A DNA stretch of 42,409 nucleotides. Source: Anaerolineae bacterium CG2_30_57_67. GTDB lineage: Bacteria; Chloroflexota; Anaerolineae; Anaerolineales; Villigracilaceae. Positions within the stretch are counted from its first letter, which is position 1, and each line of letters begins with the position of its first letter. The translations under genes and the position numbers were made by a program. The stretch lies in NCBI GenBank assembly GCA_001872455.1, contig MNXJ01000020.1, positions 1-42,409 on the forward strand, read 5' to 3'. A model generated the notes under the pieces. That model was not told the origin of the DNA and did no database searches. It saw only the letters and a program-made list of their open reading frames with translations. Below are positions 1 to 42,409 of this stretch, piece after piece.

Positions 1-1
1 C

Positions 2-457
2 AAATTGATGCTGGCGCACGTCGGCTCGGCGATGGGTATTCTCGCCGCCGAAGCGATTGCCGGGCTGGAGACGCATCCGCTCAACTACGAGATGATGCCG
101 CGCGCCACCTACTGCCAGCCGCAAATCGCCTCCTTCGGGCTGACGGAGGCGCAAGCCAAAGAACGCGGTCACGTCGTCAAAATTGGGCGCTTCCCCTTCC
201 AGGCCAACGGCAAGGCGCTCGGCCTGGGCGATTACGCCGGTTGGGTCAAATTGGTGATTGACGAAAAGTACGGCGAAATTCTCGGCGCTGCGATGATTGG
301 CCCCGAAGTGACCGAGCTGCTGCCCGAACTGACCCTGGCGCAGATGATGGAACTGACCCCGGCAGAAATTTCCCGCAACGTCCACGCCCACCCGACGATT
401 TCAGAGGCGCTGATGGATGCGGCGCACGCCGCCGAAGGCCACGCCATTCACGTTTGA
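2..457 (+). CDS. lpdA: Dihydrolipoamide dehydrogenase, C-terminal part (cut by window edge)
   Basis: This is the last 151 codons of an E3-type flavoprotein disulfide reductase, which reoxidises dihydrolipoamide in 2-oxoacid dehydrogenase or glycine cleavage complexes using NAD+. The frame is open to the left edge, so the FAD and NAD domains lie outside the window. What is visible is the start of the segment corresponding to LAHVGSAMG, the whole dimerisation domain, and the catalytic HAHPTISE motif, in which the His/Glu pair acts as the acid-base at the partner subunit's active site. It converges on the minus-strand gene at 582. Glutathione or mercuric reductases share the fold, but HAHPTxSE and the short tail favour lipoamide dehydrogenase. 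Which complex it serves cannot be told from here. Confidence 0.9.
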
Positions 458-581
458 TGGAACAAAAGCGGTTTGCATTGGAAAATTGGCAAATAACGGT
501 GCCTGCATCCATGCACACTGGCCCATCGGGGACTTTGCACAGCGCCTTCTCACGAGAAAAGGCGGTTACGCACCCCTTTCG

Positions 582-2162
582 TCAATCGAAGATGAAGGTC
601 TGACAGTCATAGGTTTTCCCCAGCGGAGTCACCACTGAGGCCTGATAATTCACATCGTCAAGCGAATATTCCTTCAGGTCAAGCGCGGCCAAGGCCTTCT
701 CTGCCCAAAAACGTGAAAGGCGGAAAGCCTGCCAGGAGGTATCTGATGTAAGATTTTTGTCGGTGTGTTGCGCGCAAGCCAGCGCCGCGCCTAATTTATC
801 GCGAGTGGCGGCATCCACCTTTTCGGATATGTATAATTCTGCCAGCGCGGGAATTGCGTCGGATGAGAGCGATGCCAGGTAGGCCACGTCCACTTCTGCG
901 CCGGTGATGTTGTGGGTAACGTTTTGGCGCACGATAAAGCCATCCACGTTCATTAGCAACAAGCTGGCGGTGAAGCCGATGAAAGCCAGCAGCGCGGCCA
1001 AGGCGAAACGGCGCAGTTGGCGCGTCAGATCAAGTGAAACCGTGGCGATCAGCAAAAGCGCCAGCCAAACGATGAAAACGTGGGTGTAGATGCGCAAGTT
1101 GGTAAAGCCGTAGGCGATTTCATACAACACCAACCGCTGATAGGCCGAAACCAACATGACGCCCACCAGCGCGACGATGAGAATCCCCAGCCAGGAGAAA
1201 ATCTGGCGCTGCTGGTCGCTTTCGCGGCGAGTGATGGCGCTCAGCCCCAGCAAAAGCAACAGGCTGAAGAACGCCACCGTCACCAATTCGCCGAATCCGC
1301 GCCGGGCGTAATCGGCGTAGGTAAAACCTTCCAGCCGGATGTTGGTTAATCCGCCAAAAAAATATTGGAATTGAATGAAGACAAATCCGCCAAACAGCAG
1401 GGATACTGCGCCCAGTACGATGGCTGCTTCAGTGAATCCCAAAAATGGCGATACGGGCGCCTTCTCCACGCCGAGCAATTTTTCATCGGCGCTGTGGCTG
1501 GCGGCGTGCAGATAAACCCCCACCAACACATAAGCGATAATGCTGATGTAAATGGCGCGGAAGATGTATTCTGGTAGATTTTCCAGGCGGAGAAGCCGCA
1601 CGATGGTTTCTACCTGCGCCGAGAAAACCGCATCCGCTGAAGAGAGCAGGGCGGCGAAAAAAGCCAGCACCGGCACCGCCAGCAATAGCCCGCGCACAAT
1701 CGGCCAGATGCGGCTGGGGTGTTGTTCCATGTCTGCGCCGGACTCGCGTTTCAGTTTATTCACCTCGCTGATGAAACCCAGCGGCCCGGCCAATCCGCTG
1801 CCCAGCAAACCAAAAAAGCGAACAACGTAATCGCTCAGGCTGTACTCACCCCAGCGTCCGCCCTGATAGGTGAGCGCGCAGACGGCCATCAGGAATAGCG
1901 TTAGTGCGTGCGCCAGGAAGACGCTGAGCGCCTCGGCGCGAACGAAGGTGAAAACGGCGAAGAAAAAAATCAACACCAGCAGTGGATAAGTTCCGCGTCC
2001 CGGATTCAGCCCTGCCCGCAAAAGCAGAAACAGACCCACCCCGAGGGTCAATGCCGCGTAAATGGCGAAGGAGATACCGGGGGTGTGTTTCCAGAAAAGA
2101 AAATCCGCCGCCCATCCCAGTGCAAGTGCTGACATCCACAGCAGAATCGATTGTTTGCGCAT
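582..2162 (-). CDS. DUF4173-type polytopic membrane protein
   Basis: The product is a 526-residue integral membrane protein with about ten hydrophobic segments and a soluble C-terminal tail of roughly 110 residues. The SADAVF motif after a membrane helix, and the RQNVTHN segment followed by DVAYLASLSSDAIPAL, are typical of the DUF4153/DUF4173 families as I know them. Function is unknown; it has no enzyme motif I recognise. I chose the ATG at 2162 because GGAGG lies 7 nt upstream (2170-2174); an ATG ten codons earlier lacks such a site. It lies about 90 bp downstream of the GNAT gene on the same strand and could be co-transcribed with it. The tail, with conserved Asp, Ala and Leu residues, is probably extracytoplasmic, but that is inference. 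Confidence 0.75.
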   Translation of the reverse strand: MRKQSILLWMSALALGWAADFLFWKHTPGISFAIYAALTLGVGLFLLLRAGLNPGRGTYPLLVLIFFFAVFTFVRAEALSVFLAHALTLFLMAVCALTYQGGRWGEYSLSDYVVRFFGLLGSGLAGPLGFISEVNKLKRESGADMEQHPSRIWPIVRGLLLAVPVLAFFAALLSSADAVFSAQVETIVRLLRLENLPEYIFRAIYISIIAYVLVGVYLHAASHSADEKLLGVEKAPVSPFLGFTEAAIVLGAVSLLFGGFVFIQFQYFFGGLTNIRLEGFTYADYARRGFGELVTVAFFSLLLLLGLSAITRRESDQQRQIFSWLGILIVALVGVMLVSAYQRLVLYEIAYGFTNLRIYTHVFIVWLALLLIATVSLDLTRQLRRFALAALLAFIGFTASLLLMNVDGFIVRQNVTHNITGAEVDVAYLASLSSDAIPALAELYISEKVDAATRDKLGAALACAQHTDKNLTSDTSWQAFRLSRFWAEKALAALDLKEYSLDDVNYQASVVTPLGKTYDCQTFIFD

Positions 2163-2248
2163 AGTTGAGCCTCCAAAATTGAGATGCCGCAAGGATAGCC
2201 GCGTTGAACTGGCAGAAACTCGCTGATAGCTTTTGGCAGGACAGGATC

Positions 2249-2270
2249 TCCAACGTCAGGAGACGTTGGA
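2249..2270 (-). repeat. Hairpin over the GNAT stop codon
   Basis: Two 9-nt arms (2249-2257 and 2262-2270) complement each other perfectly around a 4-nt loop and include the stop codon of the acetyltransferase gene. No T-run follows on the minus strand, so this is not a classic intrinsic terminator. It may stabilise or trim the upstream message, or be chance. Confidence 0.3.
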
Positions 2271-2747
2271 ACCCGGTTTCAAGTCTTTGGCAAAGAAAAT
2301 GCTGGTTTCGCCGAAGCCGTTTTGCCGATACATGGCGATTTCTTCGGCCTTGTGAGTGAATACCTGCAATTCGATGCGCTTCACGCCGTCTTTCCGCGCC
2401 ATTTCTTCAAGCAGGGCAAAAGATTCGGCTTCGTAGTTTTTGTGACGCCCTTCGGGGAGAAAAAACAGGTCAATCAGAAAAGTAGTTTTGCGGGCACGGT
2501 TCTCGTCCACAAAATACCAGCACATACCCACCTTGGAGTCGTTGTCATCCAAAATGACCAGCAAATGCTGGCCGGGCGTTTGCGGACCGTTGGGCAACAT
2601 TTGCTGAAATTCTTTTTGGGCGCGCTGCATCGCCTCGTTGGATGCCCAGTTGCCCGCGCGCATCTGGTCGTAGGCATATTCGGGGATGGATTTTCGCAGG
2701 AAGGCGGCGAAATCCTGATCGGTCATCGGGGAAAAATGGATGGACAT
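2256..2747 (-). CDS. GNAT family N-acetyltransferase
   Basis: This 163-residue protein has the size and pattern of a single-domain GNAT acetyltransferase, which moves an acetyl group from acetyl-CoA to an amine. Beta-4/beta-5 are seen as KVGMCWYFV and TFLIDLFFLPE, and the C-terminal MYRQNGF matches the family's Y-x-x-x-GF ending. The usual R/Q-x-x-G-x-G/A pyrophosphate loop is poorly conserved here (PEGRHKNYE), so catalytic competence is not certain. The substrate is unknown. No clear ribosome binding site precedes the ATG. Downstream on the same strand is the DUF4173 membrane protein; upstream is a region with a transposase remnant. Confidence 0.75.
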   Translation of the reverse strand: MSIHFSPMTDQDFAAFLRKSIPEYAYDQMRAGNWASNEAMQRAQKEFQQMLPNGPQTPGQHLLVILDDNDSKVGMCWYFVDENRARKTTFLIDLFFLPEGRHKNYEAESFALLEEMARKDGVKRIELQVFTHKAEEIAMYRQNGFGETSIFFAKDLKPGSNVS

Positions 2748-2880
2748 GGGAGCCGTTTCTCTTTCAGGTTATTTTTGCAATAAAAACAAATACTAAAAAT
2801 TTTCTTGTTCATCTCTTGGCTCGTTTTCGTCTTTTGCTCCTGCTTGAGTATATCAGTGGCAGGCAGTAAATTCTACACTC

Positions 2881-3087
2881 CACTTTTTAAAGATACCCCA
2901 CATCGCATTGCGCGAACAACATCTCGGCTGGGGTGCGCAGACCTTACGGCTGGAAATTGCGAAAAATGAGCGTTGCGCGGGTCTGCGAATTCCTGGCCGG
3001 GTACGGATAGCGACATACCTGAAGGAAAAGAAGAAGGTGCGTCAGGATGAGCGCCATCAGGATTTACCAGAGCCCAAAACTTTGTGA
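2881..3087 (+). pseudogene. Remnant of an integrase-type transposase (IS481/IS3-like)
   Basis: The 412-bp gap 2748-3159 holds no intact gene, but frame 1 of the plus strand reads through about 69 codons to a TGA at 3085 with no ATG. The reading includes ALREQHLGWGAQTLRLEI and, after it, RIATYLKEKKKVR and RHQDLPEP. This matches the linker between the helix-turn-helix and the rve/DDE domain of integrase-like transposases, where hPxWGaxxLRxEL and xSxxTIxxYLkexgLvrpxxR are usual. Neither the N-terminal HTH nor the catalytic domain is present nearby, so it is a dead fragment. The assignment rests on motif memory alone. The uvrA promoter starts just after it. Confidence 0.5.
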
Positions 3088-3090
3088 GAC

Positions 3091-3121
3091 TCGACACGAT
3101 ATAAAACATTTGTGCTATAAT
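3091..3121 (+). promoter_or_regulatory. Predicted uvrA promoter (extended -10)
   Basis: TATAAT at 3116-3121 is preceded by TG and one base (3113-3115), giving an extended -10. TCGACA at 3091-3096 matches 5 of 6 bases of the -35 consensus, but with a 19-nt spacer. The start codon lies 38 nt past the -10. I found no GAAC-N4-GTTC LexA-type box here. Confidence 0.6.
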
Positions 3122-3159
3122 CTTGCGCTGCGTTTTTATTTCTTTTTTCTCGAGGCGCC

Positions 3160-6045
3160 ATGTCTGCAAATGTGATTCGGGTGGTTGGCGCGCGCCAACA
3201 CAATTTAAAAAATATTACCGTTGAAATTCCGCGCGATAAGTTGGTGGTGATTACCGGGCTTTCCGGCTCTGGCAAATCTTCGCTGGCCTTCGATACCATC
3301 TTCGCCGAGGGTCAGCGCCGCTACGTCGAGTCGCTCTCCGCGTATGCGCGTCAGTTTATCGGCCAGATGGACAAGCCGGATGTGGATTACATTGACGGGT
3401 TGTCGCCTGCGGTTTCGATTGACCAAAAATCCACCAACCATAATCCGCGCTCGACGGTTGGCACGGTGACAGAAATTTATGACTATCTGCGTCTGCTCTA
3501 CGCGCGGGTGGGAATTCCGCATTGCCCGGTCTGCGGGCGCGAGGTGGTCAAACAATCGGCGCAGGAAATTGTGGAGGCGGTGGAAAAATTGCCAGCCGGT
3601 GAGCGCGTGCTGATTCTCGCCCCGGTCGTGCGCGGACGCAAAGGGACCTATCAGGCCGTTTTCGAGGAAATCCGCAAGGCCGGGTTTGTGCGCGCCCGGG
3701 TGGACGGGACTCTGCTCAGCCTGGATGATGAGATTGAACTCGACCGTTACAAACAGCACAACATCGACGCGGTGGTGGACCGCCTGGTCATTGCGCGCCC
3801 GGAAAACGAGGAGGAAGCCCAGCAGGCGCGCACCCGTCTGACCGATTCCATCGAAACCGCGCTCAAGTTTGGCGAGGGCTATGTGACGGTTGCGATTGTT
3901 GATTCTTCTGACCTGCATTTCTCCGAGCATCTTTCCTGCCCGGAACACGGCATTTCGCTGGGAGAAATTGAGCCGCGCACCTTTTCGTTCAACACCCCGC
4001 AGGGCGCCTGCCCCGATTGTCAGGGACTCGGCTCGAAACTGGAAATTGACCCGCAGCGCGTGCTCGACCCCGAAAAATCGCTGGCCGATGGCGCGTTGAT
4101 TGCGATGGAGTGGAACAACGTCCGCGACGACGCCACGCCCGGCTATTACTGGCAAATGCTGGAAGCCATGTCGCACGCTTATCATATTGACATGAACAAA
4201 CCATTTCGGGAACTTTCGCCCGAACAGCAGGAAATTATTCTGCGCGGAACAAAGGGCGAGCGCGTGCGCGTCCATTACCGCAACCGCGAGGGCCGCATCG
4301 CCAGTTTCGACGCCGCTTTCGAGGGCGTGCTGGGTAACCTGGAACGGCGCTACCGCGAGACCAACTCCGAATACATCCGCAGCAAAATCAGCGAATACAT
4401 GAGCGACCGCCCCTGCCCGACCTGTCAGGGCAAACGTCTGCGCCCCGAAGCGCTGGCGGTGACGGTGGCCGACGCCAATATCCTCGAGGTCACCAACTGG
4501 CCGATTAATCGCGCGCTGGCTTGGGCGCAGCGCCTGGCCGCCGCCGAAACGCCGCTCACGCCGCGCCAGCAGGCCATTTCCGAGCGGATTTTGAAAGAAA
4601 TCACCTCGCGCCTGGGATTTCTGGTCAACGTTGGGCTGGAGTATCTGACCCTCGGACGTTCCGCCGCCACGTTGAGCGGGGGCGAAGCCCAGCGCATCCG
4701 CCTGGCGACGCAGGTTGGCTCGCGGCTGGTGGGCGTGCTGTATGTGCTGGACGAACCCTCCATCGGCCTGCACCCGCGCGACAACGACCGTCTGCTGGAA
4801 ACGCTGAAAGGCCTGCGCGATTTGGGCAACACCGTGCTGGTGGTCGAACACGACGACGACACCATCCGCGCCGCCGATTGGGTGATTGACCTCGGCCCCG
4901 CCGCCGGGGAACACGGCGGTCAGGTGATAGCCGAAGGCACGCCCGCCCAAATTCTGGTAAACCCCAACTCCCTCACCGGCGATTACCTTTCCGGGCGCAA
5001 AAGAGTGGAAATGCCAAAGGAACGCCGCAAAGGCAGCGGCAAAAGCCTGAAAATTATCAACGCCACCGCCAACAACCTGAAGGCCGTCAGCGTCTCCATC
5101 CCGCTGGGAAAACTGGTCTGCATCACCGGCGTTTCCGGCTCTGGCAAATCTACCCTGATGACGGATGTTTTGCACGCCGCGCTGGCCGCCAAACTGATGG
5201 GCGCACACACCCAGCCGGGCGCGCACGAGCGCATCGAAGGCATCGAACACCTCGACAAAATCATCAACATTGACCAATCGCCGATTGGCCGCACGCCGCG
5301 CTCCAACCCTGGCACCTACACCGGCCTGTGGGATGAAGTGCGCAAACTGTACGCCGAACTACCCGAAAGCAAAATCCGCGGCTACAAACCGGGGCGATTT
5401 TCCTTCAACGTGCATGGCGGGCGCTGTGAGGCCTGCCAGGGACAGGGCGAACTGCGCATCGAAATGCAATTTTTGCCCGATATTTACGTCCCCTGCGATG
5501 TCTGTCACGGCAAACGCTTCAACCACGAGACGCTGCAAGTGGCCTTCAAGGGGCAAAATATCGCCGACGTGCTGAATATGACGGTTGACCACGCGCTGGG
5601 GACGTTTTCGGCTTTCCCGCAGATGATGAATAAATTAAAATTATTGCAGGAAGTTGGCCTGGGTTATGTGCGCGTGGGGCAAAGCGGCAACACCCTCAGC
5701 GGTGGCGAGGCGCAGCGCGTCAAACTTTCCAAAGAACTTTCCCGTCGCGCCACCGGACGCACGCTGTATGTGCTGGATGAACCTTCGGTTGGCCTGCACG
5801 CCGCCGACGTGCACAAACTGGTGGAGGTGATTCAGCGCCTGGTGGATAGCGGTAACTCGGTGCTGATTATTGAACACAACCTCGACATCATCAAAATCGC
5901 CGACTGGTTGATTGACCTCGGCCCCGAAGGCGGCGACGCAGGCGGAGAAATTATCGCCGAAGGCACGCCCGAAGCGGTGATGCTGGTGGAGAAAAGTTAC
6001 ACCGGCCAGTTTTTGAAGGCGCATATACACAGAGTACTGGCTTAA
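3160..6045 (+). CDS. uvrA: Excinuclease ABC subunit A
   Basis: UvrA is the damage-sensing ATPase of nucleotide excision repair; its dimer loads UvrB at bulky lesions. The 961-residue length suits the family (about 940). Both ABC modules are complete: Walker [10 protein letters not shown] at 33-41 and GVSGSGKST near 657, and signatures LSGGEAQR near 505 and LSGGEAQR near 846, each followed by a Walker B LDEPS. Zinc-binding Cys pairs occur in the insertion region (CPEHG with CPDCQG) and in the C-terminal module (CEACQGQG near 757 with CDVCHGKR near 777). GAGG lies 4 nt before the ATG. The gene appears to be a single transcription unit, with uvrB not in view. Long open frames on its opposite strand are composition artefacts. 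Confidence 0.98.
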
Positions 6046-6105
6046 TCTTGTACTCTTTGTAGCTGCTCCCCCTTTTGGCTTCGCCGGGGGCTGGCCCGGC
6101 TACTC

Positions 6106-6187
6106 GTGCCGGAACTTTATAAAGATGTAGGGTAAAAACGGCTGAATTACGCCGTTTTTACCCTACAAAATCGGAAAGTTCCGGTAC
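6106..6187. repeat. 82-bp nested palindromic element, copy A
   Basis: Outer 13-bp arms (ends GTGCC and GGTAC, core CCGGAACTTT/AAAGTTCCGG) enclose 8-nt asymmetric linkers and a 40-bp inner palindrome whose arms carry GTAGGGTAAAAACGGC. The reverse complement of copy B (37231-37312) is nearly identical along all 82 bp, differing mainly at the inner loop (CTGAATTACG versus CGCAATTGCG) and one linker base. TC flanks both ends, as a 2-bp target duplication would. It lies between the convergent uvrA and citE-like genes, and its A5-stem-T5 core could stop transcription from both sides. Confidence 0.85.
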
Positions 6188-6211
6188 TCGTACGAAGCCG
6201 CCTTCGGTGAC

Positions 6212-7102
6212 TTACTTCCTTGGCAGGGGCTGCAACCGTATTCCCGCCGCGCGGGCGCGGTCGAGCACTTTTTGGGCGTTTTTGACCAGCGGCATGTCAA
6301 TCATTTTTCCGTCCAGGTCGTAGGTGCCTTTGCCCTCGCGCTGATTGGTTTCAAACGTTGCGACGACGCGCCGGGCGTAGGCGATGGCCTCCTCCGATGG
6401 GCTGAAGGCCTGTTGAACCGGTTCGACCTGCGCCGGGTGGATGATTTGCTTGCCGGTAAAACCCATGCGCGCGCCCGCCATGGCTTCGTCAAAAACAAAA
6501 TCGGTGTTGCGAAATTCGATGTTGACGATGTCAATCGCCTGCAGTCCGTAGGCGGCGCAGGCCGTCACCACCGCCGAGCGGGCGTAGAACAATTCCCAGG
6601 CTTCCATGCTGCGGGTGGCGCCCACGCTGGCGGCAAAATCTTCACCGCCGAAGATGATGGCGTCCAGGCGCGGGTGGCGGACGATTTCCGGCAGGTTGAG
6701 GATTCCCAGCGCGGTTTCGGCCAGCGCCAGGATGCGAACCGAGTTGAGCGGCCAGCCATGCGCCAGTTCCGCTTTTTCAATTTCCTGGCTGAGCCATTCC
6801 AACTGTTCGCGCGATTCGCATTTGGGCAAAACGACGCCGTCGGGGTGATGGTCAATCACAGCCTGCAAATCTTGCGCTTCGAGACCAGAGCCGACGCTGT
6901 TGATGCGCGCCAGTTTTTCGCTGCGGCCAAAATTCAACTCGTCCAGCGCTTTGGCGATGGTGGCGCGGGCTTCGGCTTTGCGGTTGAAGGCGGTGCCGTC
7001 TTCCATGTCCATACAAATACTGTCCACGCCGAGCGTGATGGCTTTGGTGATTTTTTTCCAGTCATCGCCGGGCATGTATAAAAGGGCGCGTCGAGAACGC
7101 AT
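6212..7102 (-). CDS. CitE-type CoA-ester lyase (HpcH/HpaI superfamily)
   Basis: This 296-residue protein belongs to the CitE/malyl-CoA lyase branch of the HpcH/HpaI aldolases, which split or form 3-hydroxyacyl-CoA esters in a Mg2+-dependent reaction. Visible family features are the N-terminal RRALLYMPGDD substrate loop, the acidic DMEDG, the LPKCES strand, LALAETALGILN with the metal-binding Glu, and IFGGEDFAASVGA. GGAGG lies 6 nt upstream of the ATG. The neighbour upstream on the same strand is a MaoC hydratase, so the pair could act on mesaconyl-, itaconyl- or citramalyl-CoA (RipB/RipC-like or mesaconyl-CoA hydratase plus lyase). Malyl-CoA or beta-methylmalyl-CoA lyase are alternatives. The exact substrate is inference. 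Confidence 0.85.
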   Translation of the reverse strand: MRSRRALLYMPGDDWKKITKAITLGVDSICMDMEDGTAFNRKAEARATIAKALDELNFGRSEKLARINSVGSGLEAQDLQAVIDHHPDGVVLPKCESREQLEWLSQEIEKAELAHGWPLNSVRILALAETALGILNLPEIVRHPRLDAIIFGGEDFAASVGATRSMEAWELFYARSAVVTACAAYGLQAIDIVNIEFRNTDFVFDEAMAGARMGFTGKQIIHPAQVEPVQQAFSPSEEAIAYARRVVATFETNQREGKGTYDLDGKMIDMPLVKNAQKVLDRARAAGIRLQPLPRK

Positions 7103-7140
7103 AAGAAACCTCCAATGGAGCGGTGTGACACAAGGGGAAC

Positions 7141-7180
7141 GAGGAGAGAAGGAGACAAGGAGAGTAGGAGAGAAGGATGT
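7141..7180. repeat. Purine-rich 8-nt tandem repeat
   Basis: Five degenerate 8-nt units (gaggagag, aaggagac, aaggagag, taggagag, aaggatgt) sit between maoC and citE. A pyrimidine-rich stretch at 7190-7236 can pair with the repeat; GAGAGAAG-GA at about 7168 pairs with TCCTCTTCTCTC ending near 7203. The pyrimidine arm runs into the 3' end of the maoC-like gene. Confidence 0.7.
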
Positions 7181-7204
7181 AGTGAGTATTTTCCTCTTCT
7201 CTCA

Positions 7205-7672
7205 TCATCTTCTTCTCTTCTCCTCCTCTCTTCTCAAAAACAGCACGGTTCTTTCAAATTCCACCACCACCGTGCCATCGGGTTTTTTGCCCCAATGCTT
7301 GAGGCGCACGATGCCGGCCTCGGGGCGCGATTTTGAAGCGCGTTTCTCCAGCACTTCGCTTTCGGCGTAGATGGTGTCGCCGTGAAAAGCCGGGTTGGGG
7401 TGGATGACTTTGTCGTAGCCCAGGTTGGCGATGATCGTGCCGTCAGTCAGGTCGGCCACCGTCAGCCCGGTGACCAGGCCGAGGGTGAAGAGGCCGTTGA
7501 CGATGCGCTGACCGAATGGGGTTTTGGCGGCAAAATCGGCGTTGGTGTGTAGCGGCTGCGGATTCATCGTCAGCATGGAAAAGAGGGTGTTGTCCATTTC
7601 GGTCAGCGTGCGCCCGTTGGCGTGACGAAAACGCTGGCCGACTTCCAATTCTTCGTAAAATTTTCCAGACAT
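7205..7672 (-). CDS. MaoC-like (R)-specific enoyl-CoA hydratase
   Basis: A 155-residue single hot-dog domain protein of the MaoC dehydratase family, which adds water across the double bond of an enoyl-CoA. The hydratase segment reads FSMLTMNPQPLHTNADFA; the His is kept, and the NxxPLH form resembles the mesaconyl-/itaconyl-CoA hydratase subgroup more than the classic GDxNPxH of PhaJ. AAAGGAG lies 5 nt upstream of the ATG at 7672, 10 nt after the surE stop, so the two are probably one operon. The last residues (RREEEKRRR) are encoded by the purine/pyrimidine-rich repeat, so the native C-terminus may have been replaced when the repeat arose. With the downstream CitE-type lyase it may form a two-step C4/C5 dicarboxyl-CoA pathway (inference). 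Confidence 0.85.
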   Translation of the reverse strand: MSGKFYEELEVGQRFRHANGRTLTEMDNTLFSMLTMNPQPLHTNADFAAKTPFGQRIVNGLFTLGLVTGLTVADLTDGTIIANLGYDKVIHPNPAFHGDTIYAESEVLEKRASKSRPEAGIVRLKHWGKKPDGTVVVEFERTVLFLRREEEKRRR

Positions 7673-7682
7673 GGCGGCTCCT

Positions 7683-8486
7683 TTAGTGGCCAAAAACACG
7701 GGCCAATTCGGCAGGCGCAACGCGGGCGGTGAAATCCAGCGTCAGCGGGGTGACGGAAACCAGGCGTTTTTTGAGCAGGGTGAAAACGTCGCTGTCGTCT
7801 GGCTCCTCTTGCAGATTGGGGGCTAACTCGTAGCCGACGGTTCCCGGCTGGAGCCAGGAGTCGCGCTCCGGCCGGGTGGGGCGATAGTAGCGCTGATGCG
7901 AAAGGCGCGTCCAGACCCAGGGGGTTTGGGACGTTGCCTCGGCGGGCAGGTCAATTTTGAGCAAATCCATTCCGGCAGGCAGACCGCGCTCCAAAATCAT
8001 TTGGGCAAAGCGGGCAGTGAAGTGCGCCGCGCTGGAGAAATCAATTGCGGTCGAGTAGGACAGATGATGGATTTTATCGGTCTCCAGCGAAACGGCCAGG
8101 GCCGGGAGGCCGCTGGCGGCGGCTTCCATCGCCGCGCCGACCGTGCCAGAGACGGTGATGCCCGCTGCGAGGTTTTCGCCGTAGTTGATGCCAGAAACGA
8201 CCAGGTCGGGTTTTTGCGGCAGGATTTCGAGCAGGGCGTGCAAAACCGCCTGCGCCGGGCTGCCGCCGACAGCGTAGGCTTTCCAACTTTGTCCGCCCAC
8301 CTGAATGGTTTCCTCGCGGATGATGCCATCGGATGCGGCTGGCAGGCTGCGCCCCATGCCGGAAGACTGTTCGCGCGGCGCAACAACGGTCACAAAACCC
8401 AGATGTGAAAGCGCCTCTGCCGCCGCCCACAGACCCGGGGAAAGGATGCCGTCGTCGTTGGTGAGTAAAATTTGTTTTTTTGCCAC
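7683..8486 (-). CDS. surE: 5'/3'-nucleotidase SurE
   Basis: SurE is a metal-dependent nucleoside monophosphate phosphatase of stationary-phase and stress physiology. The N-terminus gives ILLTNDDGI with the metal-binding Asp pair at about 11-12; SSGMGRSLP carries the conserved Ser, and VVSGINYGENLAAGITVSGTVGAAMEA contains the conserved Asn and SGTVGAA. Length is 267 residues from a GTG at 8486. I prefer this GTG because CTGGAG lies 7 nt upstream and because the extra ten codons from the earlier ATG overlap the region next to the tRNA terminator. A TACAAT at 8505-8510 could be its -10, with no good -35. It is followed by the MaoC and CitE genes on the same strand. Confidence 0.93.
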   Translation of the reverse strand: MAKKQILLTNDDGILSPGLWAAAEALSHLGFVTVVAPREQSSGMGRSLPAASDGIIREETIQVGGQSWKAYAVGGSPAQAVLHALLEILPQKPDLVVSGINYGENLAAGITVSGTVGAAMEAAASGLPALAVSLETDKIHHLSYSTAIDFSSAAHFTARFAQMILERGLPAGMDLLKIDLPAEATSQTPWVWTRLSHQRYYRPTRPERDSWLQPGTVGYELAPNLQEEPDDSDVFTLLKKRLVSVTPLTLDFTARVAPAELARVFGH

Positions 8487-8514
8487 AAAAATTCTCCAGT
8501 TGGAATTGTACAAC

Positions 8515-8547
8515 AAAAAACGGCAACGATGAAAATCGTTACCGTTT
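8515..8547 (-). terminator. Intrinsic terminator of the tRNA-Arg gene
   Basis: On the minus strand a 13-bp stem (arms 8535-8547 and 8518-8530, one G-T pair) with a 4-nt loop (8531-8534) ends in a run of six T (8515-8520). It begins 3 nt past the tRNA 3' end. Confidence 0.85.
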
Positions 8548-8550
8548 GAG

Positions 8551-8624
8551 TGCCCTCGGCGCGACTCGAACGCGCGACCTATTGCTCCGCAAGCAAGCGC
8601 TCTAATCCACTGAGCTACGAGGGC
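8551..8624 (-). tRNA. tRNA-Arg, anticodon GCG
   Basis: The minus strand folds as a 74-nt cloverleaf: acceptor GCCCTCG/CGAGGGC, D stem GCTC/GAGC with a 9-nt loop, anticodon stem CTTGC/GCAAT with a C-U mismatch at 27-43, loop TTGCGGA, variable loop AGGTC, T stem GCGCG/CGCGC with loop TTCGAGT, and discriminator A. U33 and G37 frame the anticodon GCG, which reads CGC and CGU, the abundant Arg codons here. CCA is not encoded. Most bacteria use anticodon ACG with inosine for these codons, so GCG is notable. It has its own promoter and terminator inside the minus-strand gene series. Confidence 0.92.
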
Positions 8625-8638
8625 AACTGCGAGACGGT

Positions 8639-8667
8639 ATTCTAATGCAGATGGCAGGAATGGTCAA
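8639..8667 (-). promoter_or_regulatory. Promoter of tRNA-Arg
   Basis: On the minus strand TTGACC (8662-8667), a 17-nt spacer and TAGAAT (8639-8644) make a near-consensus sigma-70-type promoter. The mature tRNA starts 14 nt past the -10. Confidence 0.8.
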
Positions 8668-8675
8668 GGACATTT

Positions 8676-9245
8676 TTACTTCAGGAGGAAAAGGTAGAGC
8701 CGAATTTCCAGCAGCAAAAAGACGAGCGCTGTCAGCGTTACCGGCCAGAACCAGTTGGCGGCGGCGAGCACCATCAGCACGAAGAAGCAGGCCAGGGCGG
8801 CGGTCAGTGCGCCGACAAAGGCCACTTCCAGCATCATCAGCCCGCCCAGTGATTTCCATTGGAAGCCGCGCGGCAGGCTGGCGTTGGTAAAGGCAAAGGC
8901 TTTGTGCAGTCCGTCGCAGTGCGCGGCGTAGTATTCTTTGACCTGGTTCATGGCGCGCACGCTGGTAAACCAGGCCTGGCGCAGACGCGCCAGTTTGACG
9001 ATGGTGGAAACGCCCAGAAAGGCCAGCAGGGCAAACAGCCCGGCAAATCCCCAATCGAGCAGGGTGACTTGCTCAGGCGGCAGAACAAACTGCGTGGTTA
9101 CCAGCGCGGCGATGAAACTGCCAAACGTCACCAGGTAAAACGAAGCGGCGCGCGCCCGGTCTTCATTGGCCTGAAAGGCTGTCTGACCCAGGTAATGGAA
9201 CTCGGCAAGTAACATCTCGCCGGAAGGAAGTTTTTCGGCGGTCAT
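8676..9245 (-). CDS. Uncharacterised four-helix membrane protein after ftsZ
   Basis: I do not recognise this protein. It has 189 residues, an N-terminal soluble stretch of about 35 residues, and four hydrophobic helices: two close together (ASFYLVTFGSFIAALVTT and WGFAGLFALLAFLGVS), a charged cytoplasmic-type loop of about 50 residues (LARLRQAWFTSVRAMNQVKEYY), then two more up to the C-terminus. The layout recalls small helical-hairpin membrane proteins of the SLATT type, but I cannot assign it. It starts 45 nt below the ftsZ stop on the same strand. The ATG at 9245 has no clear ribosome binding site and a TTG three codons upstream is an alternative start. Its position may link it to division, as inference only. 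Confidence 0.7.
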   Translation of the reverse strand: MTAEKLPSGEMLLAEFHYLGQTAFQANEDRARAASFYLVTFGSFIAALVTTQFVLPPEQVTLLDWGFAGLFALLAFLGVSTIVKLARLRQAWFTSVRAMNQVKEYYAAHCDGLHKAFAFTNASLPRGFQWKSLGGLMMLEVAFVGALTAALACFFVLMVLAAANWFWPVTLTALVFLLLEIRLYLFLLK

Positions 9246-9290
9246 GGCGCTCAATCTGAATCAGGCCGGAGGGCTGTCCGGCCCGATTCG

Positions 9291-10487
9291 CTAGCGGCGG
9301 TTGCGCAGGAAGGTCGGGATGTCCAAATCTTCCTGATAGGTGTTCTGCGGCTTGAACTCTGGCGCGCTGACCGGGGGTTGGGCGGCGGGCGCCTGGGGCG
9401 CGGAGGCGGCCTGAGAGGCCGAGGCGCTGCTGACGCTGACTTCCACCGGACGCTGGGCAGGGTTGCCGCCGTAAGTAGGACGCTGCGGTTCGGGGCGGCT
9501 TGCCACCGGGCGTTCGATGATGCGGCGCGGCAGGCCGGTGCGTTCAAAACCGGTGGCGATGACGGTGATGCGGATGTCGTCGCCCATGTTCGGGTCAATC
9601 ACTGCGCCGAAAATCATATTAACATCGGGGTGCGAGGTTTCGCGGATGATGGCTGCGGCTTGGTTGACCTCGAACAGGGTCATGTTCGGGCCGCCGGTGA
9701 CGTTGAATAACACGCCGCGCGCGCCGTCAATGGTGATGTCCAACAGCTGGCTGGAGATGGCCTGTTCGGCGGCCAGCCGGGCGCGGTCTTCGCCCGAAGC
9801 TTTGCCAACTGCCATCAGCGCCGCGCCGCCTTCCGACATGATGGCTCTCACGTCGGCGAAATCCAGGTTAATCAGGCCGGGCACGGTAATCAATTCCGAA
9901 ATGCCCTGAATGCCCTGGCGCAAAACATCGTCGGCCATGCGGAAGGCGTCTTGCAGGCTGGCGCGTTTGTCTACGATTTGCAGCAGGCGGTCGTTGGGGA
10001 TGACGATGAGCGTGTCGGCGTGTTCCTTGAGCGCGTCCATGCCTTCTTCCGCCGATTGCTGGCGTTTGGCGCCTTCAAAGGTGAAGGGCCGGGTGACGAC
10101 GCCAATCGTCAGCGCGCCGCATTCCTTGGCGATTTGCGCCACAATCGGCGCTGCGCCTGTGCCTGTGCCACCGCCCAGCCCGGCAGTGACAAAGACCATG
10201 TCGGCGCCTTTCAAAATGGCGTACAGCTCTTCTGCCGATTCTTCGGCAGATTTGCGCCCGACTTCGGGGTCGCCGCCCGCGCCCAGGCCGCGGGTTAGCT
10301 TTTCGCCAATCCGCACCTTGCTGGTCGCGCGCGCCAGTGTCAGCGCCTGAGCGTCGGTGTTGACAGCCACAAAATCAACACCCTGAATGCCCTCTTCGAT
10401 CATGCGGTTGACGGCATTGGTGCCGCCGCCGCCGACGCCGACGACTTTGATACGGGCAATTGCCTCTGCATTTTTGTTCGTTTCCAT
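9291..10487 (-). CDS. ftsZ: Cell division GTPase FtsZ
   Basis: FtsZ is the tubulin homologue that polymerises into the Z ring. The protein has 398 residues: the N-terminal Rossmann nucleotide domain with [13 protein letters not shown], the tubulin signature GGGTGTG at 105-111, the T7 loop [11 protein letters not shown] for GTP hydrolysis in the neighbouring subunit, then a Pro/Ala/Ser-rich linker from about 325 to 388 and the conserved C-terminal peptide [10 protein letters not shown], which binds FtsA and other partners. AGGAGG lies 6 nt before the ATG. The 56-nt gap to ftsA contains a TATAAC hexamer (10512-10517, minus strand) with a weak -35, so ftsZ may have an extra promoter besides read-through from upstream. 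Confidence 0.98.
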
Positions 10488-10543
10488 GGTTTCCTCCTGA
10501 AGAAATCAATGGTTATAAAACATGTTGAATAAAATTTGACTGG

Positions 10544-11779
10544 CTATGGAAGCAGCCGCTTGAGCAGGTTCTTGACGGTATCCCAATTTTGGCTGTCTCC
10601 TTTCAAAATGCGCGGTCGCCCCGACCCGCCGGCAGAGGAAAAACTCTGCATGGCCGCCGCCCAGTAGAGCAAGCCTACACTGGTCGAATAGGCCGGGGAA
10701 GTCAACTTATCGGCCAGGCCGAGTAGTTTTTCAGGTTGAGCGGTGCGGACGGGCATGCCCAGCACGCGACTCGCCAATTGGCGGATGCCTGGCAGCAGGC
10801 TGGTGCCGCCCGTCAGAACCATCCCCGCTGGCAGCAGGCCATCGTAGCCGGAGCGTTTAATCTCCTGCAGGCACAAGTCGAACATCTCTTCCACACGCGC
10901 TTCGATGATGTGACTCATATCCTGGCGGCGAATCAGCACCGGCTGGTCTTCGCCAAACGGGCTGACGCTGAAGGTTTCATCGGCCATGACTTCACTGCGC
11001 AGGGCGTGTCCATGCTGTTTTTTGGCTTCTTCGGCCTGCGGCATGGGCAGGCGTAAGCCATGCGCAATATCTTGCGTGATGTGATTGCCGCCAACGGCCA
11101 GCACCATCGTGTGCCAGACATCGCCGTTGACGTAAATCGCCAAATCGGTTGTACCGCCGCCGATATCGCAAACAACTGCGCCCATTTGGCGCTCGGTGTC
11201 GTTCAAGACCACTTCCGCCGAAGCGAGCGGGTTTAACACAAATTGAGCGGCATCCACCCCGGCAGAGGCGACTGCCTGGCGGATATTTTCTACCGTAGCG
11301 CTGGCGGCGGTGATGACGTGCGCCTCCACTTCCAGACGGAAGCCGCGCATCCCCAGCGGCTGATGAATGCCATCTTCGCCATCCAGCGTAAAACCGCGCT
11401 GAATGACGTGAATGATTTCGCGGCTGGCAGGAATAGCGACGGTGCGGGCGGCTTCCATGGCGCGCTCCACATCCATCTCTTCCACCACCTGGCCGTTAAC
11501 GCCGATGACGCCGCGGCTGTTGATGGATGAAACGTGCGCCCCTGCCAAACTGACCAGCGCCGATTCGATTTTCAGGCCGGAAGTTTGCTCGGCTTTGGCA
11601 ACCGAACGGGCAATCGCCTGTGACGCGGCAGTTAAATCCACAATCACGCCCTTGCGAATGCCTTCGGAAGGTTCAATGCCAACGCCCATGATGCGCAAGG
11701 CATCATCCTGTTCGATGCGGCCTACCAGCGTACAGATTTTGGTGGTTCCTACGTCAATGCCAACAACAATATCATCCAT
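10544..11779 (-). CDS. ftsA: Cell division protein FtsA
   Basis: FtsA is an actin-like ATPase that anchors FtsZ filaments to the membrane. The 411-residue product shows the phosphate-1 motif VGIDVGTTKICTLV at the N-terminus, the SHS2/1C region, phosphate-2 VCDIGGGTTDLAIY, the adenosine motif VLTGGTSLLPGI, and a C-terminal amphipathic helix (WDTVKNLLKRLLP) after a flexible tail, which is the membrane-targeting sequence. It begins 4 nt after the ftsQ stop, without a strong ribosome binding site, consistent with translational coupling, and is followed by ftsZ in the classic ftsQ-ftsA-ftsZ order. Confidence 0.97.
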   Translation of the reverse strand: MDDIVVGIDVGTTKICTLVGRIEQDDALRIMGVGIEPSEGIRKGVIVDLTAASQAIARSVAKAEQTSGLKIESALVSLAGAHVSSINSRGVIGVNGQVVEEMDVERAMEAARTVAIPASREIIHVIQRGFTLDGEDGIHQPLGMRGFRLEVEAHVITAASATVENIRQAVASAGVDAAQFVLNPLASAEVVLNDTERQMGAVVCDIGGGTTDLAIYVNGDVWHTMVLAVGGNHITQDIAHGLRLPMPQAEEAKKQHGHALRSEVMADETFSVSPFGEDQPVLIRRQDMSHIIEARVEEMFDLCLQEIKRSGYDGLLPAGMVLTGGTSLLPGIRQLASRVLGMPVRTAQPEKLLGLADKLTSPAYSTSVGLLYWAAAMQSFSSAGGSGRPRILKGDSQNWDTVKNLLKRLLP

Positions 11780-11783
11780 GTGG

Positions 11784-12824
11784 TTACTCTTTCAAACGGT
11801 AATACGGCGCGGTGGGGTATGCCACGCTAATCAAAGCGGGTTGAATTTCGTTGCGGATGAGATACTCCACCATGCTCTGATAAACGCCCAGTTTGAGCGG
11901 CATGTTGCCATCAGAATACCCAAAGTAGACCTGCCAGCCGCGCTCATCATACCAGCCCAGGCCGTAGCGTGGGTCGTAGAGGAGACTTGCGCCTTCGGGC
12001 AAGGCCGGAGTCAGCGTGGCGATGGCTTGCGCCAGTTCAGCGGGCAAAAAGGCGCGCGCGCCGATGGTTTGTTGCGGGTCGAAGGCGGCAGGCAGGGGCG
12101 GTGCGCCGGTGGCGTTGACGCTGAATAGCGCCGGATTTTGCCCACGCGGCGGAAAAGCATAGCCGGTTGAATCTATCCAAACGGTTTGGCCGTCCTGCGT
12201 CCAGGCGATGACGGGGACACGTTCTTGCACGCTAATCGTCACCGCGGCGGGCGGGTTGATTTGCACACTGACCGCCGAAATTTCGGGAAAGCTCGCCAGC
12301 ACATTGTATTCGGCTTGCTCCGGATTGAGCAGGATAGCGGGCTGATTCATGACGCCCAAAACCATTTCAATTTCGGCGCTGACGACGCGCTGATTGCCCA
12401 AAATGGTGACACCGCGCACGATGAACGGGTCTACGTTGAGCAGGGTGTAGAGCAGGCCAATGCAGGCGGTCAGCATGAGAAAGGAAATCCAACGCGGGCC
12501 GTAGGTGATGCGCGGTAGATGGATTTCTGGCAGGATAATGCCAGCGTTACTGCCAGGACGCGAATTGGAGTAGGCGTGGCTGAAGGCGCTGTTGTACTGG
12601 CGGCGGATGCTTCCGCTGCTGGAGCGGATGTGCCCCGTCGAGGCGGGCACCAGTTTCAGCGGGGTTTTGTTCGCACTGCGGGCGTGGGCAGAACTGACCG
12701 GCGCGGCGACAGGCCGAGGGGTGGAAACGCGGCGCGGCGCACGAATCTCCCGTCGGGCTTGTTCTTCTTCACGCTGACGGCGCAAAGCCTCGGCGCGGGT
12801 GATGGTGACGCGGTCGCGGGTCAT
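11784..12824 (-). CDS. ftsQ: Cell division protein FtsQ/DivIB (POTRA domain)
   Basis: FtsQ is a bitopic divisome protein that recruits FtsL/FtsB and later components. The 346-residue product has an unusually long basic cytoplasmic N-terminus (about 112 residues, rich in Arg, Ser and Pro), one membrane helix (ISFLMLTACIGLLYTLLNV), then a POTRA domain beginning FIVRGVTILGNQRVVSAEI and a beta domain containing the VPVIAW segment. The ATG overlaps the ddl stop (ATGA), so translation is probably coupled. E. coli FtsQ is 276 residues; the extra length is in the cytoplasmic tail. Confidence 0.93.
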   Translation of the reverse strand: MTRDRVTITRAEALRRQREEEQARREIRAPRRVSTPRPVAAPVSSAHARSANKTPLKLVPASTGHIRSSSGSIRRQYNSAFSHAYSNSRPGSNAGIILPEIHLPRITYGPRWISFLMLTACIGLLYTLLNVDPFIVRGVTILGNQRVVSAEIEMVLGVMNQPAILLNPEQAEYNVLASFPEISAVSVQINPPAAVTISVQERVPVIAWTQDGQTVWIDSTGYAFPPRGQNPALFSVNATGAPPLPAAFDPQQTIGARAFLPAELAQAIATLTPALPEGASLLYDPRYGLGWYDERGWQVYFGYSDGNMPLKLGVYQSMVEYLIRNEIQPALISVAYPTAPYYRLKE

Positions 12825-13936
12825 GGTTTTCTCCGATAGGCGCGCACGGTATGGTCACGTTCGCTTTTGCGCTCCTGCGCCAACTCGATCAGGCGGTTGA
12901 CCAGGGTGGCGTAGGGCAGGTTGCTGGCTTCCCAAAGTTTGGGATACATGCTGATTTTGGTGAAGCCGGGCAGGGTGTTGATTTCGTTGAGAAAAATTTC
13001 GCCGCTCTGGCTGTCGAGCAGGAAATCTACCCGCGCCAGGCCGGCGCAATCTGCGGCGGTGTAGGCTTTTACGGCCAGGTCGCAGATGGTTTGGCATTGT
13101 TCGGCGCTCATGGCGGCAGGGATGATGCTTTGGGATGAATCGAGAATGTATTTGGCGTCGTAGGAGTAAAAATCGGCGCCGGGGATGATTTCGCCGGGGA
13201 TGGAGGCTTCAGGCTGGTCGTTGCCGAGCACGGCGACTTCAATTTCGCGTGGGTTGGGAACGCCGCGCTCGATGAGAATGCGCCGGTCGTATTGGGCGGC
13301 TTCCATCAGTCCCTCGGCCAGGTCGGAGCGGCTGCGGCATTTGGTGATGCCCACCGATGAACCGAGATTGGCGGGTTTGACGAAGAGCGGGTAGACACCC
13401 ACGTTTTCGGCGCGGCGCACGGTTTCTTCGAGGTGATTGAGAATCTCAGAGCGTAGGACGACGACGGATTCAACGACGGGGATGCCGTGCGCGCGCAGGA
13501 CATCTTTGAAGATAATTTTATCCATGCCGACAGAAGAGCCCAATACGCCCGAGCCAACGTAGGCCACGTCGGCCATTTCGAGCAGACCTTGCAGGGTTCC
13601 GTCTTCGCCGTAGGTGCCGTGCAGAACGGGGAAGTAGACATCCACGTCGGCTAATTTTTCAATTCCGTTTTGGCGAATTAAATACAGGCCGGGGTGTGAT
13701 GGGTCGGCGAAGAGCGCCACCGGGCGCAAGCCGATGGTGTCATTTTTCTCCAGCGCAGCAAGGGCATTTTCACCGGTTAGCCAGGCGCCTTCGCGGGTAA
13801 TGCCGACTTGAATGACGTTGTAACGCGCCGGGTCAAGCGCCGTGAGGATGGAGCGCGCAGACATGAGCGAAACGTCATGTTCGCCAGAACGTCCGCCAAA
13901 AAGGACGGCTACGGTTAGTTTGGAGTTAGATGTCAT
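12821..13936 (-). CDS. ddl: D-alanine--D-alanine ligase
   Basis: Ddl joins two D-Ala residues with ATP, giving the dipeptide that MurF adds to the peptidoglycan precursor. The 371-residue ATP-grasp enzyme begins VAVLFGGRSGEHDVSLMSA, with the conserved substrate Glu, and has HGTYGEDGTLQGLLE, PLFVKPANLGSSVGI for the ATP-binding Lys, and ARVDFLLD followed by LNEINTLPGFT with the metal-binding Glu and Asn. It is separated from murB by 88 nt containing a period-7 repeat, the largest gap within the dcw series, and no ribosome binding site is seen before its ATG. It overlaps ftsQ by 4 nt. Confidence 0.96.
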   Translation of the reverse strand: MTSNSKLTVAVLFGGRSGEHDVSLMSARSILTALDPARYNVIQVGITREGAWLTGENALAALEKNDTIGLRPVALFADPSHPGLYLIRQNGIEKLADVDVYFPVLHGTYGEDGTLQGLLEMADVAYVGSGVLGSSVGMDKIIFKDVLRAHGIPVVESVVVLRSEILNHLEETVRRAENVGVYPLFVKPANLGSSVGITKCRSRSDLAEGLMEAAQYDRRILIERGVPNPREIEVAVLGNDQPEASIPGEIIPGADFYSYDAKYILDSSQSIIPAAMSAEQCQTICDLAVKAYTAADCAGLARVDFLLDSQSGEIFLNEINTLPGFTKISMYPKLWEASNLPYATLVNRLIELAQERKSERDHTVRAYRRKP

Positions 13937-13941
13937 CGATT

Positions 13942-13976
13942 ATCAGTAATCAGTAATCAGTTGTCAGTTGTCAGTA
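13942..13976. repeat. 7-nt tandem repeat between murB and ddl
   Basis: Five units (atcagta, atcagta, atcagtt, gtcagtt, gtcagta) lie just upstream of the ddl start. Nothing coding was seen in the 88-nt gap. The repeat occupies the place where a ribosome binding site and leader would be expected. Confidence 0.8.
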
Positions 13977-14024
13977 TTGGTTGTCTGTGGTTTTATATTC
14001 ATCATTCTTCATTCTTCACTCTCG

Positions 14025-14921
14025 TCATTCCCATTCGCCTGCCAGTTCAACTTCCAACTCCAGGCAGATGCCGAATTTTTGGAAAACGGTGGCTTGCGCC
14101 AGGTCAATCAGGGCGCGCACATCGGCGGCGCGGGTTTGGCCGTGATTGATGAAGAAGTTGGCGTGCAGGGCGCTGATTTCGGCGTTGCCGATGCGTGTAC
14201 CTTTCAGTCCGGCGGCTTCAATCAGGCGTCCGGCGTGGTCGCCGGGGGGGTTCTTGAACATGGATCCCATGCTCGCGCCGGGCGGCTGCGCGGCTTTGCG
14301 GCGGGCGGAAAATTGGTCAATTGTAGCCTGAATTTCCTGCGCCGGACGGTTTTGCAGGCGAAATTCTGCCGCCAAAATGATGGCTTGCGCTTCGCCGCGT
14401 TTGAGGACGGAAGAGCGGTAATCGTAGCCGAATTTTTCCACCGGCCACCAGGCGCGTTCTGCGCGGGCGAGAACTTCGGCGCGCAGCAAGTCGTGCGCTA
14501 TGTCGCCGCCAAACGCGCCGGCGTTGCCGTATACTGCTCCGCCAACGGTACCGGGGACAGTGGCAGCCCATTCCAGCCCGCTGAAATTTTGCGCGGCGGC
14601 GCGGTGCGCCAGGTTGGAGAAGATGACGCCCGCTTCGGCGCGGACGGTGGGGCGCTCGCCCGGTAAAAACTCGACGGCTTTGGCGCGGTTCAAAATCACC
14701 AGGCCGCGAATACCTTTATCGCTCACCAACAGGTTCGAGCCGCCGCCCAGCAAGGTGAAGGCCAGCCCCTCGCGCCAGCAAATTTGGATGGCGCGGGCGA
14801 GTTCATCCGCCGAGTTGACGGTCACCAGCCAGTCGGCGGGGCCGCCAATGCGGGCAGAGGTGTAGGGGGCCAGATTCACCTGCTCTTGCGCGGAGGCGAA
14901 CAGTGAGCGCGGGTCGGTCAT
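14025..14921 (-). CDS. murB: UDP-N-acetylenolpyruvoylglucosamine reductase
   Basis: MurB is the FAD- and NADPH-dependent enzyme that reduces UDP-GlcNAc-enolpyruvate to UDP-MurNAc, the second committed step of peptidoglycan synthesis. At 298 residues it fits the shorter type II class. Visible motifs are SARIGGPADWLV, the FAD-binding LLGGGSNLLVSD, PGTVGGAVYGNAGAFGGDI, YRSS, the catalytic Ser in GASMGSMFKNP, and HANFFINHG. No ribosome binding site is apparent at the ATG, but it starts 8 nt after the stop of the 66-codon gene, so it may depend on translation of that gene. Confidence 0.96.
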   Translation of the reverse strand: MTDPRSLFASAQEQVNLAPYTSARIGGPADWLVTVNSADELARAIQICWREGLAFTLLGGGSNLLVSDKGIRGLVILNRAKAVEFLPGERPTVRAEAGVIFSNLAHRAAAQNFSGLEWAATVPGTVGGAVYGNAGAFGGDIAHDLLRAEVLARAERAWWPVEKFGYDYRSSVLKRGEAQAIILAAEFRLQNRPAQEIQATIDQFSARRKAAQPPGASMGSMFKNPPGDHAGRLIEAAGLKGTRIGNAEISALHANFFINHGQTRAADVRALIDLAQATVFQKFGICLELEVELAGEWE

Positions 14922-14929
14922 TTTCGGCG

Positions 14930-15130
14930 TTATTTCTTTTCTTGCAGATGACCAATCAGCTTGGTCAGAGTTTGGCGCGCCTGTTGAGGTTCTTCCTGTC
15001 CGAAGGCGCGGAATGGGCGATTTCCTTGCGCCGGGTCGGGTTCGGGGACAGCACCCAAAACCATGTGAAGCGGCGGCAAGGCCATCATTTCAGATTCAAA
15101 TTTGCGTTTATTGTTGTTGGATGTAGACAT
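14930..15130 (-). CDS. Small unknown protein between murC and murB (66 aa)
   Basis: I do not recognise this product. It begins 1 nt after the murC stop and ends 8 nt before the murB start. The ATG at 15130 is preceded by AAAGGAAAGG at good spacing, which murB itself lacks. The 66 residues are hydrophilic and have no signal peptide or membrane helix: a Ser/Asn/Lys-rich start, then a segment MMALPPLHMVLGAVPEPDP, a middle with NRPFRAFGQEEPQQ, and a Lys-rich helical end (ARQTLTKLIGHLQEKK). Tight packing in an essential operon argues that it is real, and its translation may feed murB. It could be a small regulator or scaffold of the Mur enzymes; that is speculation. Confidence 0.65.
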   Translation of the reverse strand: MSTSNNNKRKFESEMMALPPLHMVLGAVPEPDPAQGNRPFRAFGQEEPQQARQTLTKLIGHLQEKK

Positions 15131-15131
15131 G

Positions 15132-16568
15132 TTAATTTTCCTTTCCTTTAAGTCCAACGTCGGGAAACTTTGGAGTCCGCGTTTGGAGAGCGTCAAACAC
15201 TTCACGCGTAACGCGATTGGCGTCGCCTGCTGATAGCACCAGCAAAACGTCGCCGGGGGTTAGCTCGCGCAACAAAATATCACGAATATCATCAAGGTTG
15301 GCAACGAAACGCGCCGAAGAATGATGTATCGCCCGCAGCAGTTGCTCCACTGAAAAATCCTGTTTTGGCTCACGGGCGGCGTAAATTTCGCTGACGATGA
15401 CTGCGCTGGCATCGCCAAAGGCCAGGGCAAACTCGTCGAACAGGGCGCGCACGCGCGAGTAGGTGTGTGGCTGCCAGACGACCCACAGCCGCCGCGAGGC
15501 GTAACGGGCGCGGGCGGCGGCCAGCGTCGCACGGATTTCGGTGGGGTGATGGGCGTAATCGTCAATCAGGGTAATGCCATTGACTTCGCCCACAACTTCA
15601 AAGCGGCGGCCTGTGCCGAGAAATTCACTCAGGGCATTGGCGGCTTCTTTGAGCGGCAGGTTAAGCAGCCCCGCCAGCGTCAGCGCGGCCAGCGCGTTGC
15701 GGACGTTGTGCAAGCCGGGCACGCGCAATTCCACTGCCGACAGGTATTGCACCATGCCGCCCAAACGCACGATAACATCAAAGGTAAAGCCGCCGAAGGC
15801 ATTTGGCCGCACTGAGCGGGCGATTGCGCCTTCCCCGGCCTCGGTGCGGCCATCGGACGAAATGCGATAGGTGACCACGCGTTTGCCGATGCGGCGGGCT
15901 TCGGTCATCAGCGCGAAGGCACCGGGGTCTTCGGCGCAGGCAATCAATGCGCCATTAACCGGAATCAAGCGGGTAAATTCAACAAAGGCGGCTTCAAAAT
16001 CTGCCGGGGTGGGATAGCAATCGGGGTGATCGTGTTCGACGTTGGTGACGATGGCATACATTGGCTTCAGACCGAGGAACATGCGGTCGTACTCGTCGGC
16101 CTCAATGACAAACTCAGCACCTTTGCCTGCGTGCGCGTTGACGTGAAAATTATTCAGCACGCCGCCGACGATGAAGGATGGGTCGCGTTTGAGGCTGTGC
16201 AACATCCAGGCAATCATGGCCGTGGTAGTAGTTTTGCCATGCGTCCCGGCAATAGCGATGCCGGTTTTGGATTCCATCAACTTACCGAGGAAATCGGCGC
16301 GTTTGAAGACGGGAATGCCAGCCTGATGAGCGGCCTGCACTTCGGGGTTGTCATCTGGAACGGCGGAGGAGCGTACAACCCAGTCTGCGCCCTGGATGTG
16401 GGCGGGGGCGTGTCCGAGGAAAACGGCCGCCCCGGCCAGTTTCAGGTCTTCGGCTAGCGGCGAAAACGTCTGGTCAGAACCGGAAACGGTATAGCCGCTC
16501 TCCAACAGGAGGCGGGCGATGGCCGAAAGGCCGCTTCCACCGATGCCAATGAAATGAACGTGTGTCAT
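15132..16568 (-). CDS. murC: UDP-N-acetylmuramate--L-alanine ligase
   Basis: MurC adds L-Ala to UDP-MurNAc using ATP. The 478-residue Mur ligase shows the N-terminal UDP-binding HFIGIGGSGLSAIARLL, the P-loop GTHGKTTTTAMIA near 110-122, a central NVEHDHPD, and in the C-terminal domain DDYAHHPTEIRATL followed by WQPHTYSR, both characteristic of MurC. The ATG overlaps the stop of the CvpA-like gene (ATGA). It is followed at once by the 66-codon unknown gene and murB. Confidence 0.97.
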   Translation of the reverse strand: MTHVHFIGIGGSGLSAIARLLLESGYTVSGSDQTFSPLAEDLKLAGAAVFLGHAPAHIQGADWVVRSSAVPDDNPEVQAAHQAGIPVFKRADFLGKLMESKTGIAIAGTHGKTTTTAMIAWMLHSLKRDPSFIVGGVLNNFHVNAHAGKGAEFVIEADEYDRMFLGLKPMYAIVTNVEHDHPDCYPTPADFEAAFVEFTRLIPVNGALIACAEDPGAFALMTEARRIGKRVVTYRISSDGRTEAGEGAIARSVRPNAFGGFTFDVIVRLGGMVQYLSAVELRVPGLHNVRNALAALTLAGLLNLPLKEAANALSEFLGTGRRFEVVGEVNGITLIDDYAHHPTEIRATLAAARARYASRRLWVVWQPHTYSRVRALFDEFALAFGDASAVIVSEIYAAREPKQDFSVEQLLRAIHHSSARFVANLDDIRDILLRELTPGDVLLVLSAGDANRVTREVFDALQTRTPKFPDVGLKGKEN

Positions 16569-17092
16569 ATAAAAACCACCAGCACGAAGATGAAGGCCAG
16601 CATGACGGCAAAGTAAATGGCGGGTTCGCCCAGCAAACGGGGCGCCAGGTTGGGAATTAGCGCCCGGGCAGCGTCGCCCATCACGTCGCCCGGAATGGGG
16701 GCGGTGATGTAGGAGAAGGGGTAGCCAGCCTGATCAATGTAGAACCAGATCGAGCCGACGACCATGTAGCCGTTGATTGCGCCGAGCATGAAACCCAGCA
16801 GGCTATCCTGTAACTTTTCACGCGCCACTTTGGTGGCGAAGCGCGGCAGAGAAACCGTTTGATAGCCAAAAAAGACCAGAATGCCAACGATGATGGCGCG
16901 CAACCAGAACAGGGCCATGCCATCGGGTGGCAGCGTGTTGACTACTGGCACATAGCGTTCCAACAAACGGTTGAAGGCCAGCGCCAGAATCAGGCTGAAG
17001 GAAACCAGCAATTCTTTGGCCCAGCCGCGCATCGCGCCGATGATGCCAAACAGGATGACAAACAGCCAGAACATGAACGTCAGGCTAACCAT
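16565..17092 (-). CDS. CvpA-like membrane protein within the dcw cluster
   Basis: A 175-residue membrane protein with four predicted helices. The first part (GIIGAMRGWAKELLVSFSLILAL) has the short loop with Gly, Arg and Lys typical of the CvpA/colicin V production family, and LLGFMLGAINGYMVVGSIW matches its third conserved segment. CvpA proteins affect envelope homeostasis and colicin V export in E. coli, but their biochemical role is unsettled. GGGAGG lies 5 nt upstream of the ATG; the gene overlaps murG by 8 nt and murC by 4 nt. This embedding between two Mur enzymes suggests a role in precursor synthesis or envelope growth, which is inference. Confidence 0.75.
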   Translation of the reverse strand: MVSLTFMFWLFVILFGIIGAMRGWAKELLVSFSLILALAFNRLLERYVPVVNTLPPDGMALFWLRAIIVGILVFFGYQTVSLPRFATKVAREKLQDSLLGFMLGAINGYMVVGSIWFYIDQAGYPFSYITAPIPGDVMGDAARALIPNLAPRLLGEPAIYFAVMLAFIFVLVVFI

Positions 17093-18191
17093 AGCGGCCT
17101 CCCGCCAGTTCCATCAGGTGCGCGGCCAGTTGTGCGGCGGCTTGTGGGTTGTAGAGCGTTTGCATGGCCTGTTGCATTGCTGCCAGTTTTTCGGGGGTTT
17201 CAAATAATTTTTCTACGGTCAGCGCCAGGCCGCTTTTGAGTTTAGCGTCTTCGACCAGAATGGCCGCGCCGCGTTTGGTCAGATACTCGGCGTTGATTTT
17301 TTGGTAGCGCCAGGCGTGCGGATACGGGACGAGGATGGCGGGCAGGCCAAAAGCGGGAAATTCTCCCAGGGCTGAAGCGCCCGCGCGCGAGACGACCAAA
17401 TCGGCGGCGGCGAGGGCCGCGCCCATTTCTTCGTGAACGTAAGCAAATGGATGGTAGCGTTTCGCCAGCGCAGGCGCAAGCGTCAGCGCGTGTTGTTCGA
17501 CTTCAGGCCAATCCAACTCGCCGCTGATGTGAATCACTTCCATCTTTTTCAGCAGATCTTCGAGATGTGTCAGAACGGCCTGGTTGATGGAGTGTGCGCC
17601 TTTACTGCCGCCGAAGAAGAGCAAAACGGGCAGGTCGCTTTTCAGGTTGAGCTGGGCGCGGGCGGCGGCGCGGTGCCAGTTCGTCAGCTCTGGGCGTATT
17701 GGGTAGCCGGTCACGCGCAGCTTGGAAAGTTGGTTGGCGAAAAACGCGCGCGACTCATCGGCGGTCAGGGCAATTCGGCTGGCAAAACGCGCCAGGGCTT
17801 TGAGCGCCAGCCCCGGTTCGATATCGGGGACATAAAGCAGGGACGGAATTTTGCGCCCGGCCAGCGCCACCGGCCCGGCGACATAGCCGCCGGTGAAGAG
17901 CATGGCGTCGGGTTGAAATTCTTGCACCAACACACGCGCCTGTAAAAATCCGCGCAGAAGCGCCATCAGGTTGCCTGGAAGCTGTTGCCAGCTCACGCCG
18001 TGTAATCCTGCCGCAGGAATGGCTTTAAACAGAAGACCGGCTCGTTCAACGAGCCCGACTTCCATGCCTTCTTCTCCGCCCACCCACAGAAATTCGGCAT
18101 CGGGTTGTTGCTGGCGAATGGCGTTAAGAACGGCTAACGCGGGATAAACCCCGCCGCCGGTCCCGCCCGCGCAGATTAAATATCGCGCCAA
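17085..18191 (-). CDS. murG: UDP-GlcNAc transferase MurG (divergent active site)
   Basis: MurG adds GlcNAc to lipid I to make lipid II on the inner membrane face. The 368-residue GT28 enzyme has the N-terminal Gly-rich loop GGTGGGVYP (9-17), FTGGYVAGP near 99-107, the second Gly-rich FFGGSKGAHSIN, and the UDP-GlcNAc site SRAGASALGEFPAFGLPAILVPYP followed by QKINAEYL. Two His residues common in MurG are missing: G13 replaces the G-loop His, and LYVPDIEPG stands where IHEQNxxPG is usual. The start is a TTG at 18191 with GGAGG 4 nt upstream; an in-frame ATG with a better site is not available. Its first 68 nt lie inside the end of ftsW. Confidence 0.93.
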   Translation of the reverse strand: MARYLICAGGTGGGVYPALAVLNAIRQQQPDAEFLWVGGEEGMEVGLVERAGLLFKAIPAAGLHGVSWQQLPGNLMALLRGFLQARVLVQEFQPDAMLFTGGYVAGPVALAGRKIPSLLYVPDIEPGLALKALARFASRIALTADESRAFFANQLSKLRVTGYPIRPELTNWHRAAARAQLNLKSDLPVLLFFGGSKGAHSINQAVLTHLEDLLKKMEVIHISGELDWPEVEQHALTLAPALAKRYHPFAYVHEEMGAALAAADLVVSRAGASALGEFPAFGLPAILVPYPHAWRYQKINAEYLTKRGAAILVEDAKLKSGLALTVEKLFETPEKLAAMQQAMQTLYNPQAAAQLAAHLMELAGGRYG

Positions 18192-19401
18192 AGTTCCTCC
18201 ACTCGGTGCTTGGTTGTGTATCCGGTGAGTTTTGCCGGGAAATATTCATGAGAATGCCAATTGCCACCAGCGAGGCGGTCAGATTGGAGCCGCCGGAGCT
18301 GATAAAGGGTAGGGCGTTGCCTGCAAACGGCATCAGCCCGACGATGACCAGCATGTTGATGGACGCTTCCAGCGCAATCCAGAAAGTCAGGCCAGAAGCC
18401 AGCAGGCTGCCGAGCATGTCGGGCGCATCTCTGGCAATTCGCAATCCACGCCAAATGATGATGCCGTAGAGCGAGAGCGTGCCGAATGCGCCAAATAGAC
18501 CGAGTTCTTCGGCGATAACCGCGAAGATGCTATCGGTGGGCGGCACAGGCAGGCCGAGATGTTTGGTTTCGCTGCGTCCCAGCCCAACGCCGAACCAGCC
18601 GCCTTTGACGATGGCTTCCAGTGAGCGGCGGACATGGTACGAGGCCTGGAGCGGGTCTTTGATGCCCAAAAAATAACTACTCAGACGCTCGCGGCCAGTG
18701 GTGCTCACTTGCACCACCAAAAAGCCAACCACCAGCGCAATCACAAGCAAAATGGCAATCTGTTTCAGGTCGCCGCCTGCCAGGAAAAAGAGCAGGCCGC
18801 CCAGGGCGAAAATGGTGGCTGTCGCCGAAAGGTCGGGCTGCAAGTAGATCAGGCCGCCGATGGTACCCAAAATGACAGCCAGCGGCAGCAAACCCCATGA
18901 AATATCTTGCAGTTGTTTTTGTTTGGAGTGAAGCCAGACCGATAGATAAATGACGGTGATGACTTTTGCCAGTTCGGAGGGCTGTACCGAACCGGAAAGG
19001 AAAGAGCGCGCCGCCCCAAGGCGAATCTCGTTGATGGCGAGGACGGCGACCAGCAGGGCAATCGTCGCCAGCATGGCCGGGACAATCAACGCGTGCCAAT
19101 GGTGGTAATCTACGCGTGAGAGAATGTAGGCCAGAACCAGCCCGATTCCCAGCCAAAGTAACTGCCGGACAAACATGGCCGATGCGTCGCCGTACACCGC
19201 GTAAGAGAAATCAAACGACGCGGAATAGACCATCAGAATGCCAAAGGTCAGCATGGCAATCATTCCCAGCAGAAGCGGAAAATCTACGCTACCGCCTGAT
19301 TTGTGCGCCACACTGGCAGGCCGGGAGTCGCCCGCAGCGCCGCCGGAAGTAAAATCAATGCCAGGGGTTACCGCAGTGTTTCGGAAAGTTCGTTGACGCA
19401 T
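18124..19401 (-). CDS. ftsW: Peptidoglycan glycosyltransferase FtsW
   Basis: FtsW is the SEDS-family glycan polymerase of the divisome, working with the class B penicillin-binding protein FtsI. The 425-residue product has about ten membrane helices, LQPDLSATATI with the catalytic-type Asp, the long extracytoplasmic loop containing GLGRSETKHLGLPVPPTDSIFAVIAEELG, and FISSGGSNL near the end, all standard for FtsW/RodA/SpoVE. The N-terminus (about 38 residues) is soluble. The C-terminal tail is Arg-rich (RGRDRRRGLSRVSRS) and is encoded out of frame with the murG start, overlapping it by 68 nt. The start overlaps murD by 34 nt, with AAAGG upstream of the ATG. Confidence 0.96.
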   Translation of the reverse strand: MRQRTFRNTAVTPGIDFTSGGAAGDSRPASVAHKSGGSVDFPLLLGMIAMLTFGILMVYSASFDFSYAVYGDASAMFVRQLLWLGIGLVLAYILSRVDYHHWHALIVPAMLATIALLVAVLAINEIRLGAARSFLSGSVQPSELAKVITVIYLSVWLHSKQKQLQDISWGLLPLAVILGTIGGLIYLQPDLSATATIFALGGLLFFLAGGDLKQIAILLVIALVVGFLVVQVSTTGRERLSSYFLGIKDPLQASYHVRRSLEAIVKGGWFGVGLGRSETKHLGLPVPPTDSIFAVIAEELGLFGAFGTLSLYGIIIWRGLRIARDAPDMLGSLLASGLTFWIALEASINMLVIVGLMPFAGNALPFISSGGSNLTASLVAIGILMNISRQNSPDTQPSTEWRNFGAIFNLRGRDRRRGLSRVSRS

Positions 19402-20774
19402 TCTTTAAACCTTTCGCCACGTTCTTCAAAATCTTTGAATTCATCGTAACTGGTGCCGCCGGGAGAAAGCAGAACCACATACCCGGGTTGCGCCACGCGT
19501 GAGGCGGCCAGCACGGCCTCCTGAAGTTTTTCGACGCGCACCTGACTGAAGGGGCGCTGACCAGCCATGCGCGGCCCAAGCGCGGCCTCGATTTTGTCGG
19601 CGCATTCGCCAAACAAAATCACATGATCCACGCGCTCGTGAATCACTTGCGCCAAAGTTCCCCAGGGCAGGTCTTTGTCGCGCCCGCCCAACAGCAGAAT
19701 CAGCGGCCCGGAAAAGGAGCGGATGGCGGCCAGGGTGCGCTCTGGAGCGGTGGCAATCGAATCGTTGTACCATTGCGCGCCGCGCCAGGTGCGCACAAAC
19801 TCAATGCGGTGCGGCACGCCGCGAAAACTTTTGATGCCCTCGCGCATTTCTTCGGGGTTGAAACCGGCGGCGTGAGCGATGGTACAAGCCGCCAAAACGT
19901 TTAGCCGATTGTGCTCGCCACGCAATTCGATGACATCTTCCACCGGCAGGTGTATCACCTGCCCGTGCTGCCGTAAGTAGAATTTTCCGTCTGCGCCCAC
20001 ATAACTTCCGCTCAAGCCCTCGGGTAGGCGGCTGAAGCCAAAAGAAAGCAGGTTGGCGCGCACCTTTTCGGCCAAATTCCAGGCTTCGGGGTCGTCGCGC
20101 CCCAGAATGGCAAAATCATCCGTCAGTTGGTAGTTGATGATGTGGGTTTTTGCGGCAATGTAGTGCGCCATGCTGCCGTGCCGGTCAAGGTGATTTGGGG
20201 TAATATTGAGCACTGCCGCGACGCTGGGCGAAGCGCGCAATAGTTCTGACTGGAAGGATGAAATTTCCAGAATGGACAGGTCGGAAGCCTGCATCTCGTC
20301 CACATAGTTGATCAGCGGGTCGCCGATGTTGCCGCCAATCCATACCCGTCCGTACAGGCCGCCAGAACCGCGCTGAGCGATGCGCCCCACCAGTGTGGTG
20401 GTGGTGGTTTTCCCGGCAGAGCCGGTGATGCCAATGGTGCGGCAGGGGACGGCGTCCATGAAAATTTGGGTATCGTTGGAGATGCGGACGCGATTCTTCT
20501 TGGCGGCGGCGACAATCGGGTTGGTTAGCGGAATGCCGCCCGAGACACACACCAGTTCGGGGCGTAGATCCAAAAGCGAGAGCGGGTGATCGCCTGTGAC
20601 CCATTCAATTTTGAATTTAGCCAGGCTGGTCATCTCTTCTGTCAGGGCGGCGGGCGCGCGGCGGTCATTCAGTACGACGTTGGCGCCGTGCTGCGCCAGG
20701 TAACGCGCCAGCGCCAGCCCTTGCCGGGCGGCGCCAATGATGATGACTCGTTTGCCTTTCCAGTTGATTGACAT
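19368..20774 (-). CDS. murD: UDP-MurNAc-L-alanine--D-glutamate ligase
   Basis: MurD adds D-Glu to UDP-MurNAc-L-Ala with ATP. The 468-residue Mur ligase shows the N-terminal Rossmann start VIIIGAARQGLALARYLAQHG, the P-loop GITGSAGKTTTTTLVG (Ala where Asn is common), ISSFQSELL, NITPNHLDRHGSM, HRIEFVRTWRGAQWYNDSIATAP and LLGGRDKDLPW in the C-terminal domain. The last three are MurD-specific. It lies 12 nt downstream of mraY and overlaps the ftsW start. Confidence 0.97.
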   Translation of the reverse strand: MSINWKGKRVIIIGAARQGLALARYLAQHGANVVLNDRRAPAALTEEMTSLAKFKIEWVTGDHPLSLLDLRPELVCVSGGIPLTNPIVAAAKKNRVRISNDTQIFMDAVPCRTIGITGSAGKTTTTTLVGRIAQRGSGGLYGRVWIGGNIGDPLINYVDEMQASDLSILEISSFQSELLRASPSVAAVLNITPNHLDRHGSMAHYIAAKTHIINYQLTDDFAILGRDDPEAWNLAEKVRANLLSFGFSRLPEGLSGSYVGADGKFYLRQHGQVIHLPVEDVIELRGEHNRLNVLAACTIAHAAGFNPEEMREGIKSFRGVPHRIEFVRTWRGAQWYNDSIATAPERTLAAIRSFSGPLILLLGGRDKDLPWGTLAQVIHERVDHVILFGECADKIEAALGPRMAGQRPFSQVRVEKLQEAVLAASRVAQPGYVVLLSPGGTSYDEFKDFEERGERFKECVNELSETLR

Positions 20775-20786
20775 GGTTTCTCTCTG

Positions 20787-21827
20787 CTATGCCATCGCCA
20801 GCCCAACCCCAATCAGGGCGGCCAGCAAACTGATGAGCCAGAAACGTTGCACGATTTGCGTTTCGCTCCAACCGAGCATTTCAAAATGCAGGTGAATGGG
20901 CGCCATTTTGAAGAAACGGCGGCCTTTCGTCCAGCGAAAATAGAGAATTTGGATGGTGACGCTGAGCGCCTCGCTGAATGGGATGACGGCGATGAGCGGT
21001 AAAACCGCCCACTGACCAGTCATCAGCGCCACCACGGCCAGGGTTGCGCCCAGCGCCAGTGCGCCGGTATCGCCCATGAAGAGTTGCGCCGGGTGAACGT
21101 TGAACCACAAAAAGCCGAATAACGCGCCTACCAGCGTAAATGAGAACTGCGCCAGAAAAAACTGTCCCTGTAAGAGGGCGATGACGCCGTACGCGGCGAA
21201 GAGCGTGGCTGAAATCAGCCCGGCCAGGCCGTCGAGGCCATCGGTGAAATTGATGGCGTTGGTCATGCTGACGATGATAAACATGGCAATCAGCACATAG
21301 GCCCAGGGCGCCAAATCCACCGCCAGCCCGCCGGGGAAGAGCCACCAGTAATCTTTGAATTCGATCACCCGCTGAACGCCGGGGATGTAGAGTCCGGGGG
21401 TCTCCAGCATAAATTTAAGCGCCCAGGCGACGACAAAGGCAATCAGCCACTGTGAGATGAATTTGACGCGAATGGTCATGCCGTCGCCTTTGCGTTTGCC
21501 GCGAATGCCTTCCCAGTCATCAACGCCGCCTAAAATACCGAAGGCTAGCATGGTTACCAACGGCACCAGCACCGATTTTCCGGCCAGTTTCAGACCAATC
21601 AGCGCGGCAGCGTTGAGCAAAACGGTCAGTAAAAGTACCGGTAACGTCACCATGACGCCGCCCATGGTTGGCGTGCCCATCTTGACCATGTGCTTGCCCG
21701 GCTCTTCGACGCGGATGATTTTGCCAATTTTAAAGTGCCGCAGGACGCGCAAAAATGGTCCGCCCCAGATGACGGTCAGCATGAAGCTTAGCCCGGCCAG
21801 GCTAACCGCCAGCGTAGACTCTTTCAT
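20787..21827 (-). CDS. mraY: Phospho-N-acetylmuramoyl-pentapeptide transferase
   Basis: MraY moves phospho-MurNAc-pentapeptide to undecaprenyl phosphate, making lipid I. This 346-residue membrane protein has about ten helices and the family motifs KMGTPTMGGVM, the acidic NAINFTDGLDGLAGL that binds Mg2+, NVHPAQLFMGDTGALALG, and the loop APIHLHFEMLGWSE. The last is usually H-H-H-F/Y-E; here the middle His is Leu. The ATG overlaps the murF stop (ATGA). Downstream by 12 nt is murD. Confidence 0.97.
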   Translation of the reverse strand: MKESTLAVSLAGLSFMLTVIWGGPFLRVLRHFKIGKIIRVEEPGKHMVKMGTPTMGGVMVTLPVLLLTVLLNAAALIGLKLAGKSVLVPLVTMLAFGILGGVDDWEGIRGKRKGDGMTIRVKFISQWLIAFVVAWALKFMLETPGLYIPGVQRVIEFKDYWWLFPGGLAVDLAPWAYVLIAMFIIVSMTNAINFTDGLDGLAGLISATLFAAYGVIALLQGQFFLAQFSFTLVGALFGFLWFNVHPAQLFMGDTGALALGATLAVVALMTGQWAVLPLIAVIPFSEALSVTIQILYFRWTKGRRFFKMAPIHLHFEMLGWSETQIVQRFWLISLLAALIGVGLAMA

Positions 21828-23245
21828 TGGGCGGCCTCCAGCGCGGCGACAATTCGCTCCATGTGCAGGCCATGTGAGCCTTTGATGAGAACCGAGTCGC
21901 CGGACAGGATATTTTGTTGCAGCCAGGCGGTGAGCGCCTCACGGTCTTCGTATTCGTAAATATTCTGGCGTTTCATTCCAGCGCGGCGTGCCGATTCGGC
22001 AATGATGTGTGCGCGGATGCCGAGCGTGACCAGCGTTTCGGCTACCTCGGCAGCGCGTGCGCCCACTTTTTCGTGACCTTCGCGCTCGTAGGGGCCAAGT
22101 TCCAGCATGTCGCCCAGTACGGCGATGCGGCGCGCGGGCAATTCTTCCAGTAGAGTCAACGCCGCCAGCGTCGATTCGGGCGAGGCGTTGTAGGTATCAT
22201 CCAGCAGGAGTGCGCCGTTTTCAGTGCGAACCGCCACCAGGCGCAGCTGCGTCTGGCTTTCCTGCAATCCGCGCACGATTTCGTCCCAGGTCAGGTTTTC
22301 CACCAGGCCGACGGCGGCGGCGCGCAGGGCGGTGTGAACCGAGTGCCGGCCAATCATGGGGACGCGCAGATGTAAAATTTCGTTGCCGTAGTGCAGGCGA
22401 AAGCGGATGCCTTCCAGCCCCATGCCCATCACGTCATCTGCCCACAGGTCTGAAGATGGGTCGAGGCCGTAAGTGAAAATGCGCGCGCGTGTGCGCGCGG
22501 CCATCGGGCGAACCAGCGCGTCATCTTGATTGAGAATGGCAACGCCTTCCGGCGCAGACGGCAGGGATTCGACTAGTTCACCTTTTCCCTGGGCAATGGT
22601 TTCCTGCGAACCGGCGCGTTCGGCGTGTACCGTGCCGATATTATTCATCACGCCAACTTGCGGACGGGCAATTTCACACAGTTGGGCAATTTCACCGGGA
22701 ATGTAAAAACCCATTTCTAAAACGGCGTATTGATGGCCGGGGGTCAGCCGTAAAACATTCAGCGGCAGGCCAATTTCGTTGTTCAGGTTGGCGACGCTTT
22801 TGAGGGTGTGGTAACGCTGGCTGAGTACCTGCGCTACCGCCTCTTTGGTGGTTGATTTTCCGACACTGCCGGTGATGCCAATCACGCGCAAAGTGAGTTT
22901 CTGACGCCAAAACGCGGCGATTTTTTGCAACGCGGCGACGGTGTTTTCAACGCGGATGAGGATGGGCGGGTTCAGGCGCGCGGGCAGAGTCATCTGCGCG
23001 CCGGGGCGGGTGTCAACCAGCGTAAAGGGTTCTTCTACATCGCGTTCGATCAGCGCCGCCAGTGCGCCGCGCTGAAAAGCCTGGGTAATGAAACTGTGTC
23101 CGTCTACCCGCTCACCAGAAATGGCGACAAACAACCCGCCGGAAATAACCTGGCGTGAATCAATCGCCGCCTCAGTGATCACCAGAGGGGCAATCACCGG
23201 GCGGATGTGTGTCAGGGCTTCGAACACGTCTGCGAGGGTTAGCAC
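21824..23245 (-). CDS. murF: UDP-MurNAc-tripeptide--D-Ala-D-Ala ligase
   Basis: MurF adds D-Ala-D-Ala, completing the cytoplasmic pentapeptide precursor. The 473-residue Mur ligase has SRQVISGGLFVAISGERVDGHSFI at the N-terminus, the P-loop GITGSVGKSTTKEAV, LEMGFYIPGEIAQLCEIARP, NIGTVHAE, and DDTYNASPESTLAALTLL, the last two typical of MurF. I place the start at the GTG at 23245, with GAGGAG 3-4 nt upstream; an ATG at 23296 lies inside ftsI and lacks a binding site. The motifs indicate MurF, not MurE; no murE precedes it, although murE commonly sits here. Confidence 0.94.
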   Translation of the reverse strand: MLTLADVFEALTHIRPVIAPLVITEAAIDSRQVISGGLFVAISGERVDGHSFITQAFQRGALAALIERDVEEPFTLVDTRPGAQMTLPARLNPPILIRVENTVAALQKIAAFWRQKLTLRVIGITGSVGKSTTKEAVAQVLSQRYHTLKSVANLNNEIGLPLNVLRLTPGHQYAVLEMGFYIPGEIAQLCEIARPQVGVMNNIGTVHAERAGSQETIAQGKGELVESLPSAPEGVAILNQDDALVRPMAARTRARIFTYGLDPSSDLWADDVMGMGLEGIRFRLHYGNEILHLRVPMIGRHSVHTALRAAAVGLVENLTWDEIVRGLQESQTQLRLVAVRTENGALLLDDTYNASPESTLAALTLLEELPARRIAVLGDMLELGPYEREGHEKVGARAAEVAETLVTLGIRAHIIAESARRAGMKRQNIYEYEDREALTAWLQQNILSGDSVLIKGSHGLHMERIVAALEAAQ

Positions 23246-23264
23246 ATTCTCCTCATCATTACCG

Positions 23265-25010
23265 TCATTGTCCTGCCAGCTGCTGGCGCACCGCATCAGG
23301 GGGAATTTTCATCAGCACCACTAATTTTTCGGCCACGGTGTGAAAAACCGGGGTGGCAACATACGAGGCCCAGTCGGCTTCGGGGCGTTCCAGCCAGACA
23401 TAAATCATAAATTGCGGGTCGTCAAGCGGCCCCCAGCCAATGAAGGAAGCGTTGATTGCGTCGGGCTGGTAAACGCCGTTTTCGGGAATTTGCGCCGTGC
23501 CGGTTTTGCCTGCCAGCCGATAACCATCCAGGCGCGCCAGCGATTGATTGCGCTCCATTGCGGCGGCCAGCATTTCACTGACGGTGCGAGCGCTCTGCGG
23601 CGAAATCGGCGTACCGAGGATTTGCGTTGGTGTATCGTACTGATGCCCGTTGCTGACCATGCCGTACAGCAGGTGCGGATAGACCATTTTGCCATCGTTC
23701 GCCAACGCCGAAGCGGCGGTCATGAGTTGAATGGGCGTAAGCGCAACCCCCTGTCCGAAGGCGTTCGTGCCCAGGTCAATCTGATACCAGTCTTCGTCGC
23801 CGGGGGTTTTCAATCGTCCGGAAGATTCTCCGGCCAGGTCAATTCCGGTTGGATGTCCCAGTCCGAAGCGGCGCATGTAAGTGTAGTAGGTATCCTGCCC
23901 CATCAGGTCGGCCAGGCGCGCCATGCAGATGTTGAGCGAGTTCGCCAGGCAGCCGGTCATATCCTGTACGCCCCAGGCGCCACGGTCCCAGTTATAAACG
24001 TATCCACCGCCAATTTCATAGAAGCCGGTATCCAGGTAGGTTGTACCGGGGGCGACAAGGCCTGAGTCGATGGCGGCGGCCATGGTTAAAATTTTAATAA
24101 CCGAGCCGGGTTCGTATTGCATCGAAACCGCGCGGTTGAATTCACTGGCATTATGATAAATGCTGGTGTAGTTTGAAAAATCATTCAGGTTCATTTGTGG
24201 GCTGGAGGCCATGGCGAGAATCTCACCATTTTTTGGGTTCATTACCACAATCGTCCCGGCCTGGGCGTTGGTTTCTGTCAGCGCGTCGTTCAAAATTTGT
24301 TCCACGGCGGCCTGTACTTCGCGGTCAAGCGTCAGTATCAGGTCAGAACCTTTGGGAATTTGCGGTAATTCCTCGGCGCGATTGGGACTTTCTGGCACCC
24401 AAACTGTTGCCGGTACGCCCGCCAGCAGGTCGTTGTATTTTTCTTCCACACCAAAATAGCCGCGCCCTTCCAGCGTGACAAAACCCAGCGCGTTGGAGCC
24501 AAGTGTATTTTCTGGGTAGGTACGCTGTAAATGTGCGTTGAAACTCAGCCCGGCCAGGCTGGGGTCACCGGTTTTTTGATATTGTTCTGCCAGTTGGGCC
24601 TGCAAATCTTTCAAAGCCAGCGCCTGTTGTGAAGGAACGTAATCCTTCAACACCATGTAGACCAGGCCTTCGGGCGGATTGATCAGGTTGTTGTAAACAG
24701 TGTCGTAGTCCATGTTCAAGACCACGCTCATGCTGAGCGCAACGCTGTTGGGGTTTTTAACGTCGCGCAGGCTGACGCCGACTTCGTAAACGGTTTTGTT
24801 GCCCGCCAGCAAAAAGCCATGCCGGTCATAAATTTGGCCGCGCTCTGGGTAGAGCGTGCGAAACTCGCCAGAGTAGCGGTCACCCTGTTGCAAGAAAGCC
24901 GCCGCCTGTGAACTGTACTGAATGCGGACAATTTGAATCAGGATGACGAATCCCAAGGCCGCAAAAATTGCGGCCAGGATGCGAGCGCGGGAACGGTAAA
25001 GATTTTTCAT
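23265..25010 (-). CDS. ftsI: Division transpeptidase, class B penicillin-binding protein FtsI
   Basis: FtsI (PBP3 type) cross-links septal peptidoglycan. The 581-residue product starts with a short basic cytoplasmic segment and one membrane anchor (ILAAIFAALGFVILIQIV), then the dimerisation module with ERGQIYDRHG. The transpeptidase domain has the catalytic triad of motifs: SVIK at 303-306, SLN at 358-360 and KTG at 502-504. The protein ends soon after this domain and has no PASTA repeats. The ATG at 25010 overlaps the ftsL stop (ATGA). An upstream ATG fifteen codons earlier would extend into ftsL with no binding site. Confidence 0.96.
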   Translation of the reverse strand: MKNLYRSRARILAAIFAALGFVILIQIVRIQYSSQAAAFLQQGDRYSGEFRTLYPERGQIYDRHGFLLAGNKTVYEVGVSLRDVKNPNSVALSMSVVLNMDYDTVYNNLINPPEGLVYMVLKDYVPSQQALALKDLQAQLAEQYQKTGDPSLAGLSFNAHLQRTYPENTLGSNALGFVTLEGRGYFGVEEKYNDLLAGVPATVWVPESPNRAEELPQIPKGSDLILTLDREVQAAVEQILNDALTETNAQAGTIVVMNPKNGEILAMASSPQMNLNDFSNYTSIYHNASEFNRAVSMQYEPGSVIKILTMAAAIDSGLVAPGTTYLDTGFYEIGGGYVYNWDRGAWGVQDMTGCLANSLNICMARLADLMGQDTYYTYMRRFGLGHPTGIDLAGESSGRLKTPGDEDWYQIDLGTNAFGQGVALTPIQLMTAASALANDGKMVYPHLLYGMVSNGHQYDTPTQILGTPISPQSARTVSEMLAAAMERNQSLARLDGYRLAGKTGTAQIPENGVYQPDAINASFIGWGPLDDPQFMIYVWLERPEADWASYVATPVFHTVAEKLVVLMKIPPDAVRQQLAGQ

Positions 25011-25525
25011 TGCGGCAGGGGCGCAGAAGCGCTCTCCAACTGTTGAGCAATCCATTCCAGCAAAGATTGCTGGAATGCGGGCTCATTGGCGATTCTTCCT
25101 TCCTGTTGCGATTCCATCGTCAGGTGAACGCTGTTATCAGGAATGTAACCGGGGACAAGAACATAATCCAAATCGTCGCGCGTCAGCGGTTGATAACCAA
25201 GGGCGACGGCGCGGGCTTCAAAAGTCTGGTTGGAAAGCAGGCTGGCGAGCTGGGTTTCCAGGTCGGCGTTGGAACGTTCGTTGGCGGCAATGGCGAGTTC
25301 AAGGCTTTGAATATCGCGCCCAGAAATGGCCGCGCGTGAGGAAACATCCAGATACAAGCCGGCCAGCACCGCCAAAATGGCGACTGCACCGGCAAACATC
25401 ACCAGCCATTGCTGGCGTAATGCGGGCGGCAGGGAAAAGCCAGCATCCAGCGAACTAACCGCTTCGAGATAAGCGGCGAAAGTGCGGCGCGCGCCGCGGG
25501 AGCGAACAGGAGCAGAAGCAGTCAT
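25007..25525 (-). CDS. ftsL: FtsL-like bitopic cell division protein
   Basis: The product has 172 residues: a basic cytoplasmic N-terminus of about 40, one membrane helix (LVMFAGAVAILAVLAGLYL), then a heptad-like coiled coil (IQSLELAIAANERSNADLETQLASLLS) and a C-terminal extension of about 65 residues. The topology, coiled coil and position between rsmH and ftsI are those of FtsL, which with FtsB and FtsQ activates FtsWI. FtsL sequences diverge widely, so the assignment leans on topology and synteny. It overlaps rsmH and ftsI by 4 nt each. Confidence 0.8.
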   Translation of the reverse strand: MTASAPVRSRGARRTFAAYLEAVSSLDAGFSLPPALRQQWLVMFAGAVAILAVLAGLYLDVSSRAAISGRDIQSLELAIAANERSNADLETQLASLLSNQTFEARAVALGYQPLTRDDLDYVLVPGYIPDNSVHLTMESQQEGRIANEPAFQQSLLEWIAQQLESASAPLPQ

Positions 25526-26436
25526 AATTTTTCCACTACGCGTAATTTTGCGCTGCGCGCCCGCGAATTGGTATGTGTTTCGCTTTCGCTGGCTTCGAGC
25601 GGTTTGCGGTTGAGCTCACGCAGGCTGGCCTGATGTCTGCAAGTACAGATTGGCTGGCGTGGCGGACAGATGCAATCGCGGCTTTCGCGCCGAAAATATT
25701 CCTTGACGAGACGGTCTTCCAGCGAGTGGAAAGAGATGACCGCCAGACGGCCTCCGCGCCGCAGAAGCGCTGCCGCGAGCGGTAAAACCTGTTCGATTGA
25801 ATCAAGTTCGCCGTTGACGGCAATTCTCAGCGCCTGGAAGGTGCGCGTGGCCGGGTGAATGCGCTCACGGTGTCCGAAAGTTTTTAGAAACAAGCCGGCC
25901 AGTTGATGGGTGCTGGTTAGCGGGCGGTTTTGCGTGATTAACCGGGCAACCTTGCGGGACTGGCGTTCCTCACCGTAGCGGAATAAAATATCAGCCAGTT
26001 CGTTTTCTTCCAGCGTGTTCACCAGATCGGCGGCGGAGCGTTCCGACTGGGGGTCGAAGCGCATATCCAGCGGACCGTCTTCCAAAAACGAGAAGCCGCG
26101 CGCCGGTGTATCAATCTGCATGGAAGAAACGCCCAGATCGAGGACGATACCATCCACCTTTGACCAGCCGAGCGCTTGCGCCTGCGTGGTCATTTGCGTG
26201 TAGGATGCCTGAACCAGGTGCGCCCGCCCGCCGAAGGGGGCGAGATGTTGACGGGCAATTTCCAGCGCCTGGGGGTCGAGGTCGAGGCCGAGCAGTTCGC
26301 CAGCGGGCGCGCTAGCCTGCAAAATTCCGGCGGCGTGACCGCCCGCGCCGAGGGTACCATCCACATACTGACCGGAAGCATCAGGCTGCAAAGCGGTTAT
26401 AATTTCATCATAGAGAACGGGTATGTGGGCTTCCAT
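25522..26436 (-). CDS. rsmH: 16S rRNA (cytosine-1402-N4)-methyltransferase RsmH
   Basis: RsmH (MraW) N4-methylates C1402 in the 16S rRNA P site using SAM. The 304-residue protein starts HIPVLYDEIITAL, with the SAM loop DGTLGAGGHAAGIL, VDGIVLDLGVSSMQID, FSFLEDGPLDMRFD, FLKTFGHRERIHPATRTFQALRIAVN and VISFHSLEDRLVKEYF, all diagnostic. A CICPPRQPICTC segment near the end is the usual Cys-rich loop. The start at 26436, 5 nt after the mraZ stop, is chosen because the N-terminal HIPVL block is always near residue 5. It overlaps ftsL by 4 nt. Confidence 0.97.
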   Translation of the reverse strand: MEAHIPVLYDEIITALQPDASGQYVDGTLGAGGHAAGILQASAPAGELLGLDLDPQALEIARQHLAPFGGRAHLVQASYTQMTTQAQALGWSKVDGIVLDLGVSSMQIDTPARGFSFLEDGPLDMRFDPQSERSAADLVNTLEENELADILFRYGEERQSRKVARLITQNRPLTSTHQLAGLFLKTFGHRERIHPATRTFQALRIAVNGELDSIEQVLPLAAALLRRGGRLAVISFHSLEDRLVKEYFRRESRDCICPPRQPICTCRHQASLRELNRKPLEASESETHTNSRARSAKLRVVEKL

Positions 26437-26441
26437 TGCAT

Positions 26442-26882
26442 TTACGCGCCCGTCGAAAGATTTAGCGTTTGAAAGCGCCCGGCATTGGCATCTGCATCTT
26501 GCAGGGTTTGCATCTGAAGCGACCACTCGGCGGGAGTCCAAATTTCAAAATATTCGCCCTGACCGACGACCATCGCTTCGGCCTCGCTTCCGATAAACTC
26601 GCGCAAAGTCTGCGGCAGGAGAATGCGCCCGGATTTGTCCACTTCCACTTGATAAGCCGATGAAAGCAATAAACGGCGCAGGAGGCGGGCGGCGGGATCG
26701 GTGATGCTCATGGCGTTGATGCGCTGATAAACTTGCTGAAAGTAGTCAGCGGTCATCACCATGAGATTGCGGTCAAAACCTTGAGAGAGAAAGGCGCCAC
26801 CGGTCAACGCTTCGCGGAAGGCTGACGGAATGGTCAGTCGTCCTTTTTCGTCCAGCGTGTGGTGATACTGCCCTAAGAACAT
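26442..26882 (-). CDS. mraZ: Transcriptional regulator MraZ
   Basis: MraZ is an AbrB-fold DNA-binding protein that forms a ring and represses the dcw operon in E. coli. The 146-residue product starts MFLGQYHHTLDEKGRLTIPSAFR and has the second repeat YQVEVDKSGRILLPQTLREF, each containing the DxKGR/DxxGR DNA-binding loop. The start at 26882 follows AAAGGAGAGAG; longer readings are open only because of upstream promoter sequence. It is the first gene of the dcw series. Its promoter carries TGGGA direct repeats at 10-bp period, and a GAACATATGTTC palindrome covers the start codon. Confidence 0.96.
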   Translation of the reverse strand: MFLGQYHHTLDEKGRLTIPSAFREALTGGAFLSQGFDRNLMVMTADYFQQVYQRINAMSITDPAARLLRRLLLSSAYQVEVDKSGRILLPQTLREFIGSEAEAMVVGQGEYFEIWTPAEWSLQMQTLQDADANAGRFQTLNLSTGA

Positions 26883-26888
26883 ATGTTC
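26877..26888. promoter_or_regulatory. LexA/SOS-box-like palindrome over mraZ start codon
   Basis: GAACATATGTTC is a perfect 12-bp palindrome matching the GAAC-N4-GTTC core of LexA boxes in Gram-positive bacteria. The right half is the mraZ ATG plus Phe codon, which are conserved for coding reasons; the left half lies outside the gene. Binding at this point could block elongation of the whole dcw transcript. Function is inference. Confidence 0.4.
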
Positions 26889-26933
26889 TACTCTCTCCTT
26901 TAATGCGCGGAACGCCGGACATTTAGCCCGGCG

Positions 26934-26968
26934 CTCCACTTCGTCCCACTTACTCCCACTTACTCCCA
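26934..26968 (-). promoter_or_regulatory. MraZ-box array (TGGGA direct repeats)
   Basis: On the minus strand TGGGA occurs at 26964-26968, 26954-26958 and 26944-26948, with a degenerate TGGAG at 26934-26938, each 10 bp apart. E. coli MraZ recognises TGGGN repeats with 5-nt spacers, the same geometry. The first box touches the -10, so bound MraZ would cover the transcription start. One further TGGGA lies upstream of the promoter at 27017-27021. Confidence 0.75.
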
Positions 26969-26969
26969 T

Positions 26970-26998
26970 ATTCTACATCATTTTATGGCTCTTTTCAA
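26970..26998 (-). promoter_or_regulatory. Promoter of mraZ and the dcw operon
   Basis: On the minus strand TTGAAA (26993-26998), a 17-nt spacer and TAGAAT (26970-26975) form a near-consensus promoter. Predicted start is near 26963, leaving an untranslated leader of about 80 nt before mraZ. Confidence 0.8.
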
Positions 26999-27116
26999 GC
27001 AGGTATAGTACTTATCTCCCATATTTGTGCCGATTTGTAATGTTTCTGCCATTTTTACCGCGTTTTATTGTTGCACAAGTCCATCACAACCCCACTTTGG
27101 CTCTGGAGCATAAATA

Positions 27117-28013
27117 ATGAACCTTTCCCTGCTTGAATCACCGCGCTGGCAAGATTACGAATTACTCGATAGTGGTAACGGCCTGAAATTGGAACGTTTT
27201 GGCCGTTATCGTTTTATGCGCCCCGAAGCGCAGGCGATGTGGAAGCAGAGCCTGCCCGCCGCTTCGTGGAACGAGGTTGATGGCGTTTTTCAACCCAGCA
27301 GTGAGGAAAGCGGTGGTCACTGGCAACTCAAAAAGAAAATCAGTGAAAAATGGGAGATGCGCTACCCGCTTGAAGCGGCGCGCGCGCCCTTGCGCTTTAG
27401 CGTGATGACCACGCCGGGGCGGCATCTGGGGGTTTTTCCCGAAACCGCCGCGCACTGGGATTGGTACGCCCGTCTGATTGCGGATGCCCGCCGCCCACTG
27501 AAGGTCTTGAATCTCTTCGGCTACACCGGCCTGGCCTCGCTGGCCTGCGCCGCGGTTGGGGCGGGCGTCACCCATGTGGATGCCTCCAAAAAATCGGTAA
27601 CGTGGGGCCGCGAAAATCAGGCCCTTTCTGGGCTGGATGACAAACCCATCCGTTGGATTGTGGATGACGCCCTCAAGTTTGTGGAGCGCGAGGCGCGCCG
27701 CGGTGCACAATATGAAGGAATTTTGCTCGACCCGCCCAAATTTGGCCGCGGCCCCAAAGGCGAAATTTGGGAAGTCTATAAAGCCCTGCCCACCCTGCTG
27801 GATGCCTGCCGCCAAATCCTGGCCCCGCGCCCGCTGTTTGTGGCGCTGACAGTTTACGCCGTGCGCGCTTCGGCCATTCATCTGCGCCAGAGCCTGGCCG
27901 AGATGCTGGCCGATTTCGGCGGCGAGTTGGACGCTGGCGAATTGGTCTCGCGCGAAAGCGGCGCCGGGCGGCTGCTTTCGCACGCCGTCTACGCCCGCTG
28001 GAACGCCCTATGA
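27117..28013 (+). CDS. Class I SAM-dependent methyltransferase (RlmI/RlmK-like core)
   Basis: The 298-residue protein has a SAM-binding Rossmann fold: motif I VLNLFGYTGLASLACAAVGA, then THVDASKKSVTWGRENQ with the ribose-binding Asp, and the catalytic-side motif YEGILLDPPKFGRGPKG. DPPKFGR and the preceding layout resemble the C-terminal methyltransferase domain of 23S rRNA m5C methyltransferases (RlmI-like), but no PUA domain precedes it. The N-terminal 80 residues form a beta-rich domain. The likely target is RNA, not proven. GGAG lies 9 nt upstream of the ATG. It diverges from mraZ and overlaps the next gene by 4 nt (ATGA). Confidence 0.8.
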   Translation: MNLSLLESPRWQDYELLDSGNGLKLERFGRYRFMRPEAQAMWKQSLPAASWNEVDGVFQPSSEESGGHWQLKKKISEKWEMRYPLEAARAPLRFSVMTTPGRHLGVFPETAAHWDWYARLIADARRPLKVLNLFGYTGLASLACAAVGAGVTHVDASKKSVTWGRENQALSGLDDKPIRWIVDDALKFVEREARRGAQYEGILLDPPKFGRGPKGEIWEVYKALPTLLDACRQILAPRPLFVALTVYAVRASAIHLRQSLAEMLADFGGELDAGELVSRESGAGRLLSHAVYARWNAL

Positions 28014-30931
28014 CAAACCCTGACCCAAATTTCCTCGAAAAAACTCGCCGCCGCATCCTTTGGCCCAGCGCGGCCATTATTATCGCCTGGACGCTGATTA
28101 ACCTGTGGGGCTTTTTCGCCTGGGCAGACGCATCGCGCTCAAATTTTTCCTGGGGTCTTCTTGGGCATGGTCTGCTCTGGCTGGCTGGGCTGGCGGGTAT
28201 GGCCTGGAGCGGCCAGCGCATTTTGCGCTATCTGACTGAACAGGAGCGCATCGCGGATGAATTGCGTTTGAGCGAGGCGCGTTACCGGCATCTGGTGGAA
28301 CTTTCCCCGGCAGGCATTGCCATTCATCAGGATGGGAAAATCGCCTTTGTCAATCCGGCGGTGCTGAAACTGCTGGGCGTCAATGCGCCAGCGCAATTAG
28401 TTGGACAGACCATGATGCAGTTCGTCCACCCCGATTCGCAGGCGCTTGTTCGTGAGCGAATTGCCCACATGGTGACCAGCGGCCAGCCCGCTCCCGCCGC
28501 CGACGAAAAACTGGTGCGCCCCGATGGCAGTGTGATTGACGTGCAATTGGCCTCCGCGCCGATGAATTTTGGCGGCAAACCGGCCTTTCAGGTGCTGATT
28601 CATGACCAGACCCGCCAAAAACGCCTGGAACGCGCCCTGCAATTCATCGAAAAAGGCGTCTCTGCCCGCATGGGGCAGGCTTTCTTCCAGTCGGCGGTGA
28701 CGCAGTTGGCGAGCGCGCTGGAAGCCGACGTGGTTTTCATCGGCGAATATTTGCCGGGCGTTGAGCGCGTGCGCACGATTGCGGTCTGCGCCGACGGTAG
28801 CCCCGCCGACAATTTTGAATATGACCTGGCGGGCGCGCCCTGCGCCAACGTCATCAACCGCGAGTTGTGCTGTTACCCATCCGGCGTGGCCGACTTGTTT
28901 CCGCTGGACGAGGGCCTGCGCACCCTGCAGGTGGATGGTTACCTCGGGATGCCGCTGCGGACGGCGGAACGCGCGCCGAGCGGCATTTTGGTGGCGCTCT
29001 ACCGCCGCCCCATCAGTGACCCGGAATTCGCGCGCAGTGTCGTCCAAATTTTTGCCAGCCGCCTCGAAGTGGAAGTGGAGCGCGACCGCGTTTTGCGCGA
29101 CTTGCGCGAAAGTGAAGCCCGACTGGAGGCTGTCTTTAAAAATATTCCCTTTGAAATGTGGGTGTCTGACGAAAACGGCTGTTGTGTGATGCAAAACCCT
29201 GTTTCCGAACAGTATTGGGGTACCCTGATTGGAAAATTTCCTGATGATGCGCCAGTTGCGTCTGAAACTCAGCGTATGTGGCACACAAAAAATTTGAGCG
29301 TACTATCGGGTCAAGTGGTACGTATGACCCAGACCATTCAACGTGAACAGCAAATGCTCTACATGGAATGCATCATGGCGCCTATCCATGTGGAAGAAAA
29401 AATTACCGGGCTGGTGGGCGTTAATATTGACATCACTGACCGGCATAATACCGAATTGCAACTGCGTGAAGCCTTAAACGCCTTACAGGAAAGTCAGGCG
29501 CGCCTGAACGCCATCTTTGAAAATATCCCCTTCGATTTGTGGCTGGCCGACACCCATGGCGTCACCATTTTGCAAAACCCGGTTTCACTGGCAATTTGGG
29601 GAAAAAATATTGGCAAACATATTATCGACATGAACGCGCCAGAAGAACTCAAAACTCAATGGCTCGAAAATAACCGCCGTGTGTTGGCCGGAGAAACCAT
29701 CCGCCATATCCAGAGAGTGGAGCGCAACAGACAGGTTTACCACTTTGAAAGTTTTCAATCGCCCATCCGCGCCGGGAATGAAATCGTCGGCTACGTGGGC
29801 GCCAACATTGACATCACCCGCCAAAAAATGAGTGAGCAGAAAATTCAGCAATCGCTGCGCCATCTGACCATGCTGCGCGAAATAGACCAGACCATTTTGG
29901 CCGGGCAGGAGTTGCGCAATGTCATGGAAACGCTCTGCCGCCAGATTGCACAATTGTTGCAGGTGGACGGTGTGGAAATTTTGCAATATGATTTGGTGAC
30001 TCTGCGGCTGGAGATTTTGGCGCGGCACGGCCTGCGCGCCTACTCGGCTTTCGGTAGTTTCTCTGTGCAAGAGGATATCGCCTCCGCCGCTGTGCTGAAT
30101 ATGGACAGCGTTTATGAGCGCAACTTCCCGGCCTATCTGAAAACTTTCCCGACTTGTGCTGAACTTGAAAGCGAGAAATTTCAAACATACGCCGTCCTGC
30201 CGCTGATTGCCAAGGGCAGCGTGCGCGGTGTGCTGGAAATTTTTCAGCGCGTTGACCGAGCGCTGGATTCGGAATGGTGGGAACTGGCGCAGACGGTTGC
30301 CAATCAGGCCGCACTGGCACTGGACAACTTCACCCTTTTCCACAGCCTGCAACGCTCCAATGCCGAACTTTCGCTGTCGTATGACCTGACGCTGGAAGGC
30401 TGGTCGAAAGCGCTGGAACTACGCGATTATGAAACCGAGGGCCATACCCAGCGCGTCACCAATCTGACGGTGCGCCTGGCCGAATTTATGAATGTGCCGC
30501 GCGAGCAGCTCATTCACATTCGGCGCGGCGCGTTATTGCACGATATCGGAAAAATTGGCATTCCCGACGCAATTCTGCACAAACCTGGCCCGCTGACCGA
30601 AGCGGAATGGGAGATTGTGCGCCAGCATCCCCGCTTCGCCTACGAAATGCTTTTTCCCATTCCGTTTCTACACCCCGCGCTGGAAATTCCGCATTATCAC
30701 CACGAGCGCTGGAGCGGTTCTGGTTACCCGGAAGGGCGCAAAGGCAAAGACATCCCTCTGCCTGCGCGCATCTTCGCTGTCGTAGACGTGTGGGATGCGT
30801 TGATTAGCCCGCGTCCCTATCACCAAGCCATCAGCCACGCCGAAGCCTTTGAATACCTGTGCCAAAATAGTGAGATTCAATTTGACCCGGAAATTGTCGC
30901 CGCCTTTTTGAAGATGATGAAGCGCCCATGA
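28010..30931 (+). CDS. PAS/GAF sensor with C-terminal HD-GYP phosphodiesterase
   Basis: This 973-residue signalling protein has two N-terminal membrane helices (about 18-36 and 48-67), PAS (85-205), GAF (220-355), two similar PAS domains (365-485 and 490-612), a second GAF (630-790) and an HD-GYP domain (795-973). HD-GYP enzymes hydrolyse cyclic di-GMP. The HD pair is at 844-845 in LLHDIGKIGIPD, and the HHE...GYP motif at 897-907 reads HHERWSGSGYP, with Ser where Asp is usual; the metal ligands are present. PAS2 and PAS3 share NIPFxxWxxDxxG and QNPVS and look like an internal duplication. It overlaps the methyltransferase gene (ATGA) and its stop is 2 nt from the end of the convergent mccA. 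Confidence 0.9.
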   Translation: MTNPDPNFLEKTRRRILWPSAAIIIAWTLINLWGFFAWADASRSNFSWGLLGHGLLWLAGLAGMAWSGQRILRYLTEQERIADELRLSEARYRHLVELSPAGIAIHQDGKIAFVNPAVLKLLGVNAPAQLVGQTMMQFVHPDSQALVRERIAHMVTSGQPAPAADEKLVRPDGSVIDVQLASAPMNFGGKPAFQVLIHDQTRQKRLERALQFIEKGVSARMGQAFFQSAVTQLASALEADVVFIGEYLPGVERVRTIAVCADGSPADNFEYDLAGAPCANVINRELCCYPSGVADLFPLDEGLRTLQVDGYLGMPLRTAERAPSGILVALYRRPISDPEFARSVVQIFASRLEVEVERDRVLRDLRESEARLEAVFKNIPFEMWVSDENGCCVMQNPVSEQYWGTLIGKFPDDAPVASETQRMWHTKNLSVLSGQVVRMTQTIQREQQMLYMECIMAPIHVEEKITGLVGVNIDITDRHNTELQLREALNALQESQARLNAIFENIPFDLWLADTHGVTILQNPVSLAIWGKNIGKHIIDMNAPEELKTQWLENNRRVLAGETIRHIQRVERNRQVYHFESFQSPIRAGNEIVGYVGANIDITRQKMSEQKIQQSLRHLTMLREIDQTILAGQELRNVMETLCRQIAQLLQVDGVEILQYDLVTLRLEILARHGLRAYSAFGSFSVQEDIASAAVLNMDSVYERNFPAYLKTFPTCAELESEKFQTYAVLPLIAKGSVRGVLEIFQRVDRALDSEWWELAQTVANQAALALDNFTLFHSLQRSNAELSLSYDLTLEGWSKALELRDYETEGHTQRVTNLTVRLAEFMNVPREQLIHIRRGALLHDIGKIGIPDAILHKPGPLTEAEWEIVRQHPRFAYEMLFPIPFLHPALEIPHYHHERWSGSGYPEGRKGKDIPLPARIFAVVDVWDALISPRPYHQAISHAEAFEYLCQNSEIQFDPEIVAAFLKMMKRP

Positions 30932-30933
30932 CG

Positions 30934-32730
30934 TTATGACTTTTCCAGCGTCAACAAAACCTGCTCACGTTCCACCGTTTGCCCCGCTGAAACCGTCAGT
31001 GCAACCACGCGGCCATCAAACGGCGCGGCAATTTTCATCTCCATTTTCATTGCTTCCATCAGCGCTAGTGCCTGGCCTTTTTTGACCATTTCGCCCACGG
31101 CAACCAAAATTGCGCGCACGGCGCCGGGCATTGGCGCGCGCAACTCGCCGCTGGCTGCGTTACCGTGCGCGCTTGCGCGTGTACGCTCCAGCGCAGTCGT
31201 TTGCCCTTGCCAGGTGACCCAAGTGCAGACGGCGTCTTGCGAAACCGAAATGTGCTCGCGCCAATCTTCTGGAAGAGAAAAGGCCGCCGGAGCCGAGAGC
31301 CGGAACCCGTCAGGAATGTTCCAGGGGCTGAGCTCTGCCGGTTGCGGCGTCAGTTTCAGCGCCGCCATTCGCCCCAATTCCAGCGGCGCGGGCGCGGGCG
31401 ACCAGCGAAAAATCGTTTCCACCCAGCGGGTAAAAACATCGCCGCGCGCAAAATCATCGTGTGCAATCAGCGCCTGCAAAAAATCAATGTTTGTCGTCAC
31501 GCCGTGAACGACAAATTCACGCAGTGCGGTGCGCATTTTGGCAATCGCCGCCGGGCGGGTTTCGGCGTGGACGATGACTTTTGCCAGAAGCGGGTCGTAA
31601 AAATGGCTGACTGCGCCGCCGCTTTCAATACCGGAATCGACTCGCGCGTTCGGCGGCTCAATCACTTTCAGCAGGCGCCCGGTGCTGGGGAAAAAATCGG
31701 CGTCTTCGGCGTAGATGCGGCATTCGATGGCGTGTCCCTGCTGGCGCAATTCGCCCTGCGAAAACGGGAATGGTTCGCCGGCGGCGGCGCGGATTTGCCA
31801 CTGCGCCAAATCTAGCCCGGTGACCATTTCTGTTACTGGATGCTCAACCTGCAAGCGGGTATTCATTTCCAGAAAAAAGAAAGACGCGGTTTGTGTATCG
31901 AAGATGAACTCGACGGTTCCGGCGCTGAAGTAGCCAACCGCGCGCGCCGCTCGAACCGCCGCCGCGCCCATCTGCACGCGGATTTCGGGTATCAGCAGAG
32001 GCGAGGGGCTTTCTTCGATGATTTTTTGGTGGCGGCGCTGGACGGAACATTCGCGCTCAAATAAATGCACCAGGTTGCCGTGCTGGTCGCCAAAGACCTG
32101 AATTTCGATGTGATGCGCGTTTTCGATGTATTTTTCCAGCAGCAAGCGTTCGTCGCCAAAGGCATTTTTTGATTCGCGCCGGGCGGCCTCCAACGCTTCG
32201 GGCATTTCCTGCGCGGAGCGGACGACCCGCATGCCTTTGCCGCCGCCCCCGGCGGATGCCTTGACGAGAACAGGGTAGCCGACGGTTTCCGCGGTCGCCA
32301 GGGCGGTTTCCACGCTGGTAATTTCTTCCGCGCCGGGAACGGTTGGCACACCGGCGATTTTCATGCGCCGCTTTGCCTCGGATTTGTCGCCCATGGCGCG
32401 CATGGCATCTGCGGGCGGGCCGATAAAAATTAACCCGGCGGCGGCCACCGCATCCGCAAACTCGGCGTTTTCGGAGAGGAAGCCGTAGCCAGGGTGAATG
32501 GCTTGCGCGCTGGTGATGCTGGCGGCGTGGAGAATGTTCGGGATGTTGAGATACGATTCGCGCGGGGCAGCGCCGCCGATTTCCACGGCTTCATCCGCAA
32601 AGCGTACATGCCGGGCGTTTTTATCAGCAGTGGAATAGACCGCGACGGTTTGAATGCCCAAGGCGCGGCAGGCGTGCATGATGCGGATGGCGATTTCGCC
32701 ACGGTTGGCAATAAGAATTTTTGAGAACAT
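30934..32730 (-). CDS. mccA: Acyl-CoA carboxylase biotin carboxylase/BCCP subunit (methylcrotonyl-CoA type)
   Basis: This 598-residue subunit carboxylates biotin with ATP and bicarbonate and carries the biotin. The N-terminal KILIANRGEIAIRI, ATP-grasp VKASAGGGGKGMRVV, HxEIQVFGDQHGN, ECSVQRRHQKIIEESP and FLEMNTRLQVEHPVTE are the biotin carboxylase hallmarks; the C-terminal EAMKMEMK contains the biotinyl Lys at 562. The linker between the two is shorter than in typical MccA (about 660 residues). It lies 11 nt below mccB, whose sequence points to methylcrotonyl-CoA, so the pair probably acts in leucine degradation; acetyl-/propionyl-CoA carboxylation is an alternative for this subunit alone. Confidence 0.9.
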   Translation of the reverse strand: MFSKILIANRGEIAIRIMHACRALGIQTVAVYSTADKNARHVRFADEAVEIGGAAPRESYLNIPNILHAASITSAQAIHPGYGFLSENAEFADAVAAAGLIFIGPPADAMRAMGDKSEAKRRMKIAGVPTVPGAEEITSVETALATAETVGYPVLVKASAGGGGKGMRVVRSAQEMPEALEAARRESKNAFGDERLLLEKYIENAHHIEIQVFGDQHGNLVHLFERECSVQRRHQKIIEESPSPLLIPEIRVQMGAAAVRAARAVGYFSAGTVEFIFDTQTASFFFLEMNTRLQVEHPVTEMVTGLDLAQWQIRAAAGEPFPFSQGELRQQGHAIECRIYAEDADFFPSTGRLLKVIEPPNARVDSGIESGGAVSHFYDPLLAKVIVHAETRPAAIAKMRTALREFVVHGVTTNIDFLQALIAHDDFARGDVFTRWVETIFRWSPAPAPLELGRMAALKLTPQPAELSPWNIPDGFRLSAPAAFSLPEDWREHISVSQDAVCTWVTWQGQTTALERTRASAHGNAASGELRAPMPGAVRAILVAVGEMVKKGQALALMEAMKMEMKIAAPFDGRVVALTVSAGQTVEREQVLLTLEKS

Positions 32731-32741
32731 ATTTCCACTTT

Positions 32742-34352
32742 CTACATTCTGAAGACCCCAAAGCCGTCGCCTTCCGCCGTGCTGCCGACCAGCGCGAGCG
32801 CCAGCCCCAGCGCCTGACGGGTATCGGCGGGGTCAATCACACCGTCATCCCACAACCGCGCCGAGGCGTGGTAGGGATTGCCTTCGTTTTCGTATTTTTC
32901 GAGGGTTGGGCGCTTGAATTCTTCGGCTTCGGCGGGCGTCAGGACGGGTTTGCCCTCGCGCGCCAGTTGGTCTTGTTTGATGGTCAGTAATACGTTGGCG
33001 GCTTGTTCGCCGCCCATGACGCTGATGCGCGCGTTCGGCCACATCCACAAAAAGCGGGAGGCGTAGGCGCGCCCGGCCATGGCGTAGTTGCCCGCGCCGA
33101 AAGAGCCGCCAATGATGACCGTCAATTTTGGCACGCGTGCGTTAGCAACGGCGTGAACCATCTTGGCGCCATCACGGGCAATGCCGGCGGCTTCGTATTC
33201 CTTGCCAACCATGAAACCGGTGATATTTTGCAAAAACAAGAGTGGAATGCCGCGCTGGTCGCACAGTTCAATGAAATGAGCGGCTTTCAAAGCGGATTCG
33301 CTGAATAGAATGCCATTGTTGGCGATAATTCCCACAGGGTAGCCCCAAATTTTGGCGAAGCCGCAGACAAGGGTGGTGGCGTAACGCGCCTTGAATTCAC
33401 GAAATTGACTGCCATCCACCAGGCGGGCGATGATTTCGCGCACATCGTAACTTTCGCGGAAGGAGCGCGGCAGGATGCCGTACAGGTCGTCCATGGGGTA
33501 GAGCGGTTCTTGCGCAGGCGCAAACGACCCGCCAGAGAAGTTTTGCTTTGCTGGCAGCGTCTCGACAATTTCGCGCAAAATCTCAATGGCGTGGTCGTCA
33601 TTTTCAGCAAAGTGGTCGGCCACGCCGCTTTTGCGGGTGTGGACATCCGCGCCGCCCAACTCTTCAGCGCTGACATCTTCGCCGGTAGCGGCCTTGACCA
33701 GCGGCGGGCCGCCCAGAAAAATCGTTCCGGTGCCTTTGACGATGATGGCTTCGTCGCTCATGGCGGGAACATACGCGCCGCCCGCCGTGCAGCTGCCCAT
33801 CACCGCGGCGATTTGTGGAATGCCTTTGGCGCTCATACGCGCTTGATTGTAGAAAATGCGCCCAAAATGATTGACATCCGGGAAAACTTCGTCTTGAAGC
33901 GGCAAAAAAGCTCCGCCGGAATCGACTAAATACAGGCAGGGCAAGCCATTCTCCTCGGCAATTTGCTGGGCGCGCAGATGTTTTTTGACCGTCATCGGAA
34001 AATATGTGCCGCCCTTGACAGTGGCGTCGTTGGCAAGAATGAGAACTTCCCGCCCGGAAACGCGCCCGATACCGGTCACAATGCCAGCGCCGGGGGCGTC
34101 GCCGCCATACATGCCCCAGGCGGCCAGCGGGGAAAGTTCCAAAAATGGCGAGCCGGGGTCAAGCAGGCGTTCAATGCGCTCGCGCACAAATAATTTTCCC
34201 TGTTCCTCGTGGCGTTTGCGGTATTTTTCGCCGCCGCCCGCGCGTACTTGCGCCAGCCGGGCGGATAATTCTTGCGCCAGAGTGCGCTGATGCGCGGTGT
34301 TTGCGGCAAATTCAACAGAATTGCGATCTACTTGCGTGATGAGCGGTTGCAT
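32742..34352 (-). CDS. mccB: Methylcrotonyl-CoA carboxylase carboxyltransferase subunit
   Basis: The 536-residue carboxyltransferase moves CO2 from biotin to the acyl-CoA. Crotonase-fold halves are seen in [30 protein letters not shown] and in [16 protein letters not shown] followed by [24 protein letters not shown]; the [19 protein letters not shown] block is typical of methylcrotonyl- and geranyl-CoA carboxylases, not of propionyl-CoA enzymes. The ATG at 34352 has AGGAGG 6 nt upstream; longer readings cross the ogt gene. A TATAAT on the minus strand at 34380-34385 suggests its promoter. mccB leads mccA as a two-gene unit. Confidence 0.9.
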
Positions 34353-34379
34353 GTCCGGCCTCCTGCTTGGGGTGGAACA

Positions 34380-34404
34380 ATTATATAACCAATCACGGTA
34401 TAAT
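34380..34404. promoter_or_regulatory. Divergent -10 elements of mccB and ogt
   Basis: In the 58-bp interval between the two genes, TATAAT lies on the minus strand at 34380-34385 (toward mccB) and on the plus strand at 34399-34404 (toward ogt). Neither has a good -35. The plus-strand -10 ends 6 nt before the ogt ATG, so ogt mRNA would start at or very near its start codon. Confidence 0.55.
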
Positions 34405-34410
34405 TTTGGC

Positions 34411-34935
34411 ATGAATACATTTTCTTCCAGCCTTTCCATCGGTTGTACTGGCGCAACTGCATTGGGTGAAATTTGGGTTGCTGCCAGTTCTGCCGGGGTT
34501 ATCGCCCTTGAATTTCCATCCAGCCGCGAAAAATTTACCGCCGCGCTGGAAAAACGTTTTGGCGCGCCAGTCGAATTTGCCCCGGAGAAGGTTTCCGTTG
34601 CGCTGGAGCAAATTCGCCAGTATCTGGCCGGTATACGCTGCGAGTTTTCTCTGCCGATTGACTGGAGTGGAATGCGTCCTTTCCAACAGGAAGCCTTGCG
34701 TGAAACGCTGAAAATTCCCTGCGGGCAAACGCGCACCTATGGCGACCTGGCCGCCGCGCTGGGAAAACCACGCGCTGCCCGTGCTGTTGGCCGCGCCGAA
34801 GCGACCAATCCCTTGCCGCTGGTGATTCCCTGCCACCGTGTGCTGGGGAGCGACGGAAAACTCCACGGCTACGGCGCAGGCGAGGGCCTGCCCACCAAAA
34901 CCTGGTTATTAAATTTGGAACGAGCGAATACCTGA
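34411..34935 (+). CDS. ogt: Methylated-DNA--protein-cysteine methyltransferase
   Basis: A suicide DNA repair protein that takes alkyl groups from O6-alkylguanine to its own Cys. The 174-residue product has an N-terminal ribonuclease-like domain and the C-terminal domain with [20 protein letters not shown], the Arg finger, and the active-site motif [14 protein letters not shown] with C141, then [18 protein letters not shown]. The start at 34411 is chosen because the -10 element stands only 6 nt upstream and earlier ATG codons fall within the mccB leader. No ribosome binding site is visible, in line with a leaderless mRNA. The stop is 1 nt before the GH1 gene. Confidence 0.94.
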
Positions 34936-34936
34936 A

Positions 34937-36283
34937 ATGACCATCACCAACCATTTTCCGCGCGGATTTTTGTGGGGAACGGCCACCGCCTCGCATCAGG
35001 TGGAAGGTAACAATACCAACAACAACTGGTACGCCTGGGAGCAGGCTGGTCACACCCGCGACAAAAGCGGCCTGGCCTGTGACTGGTGGGGCGGGCGCTG
35101 GAAGGAAGATATGGAACGCGCCGCCGAGACCGGCCAGAATACGCATCGCTTTTCCATTGAATGGAGTCGCGTGCAGCCAACTCCCGACCGCTGGGACGAA
35201 AGCGCCATTGAAAAATATCGCAGTATGGCGCGCGGCATGGTGGAACGCGGCCTGACGCCGCTGGTGACTCTGCACCACTTCAGCGACCCGCTCTGGCTGT
35301 ACGAGCAGTGCGGCTGGGAAACCGAAGCCGTGTTGCCCTGCTTTGAAAAATACGCCCGCAAAATGGCGGAGGCGCTCAAAGAATATGTTTCCACCTGGGT
35401 GACGATTAACGAGCCCAACGTTTATGCCCTGAACGGCTACGTTGCCGCAGATTTTCCCACCTGCCCGCAAGGTCACAAGGGTATGGCTGTTGCCTTGCGC
35501 GTGCTGGCGAACATGCTGCGCGGCCACGCCGCCGCCTATCGCGCCTTGCACGAAATTCAACCCGAAGCGCATGTTGGCTACGCCCTGCATTATCGTCCGA
35601 TGGTGGCGGCGCGCCCCTGGTTCCCGCTGGATGCGCTGATGCGGAAAATTCAATATGACGGCATCAACATGGCCTTTCCGAGCGCCATCAGCAGCGGCGT
35701 GATGAAATCGCCGCTGGGTAAAGTGAACATTCCCGAAGCAAAAGGCTTGCAGGATTTTGTCGGGTTGAATTATTACTCGGTGGATACGGTGAAGTTTGAC
35801 TGGTCGGCGCGCAAGGAGTTATTTGGCCGCCGCTATTACCCCGCCGATTCGGATTTCAGCACAAATAAATTTATTGCCAACATTCCGTGCGGACTGTTTG
35901 ATTCGGTGCGCTGGGCGGCAGAAACCTACCCCGATACACCCATCGTCATCACCGAAAACGGGGTGGAAGACGCTGATGACAAACTGCGCCCGCGTTACCT
36001 GGCGCAACATTTGCAACAATTGTGGCGGGCGGTCAACTTCAATTATCCGGTCAAAGGCTACTATCACTGGTCGCTGGTGGATAATTTTGAGTGGGAGCGC
36101 GGCTGGAGTCAGCGTTTTGGCCTGTGGGGGCTGGATGTCGAAACCCAGGCGCGCATCCGCCGCCCCAGCGTAGACCTGTACGCTGAAATTTGCCGCGAAA
36201 ATGGAATTTCAGACGAAATGGTGGAAAAATATTGCCCGGAAGTACGGGAGAAGATGTTCCCAGGGAGGAATGTTGCCCCATAG
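34937..36283 (+). CDS. GH1 family beta-glucosidase
   Basis: A 448-residue glycoside hydrolase family 1 enzyme that splits terminal beta-linked glucosides or related sugars by a retaining mechanism. FLWGTATASHQVEG at the N-terminus, TINEPNV with acid/base E159, LNYYSVD, VITENGVED with nucleophile E340, and HWSLVDNFEWERGWSQRFGL at the end are all family landmarks. There is no signal peptide, so the enzyme is cytoplasmic. It begins 1 nt after the ogt stop with no binding site, so it is probably translated by coupling to ogt, a functionally odd pairing. The preferred sugar (glucoside, galactoside, fucoside) is not readable. Confidence 0.94.
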   Translation: MTITNHFPRGFLWGTATASHQVEGNNTNNNWYAWEQAGHTRDKSGLACDWWGGRWKEDMERAAETGQNTHRFSIEWSRVQPTPDRWDESAIEKYRSMARGMVERGLTPLVTLHHFSDPLWLYEQCGWETEAVLPCFEKYARKMAEALKEYVSTWVTINEPNVYALNGYVAADFPTCPQGHKGMAVALRVLANMLRGHAAAYRALHEIQPEAHVGYALHYRPMVAARPWFPLDALMRKIQYDGINMAFPSAISSGVMKSPLGKVNIPEAKGLQDFVGLNYYSVDTVKFDWSARKELFGRRYYPADSDFSTNKFIANIPCGLFDSVRWAAETYPDTPIVITENGVEDADDKLRPRYLAQHLQQLWRAVNFNYPVKGYYHWSLVDNFEWERGWSQRFGLWGLDVETQARIRRPSVDLYAEICRENGISDEMVEKYCPEVREKMFPGRNVAP

Positions 36284-36373
36284 TTTGGAATGTGGTATGC
36301 AGGTATGCAACCTGGCGGCCTTTGATGCGTGTCATTTTATAACTATTCAACCATTTTGTCTCTAAACACGTAC

Positions 36374-36478
36374 CGGCGGGCTGGAAGCCCTGCCTCAGTA
36401 CATGGAAGTCTTTCGGGCTGGCATAACGAGTCGGATTTATCCGACTTTTGCACGGTGAGGCAGGACTTTAGTCCGCCG
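36374..36478. repeat. Complex imperfect palindrome downstream of the GH1 gene
   Basis: Arms 36374-36397 and 36455-36478 are complementary with about five mismatches (consensus CGGCGG-CT-A-G-CCTGCCTCA). Inside lies a 6-bp hairpin, GTCGGA-TTTA-TCCGAC, near 36430-36445. This form resembles intergenic repeat elements of other large genomes. No second copy occurs in the window. Nothing coding was seen in 36284-36553. Confidence 0.6.
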
Positions 36479-36513
36479 AAACAGCGATGGCTGAGCAGCT
36501 ACCCGTAAAGATT

Positions 36514-36553
36514 AGAAAAAGAACCGGCCTCTTCTCAGGCCGGTTCTTTTTCT
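36514..36553. terminator. Bidirectional intrinsic terminator (GH1 / CBS-ACT)
   Basis: A perfect 17-bp stem (36514-36530 with 36537-36553) and a 6-nt loop has AGAAAAAGAA at one end and TTCTTTTTCT at the other, so it gives a GC-rich hairpin with a T-run on both strands. It separates the convergent GH1 and CBS-ACT genes and abuts the stop of the latter. Confidence 0.9.
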
Positions 36554-37192
36554 CTAGGAGCGAATGTCGAGAATTTCTTTGACCACGGGTGAAATGATTT
36601 TTCTCAGTTCGTCGGCGTCAAGCCCCTTGATTTTGAAGGTGATGATTTTGTTGGATGGGTTTTCACCGGTGAACTGTCCAAAGGCGACAAAGTTGCCTTT
36701 TTTGGCCGAAATCGCTTCGGTGAGCGCTGCCAGTTGGCCGGGTTTGTCTTCCACCAGCGCGGTAACGCGCACGCCCGCTTCGCGCGCGCCCATCAGTTCG
36801 AGGAAGACTTTGAACAGGTCGGTTTCGGTGATGATGCCCACCACGTTACCATCGCGCACGACCGGCAGACCGCCAATTTTGTTATCGGCCATGATGCGGG
36901 CGGCCTGTTCGATGGGCGTGTTTTCGTCAATGGTCATGACATTTTTGGTCATGACTTCGGCAATGGTGATTTTGCTGAGCAGGTAGTTCATTTCCCAAAT
37001 GCTCAGGGTGGTTACGGGCGAAGGCGATGCGTTGAGCAAGTCTTTATCCGAAACAATGCCAACCAGCTTGCCATTTTTGACCACCGGGGTGCGGCGGATG
37101 TGTTCTTTTTTCATCAAACTCAATGCTTCGGTGATGGGCATATCGGGGGAAATGATAATCACCGGTTTGGACATTCTTTCGCCTACGAACAT
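36554..37192 (-). CDS. Tandem CBS domain protein with C-terminal ACT domain (AcuB-like)
   Basis: The 212-residue cytoplasmic protein has two CBS repeats (about 1-60 and 72-135), a module that binds adenosyl ligands, with RRTPVVKNGKLVGIVSDKDLL and GGLPVVRDGNVVGIITETDLF as the conserved cores. The C-terminal 70 residues (VRVTALVEDKPGQLAALTEAI) form an ACT domain, which usually binds amino acids. The layout is that of AcuB-type proteins; the true role is unknown. AGGAGG lies 6 nt before the ATG. A TAGAAT at 37225-37230 (minus strand) could be its -10 and abuts the 82-bp palindrome. Proximity to the branched-chain amino acid importer suggests amino acid sensing (inference). Confidence 0.88.
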   Translation of the reverse strand: MFVGERMSKPVIIISPDMPITEALSLMKKEHIRRTPVVKNGKLVGIVSDKDLLNASPSPVTTLSIWEMNYLLSKITIAEVMTKNVMTIDENTPIEQAARIMADNKIGGLPVVRDGNVVGIITETDLFKVFLELMGAREAGVRVTALVEDKPGQLAALTEAISAKKGNFVAFGQFTGENPSNKIITFKIKGLDADELRKIISPVVKEILDIRS

Positions 37193-37230
37193 GGGAGCCT
37201 CCTTACAAAATGGTGGATAAATTTATTCTA

Positions 37231-37312
37231 GTACCGGAACTTTCCGATTTTGTAGGGTAAAAACGGCGCAATTGCGCCGTTTTTACCCTACATTTTTATA
37301 AAGTTCCGGCAC
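37231..37312. repeat. 82-bp nested palindromic element, copy B
   Basis: This is copy A (6106-6187) in reverse orientation. Here the inner 40 bp are a perfect palindrome, with AAAAACGGCGC-AATT-GCGCCGTTTTT at the centre, which reads as an intrinsic terminator on both strands. TA flanks both ends. It lies between the end of livF and the CBS-ACT gene, so it could end liv transcription. Confidence 0.87.
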
Positions 37313-37370
37313 TAGGGTACAGGGTACGCCAAAAAGAGTTTATGTGGATGTTTGTCATGCTTTAGGTAAA

Positions 37371-38081
37371 TTATAAGCCTAAATAGGTTTCGCGTACGTG
37401 GCTGTCGTTCATGAGCTTATGCGCCGGCCCTTCCATTTCAGATTTTCCCTCGGCGATAACATAGGCGTAATCGCCAACGGCCAGCGCCATTTGAACATTT
37501 TGTTCTACCAGTACGATGGTCAGCCCTTCTTTGCGGAGTTGGCGCAACGTCTCAAAGAGTTGCAGAGTCAGCACCGGCGCCAGGCCAAGCGACAGTTCGT
37601 CAATCATCAGCAGGCGTGGGTCAGCCATGATGCCGCGTCCCACAGCCACCATCTGCTGTTCGCCGCCAGAGAGCGTTCCGGCTTTTTGAACGGCGCGCTC
37701 TTTCAGACGCGGAAAAAGCGCAAAGACGCGCTCCAGATTTTGCTGATATTTACCGTGCGCGCGCTGATTGGTGGCGCCGATTTCCAGGTTTTCCTGCACG
37801 GTCATATCGGTGAAGAGTTGGCGGCCTTCGGGAACCAACACCAGCCCCAGGTCGGCTTTGGCGTAGGCGGGGCTGTGGGTGATGTCTTGCCCGCCGAAGG
37901 TGATGCTGCCCTGCCAGGTGCGGTTCAGCCCCATGATAGTGCGCAGCAGGGTGGTTTTGCCGACGCCGTTGCCGCCCACCAGACAGGTGAGCTTGCCTTC
38001 TTCGGGGCTGATGTTCATGCCCCACAGAATTTGTACTTCTCCGTAGCCGGAGGTGACGTTTTTGATTTCCAGAATGCTCAT
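37371..38081 (-). CDS. livF: Branched-chain amino acid ABC transporter ATPase LivF
   Basis: LivF is one of the two ATPases energising branched-chain amino acid import. The 236-residue ABC protein has Walker A GGNGVGKTTLL, Q-loop region VPEGRQLFTDMTV, signature LSGGEQQMVAVGRGI, Walker B LLMIDELSLGLAP and the H-loop-type VLVEQNVQMALAV, with the EQN form typical of LivF. It starts 1 nt after livG and ends the operon; the palindrome copy B follows 58 nt below. Confidence 0.95.
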   Translation of the reverse strand: MSILEIKNVTSGYGEVQILWGMNISPEEGKLTCLVGGNGVGKTTLLRTIMGLNRTWQGSITFGGQDITHSPAYAKADLGLVLVPEGRQLFTDMTVQENLEIGATNQRAHGKYQQNLERVFALFPRLKERAVQKAGTLSGGEQQMVAVGRGIMADPRLLMIDELSLGLAPVLTLQLFETLRQLRKEGLTIVLVEQNVQMALAVGDYAYVIAEGKSEMEGPAHKLMNDSHVRETYLGL

Positions 38082-38082
38082 G

Positions 38083-38835
38083 TCAGGCTTCCTCCATCAG
38101 CCGCCGCGCCATGTTTGGGTCGCCCAAATAGGCTTCCACTACGCGCTCGTTGTGTACCACCTCTTCTGGTTGGCCCTCGGCGATTTTCTGACCGTAATCC
38201 AATACCAGCAGGTGGTCGGAGACGTTCATGATGGCTTTCATCACATGCTCAATCATGATGATGGTGACGCCTTGTTTGCGAATGTCAAGGATGGTTTTGA
38301 TCATGCCGTCAATTTCGGAAGGCGTCAGCCCGGCCAGCACTTCATCGAGGAGTAAAAGTTTGGGGTGGGCGGCCAGGGCGCGCGCCATTTCGAGACGTTT
38401 TTTCTGGGCAACGTTCAGGCTTCCGGCTAGTTGGTCGGGTTTGGCTTTGATTCCGGCAAAGCCCATCATTTCGTCGGCGATACGGCCTGCGGCCAATAGA
38501 TTATGATTTTCGTGGCCGAAACAGGCCCCGGCCATGATATTTTCGCGCACGGTCAGGTCTTTCAGCGGGCGCACAATTTGATGCGTGCGCGACATGCCCA
38601 TTTTTGCCATTTCGTAGGGCTTGTGGCCGACGACGTTCTTGCCGCGAAAGAGAATGGTGCCTTCTTCGGGGGAGTAGACGCCGTTGATGGTGTTGAATAG
38701 GGTGGTTTTCCCGGCGCCGTTGGGACCAATCAGCCCCAAAATTTCGCCTTCTTCCAGATTGAAGGTGATATTGGTCAACGCTTGCAGGCCGCCGAAACGC
38801 TTGCCAACGCGGTCAACTTCTAGAATATGCGTCAT
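38083..38835 (-). CDS. livG: Branched-chain amino acid ABC transporter ATPase LivG
   Basis: The second ATPase of the importer, 250 residues from the ATG at 38835, which overlaps the livM stop (ATGA) and has GAAAGG upstream. Walker A is GPNGAGKTTLFNTI; the LivG-specific insertion GMSRTHQIVRPLKDLTVREN follows. The signature reads LNVAQKKRLEMARAL, without the canonical SGG, as is common in LivG proteins, and Walker B is LLLLDEVLAGL with the IMIEHVMKAIM His loop. It pairs with LivF on the LivHM permease. Confidence 0.95.
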   Translation of the reverse strand: MTHILEVDRVGKRFGGLQALTNITFNLEEGEILGLIGPNGAGKTTLFNTINGVYSPEEGTILFRGKNVVGHKPYEMAKMGMSRTHQIVRPLKDLTVRENIMAGACFGHENHNLLAAGRIADEMMGFAGIKAKPDQLAGSLNVAQKKRLEMARALAAHPKLLLLDEVLAGLTPSEIDGMIKTILDIRKQGVTIIMIEHVMKAIMNVSDHLLVLDYGQKIAEGQPEEVVHNERVVEAYLGDPNMARRLMEEA

Positions 38836-39806
38836 GCCAGTACCTTTCTCAGCCACGCGAAACGCTGTCGTAACCAGCCAACCGCTCCGGCAGGGATGAA
38901 AAGCACAATCAGCAAGAGCAAAATGCCGGCCACCACCAGCTGCGCGTTCTTGAAGATTGGGCTGGTGAGCAGAAATCCCCGCAGGCGTTGGTAGCCGAGC
39001 GCGCCCAAAATGGGTCCCATGACAGTTCCCTGGCCGCCAAGCATGATCATCACCAGCGTTTCGATGGAAACTCCCAACCGGAAGGCGTCGCCCGGTTCGA
39101 CGTTGCCGTTTTTGAAGAAGAACAACACGCCGACCATGCCCGGTAAAATGGCAGAAGCGACAAAGGCCAGTGTCTTAGTGTTGGGGGTGACAATGCCCAT
39201 GACTTCAGCGGCATCCTCATCTTCGCGGATGGTCATGAGCCCCAAGCCAAATTTGCTGTGTCGGATGAGATAACTTGCCAGTACGCCGAAAAGCGCCAGC
39301 CCGACGATGGTGTAGTACACCACCCATAGCGCCTGTTTGGCTCCGCCGTAAGCGCCGTAAACCGAGAATTGTAGCGCGATGCCGGTGGATGCGCCGAAAG
39401 GCTCAAAATTGGAAATAAAGGTGCGCATGGCTTCGTTGACGCCGATGGTGACCAGGGCAAAATAAGCTCCGCGCAATTTGAGAATGGCTTTTCCGAGCAA
39501 AAAGGCCAGCAGCCCGGCGGCGGCGCCTCCCGCTAAAATAGCCAGCGGCAGCGGCGCGTGGTAGTCGTTGAGCAGGTACATGCCAACGTAGCCGCCCAGC
39601 CCGTAGAAGACGACGTGACCAAACGAAACGTAGCCGGTGTAACCCATCAACACGTTCAGGCTGGTCGCCATGACGATGGCAATCAGGACGGTGAAGGAGA
39701 CTTCGCGCAGGGCGGCGTCTTGCGCTGGAATCGGCCAAATGCCGATGGCGGCGACAACGGCCAGCGCCAGCCATAGACCAGGGTGAAAAGAAGCGATTTT
39801 ATTCAC
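38832..39806 (-). CDS. livM: Branched-chain amino acid ABC transporter permease LivM
   Basis: A permease subunit of 324 residues with about nine helices. VLMGYTGYVSFGHVVFYGLGGYVG near the N-terminus and LGGQGTVMGPILGALGYQRLRGFLL near the C-terminus are the LivM landmarks, with TIREDEDAAEVMGIV as the cytoplasmic coupling segment facing the ATPases. I place the start at the GTG at 39806, which has GGAGG a few nt upstream and overlaps the livH end by 8 nt; the ATG 21 codons earlier lies deep in livH. Confidence 0.93.
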   Translation of the reverse strand: MNKIASFHPGLWLALAVVAAIGIWPIPAQDAALREVSFTVLIAIVMATSLNVLMGYTGYVSFGHVVFYGLGGYVGMYLLNDYHAPLPLAILAGGAAAGLLAFLLGKAILKLRGAYFALVTIGVNEAMRTFISNFEPFGASTGIALQFSVYGAYGGAKQALWVVYYTIVGLALFGVLASYLIRHSKFGLGLMTIREDEDAAEVMGIVTPNTKTLAFVASAILPGMVGVLFFFKNGNVEPGDAFRLGVSIETLVMIMLGGQGTVMGPILGALGYQRLRGFLLTSPIFKNAQLVVAGILLLLIVLFIPAGAVGWLRQRFAWLRKVLA

Positions 39807-40665
39807 TCTTGCCTCCCAACAGGCCGCTAGGGCGTACCAGTAAAATGACGATGAAGAGCACGAATTCAATCACTGGAACCCAGGTATTGGGCATCACCAG
39901 CGGCAACAGGCCTTCCAGCGCGCCCAAAATCAGGCCGCCAAGTAACGCGCCGACCGGGTTTCCCAACCCGCCCAGCACGCCGATGATGAAGCTCTTTTGC
40001 TGGTAAATATCGCCAGAAAGAATATTAAACGAGAAAAAAGTAGCAATCAGCCCGCCAGCGATGGCTGCCAGCATGGTTCCGATGCCGAAGCTGAGCGCCA
40101 GAATGCGTGCAGAGGGAATGCCCATTAACTCGGCGGCGGCGCGATTGTTGGCAACCGCGCGCACAAATTTACCGGGACGGGTGCGATAAAGGAAGAAGTA
40201 CAAGCCGCCTGTCACCAGTAAAGTCACCAGCGCTGCTACCAGACGGGTTCCCTGCAGGGTCACCGGGCCGAGGCTGACGTTGCCCAGGCTGAAACCGGCA
40301 TCGCGCGGGGTGGTGGTGAAAACTGCTGTTCCCAGACCAATGAAAATCATATTGATGGCAAAAGTCGCCAGCAGGGTGGAGAGGTAGGGGGCGTTGATGA
40401 CGCGGGCGATGGTGATGTAATAAATCAACATGCCAAAGAGCAGGCCCGCCAGCGCCACCAGTAGCAGCGCCAGATAGGGGTGAATGCCAAAGTTGGTAAA
40501 AATCAGATAGACGCCAAACATCCCCAGAGAGATAATCGCTCCGTGCGCCAGGTTAATGACGCGCATGACCCCCCATATCAGGGTTAATCCCATGGCGGCA
40601 ATGCCATAAACCACCCCAATCAATAGGCCGTCCATCAGTGAAGTTAAGATACCGCCAGGATTCAT
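39799..40665 (-). CDS. livH: Branched-chain amino acid ABC transporter permease LivH
   Basis: The other permease, 288 residues with about eight helices. GLLIGVVYGIAAMGLTLIWGVMRVINLAHGAI is the typical first segment, RAVANNRAAAELMGIP the coupling loop, and IIGVLGGLGNPVGALLGGLILGALEGLL the conserved end. AAGGAG lies 8 nt before the ATG. A GC-rich hairpin with a short T-run separates it from livJ, which probably lowers its expression relative to the binding protein. Confidence 0.95.
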   Translation of the reverse strand: MNPGGILTSLMDGLLIGVVYGIAAMGLTLIWGVMRVINLAHGAIISLGMFGVYLIFTNFGIHPYLALLLVALAGLLFGMLIYYITIARVINAPYLSTLLATFAINMIFIGLGTAVFTTTPRDAGFSLGNVSLGPVTLQGTRLVAALVTLLVTGGLYFFLYRTRPGKFVRAVANNRAAAELMGIPSARILALSFGIGTMLAAIAGGLIATFFSFNILSGDIYQQKSFIIGVLGGLGNPVGALLGGLILGALEGLLPLVMPNTWVPVIEFVLFIVILLVRPSGLLGGKSE

Positions 40666-40714
40666 GCAAAACTCCTTATACCGTCCCAGTCACAAGTGAT
40701 CATGGGCATGATAC

Positions 40715-40748
40715 AAAATCCCCGCAGGCGCGCCAGGCGTCTGCGGGG
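40715..40748 (-). terminator. Hairpin between livJ and livH (partial terminator)
   Basis: On the minus strand CCCCGCAGACGCC pairs with GCGCCTGCGGGG (within 40720-40748) and is followed by ATTTTG. The short T-run suggests partial termination or 3' end protection of livJ mRNA, letting livHMGF be made at lower level. Confidence 0.7.
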
Positions 40749-40766
40749 TGGGAGTGCGGAAAGATT

Positions 40767-42068
40767 TTATCGCAACGGATAGACCGGAACGGCGGTCTTT
40801 CCGGCGGCAGGCCAAACGACTTGTTTGACGAGTGCGCCGCTGGCATCCTTCTGCCACTGAATGTAGACCATGTCGTGGCCGATTTGCAGGCCATGTGATT
40901 CAGCAGTGGTGTCGAATTTGATGTGGCCGTAGAAAGTCATCATATCAATGGCGTCCATGGCGGTTTTGATGGCTTGGGTGTCAAGCGAACCGGCAGTTTC
41001 GATGGCTTTTTGGAGCATCAGCCCGGCGACGTAGCCGCCCGCGGCGTGGTAGGAAGGTTCCTCGCCGTAGGCCGCTTTGTAGGCGGCGACAAAATCAGCG
41101 CCGGTGGGGCCGTAGTCGGGCGTGAAGGCGGCCAGCGGTTCCCATTGGCTGGGGCCGATGATGCCGTAGGCGCCGTCGCCGATTTCAGCGAAGGTCGGTT
41201 CGGGCGGGGCAACCAGCAGGGCGGTGAACTTGACAGCCAGGGATTTTTCAAACATCGCTTTGGCGAATTGCTGACCATCGGCGAAGTGACCGCCGCCCAG
41301 CAGGGCTTCGGGCGCGGCGGCGGCGACTTTGTTCACCAGTGCGTTGAAATCGGCGGTGGCGGGGTCGTAGGCTTCCTTGACGACGATTTCGTACCCTTTT
41401 TCGATGGCGTAGGCTTCGAGGGCCGTGGCAACATCGGTGGAGAATTTGTCGTTTTCATGAACGATGGCAATTTTCTTCACCGCTGGGTCAGTTGCGGCCA
41501 GCAAATCAAGTGCGCCAGTCAGGTAGCGGCTGGCGGGGGTGTAGGCTTGATAAACAAGCGTGTAGCCTTTCTTGTAGGTGCCATCCGAGGCCGCGCCAGT
41601 GGTGACCATGATTTTCCCGTACTGTTCAGCAATCACTGCCGAGGCGTCTGCCAGGCCGGAGGAGTAGGGGCTAATCAGAAAATCGGCATTGTCTTCGGTC
41701 GCCAATTTGGTGTAAAGTTCTTGCACGCGGTCTTTGTTCGACTCGTCGTCGTAGAACTTGGAGTCAAACTTGACGACTGAACCGTCGGCCAGTTTGACGC
41801 CACCGGCGGCGTTCACCTGATCCATCCACAATTTGAGGCCGTTGTTCTGGCGGGTGGATTCGACGTTGAGTTTACCGGTCAGCGAGGCGGTGAAGCCAAT
41901 GATGGCGGTTTTTTCAACAGGCGCAGGGACGTCGGTTGCGGCGGGCGCTTCGGTTGCGGCGGGGGCGTCAGTGGCGGCAGGCGCTTCGGTTGCGATGGGA
42001 GTCGCCGGAGCGCAGGCCGCCAGCAGCATGGCGAAAACAGCAAACAGAGCAAAAAGCAAGCGTTTCAT
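40767..42068 (-). CDS. livJ: Branched-chain amino acid binding lipoprotein
   Basis: A type I periplasmic-binding-fold protein of 433 residues, the likely substrate capture protein of the LivHMGF importer. The start at 42068 (AAAGGAG upstream) gives a lipoprotein signal: KR, a hydrophobic core, then LLAAC with the lipidated Cys at 19. A low-complexity linker of alternating A-T-E/D-A-P units follows (about 24-55), then IIGFTASLTG and the rest of the Leu/Ile/Val-binding fold, with YDDESNKDRVQELYTKL and KKIAIVHENDKFSTDVA as recognisable blocks. The substrate may be leucine, isoleucine and valine, or amides and urea as in some relatives. Confidence 0.92.
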   Translation of the reverse strand: MKRLLFALFAVFAMLLAACAPATPIATEAPAATDAPAATEAPAATDVPAPVEKTAIIGFTASLTGKLNVESTRQNNGLKLWMDQVNAAGGVKLADGSVVKFDSKFYDDESNKDRVQELYTKLATEDNADFLISPYSSGLADASAVIAEQYGKIMVTTGAASDGTYKKGYTLVYQAYTPASRYLTGALDLLAATDPAVKKIAIVHENDKFSTDVATALEAYAIEKGYEIVVKEAYDPATADFNALVNKVAAAAPEALLGGGHFADGQQFAKAMFEKSLAVKFTALLVAPPEPTFAEIGDGAYGIIGPSQWEPLAAFTPDYGPTGADFVAAYKAAYGEEPSYHAAGGYVAGLMLQKAIETAGSLDTQAIKTAMDAIDMMTFYGHIKFDTTAESHGLQIGHDMVYIQWQKDASGALVKQVVWPAAGKTAVPVYPLR

Positions 42069-42409
42069 ATCTTCTCCTTTTGACAAAAAACAGTGATGGT
42101 GATACCCGGCTTCTAGTCGGGTAAGAGGTGATTTTTCTCCTCTCTGATTTTATTGTAGTGACTTGATGCATGGAACGAAAGAGGCGCGGGTAAATTTTCA
42201 TTCAAATTTTATATTATCATCTGATGTTACGCAGCAAGAACCAGTGGCGCGATATATATGTCGCGGTTGCGCCGCAGAAACCGGAAAACTGAAATTTTAG
42301 AGCCGTTTGATAGGCACTGAACAGATAAGAACCCGTCCAAAAGATTGGTAAAAGGGGCAGCCAACGGTGGCGCAAATCTGCGATTTGCGCGGGTCTTGCT
42401 CCACCTGCC
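42069..42409. other. Gene-free leader and upstream region of livJ
   Basis: No coding frame was supported in these 341 bases. Minus-strand signals: TACAAT at 42152-42157 (possible -10, poor -35), then in the leader a weak stem AGAGG/CCTCT and a hairpin ACCCG-N8-CGGGT near 42103-42122, followed by a T-run. Further up are an AT-rich stretch (42192-42220), a CGCGA-N8-TCGCG inverted repeat near 42249-42266, and a perfect hairpin of 9-bp arms with a 3-nt loop at 42370-42390. No known riboswitch was recognised. Confidence 0.5.

Follow-up and report, generated by a model that had tools for sequence, protein, structure and literature searches.

A small conserved gene between murC and murB in much of one bacterial order, and its possible role as an adaptor of the two enzymes

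The murC-murB junction

The dcw cluster is among the best-studied bacterial gene clusters. In the window, by which is meant the whole stretch of 42,409 nucleotides analysed here, its genes follow the order murG, CvpA-like gene, murC, small gene, murB, ddl, ftsQ, ftsA and ftsZ (Table 1). The small gene is a minus-strand ORF translated as MSTSNNNKRKFESEMMALPPLHMVLGAVPEPDPAQGNRPFRAFGQEEPQQARQTLTKLIGHLQEKK, followed by its stop. The original prediction had placed this ORF 1 nt past murC and 8 nt ahead of murB and had credited it with a strong ribosome binding site, while murB was thought to have no proper site. With the end of murC at 15132 and the start of murB at 14921, both spacings are exact, and the difference in binding sites held as well: TAAAGGAAAGGAAAATTAAC precedes the ATG of the small ORF and gives an anti-Shine-Dalgarno duplex of -6.3 kcal/mol, as against -1.1 kcal/mol, or nearly no site, for murB.

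Table 1. Features at the murC-murB junction, in coordinates of the window
Feature	Position	Strand	Basis or remark
murC	15132..16568	-	Pfam Mur_ligase, Mur_ligase_M, Mur_ligase_C
Shine-Dalgarno stretch AAAGGAAAGGAAAA of the small ORF	15136..15149	-	within the last murC codons; duplex -6.3 kcal/mol
Small ORF, 66 codons plus stop	14930..15130	-	homologues, dN/dS, counterparts in the order's other families
Motif LPPLHMVL, codons 18-25	15056..15079	-	best-conserved part of the N-terminal half: L18 P19 P20 L21 M23 L25
Predicted C-terminal amphipathic helix, codons 48-65	14936..14989	-	conserved LI..L; AlphaFold2, A1
murB (UDP-N-acetylenolpyruvoylglucosamine reductase)	14025..14921	-	Pfam MurB_C, FAD_binding_4; downstream neighbour; weak Shine-Dalgarno site

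The CvpA-like gene (16565-17092, minus strand) lies between murG and murC, shares 4 nt with the start of murC, and matches Colicin_V (PF02674) at 30.0 bits, the cut-off being 29.3. A scan of 13800-15400 detected no terminator-like site on the operon strand and one on the opposite strand, which scored below the shuffle mean. Three promoter-like sites were found in the same interval against 0.4 expected, two of them on the operon strand: 15304-15276, inside murC and upstream of the small gene, and 13967-13939, just upstream of ddl. At its listed start, ddl has no Shine-Dalgarno site.

Conservation and distribution of the small gene

Whole-genome searches identified homologues of the small ORF in all four of the same-genus genomes searched (E 1e-21 to 5e-26, 59-68% identity). 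Lack of the frame's conservation in relatives that share this gene order had been named beforehand as a result that would refute a gene at this site, and the frame was found to be kept. Selection was assessed in 180 pairs of at least 52% identity, which together involve 74 distinct coding sequences. For the small gene, dN/dS was 0.02-0.21 in the 12 closest pairs (at least 80% identity), where murB gave 0.06-0.22, and comparison of the window with three same-genus genomes gave 0.08-0.18, the fourth being saturated. Over all pairs the small gene was often under less constraint than murB (for example 0.38 versus 0.09), with a highest finite value of 0.77 and some pairs saturated at synonymous sites. 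An anti-Shine-Dalgarno duplex of -4 kcal/mol or stronger preceded 92% of 53 ORFs, compared to 29% of 265 random sites. The suggestion that this is a real gene is thus borne out by homologues in relatives and by purifying selection on the amino-acid sequence; a chance frame is excluded, and that the ORF encodes a conserved protein family can be regarded as practically certain.

Within the window's family, the best 80 of 310 murB loci were read, a choice biased toward near relatives, and 79 of these have both murC and murB. One locus without murC (L046) and seven in which no murB or murC was found and matches are weak (L023-L025, L027-L030) were excluded from the counts. An ORF of the LPPL type was present in 55 of the 79 loci and fused in frame to murB in two of those 55; in two further loci (L078, L094) the first of two tandem copies is the only one left. 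No trace of the small gene was found in 21 of the 79, although murC and murB are still adjacent there, which indicates that the gene is dispensable in evolution. One of the 79 (L092, 2862-2989) carries a broken remnant in which one can still make out the start and some of the motif region, the rest being gone.

A profile, A1, was built from 50 members, namely the window protein and the ORFs of 49 of the 55 family loci, leaving out L040, L047, L075 and L096 (length or near-identity), the fusions L079 and L100, and the first copy of L059. It matches 98 of 152 family genomes in one copy each, and 62 of the 88 of good quality; the figure of 98 is a lower bound, since at least one unmatched genome (G019, locus L172) has a divergent ORF at the same place. 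Two tandem small ORFs occupy the murC-murB gap in ten loci confined to one clade of the MurC tree (L054, L056, L059, L075, L083, L084, L089, L091, L103, L108). Twelve first tandem copies scored 22.9 against A1 (60 shuffles: mean 9.4, maximum 14.3; hhalign probability 33%) and 16.4 against the profile A2 described below (shuffle maximum 10.4; probability 5%). The first copy of L059 reached E 5e-11 against an iterated profile, but was already part of that profile. The two small ORFs likely arose by tandem duplication and are apparently diverged copies of one family.

The MurC tree (143 loci, FastTree, many weak branches) requires a minimum of 21 presence-absence changes of the small gene, with MurC-MurB fusions scored as absent and L243 omitted for a murC that is too short. 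One early gain followed by repeated loss seems the best reading of this tree.

In 14 further families of the order, 59 murC-murB junctions were examined. An ORF of 57-83 residues lies in 37 of them, MurC and MurB are fused in two, and 20 have neither. The gaps are bimodal, measuring 187-394 nt in the 37 junctions with an ORF and 4-44 nt in the 20 without. A common C-terminal hydrophobic pattern, which was written post hoc, occurs in 35 of the 37 ORFs compared to 0.14% of shuffled sequences. Thirty of the 37 ORFs formed a second profile, A2, and seven with uncertain starts or length were left out (L177, L229, L231, L234, L250, L256, L257). When A1 and A2 were compared with hhalign, they aligned at E 6.7e-8 over 63 columns, nearly the full length of both; the score was 37.4, whereas 200 column shuffles averaged 7.3 and reached 15.0 at most, and the reversed profile scored 10.9. 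By this profile comparison the A1 and A2 proteins are homologous and constitute an order-wide murC-murB junction family.

A search of 201 genomes of the order with A2 gave a match in 51. By eye, the match adjoins murB in 44 of the 45 genomes in which the place of murB is known, the one exception (G047) being a partial match, and six more are unplaced. When genomes contributing rows to A2 are set aside, the match adjoins murB in 16 of 17, 10 of them newly examined. Within the window's family A2 matched only two genomes (G010, G100), both at the correct place, and it had no match in the window's own genome at E 0.001, so that the link from family to order rests on the profile-profile comparison together with position. 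Judged by these sequences, the small protein is fast-evolving across the order. Searches with A1 at E 0.01 matched 13 of 298 class genomes, all of the window's family, and at E 0.1 matched 56 of 301 order genomes, 52 within the family and four weakly (E 0.005-0.09) outside it; in one of these four (G581) the match and murB are on different contigs.

Outside the order, 16 junctions were read, from 136 murB-positive genomes of a 161-genome phylum sample, and no counterpart of the small gene was found in them. Five belong to the class's other orders, where four have short gaps without an ORF and one (L210) has a 54-residue ORF lacking the pattern. None of the eleven from the rest of the phylum has a small ORF, and one of these (L209) has an unrelated 425-residue frame at the junction.

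The original prediction had recognised no dcw gene of this kind, and searches of Pfam, NCBIfam and PDB, which returned no usable match, agree with it. The window protein had no match in NCBIfam and one in Pfam at E 0.18. The 50 A1 members gave matches to 20 Pfam families (best E 0.0019), none of them hit by more than two members, and to one NCBIfam model by a single member (E 0.0056); A1 against PDB gave one chain, a designed protein, at E 0.23, and for the 30 A2 members Pfam gave nothing at E up to 0.01. All of these matches were judged to be chance. No description of a small gene between murC and murB was found in searches of open-access literature, nor is one mentioned in the accessible parts of two papers concerned with Chloroflexota and the dcw cluster (PMC10608941, PMC8871954).

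Protein anatomy and links to MurB and MurC

Among the 50 sequences of A1, two residues, P19 and I59, never vary, conservation is at least 90% at L18, P20, L21, M23, L25 and L62, and the middle of the protein is variable. In A2 the LPPL motif is absent and the start is the sole column at 90% conservation; its consensus retains L.L and V..RLI...K.L. AlphaFold2 on A1 gave a mean pLDDT of 70 and a pTM of 0.29, with a single helix at residues 48-65 (mean pLDDT 89 for residues 51-60 and 81 for 61-66), in agreement with the C-terminal helix foreseen earlier, and with residues 11-30 at pLDDT 74 without secondary structure. The small protein is therefore modelled as probably mostly disordered, containing a short motif as well as a helix, which may become ordered on binding. 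The helix has a mean hydrophobic moment of 0.43 in 53 family members (0.29 when shuffled) and of 0.48 in 37 members from other families (0.30 when shuffled). FtsA of the window (10544-11779, minus strand) has an amphipathic tail of similar moment, 0.42.

In three genomes (G136, G163, G173) the small ORF reads into murB without a stop, and the resulting fusion to the N-terminus of MurB keeps the motif (L079, L100, L170). Over the small-protein part, L079 and L100 do not differ from G136 and G163. Since L079 and L100 are sisters on the FastTree tree, in which L170 is not included, a single fusion event is the simplest reading, and the fusion probably arose once. In the two genomes of another family (f2) whose loci were read (L189, L191), a short linker joins MurC and MurB into a single chain, of 794 and 799 residues, and there is no small gene; in a third f2 genome (G460), an open frame of 787 spans murB. 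MurC and MurB are also fused in one frame in L213, from outside the class. A fusion of this type is known from Verrucomicrobium spinosum, where MurC precedes MurB and about 100 residues of linker separate them; according to the accessible text, the authors who described it found such fusions only in specific Verrucomicrobia lineages (PMC4803751). The Chloroflexota fusions (L189, L191, L213), also with MurC first, extend beyond the lineages named there. MurB-MurC is likewise listed among Mur fusions in the accessible part of a Bordetella paper, which discusses proposed complexes of Mur enzymes (PMC6420597).

The natural fusion L079 was modelled with AlphaFold2 from an alignment (A3) covering the small part in 15 of 34 rows. 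Most MurB blocks exceeded pLDDT 85, and the small part, at 32-59 by block, had no confident docking on MurB, which, as judged on pLDDT, amounts to weak negative evidence. The proposal of a Mur-enzyme partner was accordingly not confirmed: the MurB fusion in one clade is suggestive, yet the model put no small part on MurB. In one clade with gene loss, 18 columns of MurB and 19 of MurC were conserved in the presence of the gene and varied in at least three rows without it, and the reverse comparison gave 3 and 7 columns, but thresholds were unbalanced and group diversity unequal, so that this comparison supports no inference.

Proposed role, alternatives and known systems

MurB makes UDP-MurNAc, which MurC uses. 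We propose, at a probability of roughly 40%, that the small protein is a disordered adaptor for the MurB-MurC step, with these two enzymes as its putative binding partners. The protein is probably cytosolic. Its gene stands between murC and murB in the dcw operon of the window's order, which is probably Anaerolineales, and it would be made together with MurB through translational coupling. It carries an extended hydrophobic motif at its N-terminal end (LPPLxMVL in the window's family, looser in the others), tied by a linker of variable length to the C-terminal amphipathic helix, and the two ends could bind two surfaces, either keeping MurB close to MurC or regulating the pair. Two conserved ends, a variable linker and predicted disorder outside the helix suggest the layout of a bidentate adaptor. 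Consistent with such a role are the purifying selection, the homologues beside murB in other families of the order, the bimodal junction gaps, the MurB fusion that keeps the motif, and the absence of the small gene from the two f2 genomes with a MurC-MurB fusion; fusions of MurB and MurC are known (PMC4803751) and complexes of Mur enzymes have been proposed (PMC6420597), as far as the accessible parts of these papers go. Against it, the f2 fusion could be a coincidence of gene order, the fusion of the small protein to MurB probably arose only once, the fusion model gave no confident placement on MurB, and the gene is dispensable in 21 of 79 family loci. A more specific version, in which this one-order disordered family is the separate-chain counterpart of the MurC-MurB fusions, linking the two enzymes so that UDP-MurNAc is handed over, is rather doubtful.

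Two of the alternatives dispense with a working protein. On the first, the frame would be open by chance or have no coding function, or the stretch would be a structured RNA element, which would explain why the window protein has no match among curated families, but dN/dS in the close pairs and homologues throughout the order speak against it, codon-level conservation rules out a chance ORF, and Rfam returned nothing for 14700-15400 at E up to 1; this reading retains almost no likelihood. The ORF might instead be a spacer that ferries ribosomes from murC to murB, its peptide being idle. The starts of the single-copy ORFs of L031-L110 range from 11 nt inside the stop of murC to 50 nt past it, the Shine-Dalgarno sites of the small ORFs are strong as a rule, and the murB site, weak in the window, is on average weaker with the ORF than without it (mean of the best site -3.8, n=53, versus -5.3, n=21), a difference that is not significant (p = 0.06). 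As to the suggestion that translation of the small ORF may drive murB, the 8-nt gap and the weak murB site of the window fit it, whereas the trend across species is weak. Coupling of murB to the small ORF in the window is likely from the arrangement of the two genes, but it cannot account for a conserved protein sequence. Purifying selection, retention of the motif even in the MurB fusion and absence of the ORF from 21 of the 79 loci also argue against a mere spacer, which is held to be very unlikely.

The remaining alternatives assign the protein a different task from that of an adaptor between MurB and MurC. It could be a membrane or cell-division tether, with the helix seated on the membrane, or on a protein of the divisome or elongasome, and the motif recruiting a Mur enzyme to that site. 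The helix is amphipathic, with moments above shuffled values, the operon is shared with ftsQ, ftsA and ftsZ, and the lipid-binding discriminant, for which a threshold of 0.68 is in use, is passed by 26 of 53 family members and 26 of 37 members from other families; however, the window protein reaches 0.41, 27 of the 53 family members also fall below the threshold, and no transmembrane segment was seen by eye, so that a tether appears unlikely. A small regulator of the activity or stability of MurB or MurC, whether inhibitor, activator or degradation adaptor, would act on one enzyme without bridging. Fusion to MurB in one clade is compatible with this, repeated losses are easier to fit with a regulator than with a core scaffold, and ReoM/IreB act on MurA elsewhere; but no Pfam match to any such regulator family was obtained, and a stable MurB fusion would speak against a simple on-off inhibitor. 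Regulation of a single enzyme is likewise considered improbable.

Whatever its role, the gene is a conserved dcw member without a curated family, situated between two essential enzymes in much of one order. The case for complexes of Mur enzymes has so far drawn chiefly on fused genes, on co-localisation and on some binding data, and if the link between MurB and MurC is true, it would provide direct evidence for a complex organising early cytoplasmic steps of wall synthesis.

Several known systems share features with the small protein. FtsL and FtsB/DivIC are small divisome proteins of the dcw cluster with a transmembrane helix followed by an extracytoplasmic coiled coil; they too are short and encoded in or near dcw operons, but the small protein has no long hydrophobic stretch by eye, only the C-terminal amphipathic helix, and no Pfam match to this type. 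ReoM/IreB, small regulators of the turnover of MurA with an IreB family domain, are similar in size and in acting on an early cytoplasmic peptidoglycan step, whereas the small protein is mostly disordered by prediction, and they are absent from the Pfam matches of the window protein, the 50 A1 members and the 30 A2 members. CP12, the Calvin-cycle linker, is small and disordered, has binding sites at both ends and links two enzymes; its hallmarks are the CP12 domain and paired cysteines. No Pfam CP12 match was found in the 50 members at E up to 0.1 and the window protein has no cysteines, so the likeness lies in the proposed way of working only, the partners of the small protein being predicted. 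The MurC-MurB fusion enzymes of V. spinosum, the two f2 genomes and L213 join, in the same order, the very enzymes that flank the small gene; they do so in one chain, whereas the small protein is a separate product encoded between two separate enzymes.
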